A stretch of DNA of 64,000 nt from contig JAFLDV010000024.1 of the NCBI GenBank assembly GCA_017302255.1, forward strand, positions 1 through 64,000, written 5' to 3'. This DNA comes from Gammaproteobacteria bacterium (GTDB lineage Bacteria > Pseudomonadota > Gammaproteobacteria > Enterobacterales > Alteromonadaceae). This document shows, piece by piece, positions 1 to 64,000 of the stretch. The notes beneath the pieces are model-generated. The model saw only the letters and a program-made list of their open reading frames with translations, was not told the DNA's origin and did no database searches. Numbering within the stretch: the first letter of the stretch is position 1; each line of letters opens with the position of its first letter. The position numbers and the translations under genes were made by a program.

Positions 1-753
1 ATCACTAGCCTTACACAACTGAGTTTAAAAGAAGATGTGCAAGCTGTGCAGCAAAAAACCGAAACCTTCGCCAAATTGCTGTCGCAACAACTTAGTAAAG
101 AAATTGGGTTGCCAGTGCAATTTAATGCACCGACTATCGATGAAAAGCAACTAATGAAAGATTTGTTGGAACTTGTCCGTGTTGATATGCGCTATCAAGG
201 TGAAATGCCCAAGCGCGGCATTGTGGACCGTCTTTCCGAAGGCCGCAAAAGCGTATTTATGGTGTTGATGGTCGTGTCGTTGCTGGGGACCATGCTTGGC
301 AGTAGTGAGCTGCGTAATTCTAAATGGCTCGGTTTTGTGCTGCTACCGATGTTTATTGGCTCGGTGATTTATACCTATTATTCATGGCAGCAAGAAGATC
401 AACATCGATTTGAAAAAGAGCTAGGTAAAGTGAAGGACGAGCTGCAGTCCAGCACCAAGCGCTTAATGACTGAGCTTAACAGGCTGAAATTACAGCATAT
501 TACTCTGCACCTCGACCGTTTAAAAAAACAATGGCAACAGCAAGTGGAACAGTTGTTACGAGAACATCAGCAGCGCAATACGCAACAATCGGAGCTAGAA
601 AAGAGTAAGGCGCGGGCGCGTTTGCAGGGCATTGCAAAACAGGTTCGTGATTGGGAGGGGTATCGCTTTCAGGTGCAAAAATTAACGACCGAAAGTGAGC
701 AATTTGGAAAAAAAGTAGCAGAGCTTATGCGAAATGCCGTACAGCGCCAGTGA
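1..753 (+). CDS. C-terminal part of a membrane-anchored coiled-coil protein (5' end outside window)
   Basis: The frame is open from base 1 with no upstream stop, so this is the 3' part of a longer gene; the first in-window start (GTG at 37) is probably internal. The visible 250 residues have a polar helical lead, two adjacent hydrophobic stretches (roughly codons 85-105 and 108-125 of the visible part) that could form a membrane hairpin, and a long Gln/Lys/Leu-rich coiled coil to the end. A membrane hairpin followed by coiled coil is seen in bacterial dynamin-like GTPases, but the GTPase part is not in the window, so that identity is a guess. It lies 91 bp upstream of the kinase-FGE gene on the same strand and may share its operon. 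Confidence 0.6.
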   Translation: MTSLTQLSLKEDVQAVQQKTETFAKLLSQQLSKEIGLPVQFNAPTIDEKQLMKDLLELVRVDMRYQGEMPKRGIVDRLSEGRKSVFMVLMVVSLLGTMLGSSELRNSKWLGFVLLPMFIGSVIYTYYSWQQEDQHRFEKELGKVKDELQSSTKRLMTELNRLKLQHITLHLDRLKKQWQQQVEQLLREHQQRNTQQSELEKSKARARLQGIAKQVRDWEGYRFQVQKLTTESEQFGKKVAELMRNAVQRQ

Positions 754-844
754 ACCAAACTTTGACAGTAAAGCAAGTATTCACCGCGACTCAAGCTTTA
801 GCGGCAAATAACGTGGCGATAAATTAATTAACCAGAGATATTTT

Positions 845-3502
845 ATGCAACGCGAACAACACCTTGAACAATTAGGCTTAGCGAGTAATGCAAATAATGC
901 CGACATAGAAGCCGCAATTGCGCAAAAACGTGAACAATTACAGCAGCGCCTAGCTACAGCCCCGACCGAAGCGTTGCAAGCGAAATATCAAGCCGCATTG
1001 ACGAGCTTAGCTGCAAGTGAGGCAGCCTTGTTAACGCCAACCCATCGAGATATCTCCGCTTCTTTATTTGATGATATGCCGCAAACGGCGAGTCAATTTG
1101 ACGATGCCGCCTTGAGTACAGTGCGCTTGCAGCCTGGTACTCTCTTAGCCTCGCGCTATGAAATCAAAGGCCAAATTGGCCAAGGCGGTATGGGGGCTGT
1201 TTACCAAGCCTTTGATAAAAACACCAATGAAGATATTGCAGTGAAGGTGATGCAGCCAAGTTTGCTGAATAACGAGCGTGCGAGAGAGCGCTTTTTAAAT
1301 GAGGCGCGCATTTCGCAAAAACTAAGTCACCCCAATATCGTTAATGTGTTTGATGTGCAACAAGATGGTGAGCTGTTCTTTTTAACGATGGAATTACTCG
1401 AAGGCCAAGACTTACGCCAAGCGATGCAGCAGCGCAAATTAGCAAGGCAGTTGTTTTCCATTGAAGAAGCTTTAGATATCGCAAAGGCGGTTGGCGCAGC
1501 CTTGACTTACGCACACAAATTCACCATTCATCGCGATATCAAACCAGAGAATATCTGGGTGAGTGCTGATGGTGATATCAAAATTATGGACTTTGGGATT
1601 GCTCAAGTGCAAAGCACCAGTCAGCGCACCAAAACAGGTGCTGCGATGGGCACTGCGTACTACATGGCGCCAGAGCAGCTGAAGGGCTCAAAAGACATTG
1701 ATGGCCGTGCTGACCAATACGCATTGGCGGTGATGCTCTATGAATTACTCAGTGGTGAAGTGCCAGCGGGGATGATTGAACCACTGCCTCAGCATCGCAA
1801 AGATGTGAGTAAAAGTTTTGCCGCAGCGGTGCATAAAGCGCTCGCAACTAAAGCTGAAAACCGCTTTGCCACTTTAGATGAATTTATTACCGCCCTATCT
1901 GCCAATAGCAGTGTATTACCTACACTCCCCAGCATCAGCCCAAAAACCTTAGGTTTAGCTGCAGGCATTATTGCCGTCATTGCCACTGGCGTATGGGTAA
2001 GCCAAGGCAATTGGTCAAGTGAGGGTTTAAAGCAGCTATTACCCCAAAGCCAAGCGGAGCTAAGTCAGCAAAAAGCGCAGCTGGCTAAATTGGTAGGCCA
2101 AATCAATGTGACCAAAAAACGCCTTGAAGAAAGCCGCAGCAAACTTGCACAAGACTTAAGAGATGCAGAGCGAGAGCAGGGTAATAGCAAGGCATTAAAA
2201 TCATGGCAAGCACTGACCGAGCAACACCTATTTAACGGCAATCAAATCAGTGAGCTTGAAGGTGAGCTTGCGATGGCAGAAACCTTTAATCGAGATGGTG
2301 AATTTAACCAGGCGAACCAAAGTTACCAAAAGGTGCTGAAAGGCTATAACCAGCAATTGACTGAATTTAACGCTGCAGGACAGCTTTACGGTGCAAGTCA
2401 ACAAACCGCCAATGCAAAAAACCAATGGTTTGAAGTAAAAAGCGAATACAGCTTAACCGACCCAGCAGCAGTTCAACAGGCCCTCAAGCAAGAGCAACAA
2501 GCAGAGGATGCCACCAACAAAGGGGTGTTTACTGAAGCATTAAACGCTTGGCAACAAGCCCAAAATAGCTGGCAACAAGCGCCAAACGAGCGAGGTGAGG
2601 ATATCGCTGCAGTGAAAGCGCAGTGGCGGCAAAATGAACTTGATGCGCAAACGCGCGCTAAAGCTGAGGCGCAAGAGCGTTCGCGCTTAGCGGCGTTAGC
2701 GAAGGCAAAAGCTAAGGCGGAGGCGGAGGCAAAGGAGCAAGCTCAGGTGAAGGTTAGGGAAGCTGAAATTCGAGAGGCTGCACTTGTAGAGGAATATGTT
2801 GGCCAATTAGTCATCATCCCCGCCGGCAGTTTTATGATGGGTTGTAGCGAGGGTGATAGCGAATGTTTTGATGATGAAAAACCGCAACACAGCGTCCATA
2901 TCCAAAGCTTTAAACTGATGAGCATCGAAGTAACCTTCGCCATGTGGGATGCCTGCGTTGCTGCAGGGGGGTGCAGTTATCAACCTGAAGATAAAGGATG
3001 GGGGCGCAGCAATCGCCCGGTGATATATGTCAGTTACGAAGACATTACCCAGCAATTTATCCCATGGCTCAATCAAGCCAGTGGCCAGCGCTTTCGCTTA
3101 CCCACTGAAGCTGAGTGGGAATATGCCGCCCGAGCGGGCAGTTCAACCAAATATAGTTGGGGGAATAGCATCAGCTGCAGCCAAGCTCGATATGGTCAGT
3201 CCGATGGTGATTGCGGTAATGCAAGGAGCACCTTGCCAGTGAAATCCTTTTCCGCCAATGCTTTTGGGCTTTACGATATGCATGGCAATGTGTGGGAGTG
3301 GGCTGCTGATTGCTGGAATGACAATTACCAAGGCGCTCCAAGCAATGGGAGTGCTTGGCAAAGTGGTGATTGCGAGAGGCTCGTGTTGCGCGGCGGCTCG
3401 TGGCTCAATGGTCCTCGGCTCGTGCGCGTGTCTGACCGGAACGGGTACTCTGCTTCGGACCGGAACTTCAACTACGGCTTTCGATTGGCCCAGGACCTTT
3501 AA
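845..3502 (+). CDS. Membrane Ser/Thr protein kinase fused to a C-terminal FGE/sulfatase-modifying-factor domain; likely DGR target
   Basis: An 885-residue fusion. Residues 1-65 are helical with a J-domain-like look but no HPD. A Hanks-type kinase follows (about 98-350) with glycine loop GQGGMG near 112, a VKVM lysine, HRDIKPEN at 229, DFG at 249 and APEQ, so it looks active. One transmembrane helix (about 367-386) is followed by a long Gln/Ala/Lys-rich coiled coil (about 395-650), and an FGE-type domain (about 654-885) starts at IPAGSFMMGC and ends RGGSW...GFRLA. The kinase is probably cytoplasmic and the coil plus FGE fold periplasmic. The last ~35 codons resemble a DGR variable region in the C-type-lectin-like FGE fold. 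In such proteins the fold usually serves for binding, not catalysis. Its ligand and substrates cannot be told from sequence. Confidence 0.9.
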   Translation: MQREQHLEQLGLASNANNADIEAAIAQKREQLQQRLATAPTEALQAKYQAALTSLAASEAALLTPTHRDISASLFDDMPQTASQFDDAALSTVRLQPGTLLASRYEIKGQIGQGGMGAVYQAFDKNTNEDIAVKVMQPSLLNNERARERFLNEARISQKLSHPNIVNVFDVQQDGELFFLTMELLEGQDLRQAMQQRKLARQLFSIEEALDIAKAVGAALTYAHKFTIHRDIKPENIWVSADGDIKIMDFGIAQVQSTSQRTKTGAAMGTAYYMAPEQLKGSKDIDGRADQYALAVMLYELLSGEVPAGMIEPLPQHRKDVSKSFAAAVHKALATKAENRFATLDEFITALSANSSVLPTLPSISPKTLGLAAGIIAVIATGVWVSQGNWSSEGLKQLLPQSQAELSQQKAQLAKLVGQINVTKKRLEESRSKLAQDLRDAEREQGNSKALKSWQALTEQHLFNGNQISELEGELAMAETFNRDGEFNQANQSYQKVLKGYNQQLTEFNAAGQLYGASQQTANAKNQWFEVKSEYSLTDPAAVQQALKQEQQAEDATNKGVFTEALNAWQQAQNSWQQAPNERGEDIAAVKAQWRQNELDAQTRAKAEAQERSRLAALAKAKAKAEAEAKEQAQVKVREAEIREAALVEEYVGQLVIIPAGSFMMGCSEGDSECFDDEKPQHSVHIQSFKLMSIEVTFAMWDACVAAGGCSYQPEDKGWGRSNRPVIYVSYEDITQQFIPWLNQASGQRFRLPTEAEWEYAARAGSSTKYSWGNSISCSQARYGQSDGDCGNARSTLPVKSFSANAFGLYDMHGNVWEWAADCWNDNYQGAPSNGSAWQSGDCERLVLRGGSWLNGPRLVRVSDRNGYSASDRNFNYGFRLAQDL
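3389..3502 (+). other. Candidate DGR variable region (VR) at the end of the kinase-FGE gene
   Basis: This covers codons 849-885, from RGGSW to the stop. Fixed GC-rich blocks (ggcggctcgtgg, gtgcgcgtgtct, two copies of gaccggaac, ggctttcgattggcc) alternate with short stretches whose codons (ctc aat ggt; ggg tac; ttc aac tac) are of the kind produced when AAC/AAT template codons mutate at adenines. In known DGRs the VR occupies this part of FGE/C-type-lectin folds, next to the stop codon. The protein motif alone is also normal for FGE domains, so the call rests on DNA pattern plus the hairpins just downstream. No reverse transcriptase or template repeat is in the window, so the element would act from elsewhere. 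Confidence 0.5.
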
Positions 3503-3523
3503 GGGAGCGCAGCGAGCGTTCCT

Positions 3524-3621
3524 GCGCTTGCAAAGCGCGGTCTGGGCCGAAGGCCCTTTCTGCCCGCTTGCGGGCATTCGCTTGTTGCTTTTGGTGCAGG
3601 CCCGGGCAGCGGGTCTGCACC
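3524..3621 (+). repeat. Cluster of four GC-rich hairpins just after the kinase-FGE stop codon
   Basis: Four inverted repeats lie in 98 bp: 3524-3538 (gcgctt/aagcgc, 3-nt loop), 3544-3556 (gggcc/ggccc, loop gaa), 3561-3576 (7-bp stem, loop tt) and 3593-3621 (12-bp stem with one G-T pair, loop ggcag). None is followed by a T-run, so they are poor intrinsic terminators. DGR variable regions are often followed by a hairpin or cruciform that assists target recognition, which would fit here. Confidence 0.6.
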
Positions 3622-3660
3622 TTCGTTATAAATTTATACTCTATTGAGCTTATTTAGTGC

Positions 3661-3747
3661 ATTGTGAGCGCCATCATTGTGAGCGTCATTGTGAGCGTCA
3701 TTGTGAGCATCATTGTGAGCATCATTGTGAGCATCATTGTGAGCGCT
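3661..3747. repeat. 12-bp tandem repeat between convergent genes
   Basis: Seven imperfect copies of attgtgagcrtc run from 3661 to 3747, the first separated from the second by an extra 3 bp (atc). The array lies between the 3' ends of the kinase-FGE gene and the coiled-coil gene on the other strand. It gives open frames on both strands, with a His-Asn-Asp-Ala periodicity on the minus strand, but these look like by-products of the repeat. Confidence 0.85.
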
Positions 3748-3781
3748 ATAGCATGCCCACTTGTGGCGACCTTCGCTGCAT

Positions 3782-5560
3782 TTAATCGGGGCCGCAACTT
3801 GGATTCTGTGATTTTTTCTGCTTACACGCCTCGGCAATGTCTTTGGCTTTAGCTTCAATTCCTTGGATGCGAGTATTCAATCGCTTTACTGAGCGAAGCA
3901 TGCCTTCCAATTGCCGCACGCCATTGGTGGCATCACCGCGACTTGTTCGCACATTGGATTGCGCTGTTTCGCATTGCCCGCGAAGTTCAATCGCCGCCTT
4001 TAACTGGCTCCCGCAAGTGACTTGTGCGTTATAAGCATCTAATTTGTAGTCCTTGGCTTGGGTGACAGCTTTTTCAGCGCGCTGCAGCAGGTTCGTAAAT
4101 TCATTTTCGGCTGTTTTTGCGGCAGCTTGCGCGTCGCCAAGTAGGGTGGCAATTTCGCTGCTTTTTGTTTCAAGCTGCTCTTTGGCTTCATCGGCGCTAG
4201 TGGTGCGGCCTGATAGCAGAGTAAGGATATTTTTAAGGTTGTTTAAATCCCCCTGCGCCTGACTAATTGCATCTGTACTGGCTTTTAGTTGGTTGGTTGC
4301 TGCAGTTTGCTTTTCGTTTGCCTGAGTGACTGCACTTACCGCATTTAAAAGTTCTGTTTGGGCTGAGTTGGCAGCTGCTGTGGCCTGAGTTGCAGCTTGA
4401 TTGGCGTGGGTTAACTCTTGATTGGCTTGACCAAGCGCTTGCGCAGTTTGTGCTGCAGTTTGTTGTGAACGCGCAGTAGCTTGGGTCGCCGCTGCTTTAT
4501 CCTCTTCTGCTTTAGCAAGTGCGGCAGCGCTTTGTTGTTCGGCATGCGTGGCTTGCTCTGCGCTTTGGTGGCTTTTTTCGGTGTGTTGCAAGGCTTGTTG
4601 TTCGGCGGCATCCGCTTGTTTTGCGGCGGTAGTTGCGTTGCCCTCAGCTTGTTTGGCCCCTGCGGCGGCTTGTTTGGCTGATTCTTGGCTTACAGTGGCT
4701 TGCTCACTGGCTTGTTCTGCAGCTTCAGCACTGGCTTTGGCCTGTTCGACAGCAGTTTGTACTTGCTGCAAATCGGCTGCTGCAGTCGCGGCTGCATCAG
4801 CAGCTTTTTCTGCAGCCTGACCTGCAATGCCTGCTAACACTTTAGCATTCCCTTGTGCTTGCAGTGCATGCTGGAGTTGTTGTGTGCTGTAAAGTGATTG
4901 ATTCGATGCGACATTCGCAGCTTGTTCAGCCGAATTGGCATATGCAAAGGCTTCACCAGCAACGTTGGTTGCCTGTTGTTGCTGGTAAGTGCTGGTATTT
5001 GCACTATGACTGGCATGTTGAGCCTGTTCGTTGGAGCTCTGATTTGCCTGCGCCGCATGCTGTGCCTCTTCGGCGCTCTGCTGGTTCGCAGTACGTGAGC
5101 CTTGGGCGGCGTGTTCTGCCGATGCCGCAGTGGCAGTGGTTTGTTCAAGGGCTGCTTGGCTGCTAGCTAACAATTCTGCGATTTGCTGTGCACGTTGTTG
5201 TGCTACTTGGCTATTCTGCTGTGCTTGGTTGGCGAAAGTTTCTGCTTGCCGTGCCGCGACATTTGCCTGGTTGGCACTTTGAAAGGCTTGTTGCAGCTGA
5301 GCCGTTGCTTGCTGATTGGCGCCTCCAGCCAGTTGGACTGCTTGTAATGCTTGCTGTAGTGCTAACGTCGCGCTATGCGCTTGTTGCTGTGTTTGTTCTA
5401 GGGCTTGATTTGCCTGTGCGGCCGTTGTGGCTGCATGTTGTGCAGCCAATAGCGCAGCTTGATGTTCGTTTGCGCTCAGGCTCGCCGCTTGTTGAGCCTG
5501 AGTCGCCGCGAACTGTGCGCTTTGGGCAAACGATGTGTCATGGATTGGCGCCTTGGTCAT
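3782..5560 (-). CDS. Ala/Gln-rich coiled-coil protein, second of a tandem pair
   Basis: A 592-residue protein starting at ATG 5560. The frame extends 7 codons further up, but a GGAGG motif sits 5 nt before this ATG and just after the stop of the upstream gene (5572). No signal peptide or membrane segment is seen. Residues about 10-420 are an almost unbroken Ala/Gln/Ser/Thr helix-forming repeat with small residues every three to four positions, as in Ala-coils. The last ~170 residues are more ordinary and charged, with four cysteines (TCGSQ, GQCET, EACKQ, PSCGP). It is the same size and design as its upstream neighbour and probably cotranscribed. Function is unknown; an elongated structural rod or fibre is an inference from composition. 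Confidence 0.75.
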   Translation of the reverse strand: MTKAPIHDTSFAQSAQFAATQAQQAASLSANEHQAALLAAQHAATTAAQANQALEQTQQQAHSATLALQQALQAVQLAGGANQQATAQLQQAFQSANQANVAARQAETFANQAQQNSQVAQQRAQQIAELLASSQAALEQTTATAASAEHAAQGSRTANQQSAEEAQHAAQANQSSNEQAQHASHSANTSTYQQQQATNVAGEAFAYANSAEQAANVASNQSLYSTQQLQHALQAQGNAKVLAGIAGQAAEKAADAAATAAADLQQVQTAVEQAKASAEAAEQASEQATVSQESAKQAAAGAKQAEGNATTAAKQADAAEQQALQHTEKSHQSAEQATHAEQQSAAALAKAEEDKAAATQATARSQQTAAQTAQALGQANQELTHANQAATQATAAANSAQTELLNAVSAVTQANEKQTAATNQLKASTDAISQAQGDLNNLKNILTLLSGRTTSADEAKEQLETKSSEIATLLGDAQAAAKTAENEFTNLLQRAEKAVTQAKDYKLDAYNAQVTCGSQLKAAIELRGQCETAQSNVRTSRGDATNGVRQLEGMLRSVKRLNTRIQGIEAKAKDIAEACKQKKSQNPSCGPD

Positions 5561-5571
5561 TGATGCCTCCG

Positions 5572-7341
5572 TTAAACGCAAATTTTCGCGATATTTTGCA
5601 TGGCTTCGTTCGCTTCATTTTCAACGCTGTGCATATCCTCAAGCAAGAGCCTGGCTTGATCGACTAGTTTCACCACTTCATTCGAACCCGCCTGCGCGTC
5701 ATCAGCAGCGGTTTTAGCCATCTCACAAACATCAATGGTTTTTGTGCGTAAATCGACTGCTGTTTGATTTTCTTTCCAAGCACCCTCAGCTGCTTTTTTT
5801 GCTTCAACCGCATAACTTTCAGCATTGCTTGCGGCCTCTGCGGCTTTTGTCTGCATTTTGTTCAGTAATGAGGCGAGTTCTTTACTTTTTTCCAGCGCAT
5901 CGTTTTTTAATTTTTCTGCGGCATTTCGCGCTGATTGTGCTTGCCGGAGATACTCTTCGGCTTTAGCTAAGAAGCCGCGCGCATCGGAAAGGACTTGGTT
6001 AACCTCATCGGCATTTTTGTCAGCTTTGGATGCTGCTTCGGTTGCGGAACTTGCGGCACTTGTCGCGAGTGCGACTTGGGCTGCTGCTTGCGCTGCTGCT
6101 TGGGCGCTTTGATTTGCTTCCCCCTGCGCCTGATTGGCTGCGCTATTGGCTTGCGATGCTGCGCCAGCCGCTTGGCTTGCTTGGCTGGTGGCTTGTTGTG
6201 CAGCGGCTAAGCTCTCAGCGGCAGAACTACTGGCATTGGCATGTGCTGCCGCGGTCTGCTGGGCTTCTTGGGTTGCTTTTTCACTGGCTTGTTGGGCTTT
6301 TTCTGCTTCGGTTTGCGCTTGTTTAGCTTGTTCTGCTGCATCTTCAGCGGCCTTGGTTGCCGCTTGTTGTTGCGCTTGCGCTTGCTCTGACGCCTGTTCG
6401 GCTTCCACTTGTTCCGCTTTCACGGCTTGAGCAACAAACTGCGCCTGTTCTGATTGTCCTTGCGCAAACGTCGCAGCATTATTCGCTAGCGCAGCGTCTT
6501 TAGTTGCACTCTCAGCAGCGATACTAGAATTGGTTGCACTCGCATTCGCTTGGTCTGCTGCAGTGATTGCTTCTTCACTTTCAGATCTAGCTGTATTAGC
6601 AGCAGCTTCAGCCTCTAGTGAAGCCTGGCGCGCTTGTTCGCCCGCGGTTTGGGCGGCTTGCGCATCTTGCTGCGCTTCCCTTGCCGCTATTTCTGCTGCT
6701 CTCGCTTGACCACTGGCATCATGTGCCGCTGTTGTTGCTTGGTTTGCTTGTTGTTCAGCGGTGCTTGCCGCTTGGCTTGCGCTTGCTGAGTAATTCCCAG
6801 CTTGTGCGGCTGCACTTGCCGCCGTATTGGCTTGTTGCTGTGCTTCGGCCGCGGCACTTGCCGCTGCTGTTGCGCCTTGTTCAGCTTGGCTGGCTGATTG
6901 ATTAACACTTGCTGCAGCTTGACTGGCTTGACTGGCGGCACCTTCAGTAGTGCTAGCAAAATTCTGGCTTTGGGTAGCGTTCTGCTCCGAACTATTTGCT
7001 GCCTGATTTGCTTGTTCTGCTAACCGCTGGGCTTCCTGCGCTGATTGCGCTGAAGCGATCGCTTGCTGCTGCGCTTCATTCGCGGCTGCACCCGCTTGAC
7101 CTGCAGTGTGTTGGCTTTGTTGCATAGCTTCCGCGCTATTAGCACTGTGCTGCTGTGAAAGATTGGAGGCCTGTTGGGATTGACCTGCTTGGTTTTGAGC
7201 CATGCCAGCTTCGGCTTGCGAGCGCTGCTGCTCCATCCCAGCTTGCTGTGCTGCTTGTTGCGCGTTTTCCGCTTCCTGACGAGCCCGTGCAAGTTGTTGC
7301 TCGGCTTCGGCGTTGAGTTGGTTTACGTTATTTGTTGCCAT
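5572..7341 (-). CDS. Ala/Gln-rich coiled-coil protein, first of a tandem pair
   Basis: A 589-residue protein with ATG at 7341 preceded by an AGGAT-type ribosome site. It starts with an acidic/Gln-rich helix (ATNNVNQLNAEAEQQLARAR), continues for about 430 residues as Ala/Gln/Ser-rich coiled coil with frequent AAxxA and QAAxQA units, and ends in about 140 residues of charged helices (KLKNDALEKSKELASLL onward) with two cysteines. It has no export signal or membrane helix. It lies 11 bp upstream of its look-alike, suggesting duplication and a two-gene operon. The codons are clearly coding on this strand; the opposite-strand open frames are Cys/Leu/Ala mirror products. No family was recognised with confidence. 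Confidence 0.75.
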   Translation of the reverse strand: MATNNVNQLNAEAEQQLARARQEAENAQQAAQQAGMEQQRSQAEAGMAQNQAGQSQQASNLSQQHSANSAEAMQQSQHTAGQAGAAANEAQQQAIASAQSAQEAQRLAEQANQAANSSEQNATQSQNFASTTEGAASQASQAAASVNQSASQAEQGATAAASAAAEAQQQANTAASAAAQAGNYSASASQAASTAEQQANQATTAAHDASGQARAAEIAAREAQQDAQAAQTAGEQARQASLEAEAAANTARSESEEAITAADQANASATNSSIAAESATKDAALANNAATFAQGQSEQAQFVAQAVKAEQVEAEQASEQAQAQQQAATKAAEDAAEQAKQAQTEAEKAQQASEKATQEAQQTAAAHANASSSAAESLAAAQQATSQASQAAGAASQANSAANQAQGEANQSAQAAAQAAAQVALATSAASSATEAASKADKNADEVNQVLSDARGFLAKAEEYLRQAQSARNAAEKLKNDALEKSKELASLLNKMQTKAAEAASNAESYAVEAKKAAEGAWKENQTAVDLRTKTIDVCEMAKTAADDAQAGSNEVVKLVDQARLLLEDMHSVENEANEAMQNIAKICV

Positions 7342-7612
7342 AATGAACCATCCTAAGGTTGCGGTAAATGTGACATGGCCAATGACTGTTTAATGTATCA
7401 GCCTGAAACGAACTGGTGAAGGAGAGTCGCAAAAATTTAAGTGTTTTCTGAATAAATTATGTGAATATTTCACGAGATATGGTTGCGGGAAACATCTGAA
7501 ATTTCTAGCATGGGTGGTGTTAACGCCAGCATGTCAATCAAATTTTTACTAAATTCAGTAACCTCTGATTTGAAATTTAAACATATTTTGTCGACTCACA
7601 AGGCAAATACTT

Positions 7613-8146
7613 ATGAAAAATATTGCTTACACACTGATGTTTTTTTTCGTTGTTCATGCTCGAGCTGAGCCGAATTCAGAATCCTTGCAGCATTATGCCG
7701 AACAGTTTAATAAGCATGCATTGATGGAATACGATTATCAATTTCACTTATCTAAAATAAACTACGCCGCAATTATCAATATCTTGGTGGATATTAATAA
7801 ACTAAAACAGCCACTTAAGTTTGACATTCATGGGCATACGGGTTCATTTTGTCGGCTGGATGGGGATGTTCAATTACCTACGGACTTCAAACCCGAGCAA
7901 GCAGCTGATCTTGTTTGCGGTGCTAGCTTGGAATATCAAATTGCGATTGGCCATACCTATGCACAGCTGATGGCTGATATGGTTAAAAGCTTAGTTCCTA
8001 AAGCTCAGGTCGATGTGGTGTCATATGGAAGTGAGGTGCCGCGAGCTGCATATCCGACATTAAAACCGAAAAATTCTGAAGAGCTAAAGGCGTGGAACCA
8101 AATTGCCGCACAAAATAACCGTGTAGAGTTGGTAATAGTGCCCTGA
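7613..8146 (+). CDS. Secreted protein with a divergent OmpA-like C-terminal domain
   Basis: A 177-residue protein starting at ATG 7613 with AAGG nine bases upstream. A short hydrophobic signal peptide (about 1-18, ending ARA) is followed by a domain whose landmarks match the OmpA/MotB peptidoglycan-binding fold: a beta strand ending IHGHTG, a later SYGSEVP and a final NNRVELVIV. The segment between the first strand and the helix is longer than in typical OmpA domains and contains two cysteines (FCRLDG, LVCGAS) that could form a disulphide. It is probably a periplasmic cell-wall binding protein. It is transcribed divergently from the coiled-coil pair; a functional link is not shown. Confidence 0.65.
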   Translation: MKNIAYTLMFFFVVHARAEPNSESLQHYAEQFNKHALMEYDYQFHLSKINYAAIINILVDINKLKQPLKFDIHGHTGSFCRLDGDVQLPTDFKPEQAADLVCGASLEYQIAIGHTYAQLMADMVKSLVPKAQVDVVSYGSEVPRAAYPTLKPKNSEELKAWNQIAAQNNRVELVIVP

Positions 8147-8224
8147 TTAGAGCCCTGATGAATTGATTATTTTGCTGTAATTTGTTCATTAATTTTTGAT
8201 ACTAATTTCAGTGGATTTAGATAA

Positions 8225-8434
8225 AGCGGATTTTTTGCCCCTGAATTTTATGTTTTGAATTTCGGTGAAAAAATGGATGAACAACTGTAAGTTGCTTATG
8301 GAGTAGAAGATCGAGTAGGTATTCCAGCGAGTGGTATTTTGTTGATTCGGCAGTATCAATTTAAAAACGGCAAGTTGAAACTAAGAAAAGAATATAAAAT
8401 GCCATTTGAAAGCTATTCAGTGCCTACTTGCTAA
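8225..8434 (+). pseudogene. Remnant of a small gene interrupted by a stop
   Basis: One frame reads as plausible protein from 8225 to 8434 except for a TAA at 8288-8290. The 47 codons after it (starting VAYGVEDRVGIPASGILL, ending FESYSVPTC) look like real coding sequence, and the preceding 21 codons (FYVLNFGEKMDEQL) continue in the same frame. No start codon with a ribosome site precedes it. It may be the eroded end of a lipoprotein or lipase-like gene; family not recognised. Confidence 0.35.
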
Positions 8435-8493
8435 AAAATTTAGTCTACATTTGACTGTGCAAAGTATGTCTTATAAATGGCTCAGATTTGTAG

Positions 8494-9258
8494 CTATTTG
8501 ATTTTTACTAACCTAAATCCGATGAAAGGTAACCTTTTATTTGCAGGTAAAGAATAGTCCTCGCAGATGTAGGGGTTATCATGAAAAAATGAAGCGCCTA
8601 ATGCAAAAACTTCATCACATGAATCATCTGCACAACTTGATGTGAATTCCGAAACGTTTGATTGCATTCCATTTAATCCAGACACATCTGATTGTTGGCT
8701 GGATACAGGTCTGGTGTGTTTCGGATTATCCACGTTAACATCGCTCTCTTCGCTATAAATTTTAGGGTTTGCTAGCAGGGATGCATATCGCCATTCATCC
8801 GCTGTAGGAAGTCGATATTTACCTGCACCTTTGTTATTTAGCCATTCGATGTAAGCCTGAATATCGACCAAAGCTAGACAAACCACAGGTTCATAATCAG
8901 TTTGCAGAAACCCCGGATTTTGCCAGCTTTTCGAGTTTACCCACACACCATCGTAAGGCCGACAAGCCTTTTGCCCTTCTGAAGCTCGTTCCGCTAGCGT
9001 CACATAACCAGTCTCTGCAATAAATTTGCGGAACATCGCAACTGTTGTTTCATGCTGAGCGATTTCAAATTCAGATATTGTCGCTTGGAATTTTTTCTCA
9101 ATAGTGGTACCACAGGGAACAGCGATAGGAGGACATGCATAGTCCAACTGACCAGCAGTGATCTTCACAAAAGGAATTAAATCCGGTTCTGGTGATGTCG
9201 CGCATCCACCCAAAAACAATACTGTAAAAAGTAAAAATGAATTTTTCATTCGATACAT
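8494..9258 (-). CDS. Lipoprotein with FGE/sulfatase-modifying-factor fold
   Basis: A 254-residue protein with a lipoprotein signal (hydrophobic stretch then LGGC at about 16-19), so an envelope lipoprotein. The rest is an FGE-type domain: early EIAQHETTVAMFRKFIAETGY, then RLPTADEWRYAS near 150, a shortened LNGMQSNVSEFTSSC in place of the usual GNVWEW block, and a final GFRLV. Loss of the canonical block suggests a binding rather than enzymatic role. ATG 9258 is very close to its GGAG; ATG 9249 is the alternative. It shares the fold of the kinase-FGE protein 5 kb away but lacks the DGR-like 3' end. It could work with that kinase, but only proximity suggests so. Confidence 0.75.
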   Translation of the reverse strand: MYRMKNSFLLFTVLFLGGCATSPEPDLIPFVKITAGQLDYACPPIAVPCGTTIEKKFQATISEFEIAQHETTVAMFRKFIAETGYVTLAERASEGQKACRPYDGVWVNSKSWQNPGFLQTDYEPVVCLALVDIQAYIEWLNNKGAGKYRLPTADEWRYASLLANPKIYSEESDVNVDNPKHTRPVSSQQSDVSGLNGMQSNVSEFTSSCADDSCDEVFALGASFFHDNPYICEDYSLPANKRLPFIGFRLVKIK

Positions 9259-10155
9259 AACTCCCTTTGCTTTTTGACACGTTCAAGCATGAACCTTAAA
9301 ACCTAATTGCATCAGTTTTCGATTCTCTGCTCAACTGAAAACACAAAGTAACATTCTTGGCAAGCAACCGCTTTCCATCAACTTGAAGCGATTGGTGCCA
9401 AATTGAAACATTATGAATTGGTTTATTCGTAGTTGAAACCATGATGTTCACCGCATATGAACGATCGGCGTTTAAAGCGTTTAGTTACTGAAAAAACTGC
9501 GTTTCGCTTATCGTAATTTTTATTGCTAAGTGTCTTTGGCATGATGCCATCCAGGCAGGAAAATTTCACAGATTTAAATTTTAGAGCGTAAATGAAATTA
9601 GCCAATATGCTGCTCAATCTGACATTTGGTTGTCCAGTCGACTTTAAGGAGTTTCGCGTCGATCTTTTCATCGACGTTCAGTTCACGCTAAATTGACTAA
9701 AGCGCGTTTCATCGAAGAAGGTGTTTGGTCGGTGTGCACTCAGTGAAATTTAACGCTGGCAATGCTGATAGTTCGCAGCTTGGAAATACATCGTTGGCAA
9801 GCATCTTGTGTTGAAAAGGGGGGTAAATTGACTTAAAAGCTAATCAAATTTTTACGCAATAATTTTCCAGCTTTTGTCACAGCAAGCCAAAACCCGAACC
9901 CGCAGATTTTTAATTTCCCCAAGCGCTAACTAATTCAGTTCATTGATAAAAATAAATCAAAGCAAAAGCTAAGTTAAAAGCATTTAAGGTCAATTAATAG
10001 CAATTATTGTCACAGAATTTTGTGACAAACTTTTGGGCAGGGGAGAAATGTCTGAAGGTCAAAAATTTGATTTTTTAGGAACAAAAAAATTGTGAAAATT
10101 TCGAGTCGACGAAAATTTTCGTCACAACCACGTCACAGGTTTTCGGTTTTAGAAA
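9259..10155. other. Long intergenic stretch without a supported gene
   Basis: About 900 bp, AT-rich, with no frame showing convincing coding character. A minus-strand open frame of 82 codons (9423-9671) has no ribosome site or recognisable motif and may be a decayed gene. A 16-bp perfect palindrome (gacgaaaattttcgtc) lies at 10108-10123, in a stretch rich in TGTGAC/GTCAC words; its role is unknown. Confidence 0.5.
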
Positions 10156-10178
10156 CAAGAAAATCCCTTAAAAAGGGA
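10156..10178 (-). terminator. Intrinsic terminator of the tRNA-Met pair
   Basis: Read on the minus strand, a 6-bp stem (tccctt/aaggga, 3-nt loop, 10164-10178) is followed by ttttcttg. It lies downstream of the two minus-strand tRNA genes. Confidence 0.7.
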
Positions 10179-10215
10179 AGTCTATGTAAATCAGTGAGTT
10201 ATAAACTGGTAAATT

Positions 10216-10292
<77 letters not shown>

Positions 10293-10376
10293 TCCATGAG
10301 TTATCCCTGAGCAGATGAGATAACTTGTTGATGTGCATGACGTTAATTGATGACCTTCGGAAAAATCAGTCACAAT

Positions 10377-10453
<77 letters not shown>

Positions 10454-10672
10454 TCCGTCATTGCGGGGCGCATCTTATGGTTTTTAAGAATGGATAGCAA
10501 GCATTCATTTTGGCTATTTCATCATTTCTGGTTTGATTGCCGCTTTATTCAGCAATTGGGAGTGTTTTGCGCTTTTTATCAGCAAATTAATCGGATCCTT
10601 GCTAAAAATCGCCCGGCGATAACGCTACTGCTTCTGCTATACTGTGCGCCATTTTGTTGAAGGGTAGTGGGT

Positions 10673-12790
10673 ATGTTGCAATTTTGGGCTTTAACCTCGA
10701 AAGGGGTCGAAGAAGTGTTAGCGACTGAAATTAATCAGTCTGGCGCACAAGTAACGAAACTAGGGCTTGGCGCAGTTCGCTTTGACGCGACTATTGAGCA
10801 GGCGATGTATTTGTGTTTATGGTCGCGTTTGGCGACTCGCATTATGCAGCAAATTCATCAGGTCAATGTCGATGAGCAATCGGACGTTTACACTTTGGCG
10901 AGCGAAATTCGCTGGTCCGACTATATGTCATTGTCGCAAAGCTTGGCTGTTGAGTGCGTCGGCAAACATCCCACTATAGATAACACCCAATTCGGCGCTA
11001 TGCGCGTCAAAGACGCTATCGTCGATCAGTTCCGTGAAGCAACCGGTGAGCGTCCAAACGTCGATCGTTTAGAGCCAGACGTTCGCTTTCAATTACGCAT
11101 GGAGCGCCAGAGCTTTTATTTCTTGCAGGATTTTTCTGGCCCATCAATGCACCAACGTGGCTATCGCAAAGAGCAAGGCGAAGCGCCGTTAAAAGAGCAT
11201 TTAGCCGCGGCCTTATTAATTCGTTCTGGCTGGCAACCAACACAACCGCTATTCGACCCATTCTGTGGTAGCGGTACTTTATTAATTGAAGCAGTGTTGA
11301 TGGCTCGCAATTTAGCGCCTGGTTTAAAACGTGTTGCTTTTGCTTTTGAAAAATATGCAAATTTTGACATGTCTTTATGGAGTTCAATGCGTGCCAAGGC
11401 CCTTGGTGAGCGCAAAGCTATTGCTGAAGGCGTGCGTTTTGTGGGTTCTGATTTAGATCCACGTCAGCTTGAAAAAGCCAAACAAAACGCAAACCGTGCC
11501 GGTATTGGCGAGTTTATTGAATTTAAACTTGGTGATGCAACGGCGCTTGAATCGCTGGCGACTGAAATTCCTGGGGTTATTGTGACCAACCCGCCATACG
11601 GCGAACGGCTGGGCGACTTACCGACATTAATCCCAATTTACGCAGCCTTTTCATTAGCGCTGAAACAGCATTTTGCTAATTGGCGTTTGGCGATTATTAC
11701 TTCAAATTCTGATTTGCTGCGCGCGCTCAAATTGTCACGCTTAAAGTCATACAAGTTCAACAACGGTCCGCTTGAGTGTGAATTCACCTTATTTGACCTG
11801 ACTGAAAAGCAAGTGCAAATCAGCACCGCCGCGCCATCCATTTTCTTTACTGAAAGCTCATCTTTCGCTAATCGTTTGAAAAAGAACGTGAAACAACTGG
11901 AGAAATGGGCAAAACGCGAAGGCATTAGCTGCTACCGCCTGTACGATGCGGATATTCCAGAATACAACGTTGCAGTTGATTGGTACGACGGCGAAGTTGT
12001 GATCCACGAATACGCTGCGCCTTCTAATGTCGACGAGCAAATTGCGCAAAAGCGTTTGTTTGATATCGTCAACTTAGTGCCGCAAGTGCTTGGTATTTCC
12101 AGTGATGCGATGGTGCTTAAGGTTCGCGAGAAACAAAAAGGCAAAGAGCAGTACCAAGCGCTAGCCAAAGCTGGTCAGTACAAGCAAGTTGCTGAATATG
12201 GTGCGAAATTCTTAGTTAATCTTCGGGACTATTTAGATACTGGTTTATTTTTAGATCACCGCCTGACTCGTCGTTCTATCCAGCAACAAGCCGCTGGCAA
12301 ATCGGTATTAAACCTGTTTGCTTACACCGGCACAGCATCAGTGCATGCAGCTGTTGGTGGTGCTAAGACTGTTACTACTGTTGATATGTCAAACACTTAT
12401 CTTGACTGGGCAAAACGCAATTTTGACCTCAACGGCTTAGCCGGCAAGCAATATCAGTTTGTGCAAGCGAACGTGTTGGATTGGCTGCAAAGCTGTCATA
12501 ACCAGTTTGACTTGATATTCGTTGATCCACCGACCTTCTCTAATTCCAAACGCATGGAAGATACTTGGGATGTGCAACGAGACCATCTGAAATTGTTAGG
12601 GCTCATTGGTAAGTTGGTCGCTCCTGGCGGTAAGGTGATTTTCTCTAACAACAAACGCCGCTTTAAGTTAGATGCGGGGGCGCTTACCGAGCAAGGTTGG
12701 AGCATTAAAGATGTGAGTGCACAAAGTTTGCCGGAAGATTTCAAACGTAACCCGCATATTCATGTGTGTTTTGAGTTAACTAGAGGCTAA
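10673..12790 (+). CDS. rlmL: Bifunctional 23S rRNA methyltransferase RlmKL (m2G2445 / m7G2069)
   Basis: Methylates two guanines of 23S rRNA. The 705-residue length matches E. coli RlmKL (702). The start is ATG 10673, with GAAGGG eight bases upstream; an in-frame GTG lies two codons earlier. Order: THUMP RNA-binding domain (about 45-155), N-terminal Rossmann methyltransferase (RlmL) with DPFCGSGTLLIEA and the catalytic NPPYGER near 306, then a C-terminal RlmK domain with LNLFAYTGTASVHA and VDPPTFSNSKRM. It sits directly upstream of a thioredoxin-fold gene and uup, a typical gammaproteobacterial order, with gaps of 1-2 bp suggesting one operon. Confidence 0.95.
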   Translation: MLQFWALTSKGVEEVLATEINQSGAQVTKLGLGAVRFDATIEQAMYLCLWSRLATRIMQQIHQVNVDEQSDVYTLASEIRWSDYMSLSQSLAVECVGKHPTIDNTQFGAMRVKDAIVDQFREATGERPNVDRLEPDVRFQLRMERQSFYFLQDFSGPSMHQRGYRKEQGEAPLKEHLAAALLIRSGWQPTQPLFDPFCGSGTLLIEAVLMARNLAPGLKRVAFAFEKYANFDMSLWSSMRAKALGERKAIAEGVRFVGSDLDPRQLEKAKQNANRAGIGEFIEFKLGDATALESLATEIPGVIVTNPPYGERLGDLPTLIPIYAAFSLALKQHFANWRLAIITSNSDLLRALKLSRLKSYKFNNGPLECEFTLFDLTEKQVQISTAAPSIFFTESSSFANRLKKNVKQLEKWAKREGISCYRLYDADIPEYNVAVDWYDGEVVIHEYAAPSNVDEQIAQKRLFDIVNLVPQVLGISSDAMVLKVREKQKGKEQYQALAKAGQYKQVAEYGAKFLVNLRDYLDTGLFLDHRLTRRSIQQQAAGKSVLNLFAYTGTASVHAAVGGAKTVTTVDMSNTYLDWAKRNFDLNGLAGKQYQFVQANVLDWLQSCHNQFDLIFVDPPTFSNSKRMEDTWDVQRDHLKLLGLIGKLVAPGGKVIFSNNKRRFKLDAGALTEQGWSIKDVSAQSLPEDFKRNPHIHVCFELTRG

Positions 12791-12791
12791 G

Positions 12792-13052
12792 ATGCTGATT
12801 TTATACAGCACATGGGGTTGTCATCTCTGTGAAGATGCCGAAAAGTTGCTAGTAGAGTCATGTGCAACTTTTCGCGTGGTAGACATTGTCGATGACCCAC
12901 AAGCTTTTGAATTGTATCGGACTGCAATCCCTGTAGTCGTTAGCGCTGATACTGCTGCAGATGCTGCTTTACAGCGCTTATTTTGGCCTTTTGATCAACA
13001 TCGCTTGGCAGAGTTTATCAACGATTTGTCGATGGCAAGCGAAGGAAATTAG
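12792..13052 (+). CDS. Glutaredoxin-like (DUF836) thioredoxin-fold protein
   Basis: An 86-residue protein opening with a beta strand and a CHLC active-site motif (WGCHLCEDAEKLL, cysteines at about 11 and 14), with the cis-proline IPVVV near 49, as in the glutaredoxin-like DUF836 family. It is probably a small cytoplasmic thiol-disulphide protein of unknown substrate. It starts 1 bp after rlmL and ends 2 bp before uup, so translation is probably coupled. Confidence 0.88.
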   Translation: MLILYSTWGCHLCEDAEKLLVESCATFRVVDIVDDPQAFELYRTAIPVVVSADTAADAALQRLFWPFDQHRLAEFINDLSMASEGN

Positions 13053-13054
13053 TC

Positions 13055-14971
13055 GTGGAATTATTACGTTTTCAGCAAGCATGTTTAGCATTTGGTACTC
13101 ACCCGGTGCTTGATCATGTGGATTTCAGTTTGTTTGCAGGTGAGCGTGTTTGTTTGGTCGGCCGTAACGGCGCAGGCAAATCGTCAATGCTCAAAGTGTT
13201 GACCGGTCAACAAGTGTTGGACGATGGTCAGGTTGTTAAAGAAAGTAATGTGGTGCTGGCTCGTTTAGAACAAGATCCGCCAGCGCGCATTGATGTGCAA
13301 ATTGGTGATTTCATCCGTGAAGGCGCCGGCGATTTAGCTGAAAAACAAGCGCGTTTTTACCGCTTAGCTGATGAGTTGCATGAAGCGACCGACGCGCAAT
13401 TACGCGAATTTGGCGATTTGCAGGCTGAACTCGATGCTCGTGATGGTTGGCAGCTCGAGGCGAGAATTCAAGCGTTATGCGAACAATTCGAAATGGATCC
13501 ACAAGCCACACTTGCCAGTTTATCCGGCGGTTGGTTACGTAAAGCTGCTTTGGCGCGGGCGTTAATTGCCAAGCCGAACATTCTGCTACTCGACGAACCA
13601 ACCAACCATTTGGACGTTGCAGCTATTCAATGGCTTGAACAGTTTGTGATTAACTTTAGCGGTGCCATCATTTTCGTATCGCATGACCGTGCTTTTATTC
13701 GTAATGTTGCAACTCGCATTATCGACCTTGATCGTGGTGAACTCACTTCGCATCCAGGCGATTATGCGGCCTATTTAGAGCGCAAAGCGAAAATGCTGGA
13801 AGTTGAGCAGCAGCATAATGCACTGTTTGATAAGAAATTAGCCGACGAAGAAGTCTGGATCCGTCAGGGAATTAAAGCGCGGCGTACTCGTAACGAAGGT
13901 CGGGTGCGGGCGTTAAAAGAGCTGCGCAAAGAACGTGCGGCTCGGGTTGAGCAGCTTGGCAAAGTCGATTTTGCAATTGAGCAAGCGGCGAAATCTGGCA
14001 AATTGGTGTTTGAAGGCAAGAACCTTGAGCTGTCGTTTGGCAACAAACCAATTTTGAAAAACTTCAATTTCTTGTTGATGCGCGGCGACCGTGTGGCGTT
14101 AGTTGGGCCAAATGGCGTCGGTAAAACTAGTTTAATCAAGATCTTACTCGACGAATACGCGCCAGCATCAGGCGATGTTAAACGCGGTACCAACCTTGAA
14201 GTGGCTTACTTTGACCAACATCGTATGGCGTTGAATCTCGATGCTACTGTGCAGGATAACGTTGCCGACGGCCGTCAGGAAATCACCCAAAACGGTCAAA
14301 CGAGACATGTGTTGAGTTACCTGCAGGATTTCTTATTTGCCCCGGCTCGGGCGCGCACACCTGTGCGTGCACTTTCTGGTGGTGAGAAAAACAGGTTGTT
14401 GTTAGCACGTTTGTTTGCAAAACCAAGCAACTTACTGATCCTCGACGAACCAACTAACGACTTAGATGTTGAAACTTTGGAGTTGCTTGAAGACATTTTA
14501 GAGCAGTACCAAGGTACAGTAATCTTGGTTAGCCATGACCGTGAATTTGTCAATAACACGGTAACTAGTTCGTTGTGGTTTAAAGGAAACGGGCAGATTG
14601 TTGAAATCGCAGGAGGTTATGACGATGTTATTGCCTTCCAAAAAATGCAAAACAGCAATTCTGAGCCGAAAAAAGCCCAAAGCGAACAAATAAATACAAA
14701 AGCTGAGCCACAAATCGCTGTACAGGCTTTAGCTCAGAGCGCGAAGAAGTTATCATACAAAGAGAAACGCGAGCTGGAACTGTTACCAGCTGAAATAGAA
14801 CAACTAGATGCCGCGCTTAATGCATTACAACTGCAAGTGAATGATCCGGATTTTTTCCGGAAAAGCGCCGAAACTACAACCGCTATATTGAACCAATTAC
14901 AGCAGACTGAGTCGAAGCTGGCACACGCTTATGAGCGATGGGAACAATTAGAAGCATTAAACCAGCAGTAG
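13055..14971 (+). CDS. uup: ABC-F ATPase Uup
   Basis: A 638-residue soluble ABC-F protein (E. coli Uup: 635) with two ATPase cassettes and no membrane part. Cassette 1 has GRNGAGKSS near 36 and LSGGWLRKAALARAL; cassette 2 has GPNGVGKTS near 350 and LSGGEKNRLLLARL. The [11 protein letters not shown] and LILDEPTNDLD Walker B motifs have the usual ABC-F glutamates, with an Arg/Lys-rich linker between cassettes (about 245-320). The C-terminal ~75 residues form the Uup coiled-coil domain, which binds DNA in the E. coli protein. Uup acts at the ribosome and affects precise excision of transposons. The start is GTG 13055, 2 bp after the preceding gene. Confidence 0.95.
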   Translation: MELLRFQQACLAFGTHPVLDHVDFSLFAGERVCLVGRNGAGKSSMLKVLTGQQVLDDGQVVKESNVVLARLEQDPPARIDVQIGDFIREGAGDLAEKQARFYRLADELHEATDAQLREFGDLQAELDARDGWQLEARIQALCEQFEMDPQATLASLSGGWLRKAALARALIAKPNILLLDEPTNHLDVAAIQWLEQFVINFSGAIIFVSHDRAFIRNVATRIIDLDRGELTSHPGDYAAYLERKAKMLEVEQQHNALFDKKLADEEVWIRQGIKARRTRNEGRVRALKELRKERAARVEQLGKVDFAIEQAAKSGKLVFEGKNLELSFGNKPILKNFNFLLMRGDRVALVGPNGVGKTSLIKILLDEYAPASGDVKRGTNLEVAYFDQHRMALNLDATVQDNVADGRQEITQNGQTRHVLSYLQDFLFAPARARTPVRALSGGEKNRLLLARLFAKPSNLLILDEPTNDLDVETLELLEDILEQYQGTVILVSHDREFVNNTVTSSLWFKGNGQIVEIAGGYDDVIAFQKMQNSNSEPKKAQSEQINTKAEPQIAVQALAQSAKKLSYKEKRELELLPAEIEQLDAALNALQLQVNDPDFFRKSAETTTAILNQLQQTESKLAHAYERWEQLEALNQQ

Positions 14972-14983
14972 CAGGGGATTTGA

Positions 14984-16678
14984 ATGAAATTTACGCCGAT
15001 GTTTGTCGCATTATTACCAGCGCTTACGGTATTTGCGAGTCAGGCTGCCACTTATCAGGTTGTTGAACTGGGACCGCTTTCGACGCATAAATCGACTTTT
15101 TCGCAAGCGATCAACAATAACAACCAATCTATCGGAAATGCGTCGGATCTATACAACTATCCAGTTGATTTGGATGAAATTAATTTCGATGCACCGATTA
15201 TTACCAGTAATTTATCTGCGGTAGAAATTGAAGATACAAAAAAGGGTAACGTTTCAGCGAGAGCACTGTCTGTGTTACTGCAATATTTGTCTGAGCAGTC
15301 TACAAACTACACAGTTCAACGTTACGCTCGCACCTACCCAGTTCGTTTAGATACCAAGCAAATGGTTCGTATTCGTGAAACGTCTACAGTTCAGACAAAC
15401 AACGAATATTTGATTGATATCAATGATTTAAATCATACTGTTGGTCACGCAACTGCGCCGTTCAAACAGCAGCGTTTTACTCCTGCTGCCACACAGAACC
15501 AACCAAACCCTGTTGAGCAAAATTTATGGGTGCCGGAAAAATCGCATTTAAAAGCGATTTTAACCACAGATAAAGGTTCGTTCACCTTAGAGCCTTTTTA
15601 CAATGATGTCGGTGGTGGTTTTGCCATCTCTCGCGGTTTGAATAACACTGGCACTATCATTGGTTTTGGTAGTACGGCGATGTCTGCAGAATCAGAAGCC
15701 GTGATTAAAGCAAACTGTGACGGCGGTCAGACCCCTGAGCTACTTTGTTTTTATCAGACTGCCCTTGCGGATCCATACCAAAGCAACGGTTTAGTTTGGC
15801 AGTTAGACAGCTTCGGCAAGCCAGGTGTACCTCGTGTGTTGAAAGTATTTGGTGATCGTTACACCGGTCAGCCTCACACTTTAAATCAATACACAGGGAT
15901 TACTTATACAAGTACGCCAAATGATTTAAATGATGCGGGCCTCGTTGTTGGTCATTCAACTTGGTCAGACAGTGCGGATATTCGCTATAACGGCAATACG
16001 GGGCGTGACGAGGTTTATTCTGCGATCCATGCTGCTGTTTTTGACGGCGATGAAATTAAACACTTTATTGATGACCAAGAGTGGCTGGGTAGTTCAGCGA
16101 CAAGTATCAATAACAAAGGTTTAGTCGTTGGTTATGCCAATAAAATTATTACTAGCGCCATTCGCAGTAAGTTTTTTATCTATGACTACAATACTGACCG
16201 TTTAACTTTCCCTGCGGATTTGTTTGAAACTGCAACGACAACACCAAAGAAAATCAATGATAACAATAAAATCGTTGGTATAACTGAAGTGTTTACGCCT
16301 GGTACCAGTGCTCGTAGTAACGTTGGTTTCGTCTATGACTTACCAACCAATACTTTCAAAGATTTGAATTCACTGCTGCAATGTAACTCAGGTTATAACA
16401 TCGTTTCAGCAGACGATATCAACGAAAATAACGTGATTCTGGCAACAGCGGTAAAGCAAGTTGAAAAGCGTGATGTTAAAGGCGAGCTTGTATTGGATAG
16501 CGCTGGTAACGTCATTAAAGAGCCGGTAGCGATTTCAGTTCAGTTGAACCCAATCGCCAATGGCACTATCGACAACTGCAGTACAGAACTCTCTGAGGGT
16601 TATGAGCGTCAAGGCGGTGCAGTCCATTTCGGTTGGATGTCGTTATTGCTGATGCTTGGCTTCTTCCGTCGTAAATAA
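14984..16678 (+). CDS. DUF3466 exported protein with GlyGly-CTERM tail
   Basis: A 564-residue exported protein. A signal peptide (about 1-21, ending SQA) precedes a DUF3466-type body built of repeated units with INNNG/LNDAG-like turns (INNNNQSIGNA, LNNTGTIIGFG, LNDAGLVVGHS, INNKGLVVGYA, INDNNKIVGIT), suggesting a beta-propeller-like repeat fold. The end has Gly-Gly (QGGAVHFGW), a hydrophobic helix and RRK, the layout of GlyGly-CTERM sorting signals processed by rhombosortase. It therefore probably reaches the cell surface or medium. Function unknown. It follows uup by 12 bp and ends just before a strong terminator. Confidence 0.85.
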   Translation: MKFTPMFVALLPALTVFASQAATYQVVELGPLSTHKSTFSQAINNNNQSIGNASDLYNYPVDLDEINFDAPIITSNLSAVEIEDTKKGNVSARALSVLLQYLSEQSTNYTVQRYARTYPVRLDTKQMVRIRETSTVQTNNEYLIDINDLNHTVGHATAPFKQQRFTPAATQNQPNPVEQNLWVPEKSHLKAILTTDKGSFTLEPFYNDVGGGFAISRGLNNTGTIIGFGSTAMSAESEAVIKANCDGGQTPELLCFYQTALADPYQSNGLVWQLDSFGKPGVPRVLKVFGDRYTGQPHTLNQYTGITYTSTPNDLNDAGLVVGHSTWSDSADIRYNGNTGRDEVYSAIHAAVFDGDEIKHFIDDQEWLGSSATSINNKGLVVGYANKIITSAIRSKFFIYDYNTDRLTFPADLFETATTTPKKINDNNKIVGITEVFTPGTSARSNVGFVYDLPTNTFKDLNSLLQCNSGYNIVSADDINENNVILATAVKQVEKRDVKGELVLDSAGNVIKEPVAISVQLNPIANGTIDNCSTELSEGYERQGGAVHFGWMSLLLMLGFFRRK

Positions 16679-16696
16679 TTTCGTATTTAAAGTCAA

Positions 16697-16722
16697 AAAG
16701 CCCCGAGTAGGGGCTTTTTTTA
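16697..16722 (+). terminator. Intrinsic terminator after the DUF3466 gene
   Basis: An 8-bp stem (aaagcccc/ggggcttt, 5-nt loop) followed by a T-run, 18 bp after the stop codon; it closes the rlmL-to-DUF3466 cluster. Confidence 0.92.
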
Positions 16723-17206
16723 TGCCTAGCGTTTCGCCCACGCGGCGCTATAGTCGGATTTAGAGCTGGATTTAGAGCTGGATAGGTAGTCGTTAATGCT
16801 GAGCCATTAGAATGGCATCGGAAAGGTCGAATACTAAGATTGCCGTCACAATTACAATAACGGCGTCAGCATGCGGCATAGCTCTTGGCTTATAGGGTTT
16901 AAGTATCTGGCTTAAGTATTAGGCTTACGCAGTGGGCTTAGCTTAGCGCGAAAATCTGTCTTTCGAGTGCAACCATACCAAGACAAAGCCAGATACCTAA
17001 ATGAGAAAAAAGTTCCGTAAAAAAAATTTAATTTATTTTGTCGACAAATTGCAATAAAACTCAGAACTTTAGGGAAAGTCAATCAATAAAGTTGTTTTTT
17101 CAAGGTTGAACCTTTTTCACGAAGAGACTATCTATTAAGTACGACTTGCAGCACTTGTCGTGTTGTGGGGTCGTTTTATTATCCTAGAGTTGAGGAAGAC
17201 TGCCGT
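16723..17206. other. Long leader/intergenic region upstream of rmf
   Basis: About 480 bp without a supported gene. It contains a direct duplication of ttagagctgga near 16760-16782 and an inverted repeat aaggtt/aacctt around 17102-17115 about 100 bp before rmf. The rmf promoter should be here, but a specific site could not be assigned. Confidence 0.4.
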
Positions 17207-17389
17207 ATGAAAAGACAAAAACGTGATCGTCTAGAGCGTGCTCATGCCCAAGGTTATCGTGCTGGTGTTACAGGCCGTTCAAAAGAAATTTGTCCCTATC
17301 AAAATCTCGACGCCCGCTCTCAGTGGCTTGGTGGTTATCGAGAAGCGATGGAAGACCGTGGTGGTGGATTATTTAGCAAAGGTCAATAA
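17207..17389 (+). CDS. rmf: Ribosome modulation factor
   Basis: A 60-residue basic protein that converts 70S ribosomes to inactive 100S dimers in stationary phase. It starts at ATG 17207 with GAGGAAG nine bases upstream; the frame extends 14 codons further up, but only this start gives the family's MKRQKRDRLERA opening. GRSKEICPYQ and RSQWLGGYREAMEDR are the conserved core. It is slightly longer than E. coli RMF (55), with a GGGLFSKGQ tail. It is followed by a bidirectional terminator and convergent fabA, as in many gammaproteobacteria. Confidence 0.96.
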   Translation: MKRQKRDRLERAHAQGYRAGVTGRSKEICPYQNLDARSQWLGGYREAMEDRGGGLFSKGQ

Positions 17390-17445
17390 CTGCGTTTAGT
17401 GTTTTAGTAAAAGCCTTCAAACTAAACCAGAGTAGCTAAAGGGCA

Positions 17446-17469
17446 CAAACCTCACTTAAGTGAGGTTTG
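17446..17469. terminator. Bidirectional terminator between rmf and fabA
   Basis: A perfect 24-bp palindrome (caaacctcactt and its complement) followed by ttgttt on the plus side, between convergent genes. Confidence 0.85.
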
Positions 17470-17501
17470 TTGTTTCTAGCGCTTGGAAATTCTGGCGAGG
17501 A

Positions 17502-18029
17502 TTAGAAACTAGAAGTATCTTGGAATAAACCAACTTTCAGTTCTTCTGCGCTATAGATATCGCGTCCATCAACACTAACCACACCATCACCAATCCCCAT
17601 GAATAATTTGCGTTTGATTACACGCTTCATATCAATGGTATAGGTGACTTTTTTGGCGGTAGGTAAGATTTGACCGGTAAATTTCACTTCACCAACACCT
17701 AACGCACGGCCTTTGCCTGGACCGCCAGCCCAACCCAAAAAGAAGCCAACTAATTGCCACATGGCATCTAAACCAAGGCAGCCTGGCATTACTGGATCAC
17801 CTTTAAAGTGACAGGCGAAAAACCACAGATCTGGATTGATGTCGAACTCGGCAATAATTTGGCCCTTACCATATTTGCCGCCTTCTTCAGAGATATGGAC
17901 AACCCGGTCGATCATCAACATGTTGTCGATTGGCAGCTGGCTATTACCTGGGCCAAACAATTCGCCCTGGCCACACGCAATTAAATCTTCTTTTGTAAAG
18001 CTATTCTTAGTCATGTATGTTAGGTCCAT
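17502..18029 (-). CDS. fabA: 3-hydroxyacyl-ACP dehydratase/isomerase FabA
   Basis: Catalyses dehydration of 3-hydroxydecanoyl-ACP and its isomerisation to cis-3-decenoyl-ACP, the branch point for unsaturated fatty acids. The hot-dog fold sequence is very close to E. coli FabA, with the catalytic histidine in FFACHF (residue 74) and aspartate in [10 protein letters not shown] (88), and the [13 protein letters not shown] and [11 protein letters not shown]-type ends. It is 175 residues from ATG 18029. A second ATG at 18014 gives 170 residues; neither has a clear ribosome site, so the start is uncertain by five codons. It is convergent with rmf. Confidence 0.96.
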
Positions 18030-18162
18030 AGAAAATGCCGGGTCACTTTAGCGAACAGCTGTACGCTAAACAAGTCCGATTAGTGTAAATATCAACAATT
18101 TGACTGATATTGCGGCAAAATCACGACAAAACTATGACAGTTGGCGCTGAAGGTCCTGATTG

Positions 18163-18420
18163 ATGAATGAGCAAGCGAAGAAACCACTTACCAATGCTGA
18201 GAAACAACAGCGTTACCGCGAGAAACAAAAACACTCAGGACGTAAGGAATTACGTGGCTATTTAACCCCAGAAGCAAAAAGTTGCTACGAAGAGTTACAA
18301 GCGAAAACGGAGTGGACTGATAGCCTGATGCTCAGTAATGCGATACGTCTGATGTATGCTGCACACAAGCTCGGTCAGGTCGGACTCCTGAATAGTTGGC
18401 TAAATGAGCACAAACGTTAA
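18163..18420 (+). CDS. Small basic protein, unknown function
   Basis: An 85-residue protein from ATG 18163 with AAGG nine bases upstream (an in-frame TTG precedes it). The N-terminus is Lys/Arg/Gln-rich (LTNAEKQQRYREKQK), followed by LRGYLTPEAKSCYEELQ and two helices. The pattern resembles small helical or ribbon-helix-helix-like DNA-binding proteins, but no family is recognised. It is 68 bp upstream of the PTPS-fold gene on the same strand and divergent from fabA. Confidence 0.65.
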   Translation: MNEQAKKPLTNAEKQQRYREKQKHSGRKELRGYLTPEAKSCYEELQAKTEWTDSLMLSNAIRLMYAAHKLGQVGLLNSWLNEHKR

Positions 18421-18488
18421 TTTGATTGCTTAACCATCGGCGCTAGTTCCCGTATAATGCCGCCAATTTGATATTTCCCGGACTGACT

Positions 18489-19361
18489 ATGATCCTTTTT
18501 GTACGCGACCTCACCGTTATCGATTTTTCTTATTTGTGCCAACAACGCGGCTTGTTGGGCGAAAGCTATATAGTCGATGTCGAGTTACACGGCGATTTAG
18601 ATAACACTTCTATGGTGTTCGATTTTGGCAATGTGAAAAAGGTCATTAAGCGCGCGATAGATCAGTTAATTGACCATAAACTGGCTTATGCCTCTGCAAC
18701 GGCTGGATTAACAGTCAGTCAGCAGGCTGATATGCAAGTGTTAAGCTTAAACAGTGCACGCGGTTTGATTGAAGTTGCCTCACCATTGGTTGCCCATGTT
18801 GCAGTGCCTGGCGATGCCATTAATTTCAATACGGTGAGTCAATTCCTTACGGCAGAAATAAAGCCGTTACTACCAGCCAACGTTGAGAAAGTTGAGTTTA
18901 ACCTTCGCACCGAAAAATCTAACGGTTTTTACTACCATTACAGTCATGGCTTGAAAAAGCATGATGGCAATTGCCAGCGCATCGCGCATGGACATCGTTC
19001 AACTATTGAGATCTTTCAAAATGGCATGTTAGTGCCGCGCTTAAACAAATTCTGGACTGAGCGCTGGGAAGATATCTACTTGGGTACAGCAGAAGATTTG
19101 AGCACTGCAACGCAATGTATTTATCTTTCGGCAACGCCAGATGCGCAGTCACAATATTATTTCCGCTATCAAGCTGCACAAGGTGAGTTCCAAATCAGTT
19201 TACCGACCAGTCACTGTGAAATCGTGCCTTGCGACACCACAGTTGAATGCCTTGCTCAGTACATTGCTGATGTGCTGGTAACGCTGGAGCCTGCAGCCTA
19301 CAAGGTTGTGGCTTATGAAGGCGTAGGTAAGGGTGCTGTGGCTTTTCAATCGGTAAGCTAA
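18489..19361 (+). CDS. 6-pyruvoyl/6-carboxytetrahydropterin synthase family protein with two fold copies
   Basis: A 290-residue protein, about twice the length of QueD, from ATG 18489. The N-terminal half keeps the PTPS framework (GESYIVDVELHGDLD then SMVFDFGNVKK), but the zinc HxH of the usual HGHSY is replaced by LGES. The C-terminal half has CQRIAHGHRSTIEIF with an intact HGH. This looks like a duplicated T-fold with one degenerate zinc site. The family makes pterins or the queuosine precursor 6-carboxytetrahydropterin; whether this paralogue is an enzyme is unclear. It stands alone without que genes. Confidence 0.75.
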   Translation: MILFVRDLTVIDFSYLCQQRGLLGESYIVDVELHGDLDNTSMVFDFGNVKKVIKRAIDQLIDHKLAYASATAGLTVSQQADMQVLSLNSARGLIEVASPLVAHVAVPGDAINFNTVSQFLTAEIKPLLPANVEKVEFNLRTEKSNGFYYHYSHGLKKHDGNCQRIAHGHRSTIEIFQNGMLVPRLNKFWTERWEDIYLGTAEDLSTATQCIYLSATPDAQSQYYFRYQAAQGEFQISLPTSHCEIVPCDTTVECLAQYIADVLVTLEPAAYKVVAYEGVGKGAVAFQSVS

Positions 19362-19426
19362 TAGGCTTTGCCATAAAGTGACCGGAATTAAGCGCTAATG
19401 CTTAATTCCGGCGGTAGTCCCTCGAT

Positions 19427-21217
19427 TTAGTTCACTTGCTCAAGATTTTGATTGCTGTGCACTGCCAACCAACTTGGTGGTGTTTCTCCGTCTATTGCTA
19501 GCACCGCAGTGGTTTCTGTCGCCGCAGTTACAATAAAATCAAGCACCAGCAAACGTTGTTGTCGGAACAGGTGGACTGGTAGCTTGGTACCCAGCGGGTA
19601 TCGATTCAGCACTTGTTGGATGTTATTTTCGCTTGCTTTAAAGCCATCTATCGCAACGATAATATCTTGGTTGGCAATACCAGCCTGTTGTGCTGGTGAA
19701 TGATGACGGACACTGATCACGACCAAGCCCTCCGGTTTTTGTTCGTAACTAAAACCTAGATCCCTCGGAGGTAAGTCAAAGCTCTTCTCCCCAGAGAGAT
19801 CCGAGGTAGAGCTTGGCGCTCGCAATTGCAATTGCACTCCAAGCGCACTTAGGGACTGTGCTATCGGCAGTTGTTGCGGGCTATTCACCCATTTCTTGAA
19901 CTCATCAACTAGCGTTTGGTCATGCGTAAGTTCAAGCAATAGGGCGTAAATTCGCTCTTCAGTACTGCCGATTGTCGAAAACTCACGATAAAACAGTCGC
20001 ATCAAATCCTGTAAAACAAAACCGCGCGAACGCAGTGCGGCATCTAAACAGAGTGCAACCAAGCTGCCTTTGGCGTAATAACTGACCACCGCATTTTGGG
20101 CATTCTCGTCCTGTTTATAAAACTTGGTCCAAGCGGTGAAACTACTATCGCTAAGGCTCTGCACCAAATTCGACGGCGAGCGAACAACACGAGTAATAGT
20201 CTGACTCAAAGTCTGTAAGTACTGTGAAGCGCTAATTTTGCCACAGCGAACTAAGCTGAGGTCGTCAAAGTAGGAGGTGAACCCCTCATACAACCACAAC
20301 TGATTACTGTATTGCTCAGCGTCCAATTGATATGGGATAAGTTCCGCTGGCTTGGCACGCGTAACCCACCACAAATGAAAGTACTCATGGCTGCATAAGG
20401 CGAGGTAATTTTGATATTCCTCAGTAACAACAGAGGGCAGTTGTGGATTTGGTAAGTCAAATTTGTTCATCATCAGCAAAGTTGAATGCTGATGTTCAAG
20501 CCCACCATAGCCTTTATCGACAGCCCAATTTAAAAACCAATATTGCTCAACTTCCGCAGGCAAGCCACCAAATACATCAATCTGCTGCTGACAGATAGGC
20601 GCCAAATCTGCAGCTATCCTTGCCAAATCTGCTTGATAGGCACCTGCAAACACTAAGTGATGCGGAATACCGGATAGTTCAAAGCAAACTAATTCTAGTG
20701 CACCGGCAAGTAATGGACTATCGATCAACTGCAGATAATTTTTTGCGGTGAATTTACTTATAGTAAGCTCTGGGGCTGCTGCAAACGGATGCAAGGCACA
20801 GGCCATACGCCAGTTCGCCACTTGCGGCGGAAGTTCAATCACAAGTTGCTGTTCGGTTTCGCTAAGGCCGACAACTTCCAAGCAACTGGCTGCTGGATTT
20901 AATACCAATATTTCGCTGGATAGATAGTTAGCACGAACAGACAAATCAAAAGCATACAAATCGTAGCTGAGCTTAATCTGCTGATTAGCCTGATGCTGAT
21001 ACTGCCACGTTTGTTTATCGATTTGTGTCAGGGTAAGCGGTTGGGCTTCGCTTTGGGCGTTGATTGTAATGATATGTTTGGCAAAATCGCGAACCATATA
21101 TGAGCCAGGGATCCAGGCCGGTAATCTGAGTAAGCCATCTTGTTGACTATTAAATTGCATGGTCACCCTTAATAGGTGCGCCGATAAATCTAAAAGTTGG
21201 ATGTGGTAACTGACCAT
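19427..21217 (-). CDS. M61 family glycyl aminopeptidase with PDZ domain
   Basis: A 596-residue cytoplasmic zinc peptidase. It starts at ATG 21217; a GTG three codons upstream is the alternative. The N-terminal beta domain (about 1-170) carries the WIPGSYMVRDFAKHI block typical of M61. The catalytic HExxH is HEYFH at 277-281, with the third ligand in LYEGFTSYFDD. A PDZ domain occupies about 480-570 (EGLVVISVRHHSPAQQAGIANQD). M61 enzymes remove N-terminal glycine or alanine. It has no signal peptide. It is divergent from hinT. Confidence 0.9.
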   Translation of the reverse strand: MVSYHIQLLDLSAHLLRVTMQFNSQQDGLLRLPAWIPGSYMVRDFAKHIITINAQSEAQPLTLTQIDKQTWQYQHQANQQIKLSYDLYAFDLSVRANYLSSEILVLNPAASCLEVVGLSETEQQLVIELPPQVANWRMACALHPFAAAPELTISKFTAKNYLQLIDSPLLAGALELVCFELSGIPHHLVFAGAYQADLARIAADLAPICQQQIDVFGGLPAEVEQYWFLNWAVDKGYGGLEHQHSTLLMMNKFDLPNPQLPSVVTEEYQNYLALCSHEYFHLWWVTRAKPAELIPYQLDAEQYSNQLWLYEGFTSYFDDLSLVRCGKISASQYLQTLSQTITRVVRSPSNLVQSLSDSSFTAWTKFYKQDENAQNAVVSYYAKGSLVALCLDAALRSRGFVLQDLMRLFYREFSTIGSTEERIYALLLELTHDQTLVDEFKKWVNSPQQLPIAQSLSALGVQLQLRAPSSTSDLSGEKSFDLPPRDLGFSYEQKPEGLVVISVRHHSPAQQAGIANQDIIVAIDGFKASENNIQQVLNRYPLGTKLPVHLFRQQRLLVLDFIVTAATETTAVLAIDGETPPSWLAVHSNQNLEQVN

Positions 21218-21283
21218 ATTCTTCACTTATACTCGAAGTGTTTGAAAATTCGATTATAACGGCATATTCGCAATGGAGACACT

Positions 21284-21634
21284 ATGAGCGCGGAAACCAT
21301 TTTTAGTAAAATTATTCGTCGAGAAATTCCTGCTAACATTCTGTATCAAGACGAACTTGTCACGGCGTTTCGCGATATCAACCCACGTGCACCAACGCAC
21401 ATTCTGATTGTTCCAAATCAATTGATCCCAACAGTGAACGATGTTGAGCCGGAACATGAAGCTGCGCTAGGTCGTATGTTCACCGTAGCGCGCAAACTGG
21501 CGAAAGAAGCGGGGATTGATGAAAAGGGTTATCGTTTAATTATGAATTGTAACGAACATGGTGGCCAAGAGGTTTACCATATTCATATGCATCTGGTCGG
21601 TGGCCATGCGCTTGGGGCTATGTTGGCGCGCTAA
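21284..21634 (+). CDS. hinT: HIT-family purine nucleoside phosphoramidase HinT
   Basis: A 116-residue histidine-triad protein that hydrolyses AMP-lysine-type phosphoramidates. The triad is HIHMHLVGG at about 98-106, and the [18 protein letters not shown] start and [16 protein letters not shown] strand are diagnostic. The length matches E. coli HinT (119). The start ATG 21284 follows GGAGAC. Its divergent neighbour is the M61 peptidase. Confidence 0.94.
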
Positions 21635-21749
21635 CCCTTGATTGGGGATCTGTGTCATCTGCACTTCGCTTTGGAAAAGTGCGAATTAATGCTGGCATTT
21701 CCCAATAAAGTCACTAGAATCCGCGGTTTTACGTCGTTGGAGTTACTTT

Positions 21750-22148
21750 ATGGATCTTGAAGCCTTAAAAGCTATTCGCACTGAGTACGCCGTAACGCGA
21801 GTCACTAAAACCGTGTTTCCCGGGCGCACTAACCATCATAATACTTTGTTCGGTGGCGAAGCGTTAGCTTGGATGGATGAAGCGGCGTTTATCGCAGCGA
21901 CGCGTTTTTGCCGCAAACCTTTGGTGACCGTATCGTCTGACCGCGTAGATTTCAAAGAATCTATTCCGGCTGGAACTATCATTGAATTAGTGGCACGGAT
22001 TGAACATGTCGGCCGCACGAGTATTCGAGTCAACGTCGATATTTTTGTTGAAAACATGTACAGCGATGACCAGCACAAAGCAATTTCTGGCACTTTCACC
22101 TTTGTGGCACTTGGTCCAGATCGCAAACCAACGCCGGTTCTTGGTTAA
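21750..22148 (+). CDS. Hot-dog acyl-CoA thioesterase
   Basis: A 132-residue YciA/BACH-type thioesterase hydrolysing acyl-CoA to free acid and CoA. VFPGRTNHHNTLFGGEALAWMDEAAFIAA is the family signature: an Asn/His-rich turn and the catalytic Asp in the central helix. VTVSSDRVDFKESIPAG and the GRTSIRV strand follow. The final FTFVALGPDRKPTPV is also typical. The start is ATG 21750 after GGAGTTAC. Its chain-length preference cannot be told. Confidence 0.9.
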   Translation: MDLEALKAIRTEYAVTRVTKTVFPGRTNHHNTLFGGEALAWMDEAAFIAATRFCRKPLVTVSSDRVDFKESIPAGTIIELVARIEHVGRTSIRVNVDIFVENMYSDDQHKAISGTFTFVALGPDRKPTPVLG

Positions 22149-22208
22149 TTCACTTGAGCAATGTTGTGGCCAGGGGTAGATTAACCGAGTACAAGCAAAG
22201 GAGCACCA

Positions 22209-22676
22209 ATGAAATCTATTCAAGAATGGTTCGCGGAGTATTCGGTTAGTCATCAAAATCCCATTAATAAGAAAATTCATTTTTTCGCGGTGCCAGCTAT
22301 TTATCTGACCGTATTTGGGATGATGTGGCATATTCCGATGCCTTTTGCCACGCTCTCTGAGCAACAAATTACTTGGCCCTTGCTGTTGGCGATCCCAGTT
22401 TTGTTGTTTTATTTCAATTTATCTCGCGCCATTGGTGTTGGAATGACTATTTTCACCGCCTTTGTGGTGTTATTCGTCCGTTGGTTTGAAAGCGAGGTGG
22501 AATTCAGTTTGACCCTGTCGTCGGCGCTATTTTTTGCGTTTTTGTGGGTGTTACAATTTATCGGCCATGCGATTGAGGGCAAAAAGCCATCATTTTTTAA
22601 AGATCTGCAGTTTCTGTTAATTGGTCCTGCTTGGATCCTTGGCTTTGTGCTAAATAAAATTGGGATCCGCTATTAG
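22209..22676 (+). CDS. Mpo1-like (DUF962) membrane protein
   Basis: A 155-residue integral membrane protein with four predicted helices. The opening SIQEWFAEYSVSHQNPINKKIHFFAVP has the family histidines (SHQNP, KKIHF), and FIGHAIEGKKPSFF near 117-130 carries another conserved histidine. The yeast relative Mpo1 is an iron-dependent dioxygenase for 2-hydroxy fatty acids; the bacterial role is not established. The start ATG 22209 has AAAGGAG eight bases upstream. Confidence 0.88.
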   Translation: MKSIQEWFAEYSVSHQNPINKKIHFFAVPAIYLTVFGMMWHIPMPFATLSEQQITWPLLLAIPVLLFYFNLSRAIGVGMTIFTAFVVLFVRWFESEVEFSLTLSSALFFAFLWVLQFIGHAIEGKKPSFFKDLQFLLIGPAWILGFVLNKIGIRY

Positions 22677-22764
22677 TGCGACTAACGGGACGTGGTGCAG
22701 GTTCAACGCCCGCCGTCATCGCAGATCTTTTGGTATAATCGGTGGCTAATTTTTAACATTTCTT

Positions 22765-23856
22765 GTGTTTAGCGAGTTGCCGTTGCAAAAAATCTTTGAA
22801 GACCGCCAACGACAGTTTTGGATCCTACATACCCTTGGTTGGTTAGGCTTTGCTATTGCCGCCTATTTAGGGGCATTGTTTCAAGAAATGCGCAATGCTT
22901 ACTTGCTTGTAGTCGCGCTAGATGCGTACGCGGGCTGGTTACTTTCGTTACCTCTTCGTTATTTATTCCAGCGGATTTGGAATTGGAAACCTGTCCATAT
23001 GGTTTTGACAGTGCTGGCATCGGCATTTTGCCTCGCATTGATTTGGACCGTCATTAAAAACTTCAACTATTGGCAAATTTATAAGCACGGATTTACGCCG
23101 GATGACTGGTTACAGTATTTCCGCCAAGCGACCGTTGGTTTTTATGTGATGCTCAGTTGGTGTGGTTTGTATTTTGGTATCCGTTATTACCAAATCCTGC
23201 AGCAGGAAAAACAAAAGTCGCTAACGGCCTCAAATAAGGCCCATGAAGCGCAACTTAAAATGCTGCGTTATCAGCTAAACCCGCATTTTCTGTTTAATAC
23301 CTTAAACGCGATCTCAACGCTGGTACTGATTAACGAAGCTGATACCGCCAATAAAATGTTGACCCGGTTAAGCGACTTTTTGCGCTATTCACTCTACAAA
23401 GATCCGATCAAGAAAGTGCCGTTGCAGCAAGAGATCTACGCTGCGAGCCTGTATTTAGAGATCGAAAAAGTCCGGTTTGCTGAGCGTCTAACTATCGAAT
23501 ATGACGTTGCGGAAAATACTCAAGATGCTTTAGTACCTAGTTTAATTTTGCAACCTTTAGTCGAAAATGCCATCAAATATGCTGTGGCGCGACAATCGGC
23601 TGGTGGTTTTATCAGTATCAAATCTCGCAAGTTCGGCCATGATTTATTGATCGAAGTTGCCGACAATGGGCCAGGAATGCCTATTGACGATGGACTACCA
23701 AAGGATGTTGGCGGTCTGGGGCTAGTCAATACAAGAGATCGACTCGCTGCCTTATACGACCAAAATTTTTCGCTGGTGTTAACCCATAATCAGCCGCAGG
23801 GCGTACAGGTAAACATCCGTATTCCGTTTGAGGTGGAAATTTCCGATGAAAAGTAA
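22765..23856 (+). CDS. LytS/YehU-type sensor histidine kinase
   Basis: A 363-residue sensor with about four transmembrane helices in the first 150 residues and no large periplasmic domain. The kinase is of the His_kinase (LytS/YehU) class: phosphoacceptor in LNPHFLFNTLNAIS (His about 174), N-box LQPLVENAIKYAV and G-boxes DNGPGMP and GGLGLVNTRDRL. Start GTG 22765 is assigned from frame length; the ribosome site is weak. Its stop overlaps the start of the response regulator by 11 bp, so they are translationally coupled. The stimulus is unknown. Confidence 0.88.
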   Translation: MFSELPLQKIFEDRQRQFWILHTLGWLGFAIAAYLGALFQEMRNAYLLVVALDAYAGWLLSLPLRYLFQRIWNWKPVHMVLTVLASAFCLALIWTVIKNFNYWQIYKHGFTPDDWLQYFRQATVGFYVMLSWCGLYFGIRYYQILQQEKQKSLTASNKAHEAQLKMLRYQLNPHFLFNTLNAISTLVLINEADTANKMLTRLSDFLRYSLYKDPIKKVPLQQEIYAASLYLEIEKVRFAERLTIEYDVAENTQDALVPSLILQPLVENAIKYAVARQSAGGFISIKSRKFGHDLLIEVADNGPGMPIDDGLPKDVGGLGLVNTRDRLAALYDQNFSLVLTHNQPQGVQVNIRIPFEVEISDEK

Positions 23857-24673
23857 TTTGAAAGTCGTCGTCGTTGACGACGAACCATTAGCGCGCAAGG
23901 GCATGTTAATGCGCTTAGGCCAATTTCCAGATCTGGAAGTGGTTGCTGAGTGCGCCAACGGTGCAGAAGCTGTGCAAGCTGTCATTGATTTTGCGCCTGA
24001 TGTTATGTTTTTAGATGTTGAAATGCCGGTATTGGATGGTTTTGGAGTGCTAAAATCGCTGCAGCAACAACAATTACCGATGCCATACATCATTTTCGTT
24101 ACTGCTTTTGACCATTATGCGCTAAATGCATTCGACGTGAATGCTGTGGATTACGTGCTAAAGCCTGTGGAGTCAAATCGCCTGCAAGCTGCGGTCGATA
24201 AGTTGATGAAAGCTTTTGAGGCCCGTGATGATCACAAGCACAAAGGACAATTAGCTGAAGTAGTAGCGAAACTTACTGGTGAACACGCCGACAATATTTT
24301 GCAACGACTGGATGATGAAAGCCCTGTGATGCACGACAAGTATCCGGACGCCATCTCTATTAAAGATAGCGGTGAGATCACCCGAGTGTTGGTTGCGAAT
24401 ATTGATTGGGTTGATGCAGCAGGTGATTACATGTGTATCCATACCAACGATGGTCAGACACACATTTTGCGGCGCACCATGAAAGAATTAGAACATGAGC
24501 TTGATCCGCGTTTGTTTGTCCGGGTCCATCGTTCTGCGATCGTAAACGTAAACACCATTGCCAAACTACAGATGTTATCGAACGGTGAGCATCAGTTGAT
24601 GCTGACAAATGGGCAGTCGGTCAAAGTAAGTCGGAGCTATAAAGATCGGGTAAAAACCGTATTTAGTGCCTAA
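23846..24673 (+). CDS. LytTR-family response regulator
   Basis: A 275-residue partner of the preceding kinase. The receiver domain (1-120) has acidic DDEP, phosphoacceptor Asp57 in VMFLDVEMP, Thr in FVTAFD and Lys in YVLKPVE. A linker leads to a C-terminal LytTR DNA-binding domain (about 175-275) with DAAGDYMCIHT and RVHRSAIVNVNTI. It begins at ATG 23846 inside the end of the kinase gene; an in-frame TTG at 23828 is rejected. LytTR regulators bind paired direct repeats; its targets were not found here. Confidence 0.92.
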   Translation: MKSNLKVVVVDDEPLARKGMLMRLGQFPDLEVVAECANGAEAVQAVIDFAPDVMFLDVEMPVLDGFGVLKSLQQQQLPMPYIIFVTAFDHYALNAFDVNAVDYVLKPVESNRLQAAVDKLMKAFEARDDHKHKGQLAEVVAKLTGEHADNILQRLDDESPVMHDKYPDAISIKDSGEITRVLVANIDWVDAAGDYMCIHTNDGQTHILRRTMKELEHELDPRLFVRVHRSAIVNVNTIAKLQMLSNGEHQLMLTNGQSVKVSRSYKDRVKTVFSA

Positions 24674-24700
24674 CACTTAGTTCTAAATGGATTACTTAGC

Positions 24701-24730
24701 AAAAACCACCGTAATTCCGGTGGTTTTTTT
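24701..24730. terminator. Bidirectional terminator between the LytTR regulator and pfkA
   Basis: A 9-bp stem (aaaccaccg/cggtggttt, 6-nt loop) with A-run before and T-run after, between convergent genes. Confidence 0.92.
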
Positions 24731-24748
24731 ATTGCACAACAGTATTGG

Positions 24749-25729
24749 TTATTGTTGTAAGGTGTTCTGTTGCCATGCGAGCAGGTAAGTATCGGCTTTT
24801 TTATGTTTCTCACCGGTTGTAGCAAGTGGGTAAAGTCCGAGATGACCTGCTTGTTCGCCGGCCATCATTAGATGTGCACGGCCAGCTAGCAGTTGTTCAA
24901 TCGCGTAGGCTGATAATTTTGTTGCCAAAATTCTATCGGCACCGACCGGACTTCCACCACGCTGTAAATGACCGAGCACCACAGCACGACATTCGGTGCC
25001 ACTTTGCTCAGATAATGCCTGAGCCAGTGCGGTAGCCCCATCCTTGTACATAGTTTCAGCCATCACGATGATGTAACTGCCTTTGCCATAGTTTTGCTGA
25101 AAACGCCGGATGTCGTTCGCCAAATCTTGGATATCAATGGCGCCATATTCAGGACAAATAATTTGCTCAGCAGCGCTGGCGATCCCTGCGGCCAAAGCCA
25201 AGTAGCCGGTATGACGCCCCATGACTTCAACTAAAAATGTCCGTTCAAAGGCATCAGCTGTATCTCGAATCTTATCTATGGCATCCAGTGCGGTGTCAAG
25301 AGCTGTGGCAAAACCAATGGTGTAATCAGTGCCGTCAACGTCATTGTCGATGGTGCCTGGTAAGCCGACTAACTGACCGCGATAAAATTGACTAAGTGCC
25401 ATGCATCCACGAAAACTGCCATCACCACCAATCACAACAAGTGCATCAATTTCTAATTCGTGCAGTACGTCGGCTGCGATTTGCGGGCCATCCGCCTGCT
25501 GCAGCTGCGCACACCGAGCACTTTTTAAAATGGTGCCGCCAAGCTGAATAATGTGAAGAACATCCATGTTACTAAGCACCCGATATTCTCGATTAAAAAT
25601 ACCGTTAAACCCATGCGAAAAACCTACAACTTCAAGTTGGTGTTGGGATGCAGTTAATACCAGAGCGCGAATTGCTGCATTCATGCCTGGAGCGTCACCG
25701 CCAGAAGTTAAAATGCCGATCCTTTTCAT
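24749..25729 (-). CDS. pfkA: ATP-dependent 6-phosphofructokinase
   Basis: Phosphorylates fructose 6-phosphate to the 1,6-bisphosphate. The 326 residues compare with 320 in E. coli PfkA. The ATP-type loop GGDGSFRG (about 101-108) lacks the Asp of pyrophosphate-dependent enzymes. The catalytic base lies in PGTIDNDVDGTD (about 124-135), with MGRHTGYLA and GHLQRGGSP as substrate motifs. It is convergent with the LytTR gene. Its presence means the cell can run full glycolysis beside the Entner-Doudoroff genes encoded 4 kb away. Confidence 0.95.
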   Translation of the reverse strand: MKRIGILTSGGDAPGMNAAIRALVLTASQHQLEVVGFSHGFNGIFNREYRVLSNMDVLHIIQLGGTILKSARCAQLQQADGPQIAADVLHELEIDALVVIGGDGSFRGCMALSQFYRGQLVGLPGTIDNDVDGTDYTIGFATALDTALDAIDKIRDTADAFERTFLVEVMGRHTGYLALAAGIASAAEQIICPEYGAIDIQDLANDIRRFQQNYGKGSYIIVMAETMYKDGATALAQALSEQSGTECRAVVLGHLQRGGSPVGADRILATKLSAYAIEQLLAGRAHLMMAGEQAGHLGLYPLATTGEKHKKADTYLLAWQQNTLQQ

Positions 25730-25912
25730 GTTCAGTGCTCATATCAAAACGTGGTGACGTTATCTTGCCAGAAATTAGTTAGCGTTGCTTGACCTGCAAC
25801 AAATAACAGCGGTTAGTTGTCGGTCTGACGCAAAAAAACATAAAGCGGGCGACAAGCGAGAAAAAACCAGCGAAAATAGACACTTCGCATCTTGTCGTCA
25901 AAGGTTAGTTTC

Positions 25913-26857
25913 ATGCATCAAGCATCTGGTCGTGCACTTTATGGTTTCTGCCTCGCTTTAACTACCGCGGTGTTGTGGGGAATGTTGCCCATCGCGCTCA
26001 AAATTGTTTTAACTGATCTCACGGCAAACACTATTACTTGGGTGCGTTTTTTAGCGGCAGCCACCTTTGTCGCGGTGGTTTTATACAAACACAACAGTTT
26101 GCCGAGTTTAGCCAAAGCGCGCGGCAAAGTACTGAAGCTATTAATTATCGCAGTGGTTGGTTTGTTGCTAAATTACATTTTGTATCTAGTTGGCCTGTCG
26201 CTGCTTACCGCTGAAACAGCTCAAGTCGTCATTCAGTTAGCGCCATTTTTAATGATGCTTGGTGGGATTTTCATTTTCCGCGAGCATCTGTTGTTGTGGC
26301 AGCGCATTGGTGCTGTGTTACTGATGGTTGGGTTGTTATTGTTTTTCAATGACCGATTACTGCTGCTGCTTACGCAATTCGGTCAAGATAGTTATGGCGT
26401 ATTGTTGGTGATAGTTGCTGCGGTGACATGGGCTGCTTACGCCTTAGCGCAAAAACAGTTGTTGATGACCTACAATTCACAGCAAATTATGTTGTTTATC
26501 TACGTCGCTGGCGCAATTAGCTTTTTACCTTTGGCAGAATGGGCGCCTTTAGCCACCATGAGTGGTTTGCATTGGGCGCTATTACTGTTTTGTTGCTTGA
26601 ACACTATTGTTGCTTATGGTGCCTTTGCTGAAGCTTTACAGCACTGGGAGGCGTCAAAGGTGAGTGCCGTATTGGCGATCACACCTTTATTGACCATTTT
26701 GTTTGCAAATTTAGTCAGCTGGGTTTGGCCTGATGCACCTGCGGCGCAGCCATTAAACGTCTGGTCTATTGCTGGAGCTTGCATGGTGGTGGTGGGCTCG
26801 GCAGTTACCGCGCTTGCGCCATTGCTGAAGCAGTATCGGGCGCGGCAACAAGCGTAA
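25913..26857 (+). CDS. EamA/DMT-family transporter
   Basis: A 314-residue protein with about ten transmembrane helices formed by two EamA repeats (about 10-140 and 160-300). The start is ATG 25913, nine bases after AAAGG; the frame reaches a TTG seven codons earlier. Typical features are AVLWGMLPIALKI in helix 1, TWVRFLAA in helix 2 and TWAAYALAQKQLL at the second repeat. These proteins export or take up small metabolites; the substrate is unknown. It stands alone between divergent pfkA and convergent pyk. Confidence 0.88.
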   Translation: MHQASGRALYGFCLALTTAVLWGMLPIALKIVLTDLTANTITWVRFLAAATFVAVVLYKHNSLPSLAKARGKVLKLLIIAVVGLLLNYILYLVGLSLLTAETAQVVIQLAPFLMMLGGIFIFREHLLLWQRIGAVLLMVGLLLFFNDRLLLLLTQFGQDSYGVLLVIVAAVTWAAYALAQKQLLMTYNSQQIMLFIYVAGAISFLPLAEWAPLATMSGLHWALLLFCCLNTIVAYGAFAEALQHWEASKVSAVLAITPLLTILFANLVSWVWPDAPAAQPLNVWSIAGACMVVVGSAVTALAPLLKQYRARQQA

Positions 26858-26880
26858 CTTTGGCATTAATCCGAAAAAAG

Positions 26881-26905
26881 AAAAGCCCGCATCGCGGGCT
26901 TTTCT
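26881..26905. terminator. Bidirectional terminator between the EamA gene and pyk
   Basis: Stem agcccgc/gcgggct with 3-nt loop (26884-26900), flanked by A-run and T-run. Confidence 0.92.
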
Positions 26906-26925
26906 ACGTTATGAGGATTGGTCGA

Positions 26926-28362
26926 TTATTTCACTGTAACAATCTTACAGGTGTTTGATGCGCCAACAGTTTCCATAACATCACCGTGAGTCAGGATCAC
27001 TAAATCACCAGTTTTTAAGCCTGCAGCTTTTTTCACTGCTTCTACTGCGTCATCGGCTAAATGATCGTTGCTGATGCCGTGGCTATCAAAAAACACTGGG
27101 TAAACACCGCGATAAAGCGCCATTTTGTTCAGAGTTTTTTGGTGACGAGACAACGCATAAATCGCATGCGACGAGGTGATACGTGACATTAATTTTGCGG
27201 TGTAACCAGATTCAGTCAGGGCGATAATTGCTTTGATCCCTTCCAAATGGTTTGCTGCATACATTGCTGATAAAGCGATAGTTTCACTAATTTCAGTAAA
27301 GGTCACGTCCATGCGATGTTTGGAGATTTGCACTCGTGGATGCTTCTCAGCACCATCACAAACGCGAGCCATCGCCTTGACTGTTTCAGTCGGGTATTTA
27401 CCTGCTGCAGTTTCTGCAGACAACATCACCGCATCAGTACCATCTAACACTGCGTTTGCGACGTCCATTACTTCAGCCCGGGTTGGCATTGGGCTTTCGA
27501 TCATGGTTTCCATCATTTGTGTCGCGGTAATAACTACCCGATTTAATTGACGTGAGCGGGCAATGATACGTTTTTGTTGACCAACTAACTCAGCATCACC
27601 AATTTCAACGCCTAAGTCACCGCGAGCAACCATTACTGCGTCTGATGCACGGATAATGTCATCTAAAGTTTCGTCATCAGCGACAGCTTCAGCACGTTCA
27701 ACTTTTGAAACAATTAATGCTTCAGAGCCAGCTGCGCGAGCTAAATCGCGAGCAAGGCGTAGATCGTCGCCACAACGAGGGAATGAAACTGCAAGATAAT
27801 CAACATCGATATAAGCGGCGAGGGAAATGTCGGCTTTGTCTTTGTCAGTTAAAGCTGGTGCAGATAAGCCACCACCTTGACGGTTAATCCCTTTGTTGTT
27901 GCTCAGTTTGCCGGCAACAGATACATGCGTGTGAATGCGCGCACCTTCAACGTGAGAAACGATAAGTTGAATTCGGCCATCATCGAGCAACAGTAAATCA
28001 CCTGCATGGACATCACCCGGTAATTCTTTGTAGTCGATACCAACTTGAGTTTCATCACCCAAGCCTTTGGCTAAGTCAGCATCCAGCACAAAAGGTTGGC
28101 CTTCAATAAGCTCAACGCTGTTGTTTTTGAATGTTGATACCCGAATTTTTGGACCTTGCAAATCACCTAAGATAGCAACATGGGCGTGTGTAGCTTCGGC
28201 GGCTGCACGAACCATCTCTGCACGTTGCTTGTGATCATCAGCACTGCCGTGAGAAAAGTTAAAACGAAATACTGTTGCGCCGGCGAGAATTAACTTCTCA
28301 ATGGCGGCTTGACTATTAGTGGCTGGACCGAGAGTTGCAACTATTTTGGTTCTTCTTGGCAT
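26926..28362 (-). CDS. pykA: Pyruvate kinase (PykA type)
   Basis: Converts phosphoenolpyruvate and ADP to pyruvate and ATP. The 478 residues resemble E. coli PykA (480). Catalytic landmarks are FNFSHGS near 34, DLQGPKIRV near 67, the Lys in SKVERAEA near 220, [12 protein letters not shown] near 242 and the [15 protein letters not shown] block. The C-terminal domain (about 350-478) carries the effector site. A HexR-type palindrome lies 68 bp upstream (28430-28444), between pyk and hexR, so the gene should belong to the HexR regulon. Confidence 0.95.
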
Positions 28363-28429
28363 TGGCTGCTCCTGCCTGTTGATTTGTCAGAATCGGGCAG
28401 GGTGCCCGATTTAATCTGGATTAGTTTAA

Positions 28430-28444
28430 TGTAATTAAATTACA
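28430..28444. promoter_or_regulatory. HexR operator upstream of pykA
   Basis: The perfect palindrome TGTAATTAAATTACA fits the HexR consensus (TGTAA-N5-TTACA) known in Shewanella and other gammaproteobacteria. It lies between the hexR stop and the pykA start. A GC-rich hairpin (28391-28411) follows in the pykA leader. Confidence 0.85.
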
Positions 28445-28499
28445 GAATACAGCGCGAATATGAAAAAAAACTACAAAATGACCGTTGTAACTGCTCCGA

Positions 28500-29357
28500 T
28501 CAGCCAGCAAAGTCCTTTTTGTCGAAGCGCGAGCCGCGCAAACTGTCTTTAACTTTCTTCAGATTTTCTCTAAATTTTGTGCCGCGACGTAAGGTAAAGC
28601 CTGTCGCTAAGATATCAATCAGGACTAATTGCGCGACCCGTGAAGCCATCGGCATGTACATATCGGTATCTTCTGGCACATCCAAAGACAATACCAAGGT
28701 ACATTCTTTAGCCAGTGGGCTGTCATAAGCCGTAATACCAATCACAGTTGCATCATTTTCACGTGCTATTGCGGCGATATCACAAAGGTTTTTCGTCCGA
28801 CCGGTATGACTGATACACACCACAACATCACCTTCACTGCTATTAATAGCGCTCATGCGTTGCATAACGATGTCATCGAAACATACAACTGGCACGTTAA
28901 AGCGGAAAAACTTGTTCTGCGCATCGTGTGCAACTGATGCTGACGCACCCAAACCAAAGAATGAAATTTTCTTTGCTTGTGTAAGCACATCGACAGCGCG
29001 ATTAATTGTTTGAATATCAACGTTTTGCCGAGCAGCATCAAGCGCGGCCATGGTCGATTCAAAAATCTTCGCCGTGTAGGCTTCTGGACCGTCATCTTCT
29101 TCAACATGACGGTTGACGTAAGGTGTGCCGTTGGCAAGGCTTTGCGCCAAATGCAATTTAAAATCTGGGAAGCCTTTTGTGTCCAAACGTCGGCAGAACC
29201 GGTTGACCGTCGGTTCAGATACGTCTGCCATTTTGGCTAACGCAGCTATACTGCTATGGATAGTCGTTTGCGGGTTCGCCAGAATTACATCGGCAACCTT
29301 GCGCTCTGACTTACTAAAACTGTTCACACTATTGACGATTTTTTCCAGCACATTCAT
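28500..29357 (-). CDS. hexR: HexR, RpiR-family regulator of central carbon metabolism
   Basis: A 285-residue RpiR-type regulator. The N-terminal helix-turn-helix (about 1-77) has SVNSFSKSERKVADVIL and MADVSEPTVNRFCRRLD, and the C-terminal SIS sugar-phosphate domain (about 125-260) has FFGLGASASVAHDA and VVCISHTGRT. HexR is released from DNA by KDPG. It is transcribed divergently from zwf, with HexR palindromes in the gap, and upstream of pykA on the same strand, so it sits among its own targets. Confidence 0.95.
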   Translation of the reverse strand: MNVLEKIVNSVNSFSKSERKVADVILANPQTTIHSSIAALAKMADVSEPTVNRFCRRLDTKGFPDFKLHLAQSLANGTPYVNRHVEEDDGPEAYTAKIFESTMAALDAARQNVDIQTINRAVDVLTQAKKISFFGLGASASVAHDAQNKFFRFNVPVVCFDDIVMQRMSAINSSEGDVVVCISHTGRTKNLCDIAAIARENDATVIGITAYDSPLAKECTLVLSLDVPEDTDMYMPMASRVAQLVLIDILATGFTLRRGTKFRENLKKVKDSLRGSRFDKKDFAG

Positions 29358-29529
29358 CCGGGTTTACCTGCTCTAACGTCGGTGGCCTGGATCACAGGCA
29401 CGATTTTGTAATTAATTATGTAGTCCAACTGAGGTTAATACAACAAAAGAGATTAAATTACCACAATATTGATGATACATGGTTCAGAGTGACTTATGAT
29501 ACCGGCGAGTTCAAATTCTTTGGCTTTGG

Positions 29530-29544
29530 TGTAATTTAATTACA
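29530..29544. promoter_or_regulatory. HexR operator in the hexR-zwf gap
   Basis: The perfect palindrome TGTAATTTAATTACA lies 84 bp before the zwf start. Further partial matches lie at 29407-29422 (TGTAATTAATTATGTA) and 29596-29607 (TGTAAAATTACA, half-sites 3 bp too close). One strong and two weak sites may give graded or autoregulatory control. Confidence 0.87.
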
Positions 29545-29627
29545 TCAAATCGGGTTTACAAGCTGAAAATGCTCAGCTAGTATGCGGCTAAGTGTTGTAA
29601 AATTACATCTAATCAAGGGTCATGCAC

Positions 29628-31100
29628 ATGACGATAACAGCACAATCTAACAAAGCTTGTGATTTAATTCTGTTTGGTACTAAAGGCGACTTGGCGCGCC
29701 GTAAGCTACTTCCTGCGCTTTATCAATTAGAGCGTGCCGGCCTTTTACATGCGGATACCCGCATTATTGGCGTTGCGCGCGATGAACTGTCGTTAGACGG
29801 TTATTCTGAGTTGGTTGAAAGTAATCTGCAAAAATTTGTGAAAGAGCCGCTTGACGCTGATGTCATGGCTCGGATGAAAACCAAACTACATTACGTGCAA
29901 ATCGATTTATCGAAAGAGCAAGATTATCTGAAGCTGAAAGCTGTGACAGATATCAGCAAACGTATTCCAGTGAGTTACTTTGCAACTGCACCGTCATTAT
30001 TTGGCAATATCTCAAAAGGTTTACACCTTGCTGGCCTTTCAGCTGTGCCTTCTCGAGTTGTGTTGGAGAAGCCAATCGGTCATTGCCTTGAATCATCAAA
30101 GGTTATTAACGATCAAGTTGCGGAATTCTTCCAAGAGACGCAAATTTATCGCATCGACCACTATTTAGGTAAAGAAACAGTACTTAACTTGCTAGCACTG
30201 CGTTTTGCTAATGCCATTTTCGCGTCTAACTGGGATCACAATGCCATTGACCATGTGCAAATTTCAGTTGCTGAAGAGGTTGGTGTAGAAGGGCGTTGGG
30301 GTTATTACGACGATGCTGGCCAAATGCGCGATATGGTGCAGAACCATTTGCTGCAAGTACTTTCATTGATCGCAATGGAGCCGCCAGCGCGGTTAGATGC
30401 CGACAGTATTCGTGACGAAAAACTGAAAGTACTTAAAGCACTGCGTCCAATTAATTTGCAAAACGTCCAAGAAAAAACCGTTCGTGGTCAATACGCTGCC
30501 GGTTTTGTTGGCGGGAAACCAGTACCTGGTTATTTAGGTGAAGAGGACGCGCGTCCAAATAGCAAAACTGAAACTTTTGTCGCGATCAAAGTTGATATCG
30601 ACAACTGGCGTTGGGCTGGCGTGCCGTTTTATTTACGCACTGGTAAGCGGATGCCAAATAAAGTCAGTGAAGTGGTGATTTGCTTCAAACCACAACCTCA
30701 CAATATTTTCCATGAAACTTACAAGCAATTGCCAGCGAACAAGCTGATTATCCGTTTGCAGCCTGACGAAGGCGTGGAAATCCAGATCATGAACAAAATT
30801 CCTGGTCTTGGTGAAACCATGCAGCTGCAGCAAAGTAAGCTGGATTTAAGTTTCGACGAAACCTTCCAAGCACAACGCATTGCTGACGCTTATGAACGTT
30901 TGTTGTTAGAGGCCATGTTAGGCAATCAATATTTGTTCGTACGTCGCGACGAAGTTGAACAGGCTTGGAAGTGGGTTGATGGCATTTTAGATGCTTGGCG
31001 CGTTAACAATGAACCGCCAAAAGCATACCAAGCTGGTACTTGGGGCCCGGTTGCAGCGATTTCTTTGCTCGCTCGTGATGACCGGAACTGGGACGAATAA
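29628..31100 (+). CDS. zwf: Glucose-6-phosphate dehydrogenase
   Basis: Oxidises glucose 6-phosphate to 6-phosphogluconolactone with NAD(P)+. It has 490 residues from ATG 29628, eight bases after AAGGG; ATG 29622 is too close to that site. The dinucleotide fold has FGTKGDLARRKLLPALYQL, and RIDHYLGKETVLNLL carries the substrate histidine and lysine. It is the first gene of zwf-pgl-edd-glk-eda, with a HexR operator upstream. The 2-bp gap to pgl indicates an operon. Confidence 0.96.
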   Translation: MTITAQSNKACDLILFGTKGDLARRKLLPALYQLERAGLLHADTRIIGVARDELSLDGYSELVESNLQKFVKEPLDADVMARMKTKLHYVQIDLSKEQDYLKLKAVTDISKRIPVSYFATAPSLFGNISKGLHLAGLSAVPSRVVLEKPIGHCLESSKVINDQVAEFFQETQIYRIDHYLGKETVLNLLALRFANAIFASNWDHNAIDHVQISVAEEVGVEGRWGYYDDAGQMRDMVQNHLLQVLSLIAMEPPARLDADSIRDEKLKVLKALRPINLQNVQEKTVRGQYAAGFVGGKPVPGYLGEEDARPNSKTETFVAIKVDIDNWRWAGVPFYLRTGKRMPNKVSEVVICFKPQPHNIFHETYKQLPANKLIIRLQPDEGVEIQIMNKIPGLGETMQLQQSKLDLSFDETFQAQRIADAYERLLLEAMLGNQYLFVRRDEVEQAWKWVDGILDAWRVNNEPPKAYQAGTWGPVAAISLLARDDRNWDE

Positions 31101-31102
31101 AC

Positions 31103-31792
31103 ATGAAGTTGCACCAGTTCGACAATGCCACCGCTTTAAATCAGCAATTTGCTACTGAAATTCATCAGCATTTGGCTGAAGCTATCAGTCTGCGTGGCCA
31201 AGCGTATTTAGTTGTCTCTGGCGGTCGTACGCCGCAGCAATTGTTTAATACCTTGGCGCAAATGCCGCTTGATTGGTCAAAGGTAGTGATTACCTTGGCT
31301 GATGATCGGTTTTTACCGGAAACAGCAGCTGATAGTAATGAGCGCTTGGTCAAGGCGAGTTTGTTGCAACATGCAGCAAGCGCAGCAAGCTTTATCAGTT
31401 TATATGCACCGCAGCAACGTGCCGAAGATGCAGTTCCAGAGCTGTTAGCTCGGGTTGCGCATTTGCCGACATTTGATGTGGTTATCTTAGGTATGGGCGA
31501 AGATGGTCATACCGCTTCGTTGTTCCCTTGTAGTGCTGAGTTGGCTGCGGGTCTTGCCGAAGGAGCTGCAGATTTGCTTGCAGTGAATCCGACGACAGCA
31601 CCTTATCAGCGGATCAGTTTTAGTCGTCGTCGTTTGCAGAATAGTAGAGCCGTCTATTTGCATTTAGTGGGGGCTTCCAAACTGCAAGTGTTGCAGCAAG
31701 CAACCAGCGACAATGATGTAACAAAAATGCCCATTCGGGCTTTTATTCAACAAACCGACCCTGAGTTGTCGGTGATGTACGCAGCCAATTAG
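31103..31792 (+). CDS. pgl: 6-phosphogluconolactonase
   Basis: Hydrolyses 6-phosphogluconolactone to 6-phosphogluconate. It is a 229-residue DevB/SOL-type enzyme with [17 protein letters not shown] near 34, [20 protein letters not shown] near 66 and the catalytic [14 protein letters not shown] near 133. It follows zwf by 2 bp and precedes edd by 8 bp. Confidence 0.94.
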
Positions 31793-31800
31793 AGGTTTTT

Positions 31801-33633
31801 ATGCATTCGGTGATACAGCAGGTTACAGATCGGATTATTGCGCGCAGCCAAACTAGTCGTGCAATTTATCTGAAACGAGTTGAACAAGCCCGGATGAAGG
31901 GACCGCATCGGGGCGCGTTAGCCTGCGGTAATCTCGCGCATGGTTTTGCTGCTTGTTCTGCGCAAGAGAAAGCTGATTTGCGCAGCTTAACCAAAGCAAA
32001 CATCGGTATCATTTCTAGCTACAACGATATGTTGTCAGCACATCAGCCTTATGAAGCTTACCCAGCCATCATCAAGCAAGCAGTTGCTGATGTGGGTAGT
32101 GTTGCGCAATATGCCGGCGGCGTACCTGCGATGTGTGACGGCGTGACTCAAGGTCAACCGGGTATGGAGTTAAGTCTGTTAAGCCGTGACATTATTGCAA
32201 TGTCGGCAGCGGTAGGCTTGTCGCATAACATGTTTGATGGCGGTTTGATGCTTGGGATCTGCGATAAAATCGTCCCAGGTTTATTGATGGCTGCGTTAAG
32301 TTTTGGTCACTTGCCATTTGTGTTTGTGCCAGCAGGGCCAATGCCTTCAGGTATTCCGAATAAAGAGAAAGCTCGGGTTCGTCAGCTGTACGCCGAAGGT
32401 AAAGTTGGTAAAGCCGAACTACTTGATTCTGAATCTGCCTCGTACCACTCAGCCGGTACTTGTACTTTCTACGGCACCGCGAACTCGAATCAACTCGTTG
32501 TTGAAATGATGGGTTTGCATTTGCCAGGTTCGTCATTTGTTAATCCAGGCACAGAGTTACGTGATGAATTAACTAAGGCTGCCGCTCGTCAAGTCACACG
32601 TTTAACTGATTTAGGCACCGAATACATGCCGATCAGTCAGATTGTCGATGCCAAGGCTGTGGTTAACGGCATTGTTGGTTTATTAGCAACTGGTGGTTCC
32701 ACAAATCACACTATGCATTTGGTCGCTGTCGCGCGCTCTGCTGGTTTTATTGTGAACTGGGACGATTTTGCCGATTTATCTAACGCTACTCCGCTGTTAA
32801 CGAAGATTTACCCGAATGGCCAAGCTGACATTAACCACTTCCAACAAGCTGGTGGTATGGCTTACTTGATTAAAGAACTGTTGGACGCCGGTTTATTGCA
32901 TGAAGACGTCAATACAGTGGCTGGTTTTGGTCTGCGTCGGTATACCCAGGTTCCAGTGATTCAGGATGGCAAATTAGTTTGGGTTGACGGTCCATCAGTC
33001 TCTGGCGATGACACAGTCGTGACCTCTGCAAGCAAGCCGTTTAAAGATCACGGTGGTTTGCAGGTGTTATCAGGCAATGTGGGTCGTGGTGTTATTAAAA
33101 CATCGGCATTACGTGCTGGTACTGAAATTGTGCAAGCTCCAGCTGTGGTGTTTTCAAGCCAGCATGAATTAGAAGCGGCTTTCAAATCTGGCAAACTCGA
33201 TAAAGATTGTGTGGTCGTTGTGCGCTTCCAAGGCCCGAAGGCCTGTGGTATGCCAGAACTGCATAAACTGACACCACCTCTGGGTGTGTTGCAGGATAAA
33301 GGTTTTAAAGTAGCTCTGGTCACTGATGGTCGGATGTCGGGCGCGTCAGGCAAGGTGCCTGCGGCCATCCACGTGACTCCTGAAGCTGTTGATGGTGGCA
33401 ATATCGCGAAGATCCAAGATGGCGATATGATTTTAGTCAACGGTGAAACAGGGGAGTTAACCGTGATGGTTCCAAACGAAGAACTTGCTGCGCGTACTGC
33501 CGCAACTCGTGATATGTCAGACAGTTACTACGGTATGGGCCGCGAAATTTTTGGTGGTCTACGCACTGTGCTGACTGGTGCTGAACAGGGCGCTTGTAGC
33601 TTATTTACCACTGAGGAGCATCTTCATGGCTAA
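31801..33633 (+). CDS. edd: Phosphogluconate dehydratase
   Basis: Dehydrates 6-phosphogluconate to KDPG, the first committed Entner-Doudoroff step. It has 610 residues (E. coli Edd 603). The iron-sulphur-ligand cysteines lie in [11 protein letters not shown] and [14 protein letters not shown], with the IlvD/Edd signatures [25 protein letters not shown] and [15 protein letters not shown]. The end overlaps the glk start by 8 bp. Oxygen sensitivity is expected from the 4Fe-4S cluster. Confidence 0.96.
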
Positions 33634-34588
33634 CTATGCAATTGTTGCTGACATCGGGGGCACCAATGCTCGTTTTAGTCGTGTTGATTTGACCACTAAC
33701 GAACTTGATTGTGTGGTGGTTTATCCCTGTGCTGATTTTGCGACTTTGTCGCTTGCGTTAAATTACTATCGGACAGAACAACAGTTGCTGGATATCGATC
33801 TGGTGGCAATTGCCATCGCCTGTCCAGTGACTGGTGATTTGGTCAAAATGACCAACTTTTACTGGGAATTCTCTATCAGTGCAGTGAAAGCTGAACTTGG
33901 ATTGAGTGAGTTTGTCGTCCTCAATGACTTTACTGCAGTTGCAATGTCGTTACCGGCTTTGCAAGCGCATGAATTGGTAAAAGTTGGTGTCGGCGAACGT
34001 GATAGCTCAAAACCTATGGCTGTGCTTGGTGCAGGAACTGGCTTGGGTGTTGCCCATTTGATCCCAACAGCTCAGGGCTTTATTCCGTTACCTGGCGAAG
34101 GTGGACATACCGATTGGACTGCGCAGAACGAACAAGAGTGGTTTATTCAGCGTTATCTAGCTGCCCATTTTGGTCATGTATCGCCAGAGCGCTTGTTGTC
34201 GGGACCTGGTCTTGAAAGTTTGTATCTTGCCATTGCCGCTTATCGTGAACTTAAAGTTGAACCATTAACTGCCGCAGCGATTAGTCAGGCGGCGCTTGAT
34301 GGTAGCTGTGAGCTTTGCCAGGCTGTGGTTGCTCAATTTTTAGCATCTCTTGGTGGTATGGCTGGCGATTTAGCGCTGACCCTCAGCACTTTTGGCGGTG
34401 TCTACGTTGCAGGTGGTATTACACCACGTTTACTTCCATTGCTGGCAGATAGTGAGTTTCGCGCCCGTTTCGAAGCGAAGGGGCGTTTTGCCGCTTTCAA
34501 TCGGCAGATCGCAACTTATGTAGTGACAGCAGAACAACCGGGCCTGTTGGGCTGTGCGGTTTACTTAAAACAAAAAATGGCGGGTTAA
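33626..34588 (+). CDS. glk: Glucokinase
   Basis: Phosphorylates glucose with ATP. It has 320 residues from ATG 33626, inside the last codons of edd, preceded by GAGGA; the frame extends 16 codons further up but without support. Motifs: [13 protein letters not shown] (phosphate loop), [25 protein letters not shown] and GEGGHTDW. It feeds glucose 6-phosphate to Zwf within the same operon, as in Shewanella-like and Pseudomonas-like clusters. Confidence 0.94.
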
Positions 34589-34593
34589 TCACT

Positions 34594-35241
34594 ATGTCTT
34601 TTTCTAACTGGCAGTTACAACCAGAAAATTTATTTGCACAAGGTCCTGTGGTTCCGGTCATTGTTATTAAAGATCTCGCAACAGCGGTGCCTATGGCAAA
34701 AGCGTTACTTGCAGGCGGCATCAAAGTTCTAGAAGTCACATTGCGCACGCCTGTTGCCCTTGACGCTATCAAACTGCTAGCCGCAGAAGTGCCAGAAGCC
34801 ATCGTTGGTGCCGGTACGGTTACAACTGCTGAGCAACTGGAAAAAGTTGTTGAAGCGGGTGCTAAATTTGCGATTAGTCCTGGACTGACCCGTGAGTTAT
34901 TAGTGGCTGGTAAGGCGGCTCCAATTCCGTTAATTCCGGGGATTGCGTCAATTTCTGAATTAATGGAAGGTACTGGTCTTGGTTACACTCATTTCAAATT
35001 CTTCCCGGCTGAAGCTGCTGGTGGTGTGAAAACATTAAAGTCTATCCATGGTCCATTCTCAGATATCCGCTTCTGTCCAACAGGCGGTATCAATGAGAAG
35101 AACTTCCTAGAATATTTGGCGTTACCAAACGTGCGTTGTGTTGGCGGCTCTTGGATTGTGCCAGATGATGCCGTTGCTGCCGGTGATTGGGATCGCATTA
35201 CACAATTGTGTAAAGACGCAGTCGCTAAAGCCAAAGCCTAA
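34594..35241 (+). CDS. eda: KDPG/KHG aldolase
   Basis: Cleaves KDPG to pyruvate and glyceraldehyde 3-phosphate, completing the pathway. It is a 215-residue TIM barrel with the catalytic glutamate in VLEVTLRT (about 47), GAGTVTT and the Schiff-base lysine in HFKFFPAEA (about 133), then CPTGGI near 160. It is the last gene of the operon; two hairpins follow at once. Confidence 0.96.
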
Positions 35242-35281
35242 TTAGGCTTTTTGCAGACAAAACCGGCATTTGCCGGTTTTG
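35233..35281 (+). terminator. Double intrinsic terminator after eda
   Basis: A first hairpin (aagcct/aggctt, 35234-35249) overlaps the eda stop and runs into a short T-run. A second, perfect 24-bp palindrome (caaaaccggca and complement, 35258-35281) is followed by ttgtttt and probably also ends the convergent MocR gene. Confidence 0.85.
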
Positions 35282-35292
35282 TTGTTTTATGA

Positions 35293-36711
35293 CTAGGCCG
35301 CTTGATGTGCTAAGGCATTATCGAGCACTTGCCATAGTTTCTCATCACTACATTGGGTAATGTTGACTCGCATAAACTGGTCTGCGTTTGACCATTGACT
35401 AAAGTTGGTTCCAGGAGCCAGTACCACATGATGCTGTGCGGCTAGATCGGTAAGTGCACGACTGCTGACATTTTCTGGCAATCGTAACCAAAGGGCAAAG
35501 CCAGCTTCCGGCGTAAACCACGGATAAATGCCGCGAGCGGCAAATCGCTCAATCACCTCCTGTCGAAGTTTATGCAATCGCAGATGAAGTTGTTTCAAAT
35601 GCCGTCGGTAGCTGCCACTGGTGAGTACCTGATAGACTACTCGTTCAATAGTCATCGGGGTCGAAGTACTGGTGATTAACTTTAAATCGGTCAAAGACGC
35701 TATCAAACTTGGCGTTGCCGCAATATAGCCAACTCGCATGTCCGCAGAAATGGTTTTTGACAAACTCCCCAGATAAACGCCTTCGGTCAGGCCTGTTAGA
35801 CTTGAATAGCGGATCGCCGGTTGTTGTTCAAAGTCCGCATAGATATCGTCTTCAATTAGCAGAACTTGGTGTTGTTTCAGTAGCGATAAAACTTGCAAAG
35901 CTTTAGGCGGGCTGACACAGGTACCGACCGGGTTTGAAAGTACCGAATTGGTCAAATATGCACGGACTTTATGAGTTTTTAGCAGCGTGTCTAATGCCTG
36001 CAGATCTGGTCCATCATGCTCGCGTGGTAGATATAACAGCTCTAATTGGTGCAAGCGCAACATTGCTTGGAAGTTATAGAAACCTGGATCATCAACAATC
36101 ACTTTATCACCAGGTTTAAGTAATAAGCGTAAAACCAAATCAAGGGCATGGGTTGCACTTTGGGTTAGCAGCAGCTGTTGTGGCATTAGTGGAATTCGAA
36201 GTTCTGCCAGACGATTCACCAAGTATTGGCGCAATGGCAGATAGCCTTGCGCTGGCCCGTAATCGGTGAGGGCTTGTTCTTGGCGGGCGACTTCTTTGAG
36301 TGCCGCTCTGATTTCTTGTTGTGGCAGGAAGTCTGGACTCAACCAGCCAGCTGCAGGTTTCAGCCAATGTTGTTCACGTTGCAGAGTTTGCCGCATCAGC
36401 GAAACCTCGTCAGCGAGTTCGCTTGGGCTATTGTTTTCCTGCAATTGCAAGGCAGGGTTGCGCCGAGCAACAAAAACGCCACTGCCAGGTCGACTTAGTA
36501 CCAAGCCTTCAGCATTCAAGCGCTCATAAACGTCAGCTACGGTGAATTTACTGATTGCTAGATGTGCCGCCAATTGCCGAACTGATGGCAAGCGAGCACC
36601 TGCTGGCCAGTTGTTTTGCTGTACCTTGAGTCGCGCCTGTGTCAGTAGTTGTGCTGTGAGGCTCTGGTTCGAAGCCAAATCGATTTGAAAATCCTGCAAT
36701 GCCACTTGCAT
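35293..36711 (-). CDS. MocR-type (GntR-aminotransferase) transcriptional regulator
   Basis: A 472-residue fusion of an N-terminal GntR winged helix (about 20-85: LPSVRQLAAHLAISKFTVADVYERL) and a class-I aminotransferase-like domain (about 115-470) with the PLP lysine in LGSLSKTISADMR and the Asp/Tyr block VDDPGFYNF. It starts at ATG 36711, six bases after GGAG; a frame extension of six codons is rejected. MocR proteins usually control vitamin B6 or amine metabolism, or an adjacent transporter. It is divergent from an EamA transporter, with TGTACAG repeats in the gap, so that gene is its likely target. Confidence 0.92.
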   Translation of the reverse strand: MQVALQDFQIDLASNQSLTAQLLTQARLKVQQNNWPAGARLPSVRQLAAHLAISKFTVADVYERLNAEGLVLSRPGSGVFVARRNPALQLQENNSPSELADEVSLMRQTLQREQHWLKPAAGWLSPDFLPQQEIRAALKEVARQEQALTDYGPAQGYLPLRQYLVNRLAELRIPLMPQQLLLTQSATHALDLVLRLLLKPGDKVIVDDPGFYNFQAMLRLHQLELLYLPREHDGPDLQALDTLLKTHKVRAYLTNSVLSNPVGTCVSPPKALQVLSLLKQHQVLLIEDDIYADFEQQPAIRYSSLTGLTEGVYLGSLSKTISADMRVGYIAATPSLIASLTDLKLITSTSTPMTIERVVYQVLTSGSYRRHLKQLHLRLHKLRQEVIERFAARGIYPWFTPEAGFALWLRLPENVSSRALTDLAAQHHVVLAPGTNFSQWSNADQFMRVNITQCSDEKLWQVLDNALAHQAA

Positions 36712-36738
36712 AACTAGCTCCCAAAACAAAATACGCCA

Positions 36739-36803
36739 CTGTACAGTTAAGTTAACCTGTACAGACTGAAATTATGATAGATAACTGTCCTTAGTGTACA
36801 GGT
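36739..36803. promoter_or_regulatory. Three TGTACAG-type repeats between MocR and the EamA gene
   Basis: CTGTACAG at 36739-36746, CCTGTACAG at 36756-36764 and GTGTACAGGT at 36794-36803. The centre-to-centre spacings (about 17-18 and 38 bp) would put sites on the same helix face. Divergent MocR promoters typically carry such direct repeats. Confidence 0.65.
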
Positions 36804-36859
36804 GATTGAGGAGTATTGTTGCAGTAACTTTTTAAAAAATATGCGAAGTGAGTAAATAC

Positions 36860-37771
36860 ATGAACCAAAGGGTTGAAAGGTTATTACAAATAAAAAGTCG
36901 GGCGGTATCACCTATCGCAGAAGCATACTTATTTGGACTCGCTGGGGTGTTGATGTTTTCAGGCGGCATAGTCGCTACACGGATGTCAGTGCTTGAACTT
37001 CCGCCGATTTTCGTTGGTGCCGGCCGTGCAGCTGTGGCCGGGCTGCTAAGTCTAGTGTTACTCATTTTAACGCGACAAACTGTGCCGAATCGGCGCTATT
37101 GGCCAGGACTATTTATCGTTGCTTTTGGCGCTGCTTTTGCTTTTCCAGTGTTTACTGCTGTTGCTTTGCAATGGACTGATGCTAGTCACGCAACCTTGAT
37201 AACCACCTTAATGCCACTGTTTACTGCGATATTCGGCGCTTGGCTTAGCAAGCAAGTGCCGAGAATTGGTTTTTGGCTATTTGCCTGTTGTGGTGCTGCG
37301 CTTGTGTCGATTTATAGCATGACGCAACACAAGGTCGCTGATTTGGCGTTGGCCGACGCCTTATTGTTCGCGGCGTGCTTGTTTTGTGGTTTGGCCTATG
37401 CCAAAGGAGCAATGCTGGCGAAAGAGCTGGGTAGTTGGCAAGTTATTTGTTGGGCCTTGGTTCTTGCGCTGCCGATCCTATTGCCATGGACATTGTATCA
37501 ATTGCCAAATATCACTCTAAGCGCTGTGTCGACTTCGGCGTGGCTAGGGTTTGCCTATCTATCTGTGTTTTCTATGTTTCTCGGCTTTTTTGCATGGTAT
37601 CGCGGTTTGTCTTTAGGCGGGGTTGCTCAAATAAGTCAACTACAACAGCTCAGTCCATTTTTGGGGTTAGGTTGGGCGGCAATCTGCCTCGGCGAGCAAA
37701 TTAGCGCGATACAGATTGGTATCGCGTTACTTGTAGTGTTCTGTATTGTGCTTGGACGTCGTTTTGGTTGA
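36860..37771 (+). CDS. EamA/DMT-family transporter next to MocR
   Basis: A 303-residue ten-helix DMT permease from ATG 36860 (an in-frame GTG lies four codons upstream). Helix 1 is LFGLAGVLMFSGGIVATRM and the second EamA repeat starts near 165. The end, FLGLGWAAICLGEQIS followed by a last helix, is typical. Divergent pairing with a MocR regulator is known for transporters of amino acids, amines or pyridoxine-related compounds; the substrate here is not known. Confidence 0.88.
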   Translation: MNQRVERLLQIKSRAVSPIAEAYLFGLAGVLMFSGGIVATRMSVLELPPIFVGAGRAAVAGLLSLVLLILTRQTVPNRRYWPGLFIVAFGAAFAFPVFTAVALQWTDASHATLITTLMPLFTAIFGAWLSKQVPRIGFWLFACCGAALVSIYSMTQHKVADLALADALLFAACLFCGLAYAKGAMLAKELGSWQVICWALVLALPILLPWTLYQLPNITLSAVSTSAWLGFAYLSVFSMFLGFFAWYRGLSLGGVAQISQLQQLSPFLGLGWAAICLGEQISAIQIGIALLVVFCIVLGRRFG

Positions 37772-37924
37772 TGAACCTTCTGTGATCCCTGCAGTTAAAC
37801 ACATCCTGCCATAGCAAAAAGTTGGGTCTGTCGGTATAATACCGCTTTTTTTGGCTTGGCCATTCGCCAAGCCTTTTTGCTAACTTGATAACCGGGCCCA
37901 AAAGGCCAACAGGAACCCCTGACT

Positions 37925-39529
37925 GTGATCTCTACTGCCAATATTACGATGCAATTCGGCTCAAAGCCGCTATTTGAAAATATTTCCATTAAATTTGGTG
38001 AAGGCAACCGCTATGGCTTAATCGGCGCTAACGGCTGCGGCAAATCAACTTTTATGAAAATTTTAAGCCGTGAGTTAGATCCTAGCGGCGGTATCGTTAT
38101 GGTTGAGCCGAACCGTCGAGTTGCAAAGCTGCATCAAGATCAATTCGCTTTCGAGCAATATAGCGTTATCGACACAGTAATCATGGGTCATGCTGAACTG
38201 TGGCAGGTGAAGGCTGAGCGCGATCGCATTTATGCTTCTGCTGAGATGTCAGAAGAAGATGGGATGAAAGTCGCGGATCTCGAAGTTGCATTCGGTGAGA
38301 TGGACGGTTACACAGCAGAATCTCGTGCTGGTGAATTATTGATCGGCGTTGGTATTCCTGTTGAATTGCATTACGGTCTAATGTCAGCAGTGGCTCCAGG
38401 TTGGAAACTTCGGGTGTTATTGGCGCAAGTATTGTTCGCTGATCCAGATATCATGTTACTCGATGAACCAACCAACAACTTGGACATTAACACTATCCGC
38501 TGGTTAGAAGACGTATTGGCTGAACGTAATTCAACCATGATCATCATTTCGCATGACCGTCACTTTTTAAACAGCGTTTGTACGCATATGGCTGACTTAG
38601 ATTACGGCGAACTGCGCGTTTATCCGGGCAACTATGACGAATACATGTTTGCAGCAACCCAAGCGCGTGAACGTTTATTATCTGATAATGCGAAAAAGAA
38701 AGCACAAATTGATGATTTAAAACAATTCGTTGCTCGCTTCTCGGCCAACGCTTCTAAAGCTCGCCAAGCAACATCACGTGCGAAACAAATTGAAAAGATC
38801 AAACTGGACGAAGTTAAAGCGTCGAGCCGCGTCAACCCATTCATTCGTTTCGACCAACAAAAGCAGTTATATCGTTTAGCGTTGGAAGTTGATGAAGTGA
38901 AGAAAAGCTATGGCGACCTAGCGGTATTAAAAGGCCTTGGCATGACTATCGAAGTTGGTGAGAAGGTTGCGATCCTTGGCGCCAACGGTATTGGTAAATC
39001 AACCTTCTTAAAGTGTTTGGTAGGTCAAGAGCAAGCGGATTCTGGTCTTATCAAATGGTCTGAAAACGTGAATATTGGTTATTACGCACAGGACCATGAA
39101 TACGAGTTTGCTGACAAAGATGTCAGCTTGTTTGATTGGATGAGCCAATGGAAGCAACCGTCTGATGATGAACAAGCAATTCGCGGCATTCTTGGCCGTT
39201 TGTTGTTTAGCCAAGACGACATCAAGAAGAAAGTAAAAGTGTTATCAGGTGGTGAAAAGGGCCGGATGTTGTTTGGTAAGTTGATGTTACAACGTCCAAA
39301 TATTCTGGTTATGGATGAACCGACCAACCACTTAGACATGGAATCGATTGAATCGCTGAACATGGCGCTAGAAATGTACAAAGGTACCTTGTTGTTCGTC
39401 TCGCATGACCGTGAGTTCGTATCATCTTTGGCTACACGTATTATTGAAATCACTGAAAATGATTTACGTAACTTTGTCGGTAGCTACGACGATTATCTGG
39501 CTCAGCAATTAGCATTGGCTAACCAATAA
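37925..39529 (+). CDS. ybiT: ABC-F ATPase YbiT
   Basis: A 534-residue soluble protein with two ABC cassettes, very close to E. coli YbiT (530). The opening [19 protein letters not shown] and first Walker [10 protein letters not shown] near 38 are diagnostic. The second is GANGIGKST near 355, with signature [15 protein letters not shown]. The linker between cassettes carries the Lys/Arg-rich stretch typical of ribosome E-site ABC-F factors. The start is GTG 37925. It is monocistronic, with a terminator at 39551. Confidence 0.95.
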
Positions 39530-39550
39530 TCAGCATTTACCACCTGCTTA

Positions 39551-39577
39551 AAAAACGCGCCTTCTGGCGCGTTTTTG
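39551..39577 (+). terminator. Terminator after ybiT
   Basis: A 10-bp stem (aaaacgcgcc/ggcgcgtttt, 4-nt loop) ending in a T-run. Confidence 0.93.
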
Positions 39578-39721
39578 CTATGAGCGCAATACAAAATTGT
39601 TAAATTTCCAATATTAGGCACGCAAAATACAACATTTTTCATTTTTTGCTGAATTAACTCTTTTTTCTCTGATAACCATGACTTAGGATGAAACTAGACA
39701 GGTTAGCTCCGAGGGAAGATC

Positions 39722-40807
39722 ATGTTTTTTACCCGTGCGTTAAAATTAGAAATTCAGCAACTCAGAGACCAAATTAAAGAAACTCAGCAGCAAAAGTCGA
39801 GTGAAGTAGCGGCTTTGCAACAACAAGTTCAGACGTTAACTCAAGAGCTTGGTGAGACCCAAGCGCAGTTGCAACTTCAGCAGCAATTGGCGCAAGTCCA
39901 ACAAAACGGCACGGCCATGTTGGAATCCATACGTGCCAATGTTACTCATCATGCAGACTCTTTAATTGATGAGCGTACAGCACTGGCAAGACTTGAAGAT
40001 ATTTTTGGTCAGACGCAAACCGCGATCCGAACTCTGGAAAACCGAGCCTTGTTAATCACCGAGCACGCTGACCAAAGCGCTGCGACTGCATCGGTGCTCG
40101 ACGGTACTGCGAGCTCAATTAATCAGTTGATTTCAAGTATTCAAGAAATATCAGATCAAACAAATTTGTTGGCATTGAACGCGGCAATAGAAGCGGCGCG
40201 TGCCGGTGAAGCTGGCCGTGGTTTTGCTGTGGTAGCCGACGAAGTAAGACAACTTGCCGGCAAAGCAAACGATGCCAGTAAACAAATTGAAAATCTGATC
40301 CGAAAAGTTATCGAACAAACCACTAACATTAAAAATATGGTATCGCAGAGTCAGCAAAGTGCTGCCGATGTGTCTTTGTCATCCAAACAAATCGATACTG
40401 TGGTAAATGAAGTAATTAATCGTTCTGAGCTAATGAAAAAGCTCATTCGTGCGACTACTACGTTGACCTATCTTAATGGCTTAAAACTTGATTACGCTGC
40501 GTGGAAAGCGTCAGTCTATCAAGCCATCAGCCAAGGAAGAGATCTGCCGAACTCTGCTGCTGAGCAGAAATACCAACAATGGTGTGGTTCAGGTGGATAC
40601 GGAGCCAAACACTATGGTCAACTTTCTAGCTTTCAATCCATTGAAAGACCGCATCGGGCATTTCATGCCGCTGCACGCGAAGCTCTGGCAGCCTCTCGTT
40701 CGCAAGATACCGGTAAAGTGACTCAAGCATTGTCATTCATGGAAGACCAAGGCCAACTCGTTGCCCAAGCGATTGAACGCTTGCAACAAGATGTTTTAGC
40801 TGGTTAA
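39722..40807 (+). CDS. Cytosolic methyl-accepting chemotaxis protein with degenerate CZB domain
   Basis: A 361-residue soluble receptor without membrane helices. An N-terminal Gln/Glu coiled coil (1-65) leads to a signalling domain with the conserved hairpin tip [35 protein letters not shown]. The C-terminal ~110 residues are a CZB-type chemoreceptor zinc-binding domain, but Tyr258 replaces the first zinc His and Gln282 replaces the Cys, while PHRAFH is kept. Its neighbour 135 bp downstream is a paralogue with an intact site. CZB receptors in Helicobacter sense hypochlorite through the zinc-Cys site; this copy probably cannot. Confidence 0.9.
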
Positions 40808-40942
40808 ATTGATGCAAAGCATTGACCTAACACAAGTTTGTTTTAGGTCGATGCTGATATAATGCACTCGCAGTTTATTTTATAAAACGCAGTAAAGCTG
40901 TTTCCCACTAGCAAATCCCCGAAATTCGTTACCGGAGTTTTT

Positions 40943-42028
40943 ATGTTTTTCAATTCTGCCTTAAAACAACAAATTATTGATTTGCAGAGGGAACTGCAGC
41001 AACAACGCGAAGAGCATCAGAAGGAGCTTCAACAGTTAAGGTCAGCCTATGACTCGGAAATTGTTGAGATCACGCACAAGGTTACCAAGTTCAGTCAACA
41101 AGACGCAGTATGCCAAGCGATGATTATGGGCGGGCAAATGCTCGGCCAAATTAGAGAAGATCTTGCCAATAATGCGGCAAGTTTGGCAAACGAACACCAA
41201 AGGTTACGCCAACTGGACGCAGTGTTTGGCCAAACCAAAGATGCTATTCATAATCTTGATGTACGCGCGAATCAAATTACTGCAGATGCAGAGCAAAGTG
41301 CGAAAGTCACAGCGGTATTGGATGGTACAGCTTCGTCAATCAATCAACTAATTTCCAGTATTCAGGAAATTTCCGATCAAACGAATTTGCTGGCATTAAA
41401 CGCAGCCATTGAAGCGGCTCGTGCGGGTGAAGCAGGTCGCGGTTTTGCTGTGGTTGCCGACGAAGTGCGGCAACTTGCTGGCAAGGCGCATCAAGCAAGT
41501 AGTCAAATTGAACAATTGATCCGGCAAGTTATTGAGCAGACCGCCAGAATTCGTGCAATGGTTGAGCAAAGTCAGCAAAGCGCCGCTGATGTTGCTGCTT
41601 CGTCTGCCCAGATAGATCAAGTCGTGAATGATGTTATTGGCACCTCTGCGCATATGCAGCAAGTTATTTCGGAATCGGCAACTATTGCGTTTTTGAACAC
41701 GGTGAAACTTGATCATGCGGTGTGGAAACACCAGGTCTATTTGCAAATCCAGCATAGTCGTTTTGCCGAAAGCGTGAATTCGCACGCAGAGTGTCGTTTA
41801 GGGAAATGGTATAACGAGGGCGATGGCAAAAAGTATTACAGCCACTTGCGCAGTTATAAGTTACTCGATGCACCACATCGATTAGTACATGAAAGTGGTC
41901 GCGAGGCCTTGGCACTAGGTGGCAAAGGTGATGCTGCAGCAATGACGCAAGCGTTGATTAAGATGGAACAAGCAAGTCAGCAAGTGACTGAAATTATTAG
42001 TCAATTGCAGAATGAGCTCCATCAATAG
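40943..42028 (+). CDS. Cytosolic methyl-accepting chemotaxis protein with CZB zinc-binding domain
   Basis: A 361-residue paralogue of the gene just upstream, with the same length, the same MFFxxALK start and a nearly identical signalling tip. The CZB domain has the full ligand set: His258 (KLDHAVWK), Cys284 (AECRLGKWY) and the PHRLVH histidines, so it should bind zinc. It probably senses oxidants or zinc in the cytoplasm and signals through CheA/CheW. An intrinsic terminator follows at 42078. It has its own GGAG ribosome site. Confidence 0.92.
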
Positions 42029-42077
42029 CCTGATACTTGTGTACGGGTAAACCCGTAAGATTAGAGCGACTAGTTTA

Positions 42078-42104
42078 AAGCCCGTGCCAAAACGGGCTTT
42101 TTAT
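42078..42104 (+). terminator. Terminator after the second chemoreceptor
   Basis: Stem aaagcccgt/acgggcttt, 6-nt loop, then tttatttg. Confidence 0.9.
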
Positions 42105-42251
42105 TTGGTAAGAATAGAGGTCGAGTTGGATATGAACGATGATCGACATCAAACTTCCGTCTTATATAGCAAAGAAGAATAAGCTTATCTCTTTTGGTTC
42201 TTTATTGGCTTTGTTATATTAACTTCAAGTAAATTCGGATCTGGCGGTTTT

Positions 42252-43127
42252 ATGTCAACCTTGAATATTCAACACTTTTTTGACGCGCAATCAAATACCT
42301 ACAGTTATGTCGCTTTTGATTCGGCATCTAAAGAGGCAGTCGTGATTGATCCAGTTTTGGATTTTGATCCTGCGTCTGGCTGCAGTTCAACGTTACAAGC
42401 GGAACAAATAGTGCGTTGGATCAAATCTGAAGGTTTGCTTTTAAAGTATATTCTTGAGACTCACGTTCACGCAGACCATCTAACTGCAGCTCCGTTTATT
42501 CAATCACAATGTGGTGGAAAAACGGCAATTGGTAGCGCAATCACAGAGGTTCAAACTGTGTTCGCTAAGTTGTTTGGTGCTGAAGACCAGTTTGTGTGTG
42601 ACGGTCGGCAATTTGATTTGTTACTCGCGGATGGCGCAGAGTTGCCGCTTGGAAACTTAAAGATCAGGGTCATACACACTCCCGGTCATACACCGGCTTG
42701 TGTTAGTTATCTGATTGCTGATGCTGTGTTTGTTGGTGATACGCTGTTTATGCCAGATTTTGGTACTGCTCGCTGCGATTTCCCTGGCGGTGATGCCGAA
42801 ACTTTGTATGCATCGATCCAAAAATTATTTTGTTTGCCTGATAATACACGGATGATGATGTGCCACGATTATGGCGCTCCCGGTCGTGCAGACTTTGCTT
42901 TTGAAACAACAGTCGCTCAGCAAAAAGCTCGGAATATTCATGTTGGTGCCGCGCAATCAGCTGAACACTTTGTCACGATGCGCAGACAACGTGATGCGAC
43001 ACTGGCCATGCCGAAACTTTTATTGCCAGCGGTTCAGGTAAATATGCGGGCAGGGCATTGGCCGCAATCAGATGCCAATGGTATTAGTTATTTAAAACTA
43101 CCGATTAATTTGTTTTGTAAAAAATAA
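42252..43127 (+). CDS. Metallo-beta-lactamase-fold persulfide dioxygenase-like protein
   Basis: A 291-residue enzyme of the ETHE1/SdoA type that oxidises glutathione persulfide to sulfite. Metal ligands: THVHADH near 71-77, HTPGHTPAC near 140-148, VGDTLF near 161 and MMCHDYG near 199. The C-terminal ~60 residues carry the HFVTMRRQRDATLAMPKLLLPAVQVN block of the sulfur-oxidising subfamily. Only the mononuclear iron site is expected. It is followed 38 bp later by an alpha/beta-hydrolase-like gene. Confidence 0.88.
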   Translation: MSTLNIQHFFDAQSNTYSYVAFDSASKEAVVIDPVLDFDPASGCSSTLQAEQIVRWIKSEGLLLKYILETHVHADHLTAAPFIQSQCGGKTAIGSAITEVQTVFAKLFGAEDQFVCDGRQFDLLLADGAELPLGNLKIRVIHTPGHTPACVSYLIADAVFVGDTLFMPDFGTARCDFPGGDAETLYASIQKLFCLPDNTRMMMCHDYGAPGRADFAFETTVAQQKARNIHVGAAQSAEHFVTMRRQRDATLAMPKLLLPAVQVNMRAGHWPQSDANGISYLKLPINLFCKK

Positions 43128-43164
43128 TCTTTGGTAGTTCCCACGCATTATTTGGGGGTGACGA

Positions 43165-43752
43165 ATGCAGAAAATTTTACTGGTCACAGATATTTTCGGT
43201 GATAGCACTCAGCTTCGTGAAACCCTCTCGTGTATCGGGGTTAACGCGATCGTTGTTAGCCCATACTCAGAATGTAAGACTTTCAGCAACGAAGCTGAAG
43301 CCTATCAGGCGTTCTTGGCAACCGGTGGATTAGACGCCTATTATCGTCGTTTGCTACAGACTATTTCGCAGCATAAAGTTGATGATTTCAGACTAATAGT
43401 CGGTTTTAGCGCTGGTGCTGCGGCGTTATGGCGGTTTGTCTGCAGCGACCATGCCGCAGGGCTAGCCCAAGATTTAGAAGCGTGGCTGTATTATGGCGGC
43501 CAAATCCGTCATGAATTGGATTTGCTTCCGAAAATAAATACAGTGTTACGTTGGAGTTTAGAAACTCAGTTTGATGTTTGGCAATGCCATCAAGCGATGC
43601 AGAATAAAGCTCTGGTTGAGTCCTCGGTGTTACCGTACCAACATGGTTTTATTAATCCACAATCTAAAGGTTTTATTGCCCATGCCGCCGCGGATTTTTG
43701 GATGACACTTGAGGCCTATCTGCAAGATAGATTACAGGTCTCTGTTGCTTAG
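43165..43752 (+). CDS. Alpha/beta-hydrolase (dienelactone-hydrolase-like) protein
   Basis: A 195-residue short alpha/beta hydrolase. The first strand LLVTDIFGD, the nucleophile elbow GFSAGAAALWR (Ser about 83), YYGGQIR near 112 and the final histidine in YQHGFINPQSKGF resemble the dienelactone hydrolase family, but the sequence is divergent and the catalytic acid is not certain. It sits downstream of the persulfide dioxygenase-like gene with a GGGTGA ribosome site. Substrate unknown. Confidence 0.65.
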   Translation: MQKILLVTDIFGDSTQLRETLSCIGVNAIVVSPYSECKTFSNEAEAYQAFLATGGLDAYYRRLLQTISQHKVDDFRLIVGFSAGAAALWRFVCSDHAAGLAQDLEAWLYYGGQIRHELDLLPKINTVLRWSLETQFDVWQCHQAMQNKALVESSVLPYQHGFINPQSKGFIAHAAADFWMTLEAYLQDRLQVSVA

Positions 43753-43820
43753 ACTTGTGCGTTAGTTTTCTAAATATGATGGCCGGTTATCAATTTGCTA
43801 TTGGTGTTGATTGCAAAGAA

Positions 43821-43850
43821 AAGGACAGCGATTGCTGTCCTTTTTGTTTA
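43821..43850. terminator. Bidirectional terminator before the DUF1338 gene
   Basis: A 10-bp stem (aaaggacagc/gctgtccttt, 4-nt loop) with T-runs on both sides, between convergent genes. Confidence 0.93.
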
Positions 43851-43875
43851 CTGTGATTTTATCTGCAGAATGCCA

Positions 43876-44685
43876 TTAACGAGCGTTGGTGCTTTCAAAA
43901 ATCTTGTCAGCTGATTCAGCAACAAAACCACTGTACAACTCGCCATTTGACATTGCATGACGCAGTGCAAATTCGTAGAAACAGCTTGGGATCATTTTCG
44001 TGCCATCAGTAAATTCAACTTCAGCAGCATCGGCCAAGGTCGACGACTGCTCTAAAAAAACTTCAGGAGAACCTTTGATTTCGCCACCAGAACTATTTAA
44101 TGGGAAGCCAGCTTGTTTCAGCGTATCGTTCACTGACGCTAAGGTTTCAAAGTTTTGCAGGTGATTTACCGACACTGTGAAGTGGTTTGCACGGTAGCCC
44201 CATACTGATAACCACGCAGCGTATTCGCTTTCGGCTAACAGAGTTCGATAAGTCGACTGATCGATATCCCAATGACGACCTGAATACAGGAAGTTCTCTG
44301 CGTTTACGGCTTCAGGACTGACTTGGTCAACTAAGCGGTGAACAATAGCTTGCAACTCTGGTGAGCATTTGTCTAATAACAATTCAGAGATAAACACTTT
44401 TGGAGCAGTTGGATCTGTGTGCTCAAAATGTTTGGCATACAGTTTTTTTGCTTCAAAGTGATATTCACCACATTCTTTGTAGCCAAGCGCTAATAAATGC
44501 GCAGCGAGTTTGTTTAAACCCACTTTTTCAATGTTAAAGGTCCGATAGGCCACGTGATCGTTAATCACGTCATCTTGTTGGCTAGAACCGAGCAGCTCGT
44601 GCACTTTTTTTGCTGAAGGGGTCACTGACAGGTAATCTTGCCAGATTTCACTGAATAATTGGTTTACATCTTGGTGCATGGACAA
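43876..44685 (-). CDS. DUF1338 protein (2-oxoadipate dioxygenase/decarboxylase-like)
   Basis: A 269-residue single-domain DUF1338 protein. Candidate metal ligands match the family: His in NDHVAYRTF (about 44), His in YRANHFTVSV (about 170) and Glu in CFYEFALRH (about 238). The characterised relative HglS (YdcJ) converts 2-oxoadipate to 2-hydroxyglutarate, but it is longer. In Shewanella-like genomes this gene follows astD, as here (220 bp gap), so a role near arginine/glutamate catabolism is possible but unproven. Confidence 0.87.
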   Translation of the reverse strand: MSMHQDVNQLFSEIWQDYLSVTPSAKKVHELLGSSQQDDVINDHVAYRTFNIEKVGLNKLAAHLLALGYKECGEYHFEAKKLYAKHFEHTDPTAPKVFISELLLDKCSPELQAIVHRLVDQVSPEAVNAENFLYSGRHWDIDQSTYRTLLAESEYAAWLSVWGYRANHFTVSVNHLQNFETLASVNDTLKQAGFPLNSSGGEIKGSPEVFLEQSSTLADAAEVEFTDGTKMIPSCFYEFALRHAMSNGELYSGFVAESADKIFESTNAR

Positions 44686-44905
44686 CTTCCTACAGGGTTC
44701 AAAGATTTATCCCCTCCATCTTTTAAGAACTGATGTTGCTGATAGCTAACAATGTTCTAAGTTGCATAATTTCTATGTTTACTTAGTATTGCTGACGTAC
44801 CGATTTACAGCGCTCAAACGATATTGGGTGTATACATTAATTCTGGTTTGTTACTACGTATAAAGCCCGTGCATTATACGCCGCGGGCGGTTTTCCGGTT
44901 TTGAT

Positions 44906-47412
<2,507 letters not shown>

Positions 47413-47440
47413 GTTGATAATTCCAGAATATATCGTGCAC

Positions 47441-47465
47441 AAAAACGGTGGCTATACGCCACCGT
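47441..47465 (-). terminator. Intrinsic terminator/attenuator between argD and astA
   Basis: Read on the minus strand, stem acggtggc/gccaccgt (5-nt loop) runs into five T. It lies in the 69 bp between argD and astA, so astAD expression must rely on read-through or a short internal promoter. Confidence 0.75.
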
Positions 47466-47481
47466 CGGCGATCTGGGCTGG

Positions 47482-48732
<1,251 letters not shown>

Positions 48733-48863
48733 TTATCCTTTTGGTCTAATTTCCGTTTTTTATGGGTAAGCCGTCATTATATTGGTGCGCACTGTCAAAC
48801 TGCAGTATCATTATTCACAAATTGATTATTAAATTTGTCAAATTAACGGAGTTTCTGAGCAAA

Positions 48864-49292
48864 ATGCTAACCAAAGAAGACGAACGCTTACTTTCTATGC
48901 TTCGCCAGAATGCGCGAGCTAGCGTATCGGATTTAGCGCGGAGCTTAAATTTATCACGCTCTACCGTGCAAACACGGATTGCTCGTTTGGAGCAACTAGG
49001 TGTTATTAAGGGTTATGTCGTCGAATTTGGCGAAACCTTTACCAAGAACCAAGTTTCTGCCCATGTGTCGATTAAAGTTCGGCAAAAGTTAACAACTAAG
49101 ACTAATGTTGAACTTAGGCAGATTTCGCAGATCTCTGAACTCTATGCAATTAGCGGGGAGTACGACTTAATTGCTGTGGTGCAAGCGCAAAGCACGGAGC
49201 AGTTAAGTCACCTGTTAGACGAAATTGGCAATTTAGATGGTGTCGAACGGACAAATTCTTCGGTGATATTGGAAACTAAATTCCGTCGTTGA
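48864..49292 (+). CDS. Lrp/AsnC-family regulator
   Basis: A 142-residue protein from ATG 48864. The open frame extends 34 codons upstream, but those are AT-rich promoter sequence and would exceed the family length. The helix-turn-helix (about 18-45: SVSDLARSLNLSRSTVQTRIARLEQLGVI) precedes an AsnC ligand domain (about 65-140: ISELYAISGEYDLIAVV). It is divergent from argD, so control of the ast cluster by an amino acid is likely. Confidence 0.92.
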   Translation: MLTKEDERLLSMLRQNARASVSDLARSLNLSRSTVQTRIARLEQLGVIKGYVVEFGETFTKNQVSAHVSIKVRQKLTTKTNVELRQISQISELYAISGEYDLIAVVQAQSTEQLSHLLDEIGNLDGVERTNSSVILETKFRR

Positions 49293-49477
49293 CCGTAATA
49301 ATTCAACATTCGCTGGCTAGAGTCTGTCGAGCGCAACCAAATACGGCGGATCCGTGAAAATACTGCTGGTATTTTAAACATGGTCTGACAAGTTGGATGT
49401 AATTTTACTACTAGTAGCAAAAACAGCTAGAATTCAACAACTTTTCCGGCCAGATGGCCGCATTTTCTGAGAATTTT

Positions 49478-51169
49478 ATGAGCCAAAGTGAAAATACTCC
49501 GCTGTACACCCATTATGCCGGTCCGGCATTACTCGAAACGCCATTATTAAATAAAGGCAGCGCTTTTACTCGCGAAGAGCGCGCTGCCTTTAATCTCTCT
49601 GGGCTGCTGCCACCGCGTTATGAGTCTATCGAAGAGCAAGCTGCTCGTGCTTATATGCAATATTCATCATTCGGCGAACCAATTAACAAGCATATTTACC
49701 TGCGAGTTGTGCAGGATAATAACGAAACGTTATTTCATCGGTTGTTGCAAAATCACCTCGAAGAAATGTTGCCAATTATCTATACGCCGACTGTAGGGGA
49801 CGCCTGCGAGCGGTTTTCTGATATTTATCGCAGCGCTCGTGGTTTGTTTATTTCTTATGCCGATCGCGATTGTCTAGATGATGTGCTTCGCAGTGCCACT
49901 AAAAAGAAAGTGAAGGTCATTGTAGTTACTGATGGTGAACGGGTATTAGGTCTTGGTGACCAAGGTATCGGCGGCATGGGTATTTCTATTGGTAAGTTAT
50001 CGCTTTATACCGCTTGCGGCGGTATTAGCCCTGCGTATACGTTACCGGTCTGTCTTGATGTCGGTACTAATAACGAAAAATTGTTAAACGACCCGTTCTA
50101 TATGGGCAATCGTCATCGCCGTATTACTGGTGATGACTATTATGAGTTTGTTGATAAATTTATAAAGGCAGTGAAACGTCGCTGGCCGGAAGCTTTAGTG
50201 CAATTCGAAGATTTCGCACAACCAAATGCTATGCCGTTGTTAAAGCGTTACCGTGATCAGATCTGTTGCTTTAATGATGATATTCAAGGAACTGCAGCAG
50301 TTACTGTTGGCACTTTGCTGGCGGCCTGTCGTTCTAAAAACGTTAAACTTTCTGCGCAAAAAGTTGTGTTTGTCGGTGCTGGTTCTGCAGGTTGTGGCAT
50401 TGCTGAACAAGTGATCAGTCAAATGGTGTCTGAGGGCCTGAGCGATGAACAGGCGCGAAGCCAAGTCTTCATGGTCGATCGTCACGGTCTCCTCACTGAA
50501 GGTATGGAAGATTTACGCGATTTCCAACAGGTGCTTGTACAACCTAAAGCTCGGCTGGCTGATTGGTCTTACAGCGGTGAGTTTGCATCATTACGTGATG
50601 TGATGAACTGCGCAAAGCCAGATATCTTAATCGGTGTTTCCGGGGTGGCAGGTCTTTTCACCGAAGCGGTAATTAAAGCCATGAAAAAGCACTGTGAATT
50701 GCCAATTATCATGCCTTTGAGTAACCCGATTAAGCAGATTGAAGCGCGCCCAGAAAAAATAATTGAATGGACAGAAGGTAAAGTCATTATCGCGACTGGC
50801 AGTCCGTTTAAGCCAATCGAATATCGTGGCAATGTTTATCCTGTTGCCCAATGCAATAACAGCTACATATTTCCTGGGATTGGACTTGGTGTTATCGCCT
50901 CAAGAGCCAAACGAGTTAGCGATGACATGCTAAGGGTCGCCAGTGAAACCTTAGCTGCGGCATCGCCGTTGGCAAATACCGGAAGCGGTGGCATTCTGCC
51001 GCCACTCACTGATTTGGCAGAGCTGTCCAAGCGAATTGCCTTTGCCGTCGCAAAAGTTGCGATGGCTCAGGGCCATGCCCTTGAGATGGAAGATGATTTG
51101 CTGAAAGCTAAAATTAATGCCAATTTTTGGAAACCGGAATACCGCCAATACAAACGTGTAAGTGGTTGA
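49478..51169 (+). CDS. maeA: NAD-dependent malic enzyme
   Basis: Decarboxylates malate to pyruvate with NAD+. It has 563 residues (E. coli MaeA 565) from ATG 49478; an in-frame ATG eight codons earlier lacks support. Motifs: [44 protein letters not shown], the metal-binding [14 protein letters not shown] near 265, and the dinucleotide fold [30 protein letters not shown] follows. It is monocistronic. Confidence 0.95.
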
Positions 51170-51317
51170 TATTTAACTAATAATTGTCAAATCGTCTTCA
51201 GCGCTGACTTCGATTTTCGCACGTTCTACGACAAGGCTCGGATTTATATTCCGTGCTTTGTTTTTTAATTCACGTTTTGCATAATGGCGCTGGCTGATTG
51301 TTGATAAAGGAACCCGC

Positions 51318-51809
51318 ATGTTATACGTGGTGATGTTAGGGGGTAAGCACCCAGCGGCTAAGATTGAAGTTCATGATGTGGTTTTTGTGCTCGGTGATTC
51401 CTTAGCTGATTGTTATCCGCAATTGCGAGAGAACTGGTTTGGTCAAGCCAATGGCTTACATATCGATTCCTGGATGGCTGTCGATGGCATTGACGGTTAT
51501 AGACTTGAGTGGTCAAACCAAGCGCCTGCGGCAAATGAACTAAGATTGTTTTTCATCAATCTCGGTGGTTATCAGACCGGTTTATTCGGCGAAGAACACC
51601 GTTATTTGTTGGTGGTTGCAAAGGATATTGCTGGTGCCAAAGCGCTTGGTAAACAGCAAATAATGAACATTTGGGATAAGCCTCACACCGATAACATTAT
51701 AGATGTCGATGACTGTATTCCTATTGACTATATTGCCGGCCGATATGTGCGTCTAGTCAGCGGTTCATATCGAGAAACTAAACAGCAAAATGATTATATT
51801 TTGCTATAA
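51318..51809 (+). CDS. DUF1543 protein
   Basis: A 163-residue soluble protein with the DUF1543 opening LYVVMLGGKHPAAKIEVHDVVFVLG and the HIDSWMAVDGIDGY and LRLFFINLGGYQTG blocks. The fold seems to be a repeat of two similar halves, the second starting near RYLLVVAKDIAGAKALGK. Function unknown. It has an AAAGGA ribosome site. It stands alone between maeA and csgD. Confidence 0.88.
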   Translation: MLYVVMLGGKHPAAKIEVHDVVFVLGDSLADCYPQLRENWFGQANGLHIDSWMAVDGIDGYRLEWSNQAPAANELRLFFINLGGYQTGLFGEEHRYLLVVAKDIAGAKALGKQQIMNIWDKPHTDNIIDVDDCIPIDYIAGRYVRLVSGSYRETKQQNDYILL

Positions 51810-52023
51810 ATCAATTGATTGAATAGTTAGACTCGTTTTTCCCCTTTAAGCATACAAGGATGTAAAAAGCTTAAGTTAAATTTACTTTAATAAAACATAT
51901 CTTGCACTTTAGCTTAATTGCGTTTACAAATTAAAGGTGATTACTCGAAGAGAAGAGCTTGATGTCTTTCACTTGGAAACGACAAATGATCTGGCAATGG
52001 ATGAATTAAGATCAAGGGTTCGT

Positions 52024-52692
52024 ATGGATAAGTATCAGAAACTCATAGTTATTTCAGCAAAGGAGCAATGGTCGCATTTATGTTTGTTGGCGCAAGCTGC
52101 TGGCTTGAATGTACAACAACAGACTGTTGATGCGTTAACATCGCAAGCTTATGATGAGCACTTGTTAATTGCAGTCGATTTTACCGGCCAAAAATTAGAT
52201 CGAAGTTCCTTACAGTTGCTCGCGCAACTACAACAGCATGGTGGCGTGTTCATTTATCAAGTTGACCGGCATCTGATTGAGGAGGCTGCTTGCCTGCGTC
52301 TTGGATTGCGTGGTGTACTTTACCGAGATTTGCCTCTTGATCAATTGATGTTGGCCTTGCGCACTTTAATGTGCGGCCAACTCGCATTTAGTCTCGAAGT
52401 ACTTAGCAACAGGTTAGATGAACTGGGGGTAAGTAGTGCCGAGCCTTTAGACAATCAGTCGACTCTATTTAACGCGACACTAACTAAGCAAGAAAAACGT
52501 ATTATTCGGTTGGTTGCCCAAGGCGCTCGAAACAAAGAGATCGCAACGGAATTGCATATTAGTGCTCACACGGTAAAAGCGCATATGGCGGCGATATTTC
52601 GAAAGACTCAGGTGAGAAATAGGGTGGAGTTGCTAAGGTTAGTGCAACTCCCCGTAGGTGGTCAGTTAACCGACTTTGCTCGATTAGATTGA
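52024..52692 (+). CDS. csgD: CsgD-like LuxR-family regulator of curli
   Basis: A 222-residue regulator (E. coli CsgD 216). ATG 52024 has AAGGG five bases upstream; the frame goes 29 codons further to a GTG whose AAAGG abuts it and cannot serve. The N-terminal receiver-like domain lacks a clear phosphorylation pocket, as in CsgD. The C-terminal LuxR helix-turn-helix (about 155-215) reads LTKQEKRIIRLVAQGARNKEIATELHISAHTVKAHM. It is convergent with csgG, and the reading frames overlap by 31 bp at their 3' ends. Confidence 0.85.
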   Translation: MDKYQKLIVISAKEQWSHLCLLAQAAGLNVQQQTVDALTSQAYDEHLLIAVDFTGQKLDRSSLQLLAQLQQHGGVFIYQVDRHLIEEAACLRLGLRGVLYRDLPLDQLMLALRTLMCGQLAFSLEVLSNRLDELGVSSAEPLDNQSTLFNATLTKQEKRIIRLVAQGARNKEIATELHISAHTVKAHMAAIFRKTQVRNRVELLRLVQLPVGGQLTDFARLD

Positions 52693-53453
52693 GCGTCTGC
52701 TTGCCAAAAACCCTTGGCCTGTCCTTGTAAGATAATTGCTTGGACAGCGCTTTCCATTGCCTGTCTAACGCAGTATTGCACCGGCTCATTGGTGCTATAA
52801 CCTGCTTCCATTTCAGCTAGTCGATTGACAGAAACATATCGAAATAGCCCAGTTCGTAGTTGTTGTGAGAACACTTTTTTAGTACTGCTGACAGACATCA
52901 GTACTTGCCCTGTGTGAACATCGACCGCTCGCAAGTACAAAGTAATTTGGTCTTCACGGTACATCTCTGAAGCACCAATACCAAAATATTCGGCACCAAT
53001 GCCGCCGGTACTTAAGTTTGATTCATAGCCGATAATGCCACCTTCAAACAAAATTCGAGCTTCTTTTAGTGACGGCAGTTCAGAGTTTTTTTTGTTACTT
53101 GTCACAATTTTACGTTCAGTCAATAAATTCTGTAGTCCCTCTCGTTCTAGTGGTGCAAACCATCCTGTCTCAAGTAGCACTTGAGTTAGCATCGCTGTCG
53201 CACCTTGGGTAACTGCAGTCGAAAAACTTGAAACGTTTTCTTGTGGTTTATACTGACCGGTTTGATCACGAAAAGCGTAAACGCCGACCGGCATCGCGAA
53301 ACGTGGCTTGGCAGAGTTTTGAATTGAGATCATAAGTTCGCTGGGTGCATCCACAGCAGCATCTGTAGTAAACAGCTCTGGTTTTTCCAACATCGCACAG
53401 CTGGTGAGCAGCATTGAAGCGCATAGTGCGCTAATAAATCTAAATGATTTCAT
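52662..53453 (-). CDS. csgG: Curli secretion pore lipoprotein CsgG
   Basis: A 263-residue outer-membrane lipoprotein (lipobox LLTSC, Cys about 19) forming the nonameric curli channel. The CsgG signatures VGVYAFRDQTGQYKP, FSTAVTQGATAMLTQVL, WFAPLEREGLQNLLTERKI and YYGIGAS-like EYFGIGASEMYREDQIT are present. It is the last gene of csgBAEFG, 2 bp after csgF; its 3' end overlaps the end of csgD on the other strand. Confidence 0.95.
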   Translation of the reverse strand: MKSFRFISALCASMLLTSCAMLEKPELFTTDAAVDAPSELMISIQNSAKPRFAMPVGVYAFRDQTGQYKPQENVSSFSTAVTQGATAMLTQVLLETGWFAPLEREGLQNLLTERKIVTSNKKNSELPSLKEARILFEGGIIGYESNLSTGGIGAEYFGIGASEMYREDQITLYLRAVDVHTGQVLMSVSSTKKVFSQQLRTGLFRYVSVNRLAEMEAGYSTNEPVQYCVRQAMESAVQAIILQGQAKGFWQADAQSNRAKSVN

Positions 53454-53455
53454 TA

Positions 53456-53854
53456 TTAATTTCCTGGTAGTGCTGGCATACGAATGATGGTGACTTCGCC
53501 AGTGCTTAACCTTGTAATGTGCACAATAATTGTTCCATCTGTGTCATGACTCACCTCAACTCGAAATTCACCAGTGTCATAAACGCCCTCGGTGATTTCA
53601 CCATCGGCGATCCTGCGGGTAAGCGAATTGATTAGATTTCGCTCTAATGCTTCTTGAAATTTATCGACGAAGGTCTTTTCGTTTAGAGGCTCGCTGTGAG
53701 CGTTTTGTGCTTGGGCTTTTTGCAGCAAAAAATTGCCGTTAAGGGGACTGCCGCCGAAGCTCGGGTTTACCGGCGTGTACACCAACTCGGTAGCACTTAG
53801 ATGGAGTGAAAAGGTGAGGGCAACCACACTGTAAATTAGTTTTGTTTTCATCAT
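53456..53854 (-). CDS. csgF: Curli assembly factor CsgF
   Basis: A 132-residue secreted protein with a signal peptide (about 1-21, ending LSA) and the CsgF motif ELVYTPVNPSFGGSPLNGNFLLQKAQAQN at its mature start, the segment that plugs into the CsgG channel. It couples the nucleator to the pore at the cell surface. It lies 2 bp after csgE and 2 bp before csgG. Confidence 0.95.
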   Translation of the reverse strand: MMKTKLIYSVVALTFSLHLSATELVYTPVNPSFGGSPLNGNFLLQKAQAQNAHSEPLNEKTFVDKFQEALERNLINSLTRRIADGEITEGVYDTGEFRVEVSHDTDGTIIVHITRLSTGEVTIIRMPALPGN

Positions 53855-53856
53855 TT

Positions 53857-54315
53857 TTAATCCAGGTAGTTTTCAAGTTCAGTGCTATCTTCACCAAGCA
53901 TGTTGGCGGACTGCAGTCTTGCGATTTCTTCGATGGTGGCCATCACTGCTTGTTCTGCAAATTCACGCATGTCTTGTTGTCGACGGCCAAGGTATGTCTG
54001 GTAAATCCGACGCTGATTTAGTTCAAGCCATAACAAGGTTCCAGCTTGTGGATAGACTCGCTCATGAATAACTAAAGTCATGCCTGATGTTGCCGGTAGA
54101 TCACGCCAATATGCCGAGAAGTAATAGCTAAAGTCTCGTCCAAATCCGCTGATGGTGCGGTCAAGTACCATTCCAGACACTAACAGTTCATCTTCAGCAG
54201 CAATTGTTGAGTGCGGGGACATACCGAGTAAACTCAGGAATAAAACTGCACAGCGCGTCGCGCTGTACAGTTGTTTCCGCAGAGGCTTCTGCTTAGCGCT
54301 GATTAATGGTTGCAA
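53857..54315 (-). CDS. csgE: Curli periplasmic chaperone CsgE
   Basis: A 152-residue secreted protein. A rather long N-terminal segment with a hydrophobic signal (about 20-40, ending IAA) precedes DELLVSGMVLDRTISGFGRDFSYYFSAYW and TLVIHERVYPQAGTLLWLE, which are the CsgE signatures. CsgE caps the CsgG channel and delivers CsgA. Its first codons overlap the end of csgA by 23 bp in another frame. Confidence 0.93.
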   Translation of the reverse strand: MQPLISAKQKPLRKQLYSATRCAVLFLSLLGMSPHSTIAAEDELLVSGMVLDRTISGFGRDFSYYFSAYWRDLPATSGMTLVIHERVYPQAGTLLWLELNQRRIYQTYLGRRQQDMREFAEQAVMATIEEIARLQSANMLGEDSTELENYLD

Positions 54316-55705
54316 CGTTGAAATCGCCGTTTTGCACCACAGTTACCACACTGCCTTCGCCACCTTGCTGAACATTGACGAGGTTGTCGTTGCCTTGTTG
54401 ATTCACTGAAATTGTACCGTCATTGCCAGTGACAGCTGCAGCGCCGTCGCTAGACGCAACCCAGTTACCATTGCCTGATTGTTGAATATCAAGTTCATTG
54501 CCACTGCCGGTCACTAGCAGGTCAACTAAATTTAAATCACCTTGTTGTGACACTTGCACCGAGTTTTGATTTGATTCGGTATCGCTAGTTGCCGCAACTT
54601 CATTGGCGTTACCGGCTTGTTCGATTGTTACGACGTTTTCGCTTCCCAAGGTTTCAACATAACCAAAGTTTTCGCTACCACTTTGATTGATAGTCAGATT
54701 GTTTGCAGAGCCCTCAGTCATCAGAGCTGCGATGTTGTTATCACCTTGCTGGCTAAGAGTTAAAGTATGATCGTCGCCACTACTACCCAACTGTGCTAAG
54801 TTGCCGTCGCCTTGTTGAAGTACATCCACGACCAAGTTGTTACCCGAAATCCCTTGTTCTGCAACGAGTTGGTTAGCATTTCCTTCCTGTTGCACAAAGA
54901 CAACATTAGCATTGCCGCTAATTGGTTCTGCAATAAACTCATTAGCACTGCCGGATTGGAATACGTCGACGACATTATCATTACCTTCGAGCGGACGGGC
55001 GATAAAAGCGTTTAAATTGCCTTGTTGTTGCACAGCGATGCTGTTGTCGTTACCGCGAAGATTTACAACACCGCCGACGTTTTGGTTGCCAGTCTGCTCA
55101 ACGTAAAGCGTGTTTCCATCGCCAACAGAAGTAATCAGACCCGATTCATTACTATCACCAACCTGGAGCGAAGTTATTTGGTTGTTATTGCCTTCGATGC
55201 TTGTCATGGTCCAGTTTGCATCACCAGTTTGCACAGATTGCGCTTCATTTCGATCGCCGCCGAGACTCACAGTTGCGGTATTTTGTTCGCCTGACTGTTC
55301 TGTCGAAACATTATTTTGATTACCCACAACGGTTAGGTCAGCTTGGTTGTAAAAACCAGACTGAACGACATTGATATTGTTTTCATCACCAACGGTGTTA
55401 ACGCTTGTAACGTGCCAATCATCTGCTTGATCAGTTTCTATCGTGTTGTTTTGTCCATCAACTTGACTGTAGCTTTCATTAAATACACCAGTTTGTTCGA
55501 CGTCGGTTAAATTCACAGCGCCATCTTGTTGCAGCAACGCTAAGTTCAATTCACCGTTTTGACTAACCGCGGCAGTCTGACCTTCTAGTACTCCGCTGGC
55601 TGAACTTTGAATAACTAAAGTTTCGTTATTCGCAAAAGAATAGGCGCTAGTGAATGCCAGTGTCAGCGCTAATGCAATGGCACTTTTTTTAGGGGTAATT
55701 TTCAT
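54293..55705 (-). CDS. csgA: Major curlin subunit CsgA, extended version with about 19 repeats
   Basis: A 470-residue amyloid subunit, about three times E. coli CsgA (151). The signal peptide (about 1-25) ends SFA. The mature protein is a run of curlin repeats with the QxGxxN core; about 19 such cores can be counted (QTGVFN, QSGEQN, QQGDNN, QSGNGN and so on), against five in E. coli. The composition is Gln/Asn/Gly/Val-rich, with no cysteine. It ends in QNGDFNVATINQR, as CsgA usually does. It follows csgB by 20 bp with GGAG eight bases before ATG. Confidence 0.94.
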   Translation of the reverse strand: MKITPKKSAIALALTLAFTSAYSFANNETLVIQSSASGVLEGQTAAVSQNGELNLALLQQDGAVNLTDVEQTGVFNESYSQVDGQNNTIETDQADDWHVTSVNTVGDENNINVVQSGFYNQADLTVVGNQNNVSTEQSGEQNTATVSLGGDRNEAQSVQTGDANWTMTSIEGNNNQITSLQVGDSNESGLITSVGDGNTLYVEQTGNQNVGGVVNLRGNDNSIAVQQQGNLNAFIARPLEGNDNVVDVFQSGSANEFIAEPISGNANVVFVQQEGNANQLVAEQGISGNNLVVDVLQQGDGNLAQLGSSGDDHTLTLSQQGDNNIAALMTEGSANNLTINQSGSENFGYVETLGSENVVTIEQAGNANEVAATSDTESNQNSVQVSQQGDLNLVDLLVTGSGNELDIQQSGNGNWVASSDGAAAVTGNDGTISVNQQGNDNLVNVQQGGEGSVVTVVQNGDFNVATINQR

Positions 55706-55725
55706 AAACGATACTCCATATCAAA

Positions 55726-56118
55726 TTAGTATTGGGTTACTGACAATATTTCGCCTTGACCGATTTGTTCTATCGAAAAACTGGTATTGCCATGTTGAGT
55801 AATGTCGATTTGATTATCGGTGCCGTGTTGCAGAAGCTGCAGACGATTTTCATCACCGAGCTGTTGGACAGAGATCTTATTTCCGGTGCCGTTTTGCTCA
55901 ATTTCGGCATCATTTGCGATCCCTATTTGCAATAACGACAGTGTATTGGCGTAACCCGCTTGGGAAATTGTGCCGTTATTGGCTACGCCGTGCTGATTAA
56001 TTGCCAGTATGCTTGTCATATCTTTGCGCTCTAGCATCGCTTGCAGTGCAAGATTTTCCGCTCGAGTGTCAGTATTAACTAACATCAAGGCCGAGATTAA
56101 TACGGCAACTAAACGCAT
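55726..56118 (-). CDS. csgB: Curli nucleator CsgB
   Basis: A 130-residue minor curlin: signal peptide (about 1-20, ending TRA), then about five curlin repeats (NQHGVANNGTISQAG, LLQIGIAN, IEQNGTGN, VQQLGDEN, LLQHGTDN, ITQHGN) and a divergent last repeat ending ILSVTQY. In E. coli CsgB anchors to the cell surface and templates CsgA polymerisation. First gene of csgBAEFG; ATG 56118 follows GGAG. Promoter sequences for the operon should lie in 56119-56405. Confidence 0.92.
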   Translation of the reverse strand: MRLVAVLISALMLVNTDTRAENLALQAMLERKDMTSILAINQHGVANNGTISQAGYANTLSLLQIGIANDAEIEQNGTGNKISVQQLGDENRLQLLQHGTDNQIDITQHGNTSFSIEQIGQGEILSVTQY

Positions 56119-56405
56119 TTATAACTCCATGAAATACGATCTCCAAGTGTTAATCTACAGTTGCCAAAATTGCATGCAATCGGTCAAATGGTCTATTTGC
56201 TGTTAAAGTATTATTTTCATTCGTTTAATAAAAGCCATTTAAATCAATTAGATATTTTGTTTTTCAGTAATTTAATAAGCGTAATGGACTAGTTCTAAAG
56301 GATGATATTTGTAAATTGTGCTGGCAACATTTCAAAGGCCTGATATTTCTAAATGGGTGTCGAATTTCGGCATTGGAAATCCATTTAAATTTTAGGGAAT
56401 GAGTT
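56119..56405. promoter_or_regulatory. Divergent promoter region of csgB and the protease gene
   Basis: About 290 AT-rich bases between divergent starts. No individual operator could be assigned, though the curli and protease promoters must lie here. Confidence 0.5.
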
Positions 56406-58937
56406 ATGACCAATAAATCGATATTAGCATTGGCGGTTTGCGCAGCCCTCAGTGCACCTAGTTTCGCGAATGCCCAATCTAACAATCAGCCTCTAGCGGC
56501 AAGCGATTCAATTATCGTGGTATTTAAACAAGGCGTCGGCAAAACTGAACGCCAACAGATTATGAAAAAGTACGGTGTATCATTGCGTTACGCCGATAAA
56601 GATGGTTTTGATGCGCGCAGTCGCCAATTACTGGACGGCCGAATTGCTGAGCTATCAATCCCCAAAGGTGTTAGCCGTGACGGTTTGATTAAACAACTGA
56701 GCCGGCATCAGGCAATTGAAGTTGCAGAGCCAAACTATTTGCTCCATGCAATTGAAAACTCCGAAGTTGTCATACCAAATGACCCACGTTTTAGTGAGCT
56801 CTGGGGTATGCATAACACTGGCACTGGCGGTGGAGTGAACGATGCAGACATTGATGCACCAGAGGCTTGGGAGCTAACTAAAGGTAGTCATGATGTCGTT
56901 GTAGGCGTTATTGATACAGGCACTGACTATAATCACCCAGACTTAGCCGCCAACATTTGGACTAACCCAAACGAAATCGCGGCAAATGGCATTGATGACG
57001 ATAATAACGGCGTTATTGACGATGTTCACGGTTTTTCAGCCGTAAATAACAACGGCAATCCAATGGACGGGCAGGGCCATGGTACACACGTTGCGGGTTC
57101 AATTGGTGCGTCTGGCGATAATGCAACTGGGGTAGTGGGGGTCAACTGGAACGTGACGATGATCCCATGTCAATTCTTAGGAGCTGATGGTTCGGGTACT
57201 ACCGCAGGTGCAATAGCTTGTATTAACTATTTCACTAATCTTAAGCAAAACCATGGTGTGAATGTGCGGCTCACATCAAACTCATGGGGTGGCGGCGGAT
57301 TTTCTCAAGCGTTGTCAGATGCTATTCAGGCTGGTAACGATGCGGGCATTTTATTTATCGCTGCGGCAGGAAATGATGCAGACAATTCTGATCAAACTCC
57401 ACACTACCCAAGTTCTTACAACTTACCTGGCATTATCTCGGTGGCATCAACCGACCGATCTGATAACCTTTCGAGTTTTTCAACTTACGGTGCTGTGAGC
57501 GTTGATTTGGGTGCTCCAGGTTCTGCGATTTTGTCAACGACACCAAATAATACCTACGCCAGTTACTCAGGAACTTCTATGGCAACGCCACATGTCGCTG
57601 GTGCTGCAGCCTTGGTTTGGTCGTTGAATCCAGAACTTACTATTGCGGAAATGAAGACACTGCTGATGGATAGCGGCGATAGTTTAGCTGCACTTGCAGG
57701 TAAAACTGTTAGCGGTAAGCGCCTGAATGTGAAAAATGCATTAGATGCTGCCGATCCAGAACCAGGATTTAGCCTTGGTTTAACTCCAGCTTTGCAAACT
57801 GTTACAGCTGGTGACGTAGCGACTTACACACTAAGCGTAAATGACATCGCTGACTGGCAGGGCGTAGTTAATTTGACGGCGATTGCGACGCCAGCGATTC
57901 CTGGATTAACCTTGTCTGCAGTGCAAGCAGTTCCGGGCCAAACAATTGTTCTGACGGCACCAACATCGTCACAAACAGCATGGGGAACTTATCAGATTTC
58001 CGTTAATGGCTCAGATGAAACTGGAGAATTAACAAAGTCAGTTGCTGCGACGCTCAAAGTATTGCCGGCTGGATTACAAGATCTGCCATTTGAGAATACC
58101 TCGCCTGTAGCTATTCCTGACAACAATGTTGGCGGGATCTCTAGTGTAATTAATGTGCCAGATTCTGGAACTGTTTTTGGGGTCACAGTCGGGGTAAACA
58201 TTAGTCACACTTGGATTGGCGACCTGACGGTCAAATTGGTATCACCAACTGGTACTGAATTCGTACTGCATAACAAAGAAGGCGGAAGCGCTGACAATCT
58301 AGTGAAGAGCTGGACCTTGGATAATTTCAACGGCGAAGTAATCAATGGCGACTGGAAATTATTGGTATCTGATACCGCAAGTATTGATACCGGCACACTG
58401 AATAGCTGGAGTTTAAACATCCGAGCTTTAACAGATGCACAACCAGATCCAATTGCACCTGTTGCTGATTTTACCTATGTTGCAGACGATCGTTTAGTGT
58501 CGTTTACAAATACTTCGTCAGATGCTGATAGCAGTGCGTTGAGTTATGCTTGGGATTTTGGTGATGGTCAAACATCGTCTGAACAAAATCCACAGCACCA
58601 ATATGCTGCAGATGGTAGCTATAACGTTACGTTAACAGTTACCGATGAATCAGAATTAAGCTCAGTTAAAACTTCGACAGTACAAGTTGTTGATTTAGAT
58701 ATCGTTCTAGAACTGTTGCGTGCACAACGTGCCCGGACTGGTTCTAGTATCGTAGATTTACGATTCAGCGGCGCATTACAAAATGTTGATGTTTATCGTA
58801 ATGGCACTAAAGTCGCTACAACTAGCAACGCAGGTAGTTTCCGCGATCGGTTTAATTCACAAGCAACTTCAGTAACTTACAAAATTTGCCACCAAGGAAC
58901 CAATGAGTGTTCGAATGATCTGGTTGTGCAATTTTAA
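56406..58937 (+). CDS. Secreted subtilisin-like serine protease with P/Homo B and PKD domains
   Basis: An 843-residue exported S8 peptidase. Order: signal peptide (1-24), I9 propeptide (about 33-115), catalytic domain (about 140-450) with Asp170 (GVIDTGTDYNHPDL), His225 (GHGTHVAGS) and Ser391 (SGTSMATPHVAGAA), a linker domain, a P/Homo B domain (about 565-680: PDNNVGGISSVINV to LNSWSLNI), a PKD domain (about 690-765: FTYVADDRLVSFTNTSSDADSS) and an ~80-residue tail (TGSSIVDLRFSGALQNVDVYRNG) seen in marine bacterial proteases. It probably digests external protein. An intrinsic terminator follows. Confidence 0.93.
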   Translation: MTNKSILALAVCAALSAPSFANAQSNNQPLAASDSIIVVFKQGVGKTERQQIMKKYGVSLRYADKDGFDARSRQLLDGRIAELSIPKGVSRDGLIKQLSRHQAIEVAEPNYLLHAIENSEVVIPNDPRFSELWGMHNTGTGGGVNDADIDAPEAWELTKGSHDVVVGVIDTGTDYNHPDLAANIWTNPNEIAANGIDDDNNGVIDDVHGFSAVNNNGNPMDGQGHGTHVAGSIGASGDNATGVVGVNWNVTMIPCQFLGADGSGTTAGAIACINYFTNLKQNHGVNVRLTSNSWGGGGFSQALSDAIQAGNDAGILFIAAAGNDADNSDQTPHYPSSYNLPGIISVASTDRSDNLSSFSTYGAVSVDLGAPGSAILSTTPNNTYASYSGTSMATPHVAGAAALVWSLNPELTIAEMKTLLMDSGDSLAALAGKTVSGKRLNVKNALDAADPEPGFSLGLTPALQTVTAGDVATYTLSVNDIADWQGVVNLTAIATPAIPGLTLSAVQAVPGQTIVLTAPTSSQTAWGTYQISVNGSDETGELTKSVAATLKVLPAGLQDLPFENTSPVAIPDNNVGGISSVINVPDSGTVFGVTVGVNISHTWIGDLTVKLVSPTGTEFVLHNKEGGSADNLVKSWTLDNFNGEVINGDWKLLVSDTASIDTGTLNSWSLNIRALTDAQPDPIAPVADFTYVADDRLVSFTNTSSDADSSALSYAWDFGDGQTSSEQNPQHQYAADGSYNVTLTVTDESELSSVKTSTVQVVDLDIVLELLRAQRARTGSSIVDLRFSGALQNVDVYRNGTKVATTSNAGSFRDRFNSQATSVTYKICHQGTNECSNDLVVQF

Positions 58938-58981
58938 TAAACCGTGACATAGCTCAGCTTTAATTCAAAGCAAGCACACAG

Positions 58982-59008
58982 CGCGCTACTTATGTAGCGC
59001 GTTTTTAT
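58982..59008 (+). terminator. Terminator after the protease gene
   Basis: Stem cgcgctac/gtagcgcg with a 5-nt loop and a T-run, 44 bp after the stop. Confidence 0.9.
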
Positions 59009-59060
59009 TTCGAACCGGCTTGGAGTTGATTCTAACTCATTAGAGAATTGCAAAATAAAC

Positions 59061-59148
59061 GAAGCAACGAAGCAACGAAGCAACGAAGCAACGAAGCAAC
59101 GAAGCAACGAAGCAACGAAGCAACGAAGCAACGAAGCAACGAAGCAAC
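59061..59148. repeat. 8-bp satellite, 11 perfect copies
   Basis: gaagcaac is repeated 11 times without a mismatch (88 bp). Perfect identity suggests recent expansion by replication slippage. It lies between the protease terminator and the dif-like site. The minus-strand frame through it (LRCFVASLLRCFVAS) is a by-product. Confidence 0.97.
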
Positions 59149-59325
59149 GAAATCTAAAAGCTGATGTGTTGAATCTTGGAATTCAGCAAAGTAACGACAC
59201 AAACTGATAGCAGAAGCTTGCTTTAGAGATGTTGTTAATTAGGCGTGTTGAGATTCAGTCTGCGAAATCGGTGATTAAACCATGGTAGACATCGCGTTTA
59301 AGAGTCAAATATAGCAATATAGATA

Positions 59326-59355
59326 ATAGCCCATAATGTATTTATTACGTTAAAT
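59326..59355. other. dif-like XerC/XerD site, probable phage attachment junction
   Basis: Left arm ATAGCCCATAA (7 of 11 matches to the E. coli XerC arm GGTGCGCATAA), an 8-bp centre TGTATTTA, and right arm TTACGTTAAAT (10 of 11 matches to the XerD arm TTATGTTAAAT). Filamentous phages of the CTX/Pf1-like groups integrate at dif through XerCD, and their attachment sites often have a weak arm and a 7-8 bp centre. It lies on the edge between chromosomal genes and the inovirus genes. Confidence 0.6.
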
Positions 59356-59425
59356 AACAATAACTTAGCAAAAGCTTATCGGCTAAATATAGTACAACAG
59401 CAAAAAAACGGCAACCCTTGAAAGT

Positions 59426-59604
59426 GTTCCAAAATGGAACAAGGTCCGGCTATTACTGTGCCGGACTACGGCAAGTAACTCAAAAACACGTGCGAAATAG
59501 ATAAGTTATAAAAAAAGCCCTTTCGGGCTTTAGTTTGGCAGAGGGAAGCCCAAGGGCTTCAAAAGAGTTACGCTCCGCTCCCATCAAGGGGCTAACGCCC
59601 CTTA
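59426..59604. other. Hairpin-rich inovirus intergenic region (candidate origin/packaging signal) with terminator
   Basis: Five inverted repeats follow each other: 59426-59440 (gttcca/tggaac), 59444-59466 (gtccggc/gccggac), 59515-59532 (aaagccc/gggcttt), 59545-59560 (gaagccc/gggcttc) and 59587-59604 (aaggggc/gcccctt). The one at 59515-59532 is followed on the minus strand by a T-run and would terminate the phage transcript. In filamentous phages the region after the assembly genes holds the replication origins and the packaging hairpin, so the rest are candidates for those. Confidence 0.55.
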
Positions 59605-59618
59605 ATAATCCCCAGAAG

Positions 59619-59828
59619 TTAGCTTGAAAAATAGCGAATAATCGAAGTAATGATAAATAGTGAAATTAATACAAAGTTGAAAAGGCTTAAGCGAAAAGGT
59701 TTGGGGTTGGTTTGATTGGGTTTGTCATCGGTAGAGATTTCACGCGGATCTTTATCTAATGTTTGATAGGTTTTAGATTTAGTCTTTTGGTGGTGGTCTT
59801 TATACCAATCTCTATCAATCATACTCAT
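59619..59828 (-). CDS. Small inovirus protein with C-terminal membrane helix
   Basis: A 69-residue protein, 11 bp after the Zot gene. A polar, Lys/Asp/Thr-rich front beginning MSMIDRDWYKDHH is followed by one hydrophobic helix (about 48-65) near the C-terminus. Small DRDWY-starting proteins are seen in phage and chromosomal contexts, but I do not know a function. Last gene before the hairpin region and terminator. Confidence 0.65.
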   Translation of the reverse strand: MSMIDRDWYKDHHQKTKSKTYQTLDKDPREISTDDKPNQTNPKPFRLSLFNFVLISLFIITSIIRYFSS

Positions 59829-59839
59829 AAAATAGTCCC

Positions 59840-61075
59840 TTATGTTTTGTCTTCTGGGAGAGGCGCAACGGCCGCAATGGATGGTGTTGACTCAGAATGT
59901 ACGTAATGAGGTCTGCATTTTACAAGCTTAGATTCATCTTTAAAACTAATGGTTGCTGCACAAGGTGCAATATAAGTAATTTTATAGCCTAAATCTGTAG
60001 GGTAAAAAGAGCCTGCATCAGATTCGAAACAAAGATCAGCATGAGCTTTGCCAGTTACAACGGCGCAAGTAATAACAACATTTTCAAGAGTTGATTCAAA
60101 ATCTGAAAGCTTTGGTTCAGGTTTGGGTTGTTGCTCGTCATCTTGTTTTTCTTCAATGAATTGTTCCGTTATGGCGTTGGCCGAAGTCTGTTGTTCAGGT
60201 TCTTCAGACTGCGAAAAGTAAAGCCAAGCAAACAAGCAAAAAACGGCAGCGGGAAGTTGCCAGCCAAATTTTAAAAGCGGGTTGGATTTCTTTGGTACTG
60301 GTTGTTTTACTGGCTCAATTTTCTGAGGTTCTTTTTTATCGAAATAGTTAGCGGGCAATACCGTATAAGAAGCCCGCATGTCTATTTGCTTACCGTACTT
60401 ATTAATAAAAGTGTCTAAGATAAATTGCTGGCTTGTCTTATAGGCCGGATGCAATTCATAGCATTTAAAAAATTCAGTTTTTGCTAAATGGTGACGATCT
60501 TTTTTCTTACCGTTGTAAACGTTCAAGATATGAAAGCCAAAAGGGGCTGTGATCTTAATAATTGGATTGATAAACAAATTCAAAATCTTTCCAAGGATTG
60601 GAGAGCTAAAAAGATTTTTACCACTTCGACAATGCCAAATCTCCTGTAAGAGGGTTTCGCGTAACTGTTTATCAACGGCATCAACGTCCTGAGATAACAA
60701 CCAAACACGCCAACCAAGCTTACGAGATTGAACAAACCAAGATACAACGGCCAAGCGGTCTTTATCATTCCACGACCGAGAGTTAAAAGAAGTTAAAAGT
60801 TCATCAATAACAATCAGACCAAAACGGCTTTCGTCGTATGTATCTGGGTTGTCTGGGTCTAATTCTGGGTAAGCCTTACCTAGTAATTCCAAATCAATAG
60901 AACGCGGAATATCTGGTAAACGAGTTATAAAAGATTTCGCATTAGGCGCTAAGACTTCGGATTTAATATCTAAATTAGTAGCAACACGAAGACCCAATTC
61001 TAAATAGGTTCTGATTTCTCTAACCGCGATTTTTGATTTACCGGAGCCGCGAACACCTTCAACGAAAATGGCCAT
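59840..61075 (-). CDS. zot: Inovirus assembly ATPase, Zot/pI family
   Basis: A 411-residue protein that drives phage extrusion from the inner membrane. The N-terminal P-loop domain has Walker A GVRGSGKS (about 7-14) and Walker B LIVIDE near 88. One transmembrane helix (about 278-296: LPAAVFCLFAWLYFSQ) is followed by an acidic Pro-rich linker and a C-terminal domain with four cysteines (ITCAVV, LCFES, APCAAT, VKCRP). Length and layout match Zot of CTX-like phages. The start shares one base with the stop of the preceding gene (TAATG). Confidence 0.93.
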   Translation of the reverse strand: MAIFVEGVRGSGKSKIAVREIRTYLELGLRVATNLDIKSEVLAPNAKSFITRLPDIPRSIDLELLGKAYPELDPDNPDTYDESRFGLIVIDELLTSFNSRSWNDKDRLAVVSWFVQSRKLGWRVWLLSQDVDAVDKQLRETLLQEIWHCRSGKNLFSSPILGKILNLFINPIIKITAPFGFHILNVYNGKKKDRHHLAKTEFFKCYELHPAYKTSQQFILDTFINKYGKQIDMRASYTVLPANYFDKKEPQKIEPVKQPVPKKSNPLLKFGWQLPAAVFCLFAWLYFSQSEEPEQQTSANAITEQFIEEKQDDEQQPKPEPKLSDFESTLENVVITCAVVTGKAHADLCFESDAGSFYPTDLGYKITYIAPCAATISFKDESKLVKCRPHYVHSESTPSIAAVAPLPEDKT

Positions 61076-61398
61076 TATTTAGTAGTTACCTTAATTTTCA
61101 ACGCACGTTGATGGAAAGTAAAAAGCGCTGAAAGCGCATAGGCTGAAGAAATAGCAGAAATGCAAACAGAGGCATTTGGCGGAACTAACGAAAGACCCGC
61201 AGCCAAAAAACCGTTACTAGGTGCGCTAGTTGCCAACGATGAAAATAACTCAGTGAAACCAGTAGCAAGAGCAGTAACGGCAGCAACGTAAACACCAATA
61301 TAAATTACGGCAAGCCCTAGCCGCTGCGCGGCGAAGGCTACAAAAATACGAAAGAATGAAGTTAAACCAGTAACAATAAAAGTAAGAAAAGCGGCCAT
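61075..61398 (-). CDS. Inovirus pVI-like minor coat/membrane protein
   Basis: A 107-residue hydrophobic protein with about three membrane helices (MAAFLTFIVTGLTSFFRIF, LAVIYIGVYVAAVTALA and one near 80-95). Size and position between the adsorption protein and Zot match pVI (DUF2523/DUF5455-type), which caps the virion end with pIII. Start and stop each share one base with a neighbouring gene (TAATG), so expression is coupled. Confidence 0.8.
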   Translation of the reverse strand: MAAFLTFIVTGLTSFFRIFVAFAAQRLGLAVIYIGVYVAAVTALATGFTELFSSLATSAPSNGFLAAGLSLVPPNASVCISAISSAYALSALFTFHQRALKIKVTTK

Positions 61399-63044
61399 TA
61401 TGGAGTTACCTCAAGTGTGCGGTGGAAAATACGGAAACAAAGTAACAGCGTATAAATAGACAAAAGCCAACTGACAACAGGTTGACCCCAATCATTGTAG
61501 GGCGGGCAATGTTGGTCAACAGTGATAGTTTTCGGCTCACCTCGAATAGATACAGAGAGATTAAAACCGCGACAACCGCCACCAGTTGGAAGGGTAACGA
61601 AATCCAGAAGCTTAGGCTGACCAGCAAAATTGGGTAAAGGTGATTCAATAAAATCAGTTAGCTTTTGGTGTTCTTGGGTAAGCTTATCAACTTCAGTTTG
61701 TACACTCTGACCTTGTACAGCCTGATTACCCCAGCTGTTATTCGATGCTTCATATTGTGATTTTGTTATGCCAGGGAATTTAGACCAATCAATCGGAGTT
61801 TCTTCTTTTGGCGGTGCTTCAGGTGTAATTGTCTGATTGGTATACACGTCAACAAAGGTTTGACCCTCATGCCAATTGTTTATTTGAACCAATAAATTAG
61901 GCATCATTTCAGATGGTACATAATTGGGGGCGTTAGGGTTTGAATGCTGAACAGTGCCGTTTGCAATGGATTCAGCAGCATCAGCAAAGGAAGGGCTGAC
62001 AGGGTCAAAAGTAGGGTTATTAAATAAATCTGGATAAGGAAGACCAGTTTCCCAATCAACGAAGTCATCTAAACCAATGTCAGCATTTGCCAATAAATTA
62101 GGATTTTTCTCAATTTGCTCATTAAGCCACGCCTCATCGGCAGGATTAACCTGATAACGCTTTGACGGTTTAAAACACGATTGCGAGCCATTTAATACAA
62201 TAGGGCCATTAGTGTACGAAGGGTCAGATTCAGGGGGGCAACGATAATCTTCTTGAGATTCACCTAAATTAACAACGCCAACAATATTAGTAACTGAAAC
62301 CGAAGGGGGACTAGTAGTACAAGTAGGTTGCCAACCTGTGGACGCATTTGCATAACAAGTTTCTTGGACAGATGAACTAGTCACCTTAGTACCAATAGAA
62401 GCACTAGATAAAGAAATCTGGTTGATTGGCGCAAAAGAATTACTAATAGTCAAAGTAATACCGCCGCCATAGTTAACAGTCTTAGAAGCTGGAGGAAGTT
62501 CAATGGCAGCACTAATAGCACCAGAAGCATTAGATGCACATTCAGAAAAAGATTCACCAGCAAAAGTACCTAGAAGTTTGTCAGATGGATAATACGCACT
62601 ACAAGTAACATAGTTATGGCGTTTTGCAGGTTTGAAATCTGTAAAGTCAATCTGGCTCGGATCATCTGGTAGTTCATCACCATCAAAGCACAAAGAAGTA
62701 AATAGTTGAGAAGTGCAGTTAGCCTCGTAAGCACCGTAGGCAACCATCAAAGCTTTACCAGCTGGAGACATATTTGCGAAACGTTGTCCAAGCTTAGAAA
62801 GATTACGAACTAAATTAGATTTAGAAATTCTGACAGGTTGATAACGAGGAGAACCACCAGACAGAGGCGATGCAATAGCAGGAACTGAAGCCCAACCGCG
62901 CTGCATCATTTGTTGTGAATACGGAAGCGGGGCGTGCATACCTTTTGAATTAAATTTTACAGGAATAACACCAACTACTTTTGCGGGTTCGGCAGCGAAT
63001 AGAGAACAAGATAAAATTACAAACAGGAATAGAAATAAGCGCAT
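61398..63044 (-). CDS. Inovirus adsorption/attachment protein (pIII-like, TspB-like)
   Basis: A 548-residue protein from ATG 63044, eight bases after AGGAG; the open frame starts 22 codons further up inside a hairpin. Signal peptide (1-18: MRLFLFLFVILSCSLFA), a long exported body rich in Ser/Pro/Asn with several cysteines, and a C-terminal hydrophobic helix (SWLLSIYTLLLCFRIFH) that holds it in the inner membrane before release. The order after the major coat gene and the architecture indicate the pIII role, host receptor binding. The body resembles TspB-type proteins but is divergent. Confidence 0.8.
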   Translation of the reverse strand: MRLFLFLFVILSCSLFAAEPAKVVGVIPVKFNSKGMHAPLPYSQQMMQRGWASVPAIASPLSGGSPRYQPVRISKSNLVRNLSKLGQRFANMSPAGKALMVAYGAYEANCTSQLFTSLCFDGDELPDDPSQIDFTDFKPAKRHNYVTCSAYYPSDKLLGTFAGESFSECASNASGAISAAIELPPASKTVNYGGGITLTISNSFAPINQISLSSASIGTKVTSSSVQETCYANASTGWQPTCTTSPPSVSVTNIVGVVNLGESQEDYRCPPESDPSYTNGPIVLNGSQSCFKPSKRYQVNPADEAWLNEQIEKNPNLLANADIGLDDFVDWETGLPYPDLFNNPTFDPVSPSFADAAESIANGTVQHSNPNAPNYVPSEMMPNLLVQINNWHEGQTFVDVYTNQTITPEAPPKEETPIDWSKFPGITKSQYEASNNSWGNQAVQGQSVQTEVDKLTQEHQKLTDFIESPLPNFAGQPKLLDFVTLPTGGGCRGFNLSVSIRGEPKTITVDQHCPPYNDWGQPVVSWLLSIYTLLLCFRIFHRTLEVTP

Positions 63045-63065
63045 TGAAAAAACTCCTTGTAGCGT

Positions 63066-63103
63066 CCTGTGGTCAGCCTGCGCGCTCTCGGCATGACCAC
63101 AGG
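63066..63103. other. Perfect 10-bp inverted repeat between coat and adsorption genes
   Basis: cctgtggtca (63066-63075) and tgaccacagg (63094-63103) with an 18-nt GC-rich loop. It lies just after the major coat gene, where filamentous phages have a terminator or attenuator that keeps coat protein high and pIII low. No T-run follows, so Rho-independent termination is doubtful. Confidence 0.6.
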
Positions 63104-63121
63104 CCGCCACAAGGATTTTAA

Positions 63122-63349
63122 TTAACCGCCGTTAGCGCCTTTAGAGATAAAACGACCTAATAAAGACATACCAACAGATGCACCAAGAACAACAGCCATA
63201 ACACCAAAACCAGCAGTTACAGCGGTACCAGCATCAGCAATAACACCATCTTTTACAGATGTAACAACAGCAGCATCTAAAGCAGCATGAGCAGTTGAAG
63301 CAACGAACGATAAGCCAACTAAGGCAGCAGATAAAATTTTTGCTTTCAT
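63122..63349 (-). CDS. Inovirus major coat protein (pVIII)
   Basis: A 75-residue precursor from ATG 63349, with GGAG eight bases upstream; a longer open frame of 15 codons is rejected. Signal peptide MKAKILSAALVGLSFVASTAHA (about 22 residues, AxA cleavage), leaving a 53-residue mature protein. It has an acidic N-terminus (ALDAAVVTSVKDGVIADAG), one hydrophobic helix (VTAGFGVMAVVLGASVGMSLLG) and a basic end (RFISKGANGG), the exact layout of filamentous phage coat proteins. Confidence 0.93.
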   Translation of the reverse strand: MKAKILSAALVGLSFVASTAHAALDAAVVTSVKDGVIADAGTAVTAGFGVMAVVLGASVGMSLLGRFISKGANGG

Positions 63350-63371
63350 GTGAAAGACTCCATTTTCAAAG

Positions 63372-63494
63372 TTAAGGTCTAGATGACCGTTCAATTATCT
63401 GTTTGAACATGCGCAGGGTAATACCCGCACCAAATCCAACCAGCCAAAGAGACAATAAAAGACCGATGATTTTTCCGGCGTCGTTTATGTCCAT
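63372..63494 (-). CDS. Tiny inovirus membrane protein (pIX/pVII-like)
   Basis: A 40-residue protein, MDINDAGKIIGLLLSLWLVG then FGAGITLRMFKQIIERSSRP, with one membrane helix (about 9-28) and a basic tail. It starts 5 bp after the stop of the preceding tiny gene and ends 23 bp before the coat start. Two small hydrophobic genes at this place correspond to pVII and pIX, which cap the tip of the virion that leaves the cell first. Confidence 0.75.
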   Translation of the reverse strand: MDINDAGKIIGLLLSLWLVGFGAGITLRMFKQIIERSSRP

Positions 63495-63498
63495 TTTT

Positions 63499-63594
63499 TT
63501 ACCTCTGGTAACCAGAGTTAAAACCGTCTACAAGTGCAAAACATGCAGCACATGCGAAAATAAGTAGATAAAGGTCGGAAAGTGTGACTTCCAT
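63499..63594 (-). CDS. Tiny inovirus membrane protein (pVII-like)
   Basis: A 31-residue protein, MEVTLSDLYLLIFACAACFA then LVDGFNSGYQR, from ATG 63594 with AGGTGA just upstream. One hydrophobic helix contains two cysteines. Same position and size as pVII or pIX of filamentous phages, directly before the companion tiny gene. Confidence 0.7.
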   Translation of the reverse strand: MEVTLSDLYLLIFACAACFALVDGFNSGYQR

Positions 63595-63667
63595 TTTTCA
63601 CCTATAAGAAAAAGCGCAACGGGTAAAAGGCTTTTGGAGAAGTACTAAAACCCGTTGCTAAAAACAG

Positions 63668-64000
63668 TTAAGCCTTAATAAGCTTGGTGATGTCATTACC
63701 AAGGTAATAAGTAACACCCGAAGATTTAGCACCATGCCAAACTCGACCCCAAACGGGCAAAGTTAAAAGCTGGCCTTCAAATTTAGCTAAGTGGGCGGCG
63801 ATGCCTTGTTTAATAAGAGAATCAGAAATGACACATTCATGAACTTCTGTTTTGGTTTCGCCGTACTGGCCAGTGGTGGCAACTTCTAAACCAGCAAACA
63901 AAGTTTGACGGCTTTGACCGTTTTGGTCTGGTTTGCCATGAGCTATACGAGTGCCTAAATAAGTACCGGTAAGTGTCAAACCTTGAAAAGTTGCAGTAAT
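63668..64000 (-). CDS. Inovirus ssDNA-binding protein (pV-like), 5' end outside window
   Basis: The frame is open to the window edge: seven codons (ITATFQG) precede the first in-window start candidate (TTG 63979), so the true start is probably just outside. About 110 residues, with a strand-rich sequence (LTLTGTYLGTRIAHGK, QTLFAGLEVATTGQYGETKTEVHECVI, LLTLPVWGRVWHGAKSSGVTYYLG) consistent with an OB-like phage ssDNA-binding protein. It lies upstream of the small coat genes, as gene V does. The replication initiator gene should follow beyond the edge. Confidence 0.75.
   Translation of the reverse strand: MTATFQGLTLTGTYLGTRIAHGKPDQNGQSRQTLFAGLEVATTGQYGETKTEVHECVISDSLIKQGIAAHLAKFEGQLLTLPVWGRVWHGAKSSGVTYYLGNDITKLIKA

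Follow-up and report, generated by a model that had tools for sequence, protein, structure and literature searches.

To our knowledge, kinase-lectin targets of diversity-generating retroelements (DGRs) and orphan targets in genomes without a reverse transcriptase (RT) are each already known; the combination of the two across a family appears to be new. In the cyanobacterial kinase-CLec variable proteins (PMC7517822), a Ser/Thr kinase is followed by a C-terminal lectin domain, the variable region (VR) lies at the 3' end, and some are remote from any RT. This is also the layout of a gene in the 64,000 nt stretch of Alteromonadaceae DNA analysed here (contig JAFLDV010000024.1, "the window" below), but the cyanobacterial genomes hold an RT and a template of >50% identity (PMC7517822), neither of which is found in that of the window. 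Isolates of Treponema denticola with neither RT nor template repeat (TR) keep VR-bearing targets, which PMC4891356 reads as remnants of lost DGRs. The window target is comparable in lying in a genome without a detected RT or TR, but the T. denticola template is supplied by other isolates, and 62% of the T. denticola targets have lipoprotein signals (PMC4891356); for the window gene no template is known, and the pattern seen here spans several genera. Thiohalocapsa PB-PSB1 has degenerate DGR loci, some without key machinery. Its CLec targets lie in loci of conflict type, a figure legend naming Pkinase, NACHT and TIR among the domains, but for every class the same genome also contains one complete locus (PMC10907252). 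The BPP-1 DGR is similar in its GC-rich IMH at the VR end and a hairpin within tens of bases past the VR; phage DGRs have 7–10 bp stems and 4-nt GRNA loops (PMC3240598), while the window has two successive hairpins with stems of 5–6 bp and GNA loops of 3 nt. Outside the DGRs, PvdO and the formylglycine-generating enzymes (FGEs) have their fold and sequence family in common with the window domain, but not the fused kinase and membrane helix, and the FGE cysteines are unmatched in the window protein.

The reading preferred here, at a probability of about two in three, is that the window gene is the orphan target of a DGR which wrote it and has since been lost or is present only intermittently.

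A receptor-like kinase with an FGE-fold domain

A first-pass annotation, made from the letters and open reading frames alone, had proposed a kinase-FGE gene, and both domains are recovered within it:

845–3502, + strand: receptor-like Ser/Thr kinase with a C-terminal FGE-fold domain, 885 aa (ORF; Pfam PF00069 and PF03781)
1157–1819, + strand: protein kinase domain, aa 105–325 (Pfam PF00069, E 5.3e-49)
1946–2002, + strand: predicted single membrane helix, aa 368–386 (hydropathy maximum 1.93 over 19 residues)
2804–3490, + strand: FGE-sulfatase / C-type-lectin-like domain, aa 654–882 (Pfam PF03781, E 9.2e-54)

The top NCBIfam match of the kinase domain is Stk1/PknB, at 250.8 bits and under that model's cut-off of 450. 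The helix would place the FGE domain across the membrane from the kinase. A predicted model of the FGE domain matches PvdO (5hha, TM 0.81) and T. denticola variable protein 1 (2y3c, TM 0.70), the latter also by sequence (E 1.9e-14); confidence is low for part of the VR (residues 211–220 of the model average a pLDDT of 56). As modelled, the VR sits on a lectin/FGE-type fold, as it does in DGR targets. PvdO, matched by sequence at E 3e-45 (5hha), reads RSGNRNNAAPSDRGDWIGFRVAREL where it aligns to the VR-like segment, and because it and other natural FGE-fold proteins carry similar residues, the amino-acid pattern alone proves little. An active FGE enzyme was rejected as an identity for the protein. 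The aligned stretch of the bacterial FGE 6muj, SYLCHDSYCNRY, has two cysteines, which we take to be the active-site pair, and no window cysteine aligns to these or to the C-terminal motif cysteines of 2q17.

Codon signature of the 3' end

Six contigs with FGE-type DGRs were recovered as yardsticks (near-duplicates being L118/L121 and L119/L120). All six have an RT open frame and five a TR/VR pair with mismatches mostly at A in the template (8/10, 18/22, 25/29, 26/30 and 18/22). As a control of the TR/VR screen, pairs were recovered on the right strand in L117–L121 and L152; L116 gave none on either strand. Mutable codon positions were defined by independent real templates of this type, not by the window gene. 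A template for such a target would be expected to have the frame RGGSWNNN..N....NRN.N...NRNNN.GFR, with the end GGCTTTCG.TT.GCCCA. The window gene has these segments:

3389–3484, + strand: variable-region-like segment RGGSW(24 codons)GFR, NNY at canonical AAY positions, fixed codons A-depleted
3404–3475, + strand: the 24 inner codons of this segment

The first pass had described fixed GC-rich blocks alternating with codons that looked like adenine-mutated AAC/AAT. The blocks are where it placed them, with two copies of gaccggaac (within repeats at 3431–3442 and 3455–3466), gtgcgcgtgtct at 3422–3433 and ggctttcgattggcc at 3476–3490, and the codon pattern goes beyond chance: the window gene has NNY at 11 of 11 template-AAY positions, and its fixed VR codons contain one A in 54 bases where 6.18 were expected from synonymous resampling with the codon use of the whole gene (P 0.0013). 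With a shorter stretch, the expectation is 7.4–7.5 (P <0.001). GGG is found where three of four distinct real templates read AGG. Counting all codons, the 12 most A-depleted of the 867 18-codon windows in the gene begin at 3380–3428. GC is locally raised (0.64 at 3376–3625), but because the fixed codons show no depletion of C, G or T, the signature is not simply one of high GC, and this explanation for the loss of adenine was rejected. Judged by its codons, the gene has the features expected of a DGR target, namely NNY mutable codons at the 3' end and adenine avoidance in the non-mutable ones.

The signature is shared by related FGE and kinase-FGE genes across the family, in several genera. 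Among the 21 best homologues, the window gene excluded, 20 could be scored by the pattern used (not G087), with A-depletion at p <0.05 in 12 and p ≤0.005 in 8. The eight that do not reach 0.05 are G343 (0.83), G153 (0.39), G215 (0.41), G197 (0.23), G125 (0.89), G266 (0.61), G217 (0.07) and one G372 gene (0.06). Between eight genes, partly chosen for the signature so that the pooled numbers are biased, synonymous differences were found in 172/381 same-residue pairs of fixed VR codons and 1509/3209 upstream; those involving A (for R, G, S, P, A, V and L) made up 24/169 in the VR vs 419/915 upstream. Normal synonymous turnover that seldom involves A suggests repeated templating. Rb2 was left out of these pair counts and of the gene counts in the pooled comparison with controls, which is also partly signature-chosen.

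An ordinary FGE-fold domain with ancestral residues, its codon pattern a coincidence or an effect of local GC, would account for the R..R..GFR framework, common to PvdO and other FGEs, and for the eight of 20 close homologues without the signature at p <0.05. Some control FGEs are likewise A-poor at VR positions, with no A codon (L141 0/13, L146 0/13) or one (L149 1/14, L162 1/11, L032 1/15). Yet the 20 non-VR controls together, picked among genes without the signature, have A in 62/265 codons at VR positions vs 558/1896 upstream, while the window gene has it in 1/16 vs 35/98 (one-sided Fisher P 0.014), much as in the proven DGR targets L119 and L117 (0/15 each). With a depletion specific to adenine and present in 12 of the 20 scored homologues, an ordinary domain seems improbable.

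The GC-rich end and the hairpins past the stop

The hairpin cluster that the first pass saw beyond the stop codon is present, following a GC-rich end:

3476–3499, + strand: IMH-like GC-rich end GGCTTTCGATTGGCCCAGGACCTT, with near-matches at the ends of two Rheinheimera baltica genes
3503–3523, no strand: first inverted repeat past the stop, containing GAGCGCAGCGAGCG at 3505–3518
3524–3538, no strand: hairpin GCGCTT-GCA-AAGCGC, 6 bp stem, GNA loop
3544–3556, no strand: hairpin GGGCC-GAA-GGCCC, 5 bp stem, GNA loop
3561–3576, no strand: hairpin TGCCCG-CTTG-CGGGCA
3593–3621, + strand: terminator-like stem-loop of 12 pairs, then TTCGTTATAA (terminator scan)

As single-stranded DNA, 3476–3640 folds better than 200 of 200 shuffles (z −5.2). 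A plain terminator was rejected as an explanation for all of the hairpins, the scan of the 3503–3621 stems having flagged just 3593–3621 and a weaker 3570–3585. GNA-loop hairpins were counted where the stem had at least 5 bp and started no more than 60 nt from the stop. The window gene has two, at +22 and +42; the proven DGR genes L117 and L118 have one each past the stop, and L119 has one at +90 only, with none within 60 nt. Among ends with 24 inner codons, such hairpins follow 4/17 that are VR-like (13/17 have none) and 1/39 others, a split made by the same signature, with the near-duplicate loci L119 and L120 both counted; the figure for random places is 65/16400.

GAGCGCAGCGAGCG is found unchanged 3' of the R. 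baltica gene Rb1 and altered 3' of the other R. baltica gene. Jointly with the IMH-like end, it has four matches in GTDB contigs, with an FGE gene in R. baltica alone and unrelated frames in the other three, and the joint pattern with this 14-mer has no viral matches. The IMH pattern by itself has three matches among viral contigs, all unrelated, and across 394 genomes of the order just three one-mismatch matches beyond the window, in unrelated frames.

The likeness to R. baltica, where the remaining tip differs, could also mean that tip and 3' hairpins recombined in together from a relative with a DGR, diversified beforehand and not rewritten since in this lineage. The local rise in GC would fit such a transfer, as would the detection of FGE homologues in just one of 21 congeners (G010). 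An adenine-avoiding template would likewise give high GC, however, and the fixed VR codons differ synonymously between the species compared, so that no close donor is in hand; a transferred module is considered very improbable. Codon pattern, A depletion, hairpins, fold position and relatives together give good support to a DGR-type VR at the 3' end.

Search for the machinery and a possible history

Neither a resident RT nor a TR with adenine-specific mismatches, as in a complete DGR, was found in the assembly (4.03 Mb, 99.89% complete, 77 contigs). It gave no matches to RVT_1 or to an alignment built from four RTs of DGR type, the latter search having no positive control of its own. No second copy of 3380–3502 was found in the whole genome at E ≤0.001, the VR DNA finding only itself, and no template repeat in the window on either strand. 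The RVT_1 search did pick up, in congener G021, the RT belonging to a proven DGR with a different kind of target, and scored 55–88 bits on four control RTs, three from loci with a TR/VR pair and one from L116, which has template-like sequence and no VR.

RTs were likewise undetected in R. baltica (G373) and G217, making three of three target-bearing genomes searched whole, and in the 2.08 Mb of the 4.87 Mb genome G119 compared with the DGR-RT model, where blastn with four of its tips matched its own five FGE genes and nothing else. For G372, G177 and G377, RT screening was confined to parts of the genomes. Seven matches to the VR core pattern in viral contigs and nine to the VR/TR pattern were all unrelated; R. 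baltica-type VR and TR patterns had none, and distant blastn against plasmids and phages gave no match. No TR/VR pair was found on the one strand screened of the plasmid, gut and spring contigs L110–L115 and R. baltica L086.

The first pass had proposed a target diversified from elsewhere. Its statement that the window lacks RT and template is correct and extends to the whole assembly; of its proposal the DGR-type VR stands, while diversification from elsewhere in this genome is not supported, the search that it suggested for a near-identical copy beside a DGR RT having yielded neither copy nor RT. It had also taken a genome without a DGR RT as grounds for rejection, which applies to a resident DGR but not to a past or mobile one. 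A live DGR could still rewrite the gene in trans if RT and template are in the organism, in a draft gap, plasmid or prophage. The VR looks fresh, with its single A in the fixed bases, cyanobacteria are known to have kinase-lectin targets of the remote kind (PMC7517822), and G021 does have a DGR, if with another kind of target; but at this completeness, with no RT match or second VR copy, and with R. baltica and G217 also without RT, a live remote DGR is judged unlikely.

Under the preferred reading of an orphan target, an error-prone RT would have copied an adenine-rich template, randomising its adenines (AAC/AAT codons), and the cDNA would have replaced the 3' end of the kinase-FGE gene, with the GC-rich end at ~3476–3499 and the hairpins just past the stop as guides. 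RT and template would since have gone from the sequenced genome, and because neither is detected there, the tip has presumably become fixed. It would then serve as a selected surface for ligand binding that may signal across the membrane to the kinase. The low adenine count would have decayed over long drift; the loss would therefore be recent or the writing intermittent.

A broader and rather doubtful proposal is that the receptor kinases and FGE proteins of the whole family form a repertoire time-shared by a mobile DGR. Brought in and lost again with prophages or plasmids, RT and template would rewrite resident receptors in trans while present and leave frozen, adenine-free tips on departure, which would explain why the fixed codons of the tips stay nearly adenine-free despite synonymous turnover between genera and although three of three wholly searched genomes gave no RT. 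If a transient mutator repeatedly retunes receptor kinases that then become fixed, bacteria would be able to mature their sensing receptors and retain the outcome, and DGR activity would be wider than RT counts suggest. Surveys based on RTs miss targets without one, and the adenine-avoidance test can spot a DGR-written region without RT or template, so that orphan targets could be listed genome-wide.

No description of such genes in the family was found in the literature searched, where DGR combined with Rheinheimera gave one river metagenome survey. In G119, five FGE genes lie within 35 kb.

The kinase-FGE gene and its surroundings

The gene carrying the segment of interest encodes, besides a kinase domain, a hydrophobic helix and an FGE domain, a Q/A/K-rich stretch. 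Features of the region are as follows.

845-3502, + strand: kinase-FGE gene, 885 aa (ORF)
aa 105-325 of its product: Ser/Thr kinase domain (Pfam)
aa 368-386 of its product: single hydrophobic helix (hydropathy)
aa 654-882 of its product: FGE-sulfatase domain (Pfam)
3782-5581 and 5572-7341, - strand: neighbouring, slightly overlapping ORFs for Ala/Gln/Ser-rich proteins (599 and 589 aa)
8494-9258, - strand: second, diverged FGE-like gene, five kilobases off, ending GFRLVKIK, without the RGG.W start of a variable region (VR)
10219-10292 and 10380-10453, - strand: two tRNA genes, 87 bases between, with equal Rfam scores (61.3 bits)

In both sequence and fold, PvdO is the closest match of the C-terminal domain (5hha, E 3e-45; TM 0.81). 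A further match is Treponema denticola variable protein 1 (2y3c, E 1.9e-14; TM 0.70), a variable protein of a diversity-generating retroelement (DGR). Alignment to FGE structures shows that the FGE cysteine pair, which we take to be the active-site pair, is absent. The kinase part matched many PADLOC models for PD-T4-6, a phage-defence kinase (best 244.8 bits), which probably reflects a shared kinase fold. The 599- and 589-aa proteins had no Pfam, NCBIfam or PADLOC match at E<=0.001.

Adenine pattern at the 3' end

To learn where template adenines fall in FGE-type domains, IMG/VR contigs were searched with a template-like pattern built on a codon motif. Six loci were recovered, including the near-duplicates L118/L121 and L119/L120; all six have a reverse transcriptase (RT) open frame, and Pfam RVT_1 scores their four distinct RTs at 55-88 bits. 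In five of the six (L116 lacks it) there is a related second copy, with A in the template at 8/10, 18/22, 25/29, 26/30 and 18/22 mismatches. The templates read RGGSW NNN..N....N.N.N...N.NNN. GFR (RGGSF in L117), with AAY codons at inner positions 1, 2, 3, 6, 11, 13, 15, 19, 21, 22 and 23; position 3 is another codon in L116 and L117.

Read in this frame, the gene's tip has NNY at 11/11 AAY positions (CTC AAT GGT CTC GAC AAC TAC GAC AAC TTC AAC), and GGG at inner position 14, where three of four distinct templates have AGG. Among the 54 bases of its 18 fixed codons there is a single A, against 6.18 expected when synonymous codons are resampled from the same gene (P 0.0013). No depletion of C, G or T is seen in them, and of the gene's 867 windows of 18 codons, the 12 most A-depleted start at 3380-3428. 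The pattern is the hallmark of copying from a template that keeps A only where change is wanted. The blocks, repeats and hairpins of the first-pass annotation were all found in place, and its reading of the 3' end as VR-like, with codons that look adenine-mutated, is well supported. Amino-acid similarity alone would not reveal the adenine signature, because PvdO has similar residues at the VR position; that the domain is simply an ordinary FGE domain is improbable, being disfavoured by the adenine-specific test.

Tips in related genomes

Matches at E<=1e-20 occur in 155 of 395 family genomes. Among 20 scored of the 21 best family matches after the gene itself, adenine depletion reaches p<0.05 in 12 and p<=0.005 in eight; those short of p 0.05 are from G343, G153, G215, G197, G125, G266, G217 and one G372 gene. 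Kinase-FGE fusions among the best homologues were found in G119, G217 and G372 (blastp) and G377 (by eye), the G217 gene being ~40% identical to the window gene over most of its length. Four G119 tips share 0.80-0.87 identity at fixed codons vs 0.39-0.55 at mutable ones. In a 35-kb cluster of that genome (C1:2128245-2162983) lie five genes of FGE or kinase-FGE type, several of them VR-like at the end, together with further kinase matches; there is an internal TAG in one of the FGE matches.

Rheinheimera baltica DSM 14885 has two FGE genes in tandem, with 93% identity over 361 nt at their starts and diverged tips; the last ~31 coding bases and following 37 nt are identical at 62/68. Both share GGCTTTCG.TT.GCCCAGGAC.TT with the window, and one shares GAGCGCAGCGAGCG.

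Eight genes were compared (the window gene, one R. baltica gene, G372C4, G377, G119b, c and e, and G177; the second R. baltica gene is excluded from the counts). Same-residue codon pairs differ equally often in fixed VR codons (172/381) and upstream (1509/3209). Differences in R, G, S, P, A, V and L codons involve A in 24/169 vs 419/915, an effect size biased by partly signature-guided gene choice and non-independent pairs. Repeated templating is suggested: drift from a single ancient tip would introduce adenines, whereas differing adenine-avoiding templates would not. A-containing codons at such positions number 0/15 in each of the proven DGR targets L119 and L117, vs 62/265 in 20 controls selected from signature-free genes, of which five have 0 or 1.

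Adenine-poor, NNY-type FGE ends also occur in two other gammaproteobacteria, G869 and G827 (fixed-codon A = 0 and 1); G827 has 14 FGE matches.

Reverse transcriptase, template and hairpins

The source assembly (4,031,574 bases, 77 contigs, 99.89% complete) contains no match to RVT_1 or to a DGR-RT alignment, and no second VR copy at E<=0.001. Neither the near-identical copy nor the adjacent DGR-type RT proposed for checking was found, and of the suggestion that the target is diversified from elsewhere, the VR-type signature is well supported but a source within this genome is not. The RVT_1 search itself works, since in the congener G021 it found an RT adjoining a template and two VRs with adenine-type mismatches at 13/14 and 15/16. 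That stretch is phage-like (by eye), in two copies, and its VR is not FGE-type; the copies, ~24 kb apart, each have RT, template and two VRs with equal mismatch counts, and they differ in where the RT frame ends (456 and 435 aa). No RT was found from R. baltica or G217, or in 2.08 Mb screened of G119's 4.87 Mb, and no DGR RT in the examined stretches around the best family homologues.

We therefore do not class the gene as a DGR, two defining features of which were tested for and not found, but as a target of DGR type that lacks its DGR. That it is an orphan target, DGR-written and then fixed on loss of RT and template, has a probability of roughly two in three. A DGR would have written the 3' end, the tip would have stayed fixed once RT and template were lost, and, presumably lying outside the membrane, it may bind a ligand, with the receptor then signaling to the kinase. 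The main rival, a still active DGR that the draft assembly fails to include, seems unlikely, if less so than an ordinary FGE domain.

Kinase-lectin DGR targets, some remote, have been described in cyanobacteria (PMC7517822), degenerate DGR loci with CLec targets in Thiohalocapsa (PMC10907252), and orphan VR genes in T. denticola isolates without RT (PMC4891356). As far as the literature searched shows, the combination across several genera of one gammaproteobacterial family is new, as is recognition of such targets without RT or template.

Two GNA-loop hairpins follow the stop codon at +22 and +42 nt (GCGCTT-GCA-AAGCGC and GGGCC-GAA-GGCCC). Proven DGR genes also carry such hairpins, in L117 and L118 at +23 and +42 and in L119 no nearer than +90; in G177, a member of the family, they lie at +22 and +40. 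With stems of 5 or more, 4/17 VR-like FGE ends have one starting no more than 60 nt past the stop, vs 1/39 others and 65/16400 random places (ends with 24 inner codons only, so that L118, with a 25-codon tip, is outside the 17). In phage DGRs target recognition requires a hairpin at the corresponding place, although those have longer stems and 4-nt loops (PMC3240598). Directly past the hairpin cluster, 3660-3767 is a 12-bp tandem repeat array with a unit like CATCATTGTGAG.
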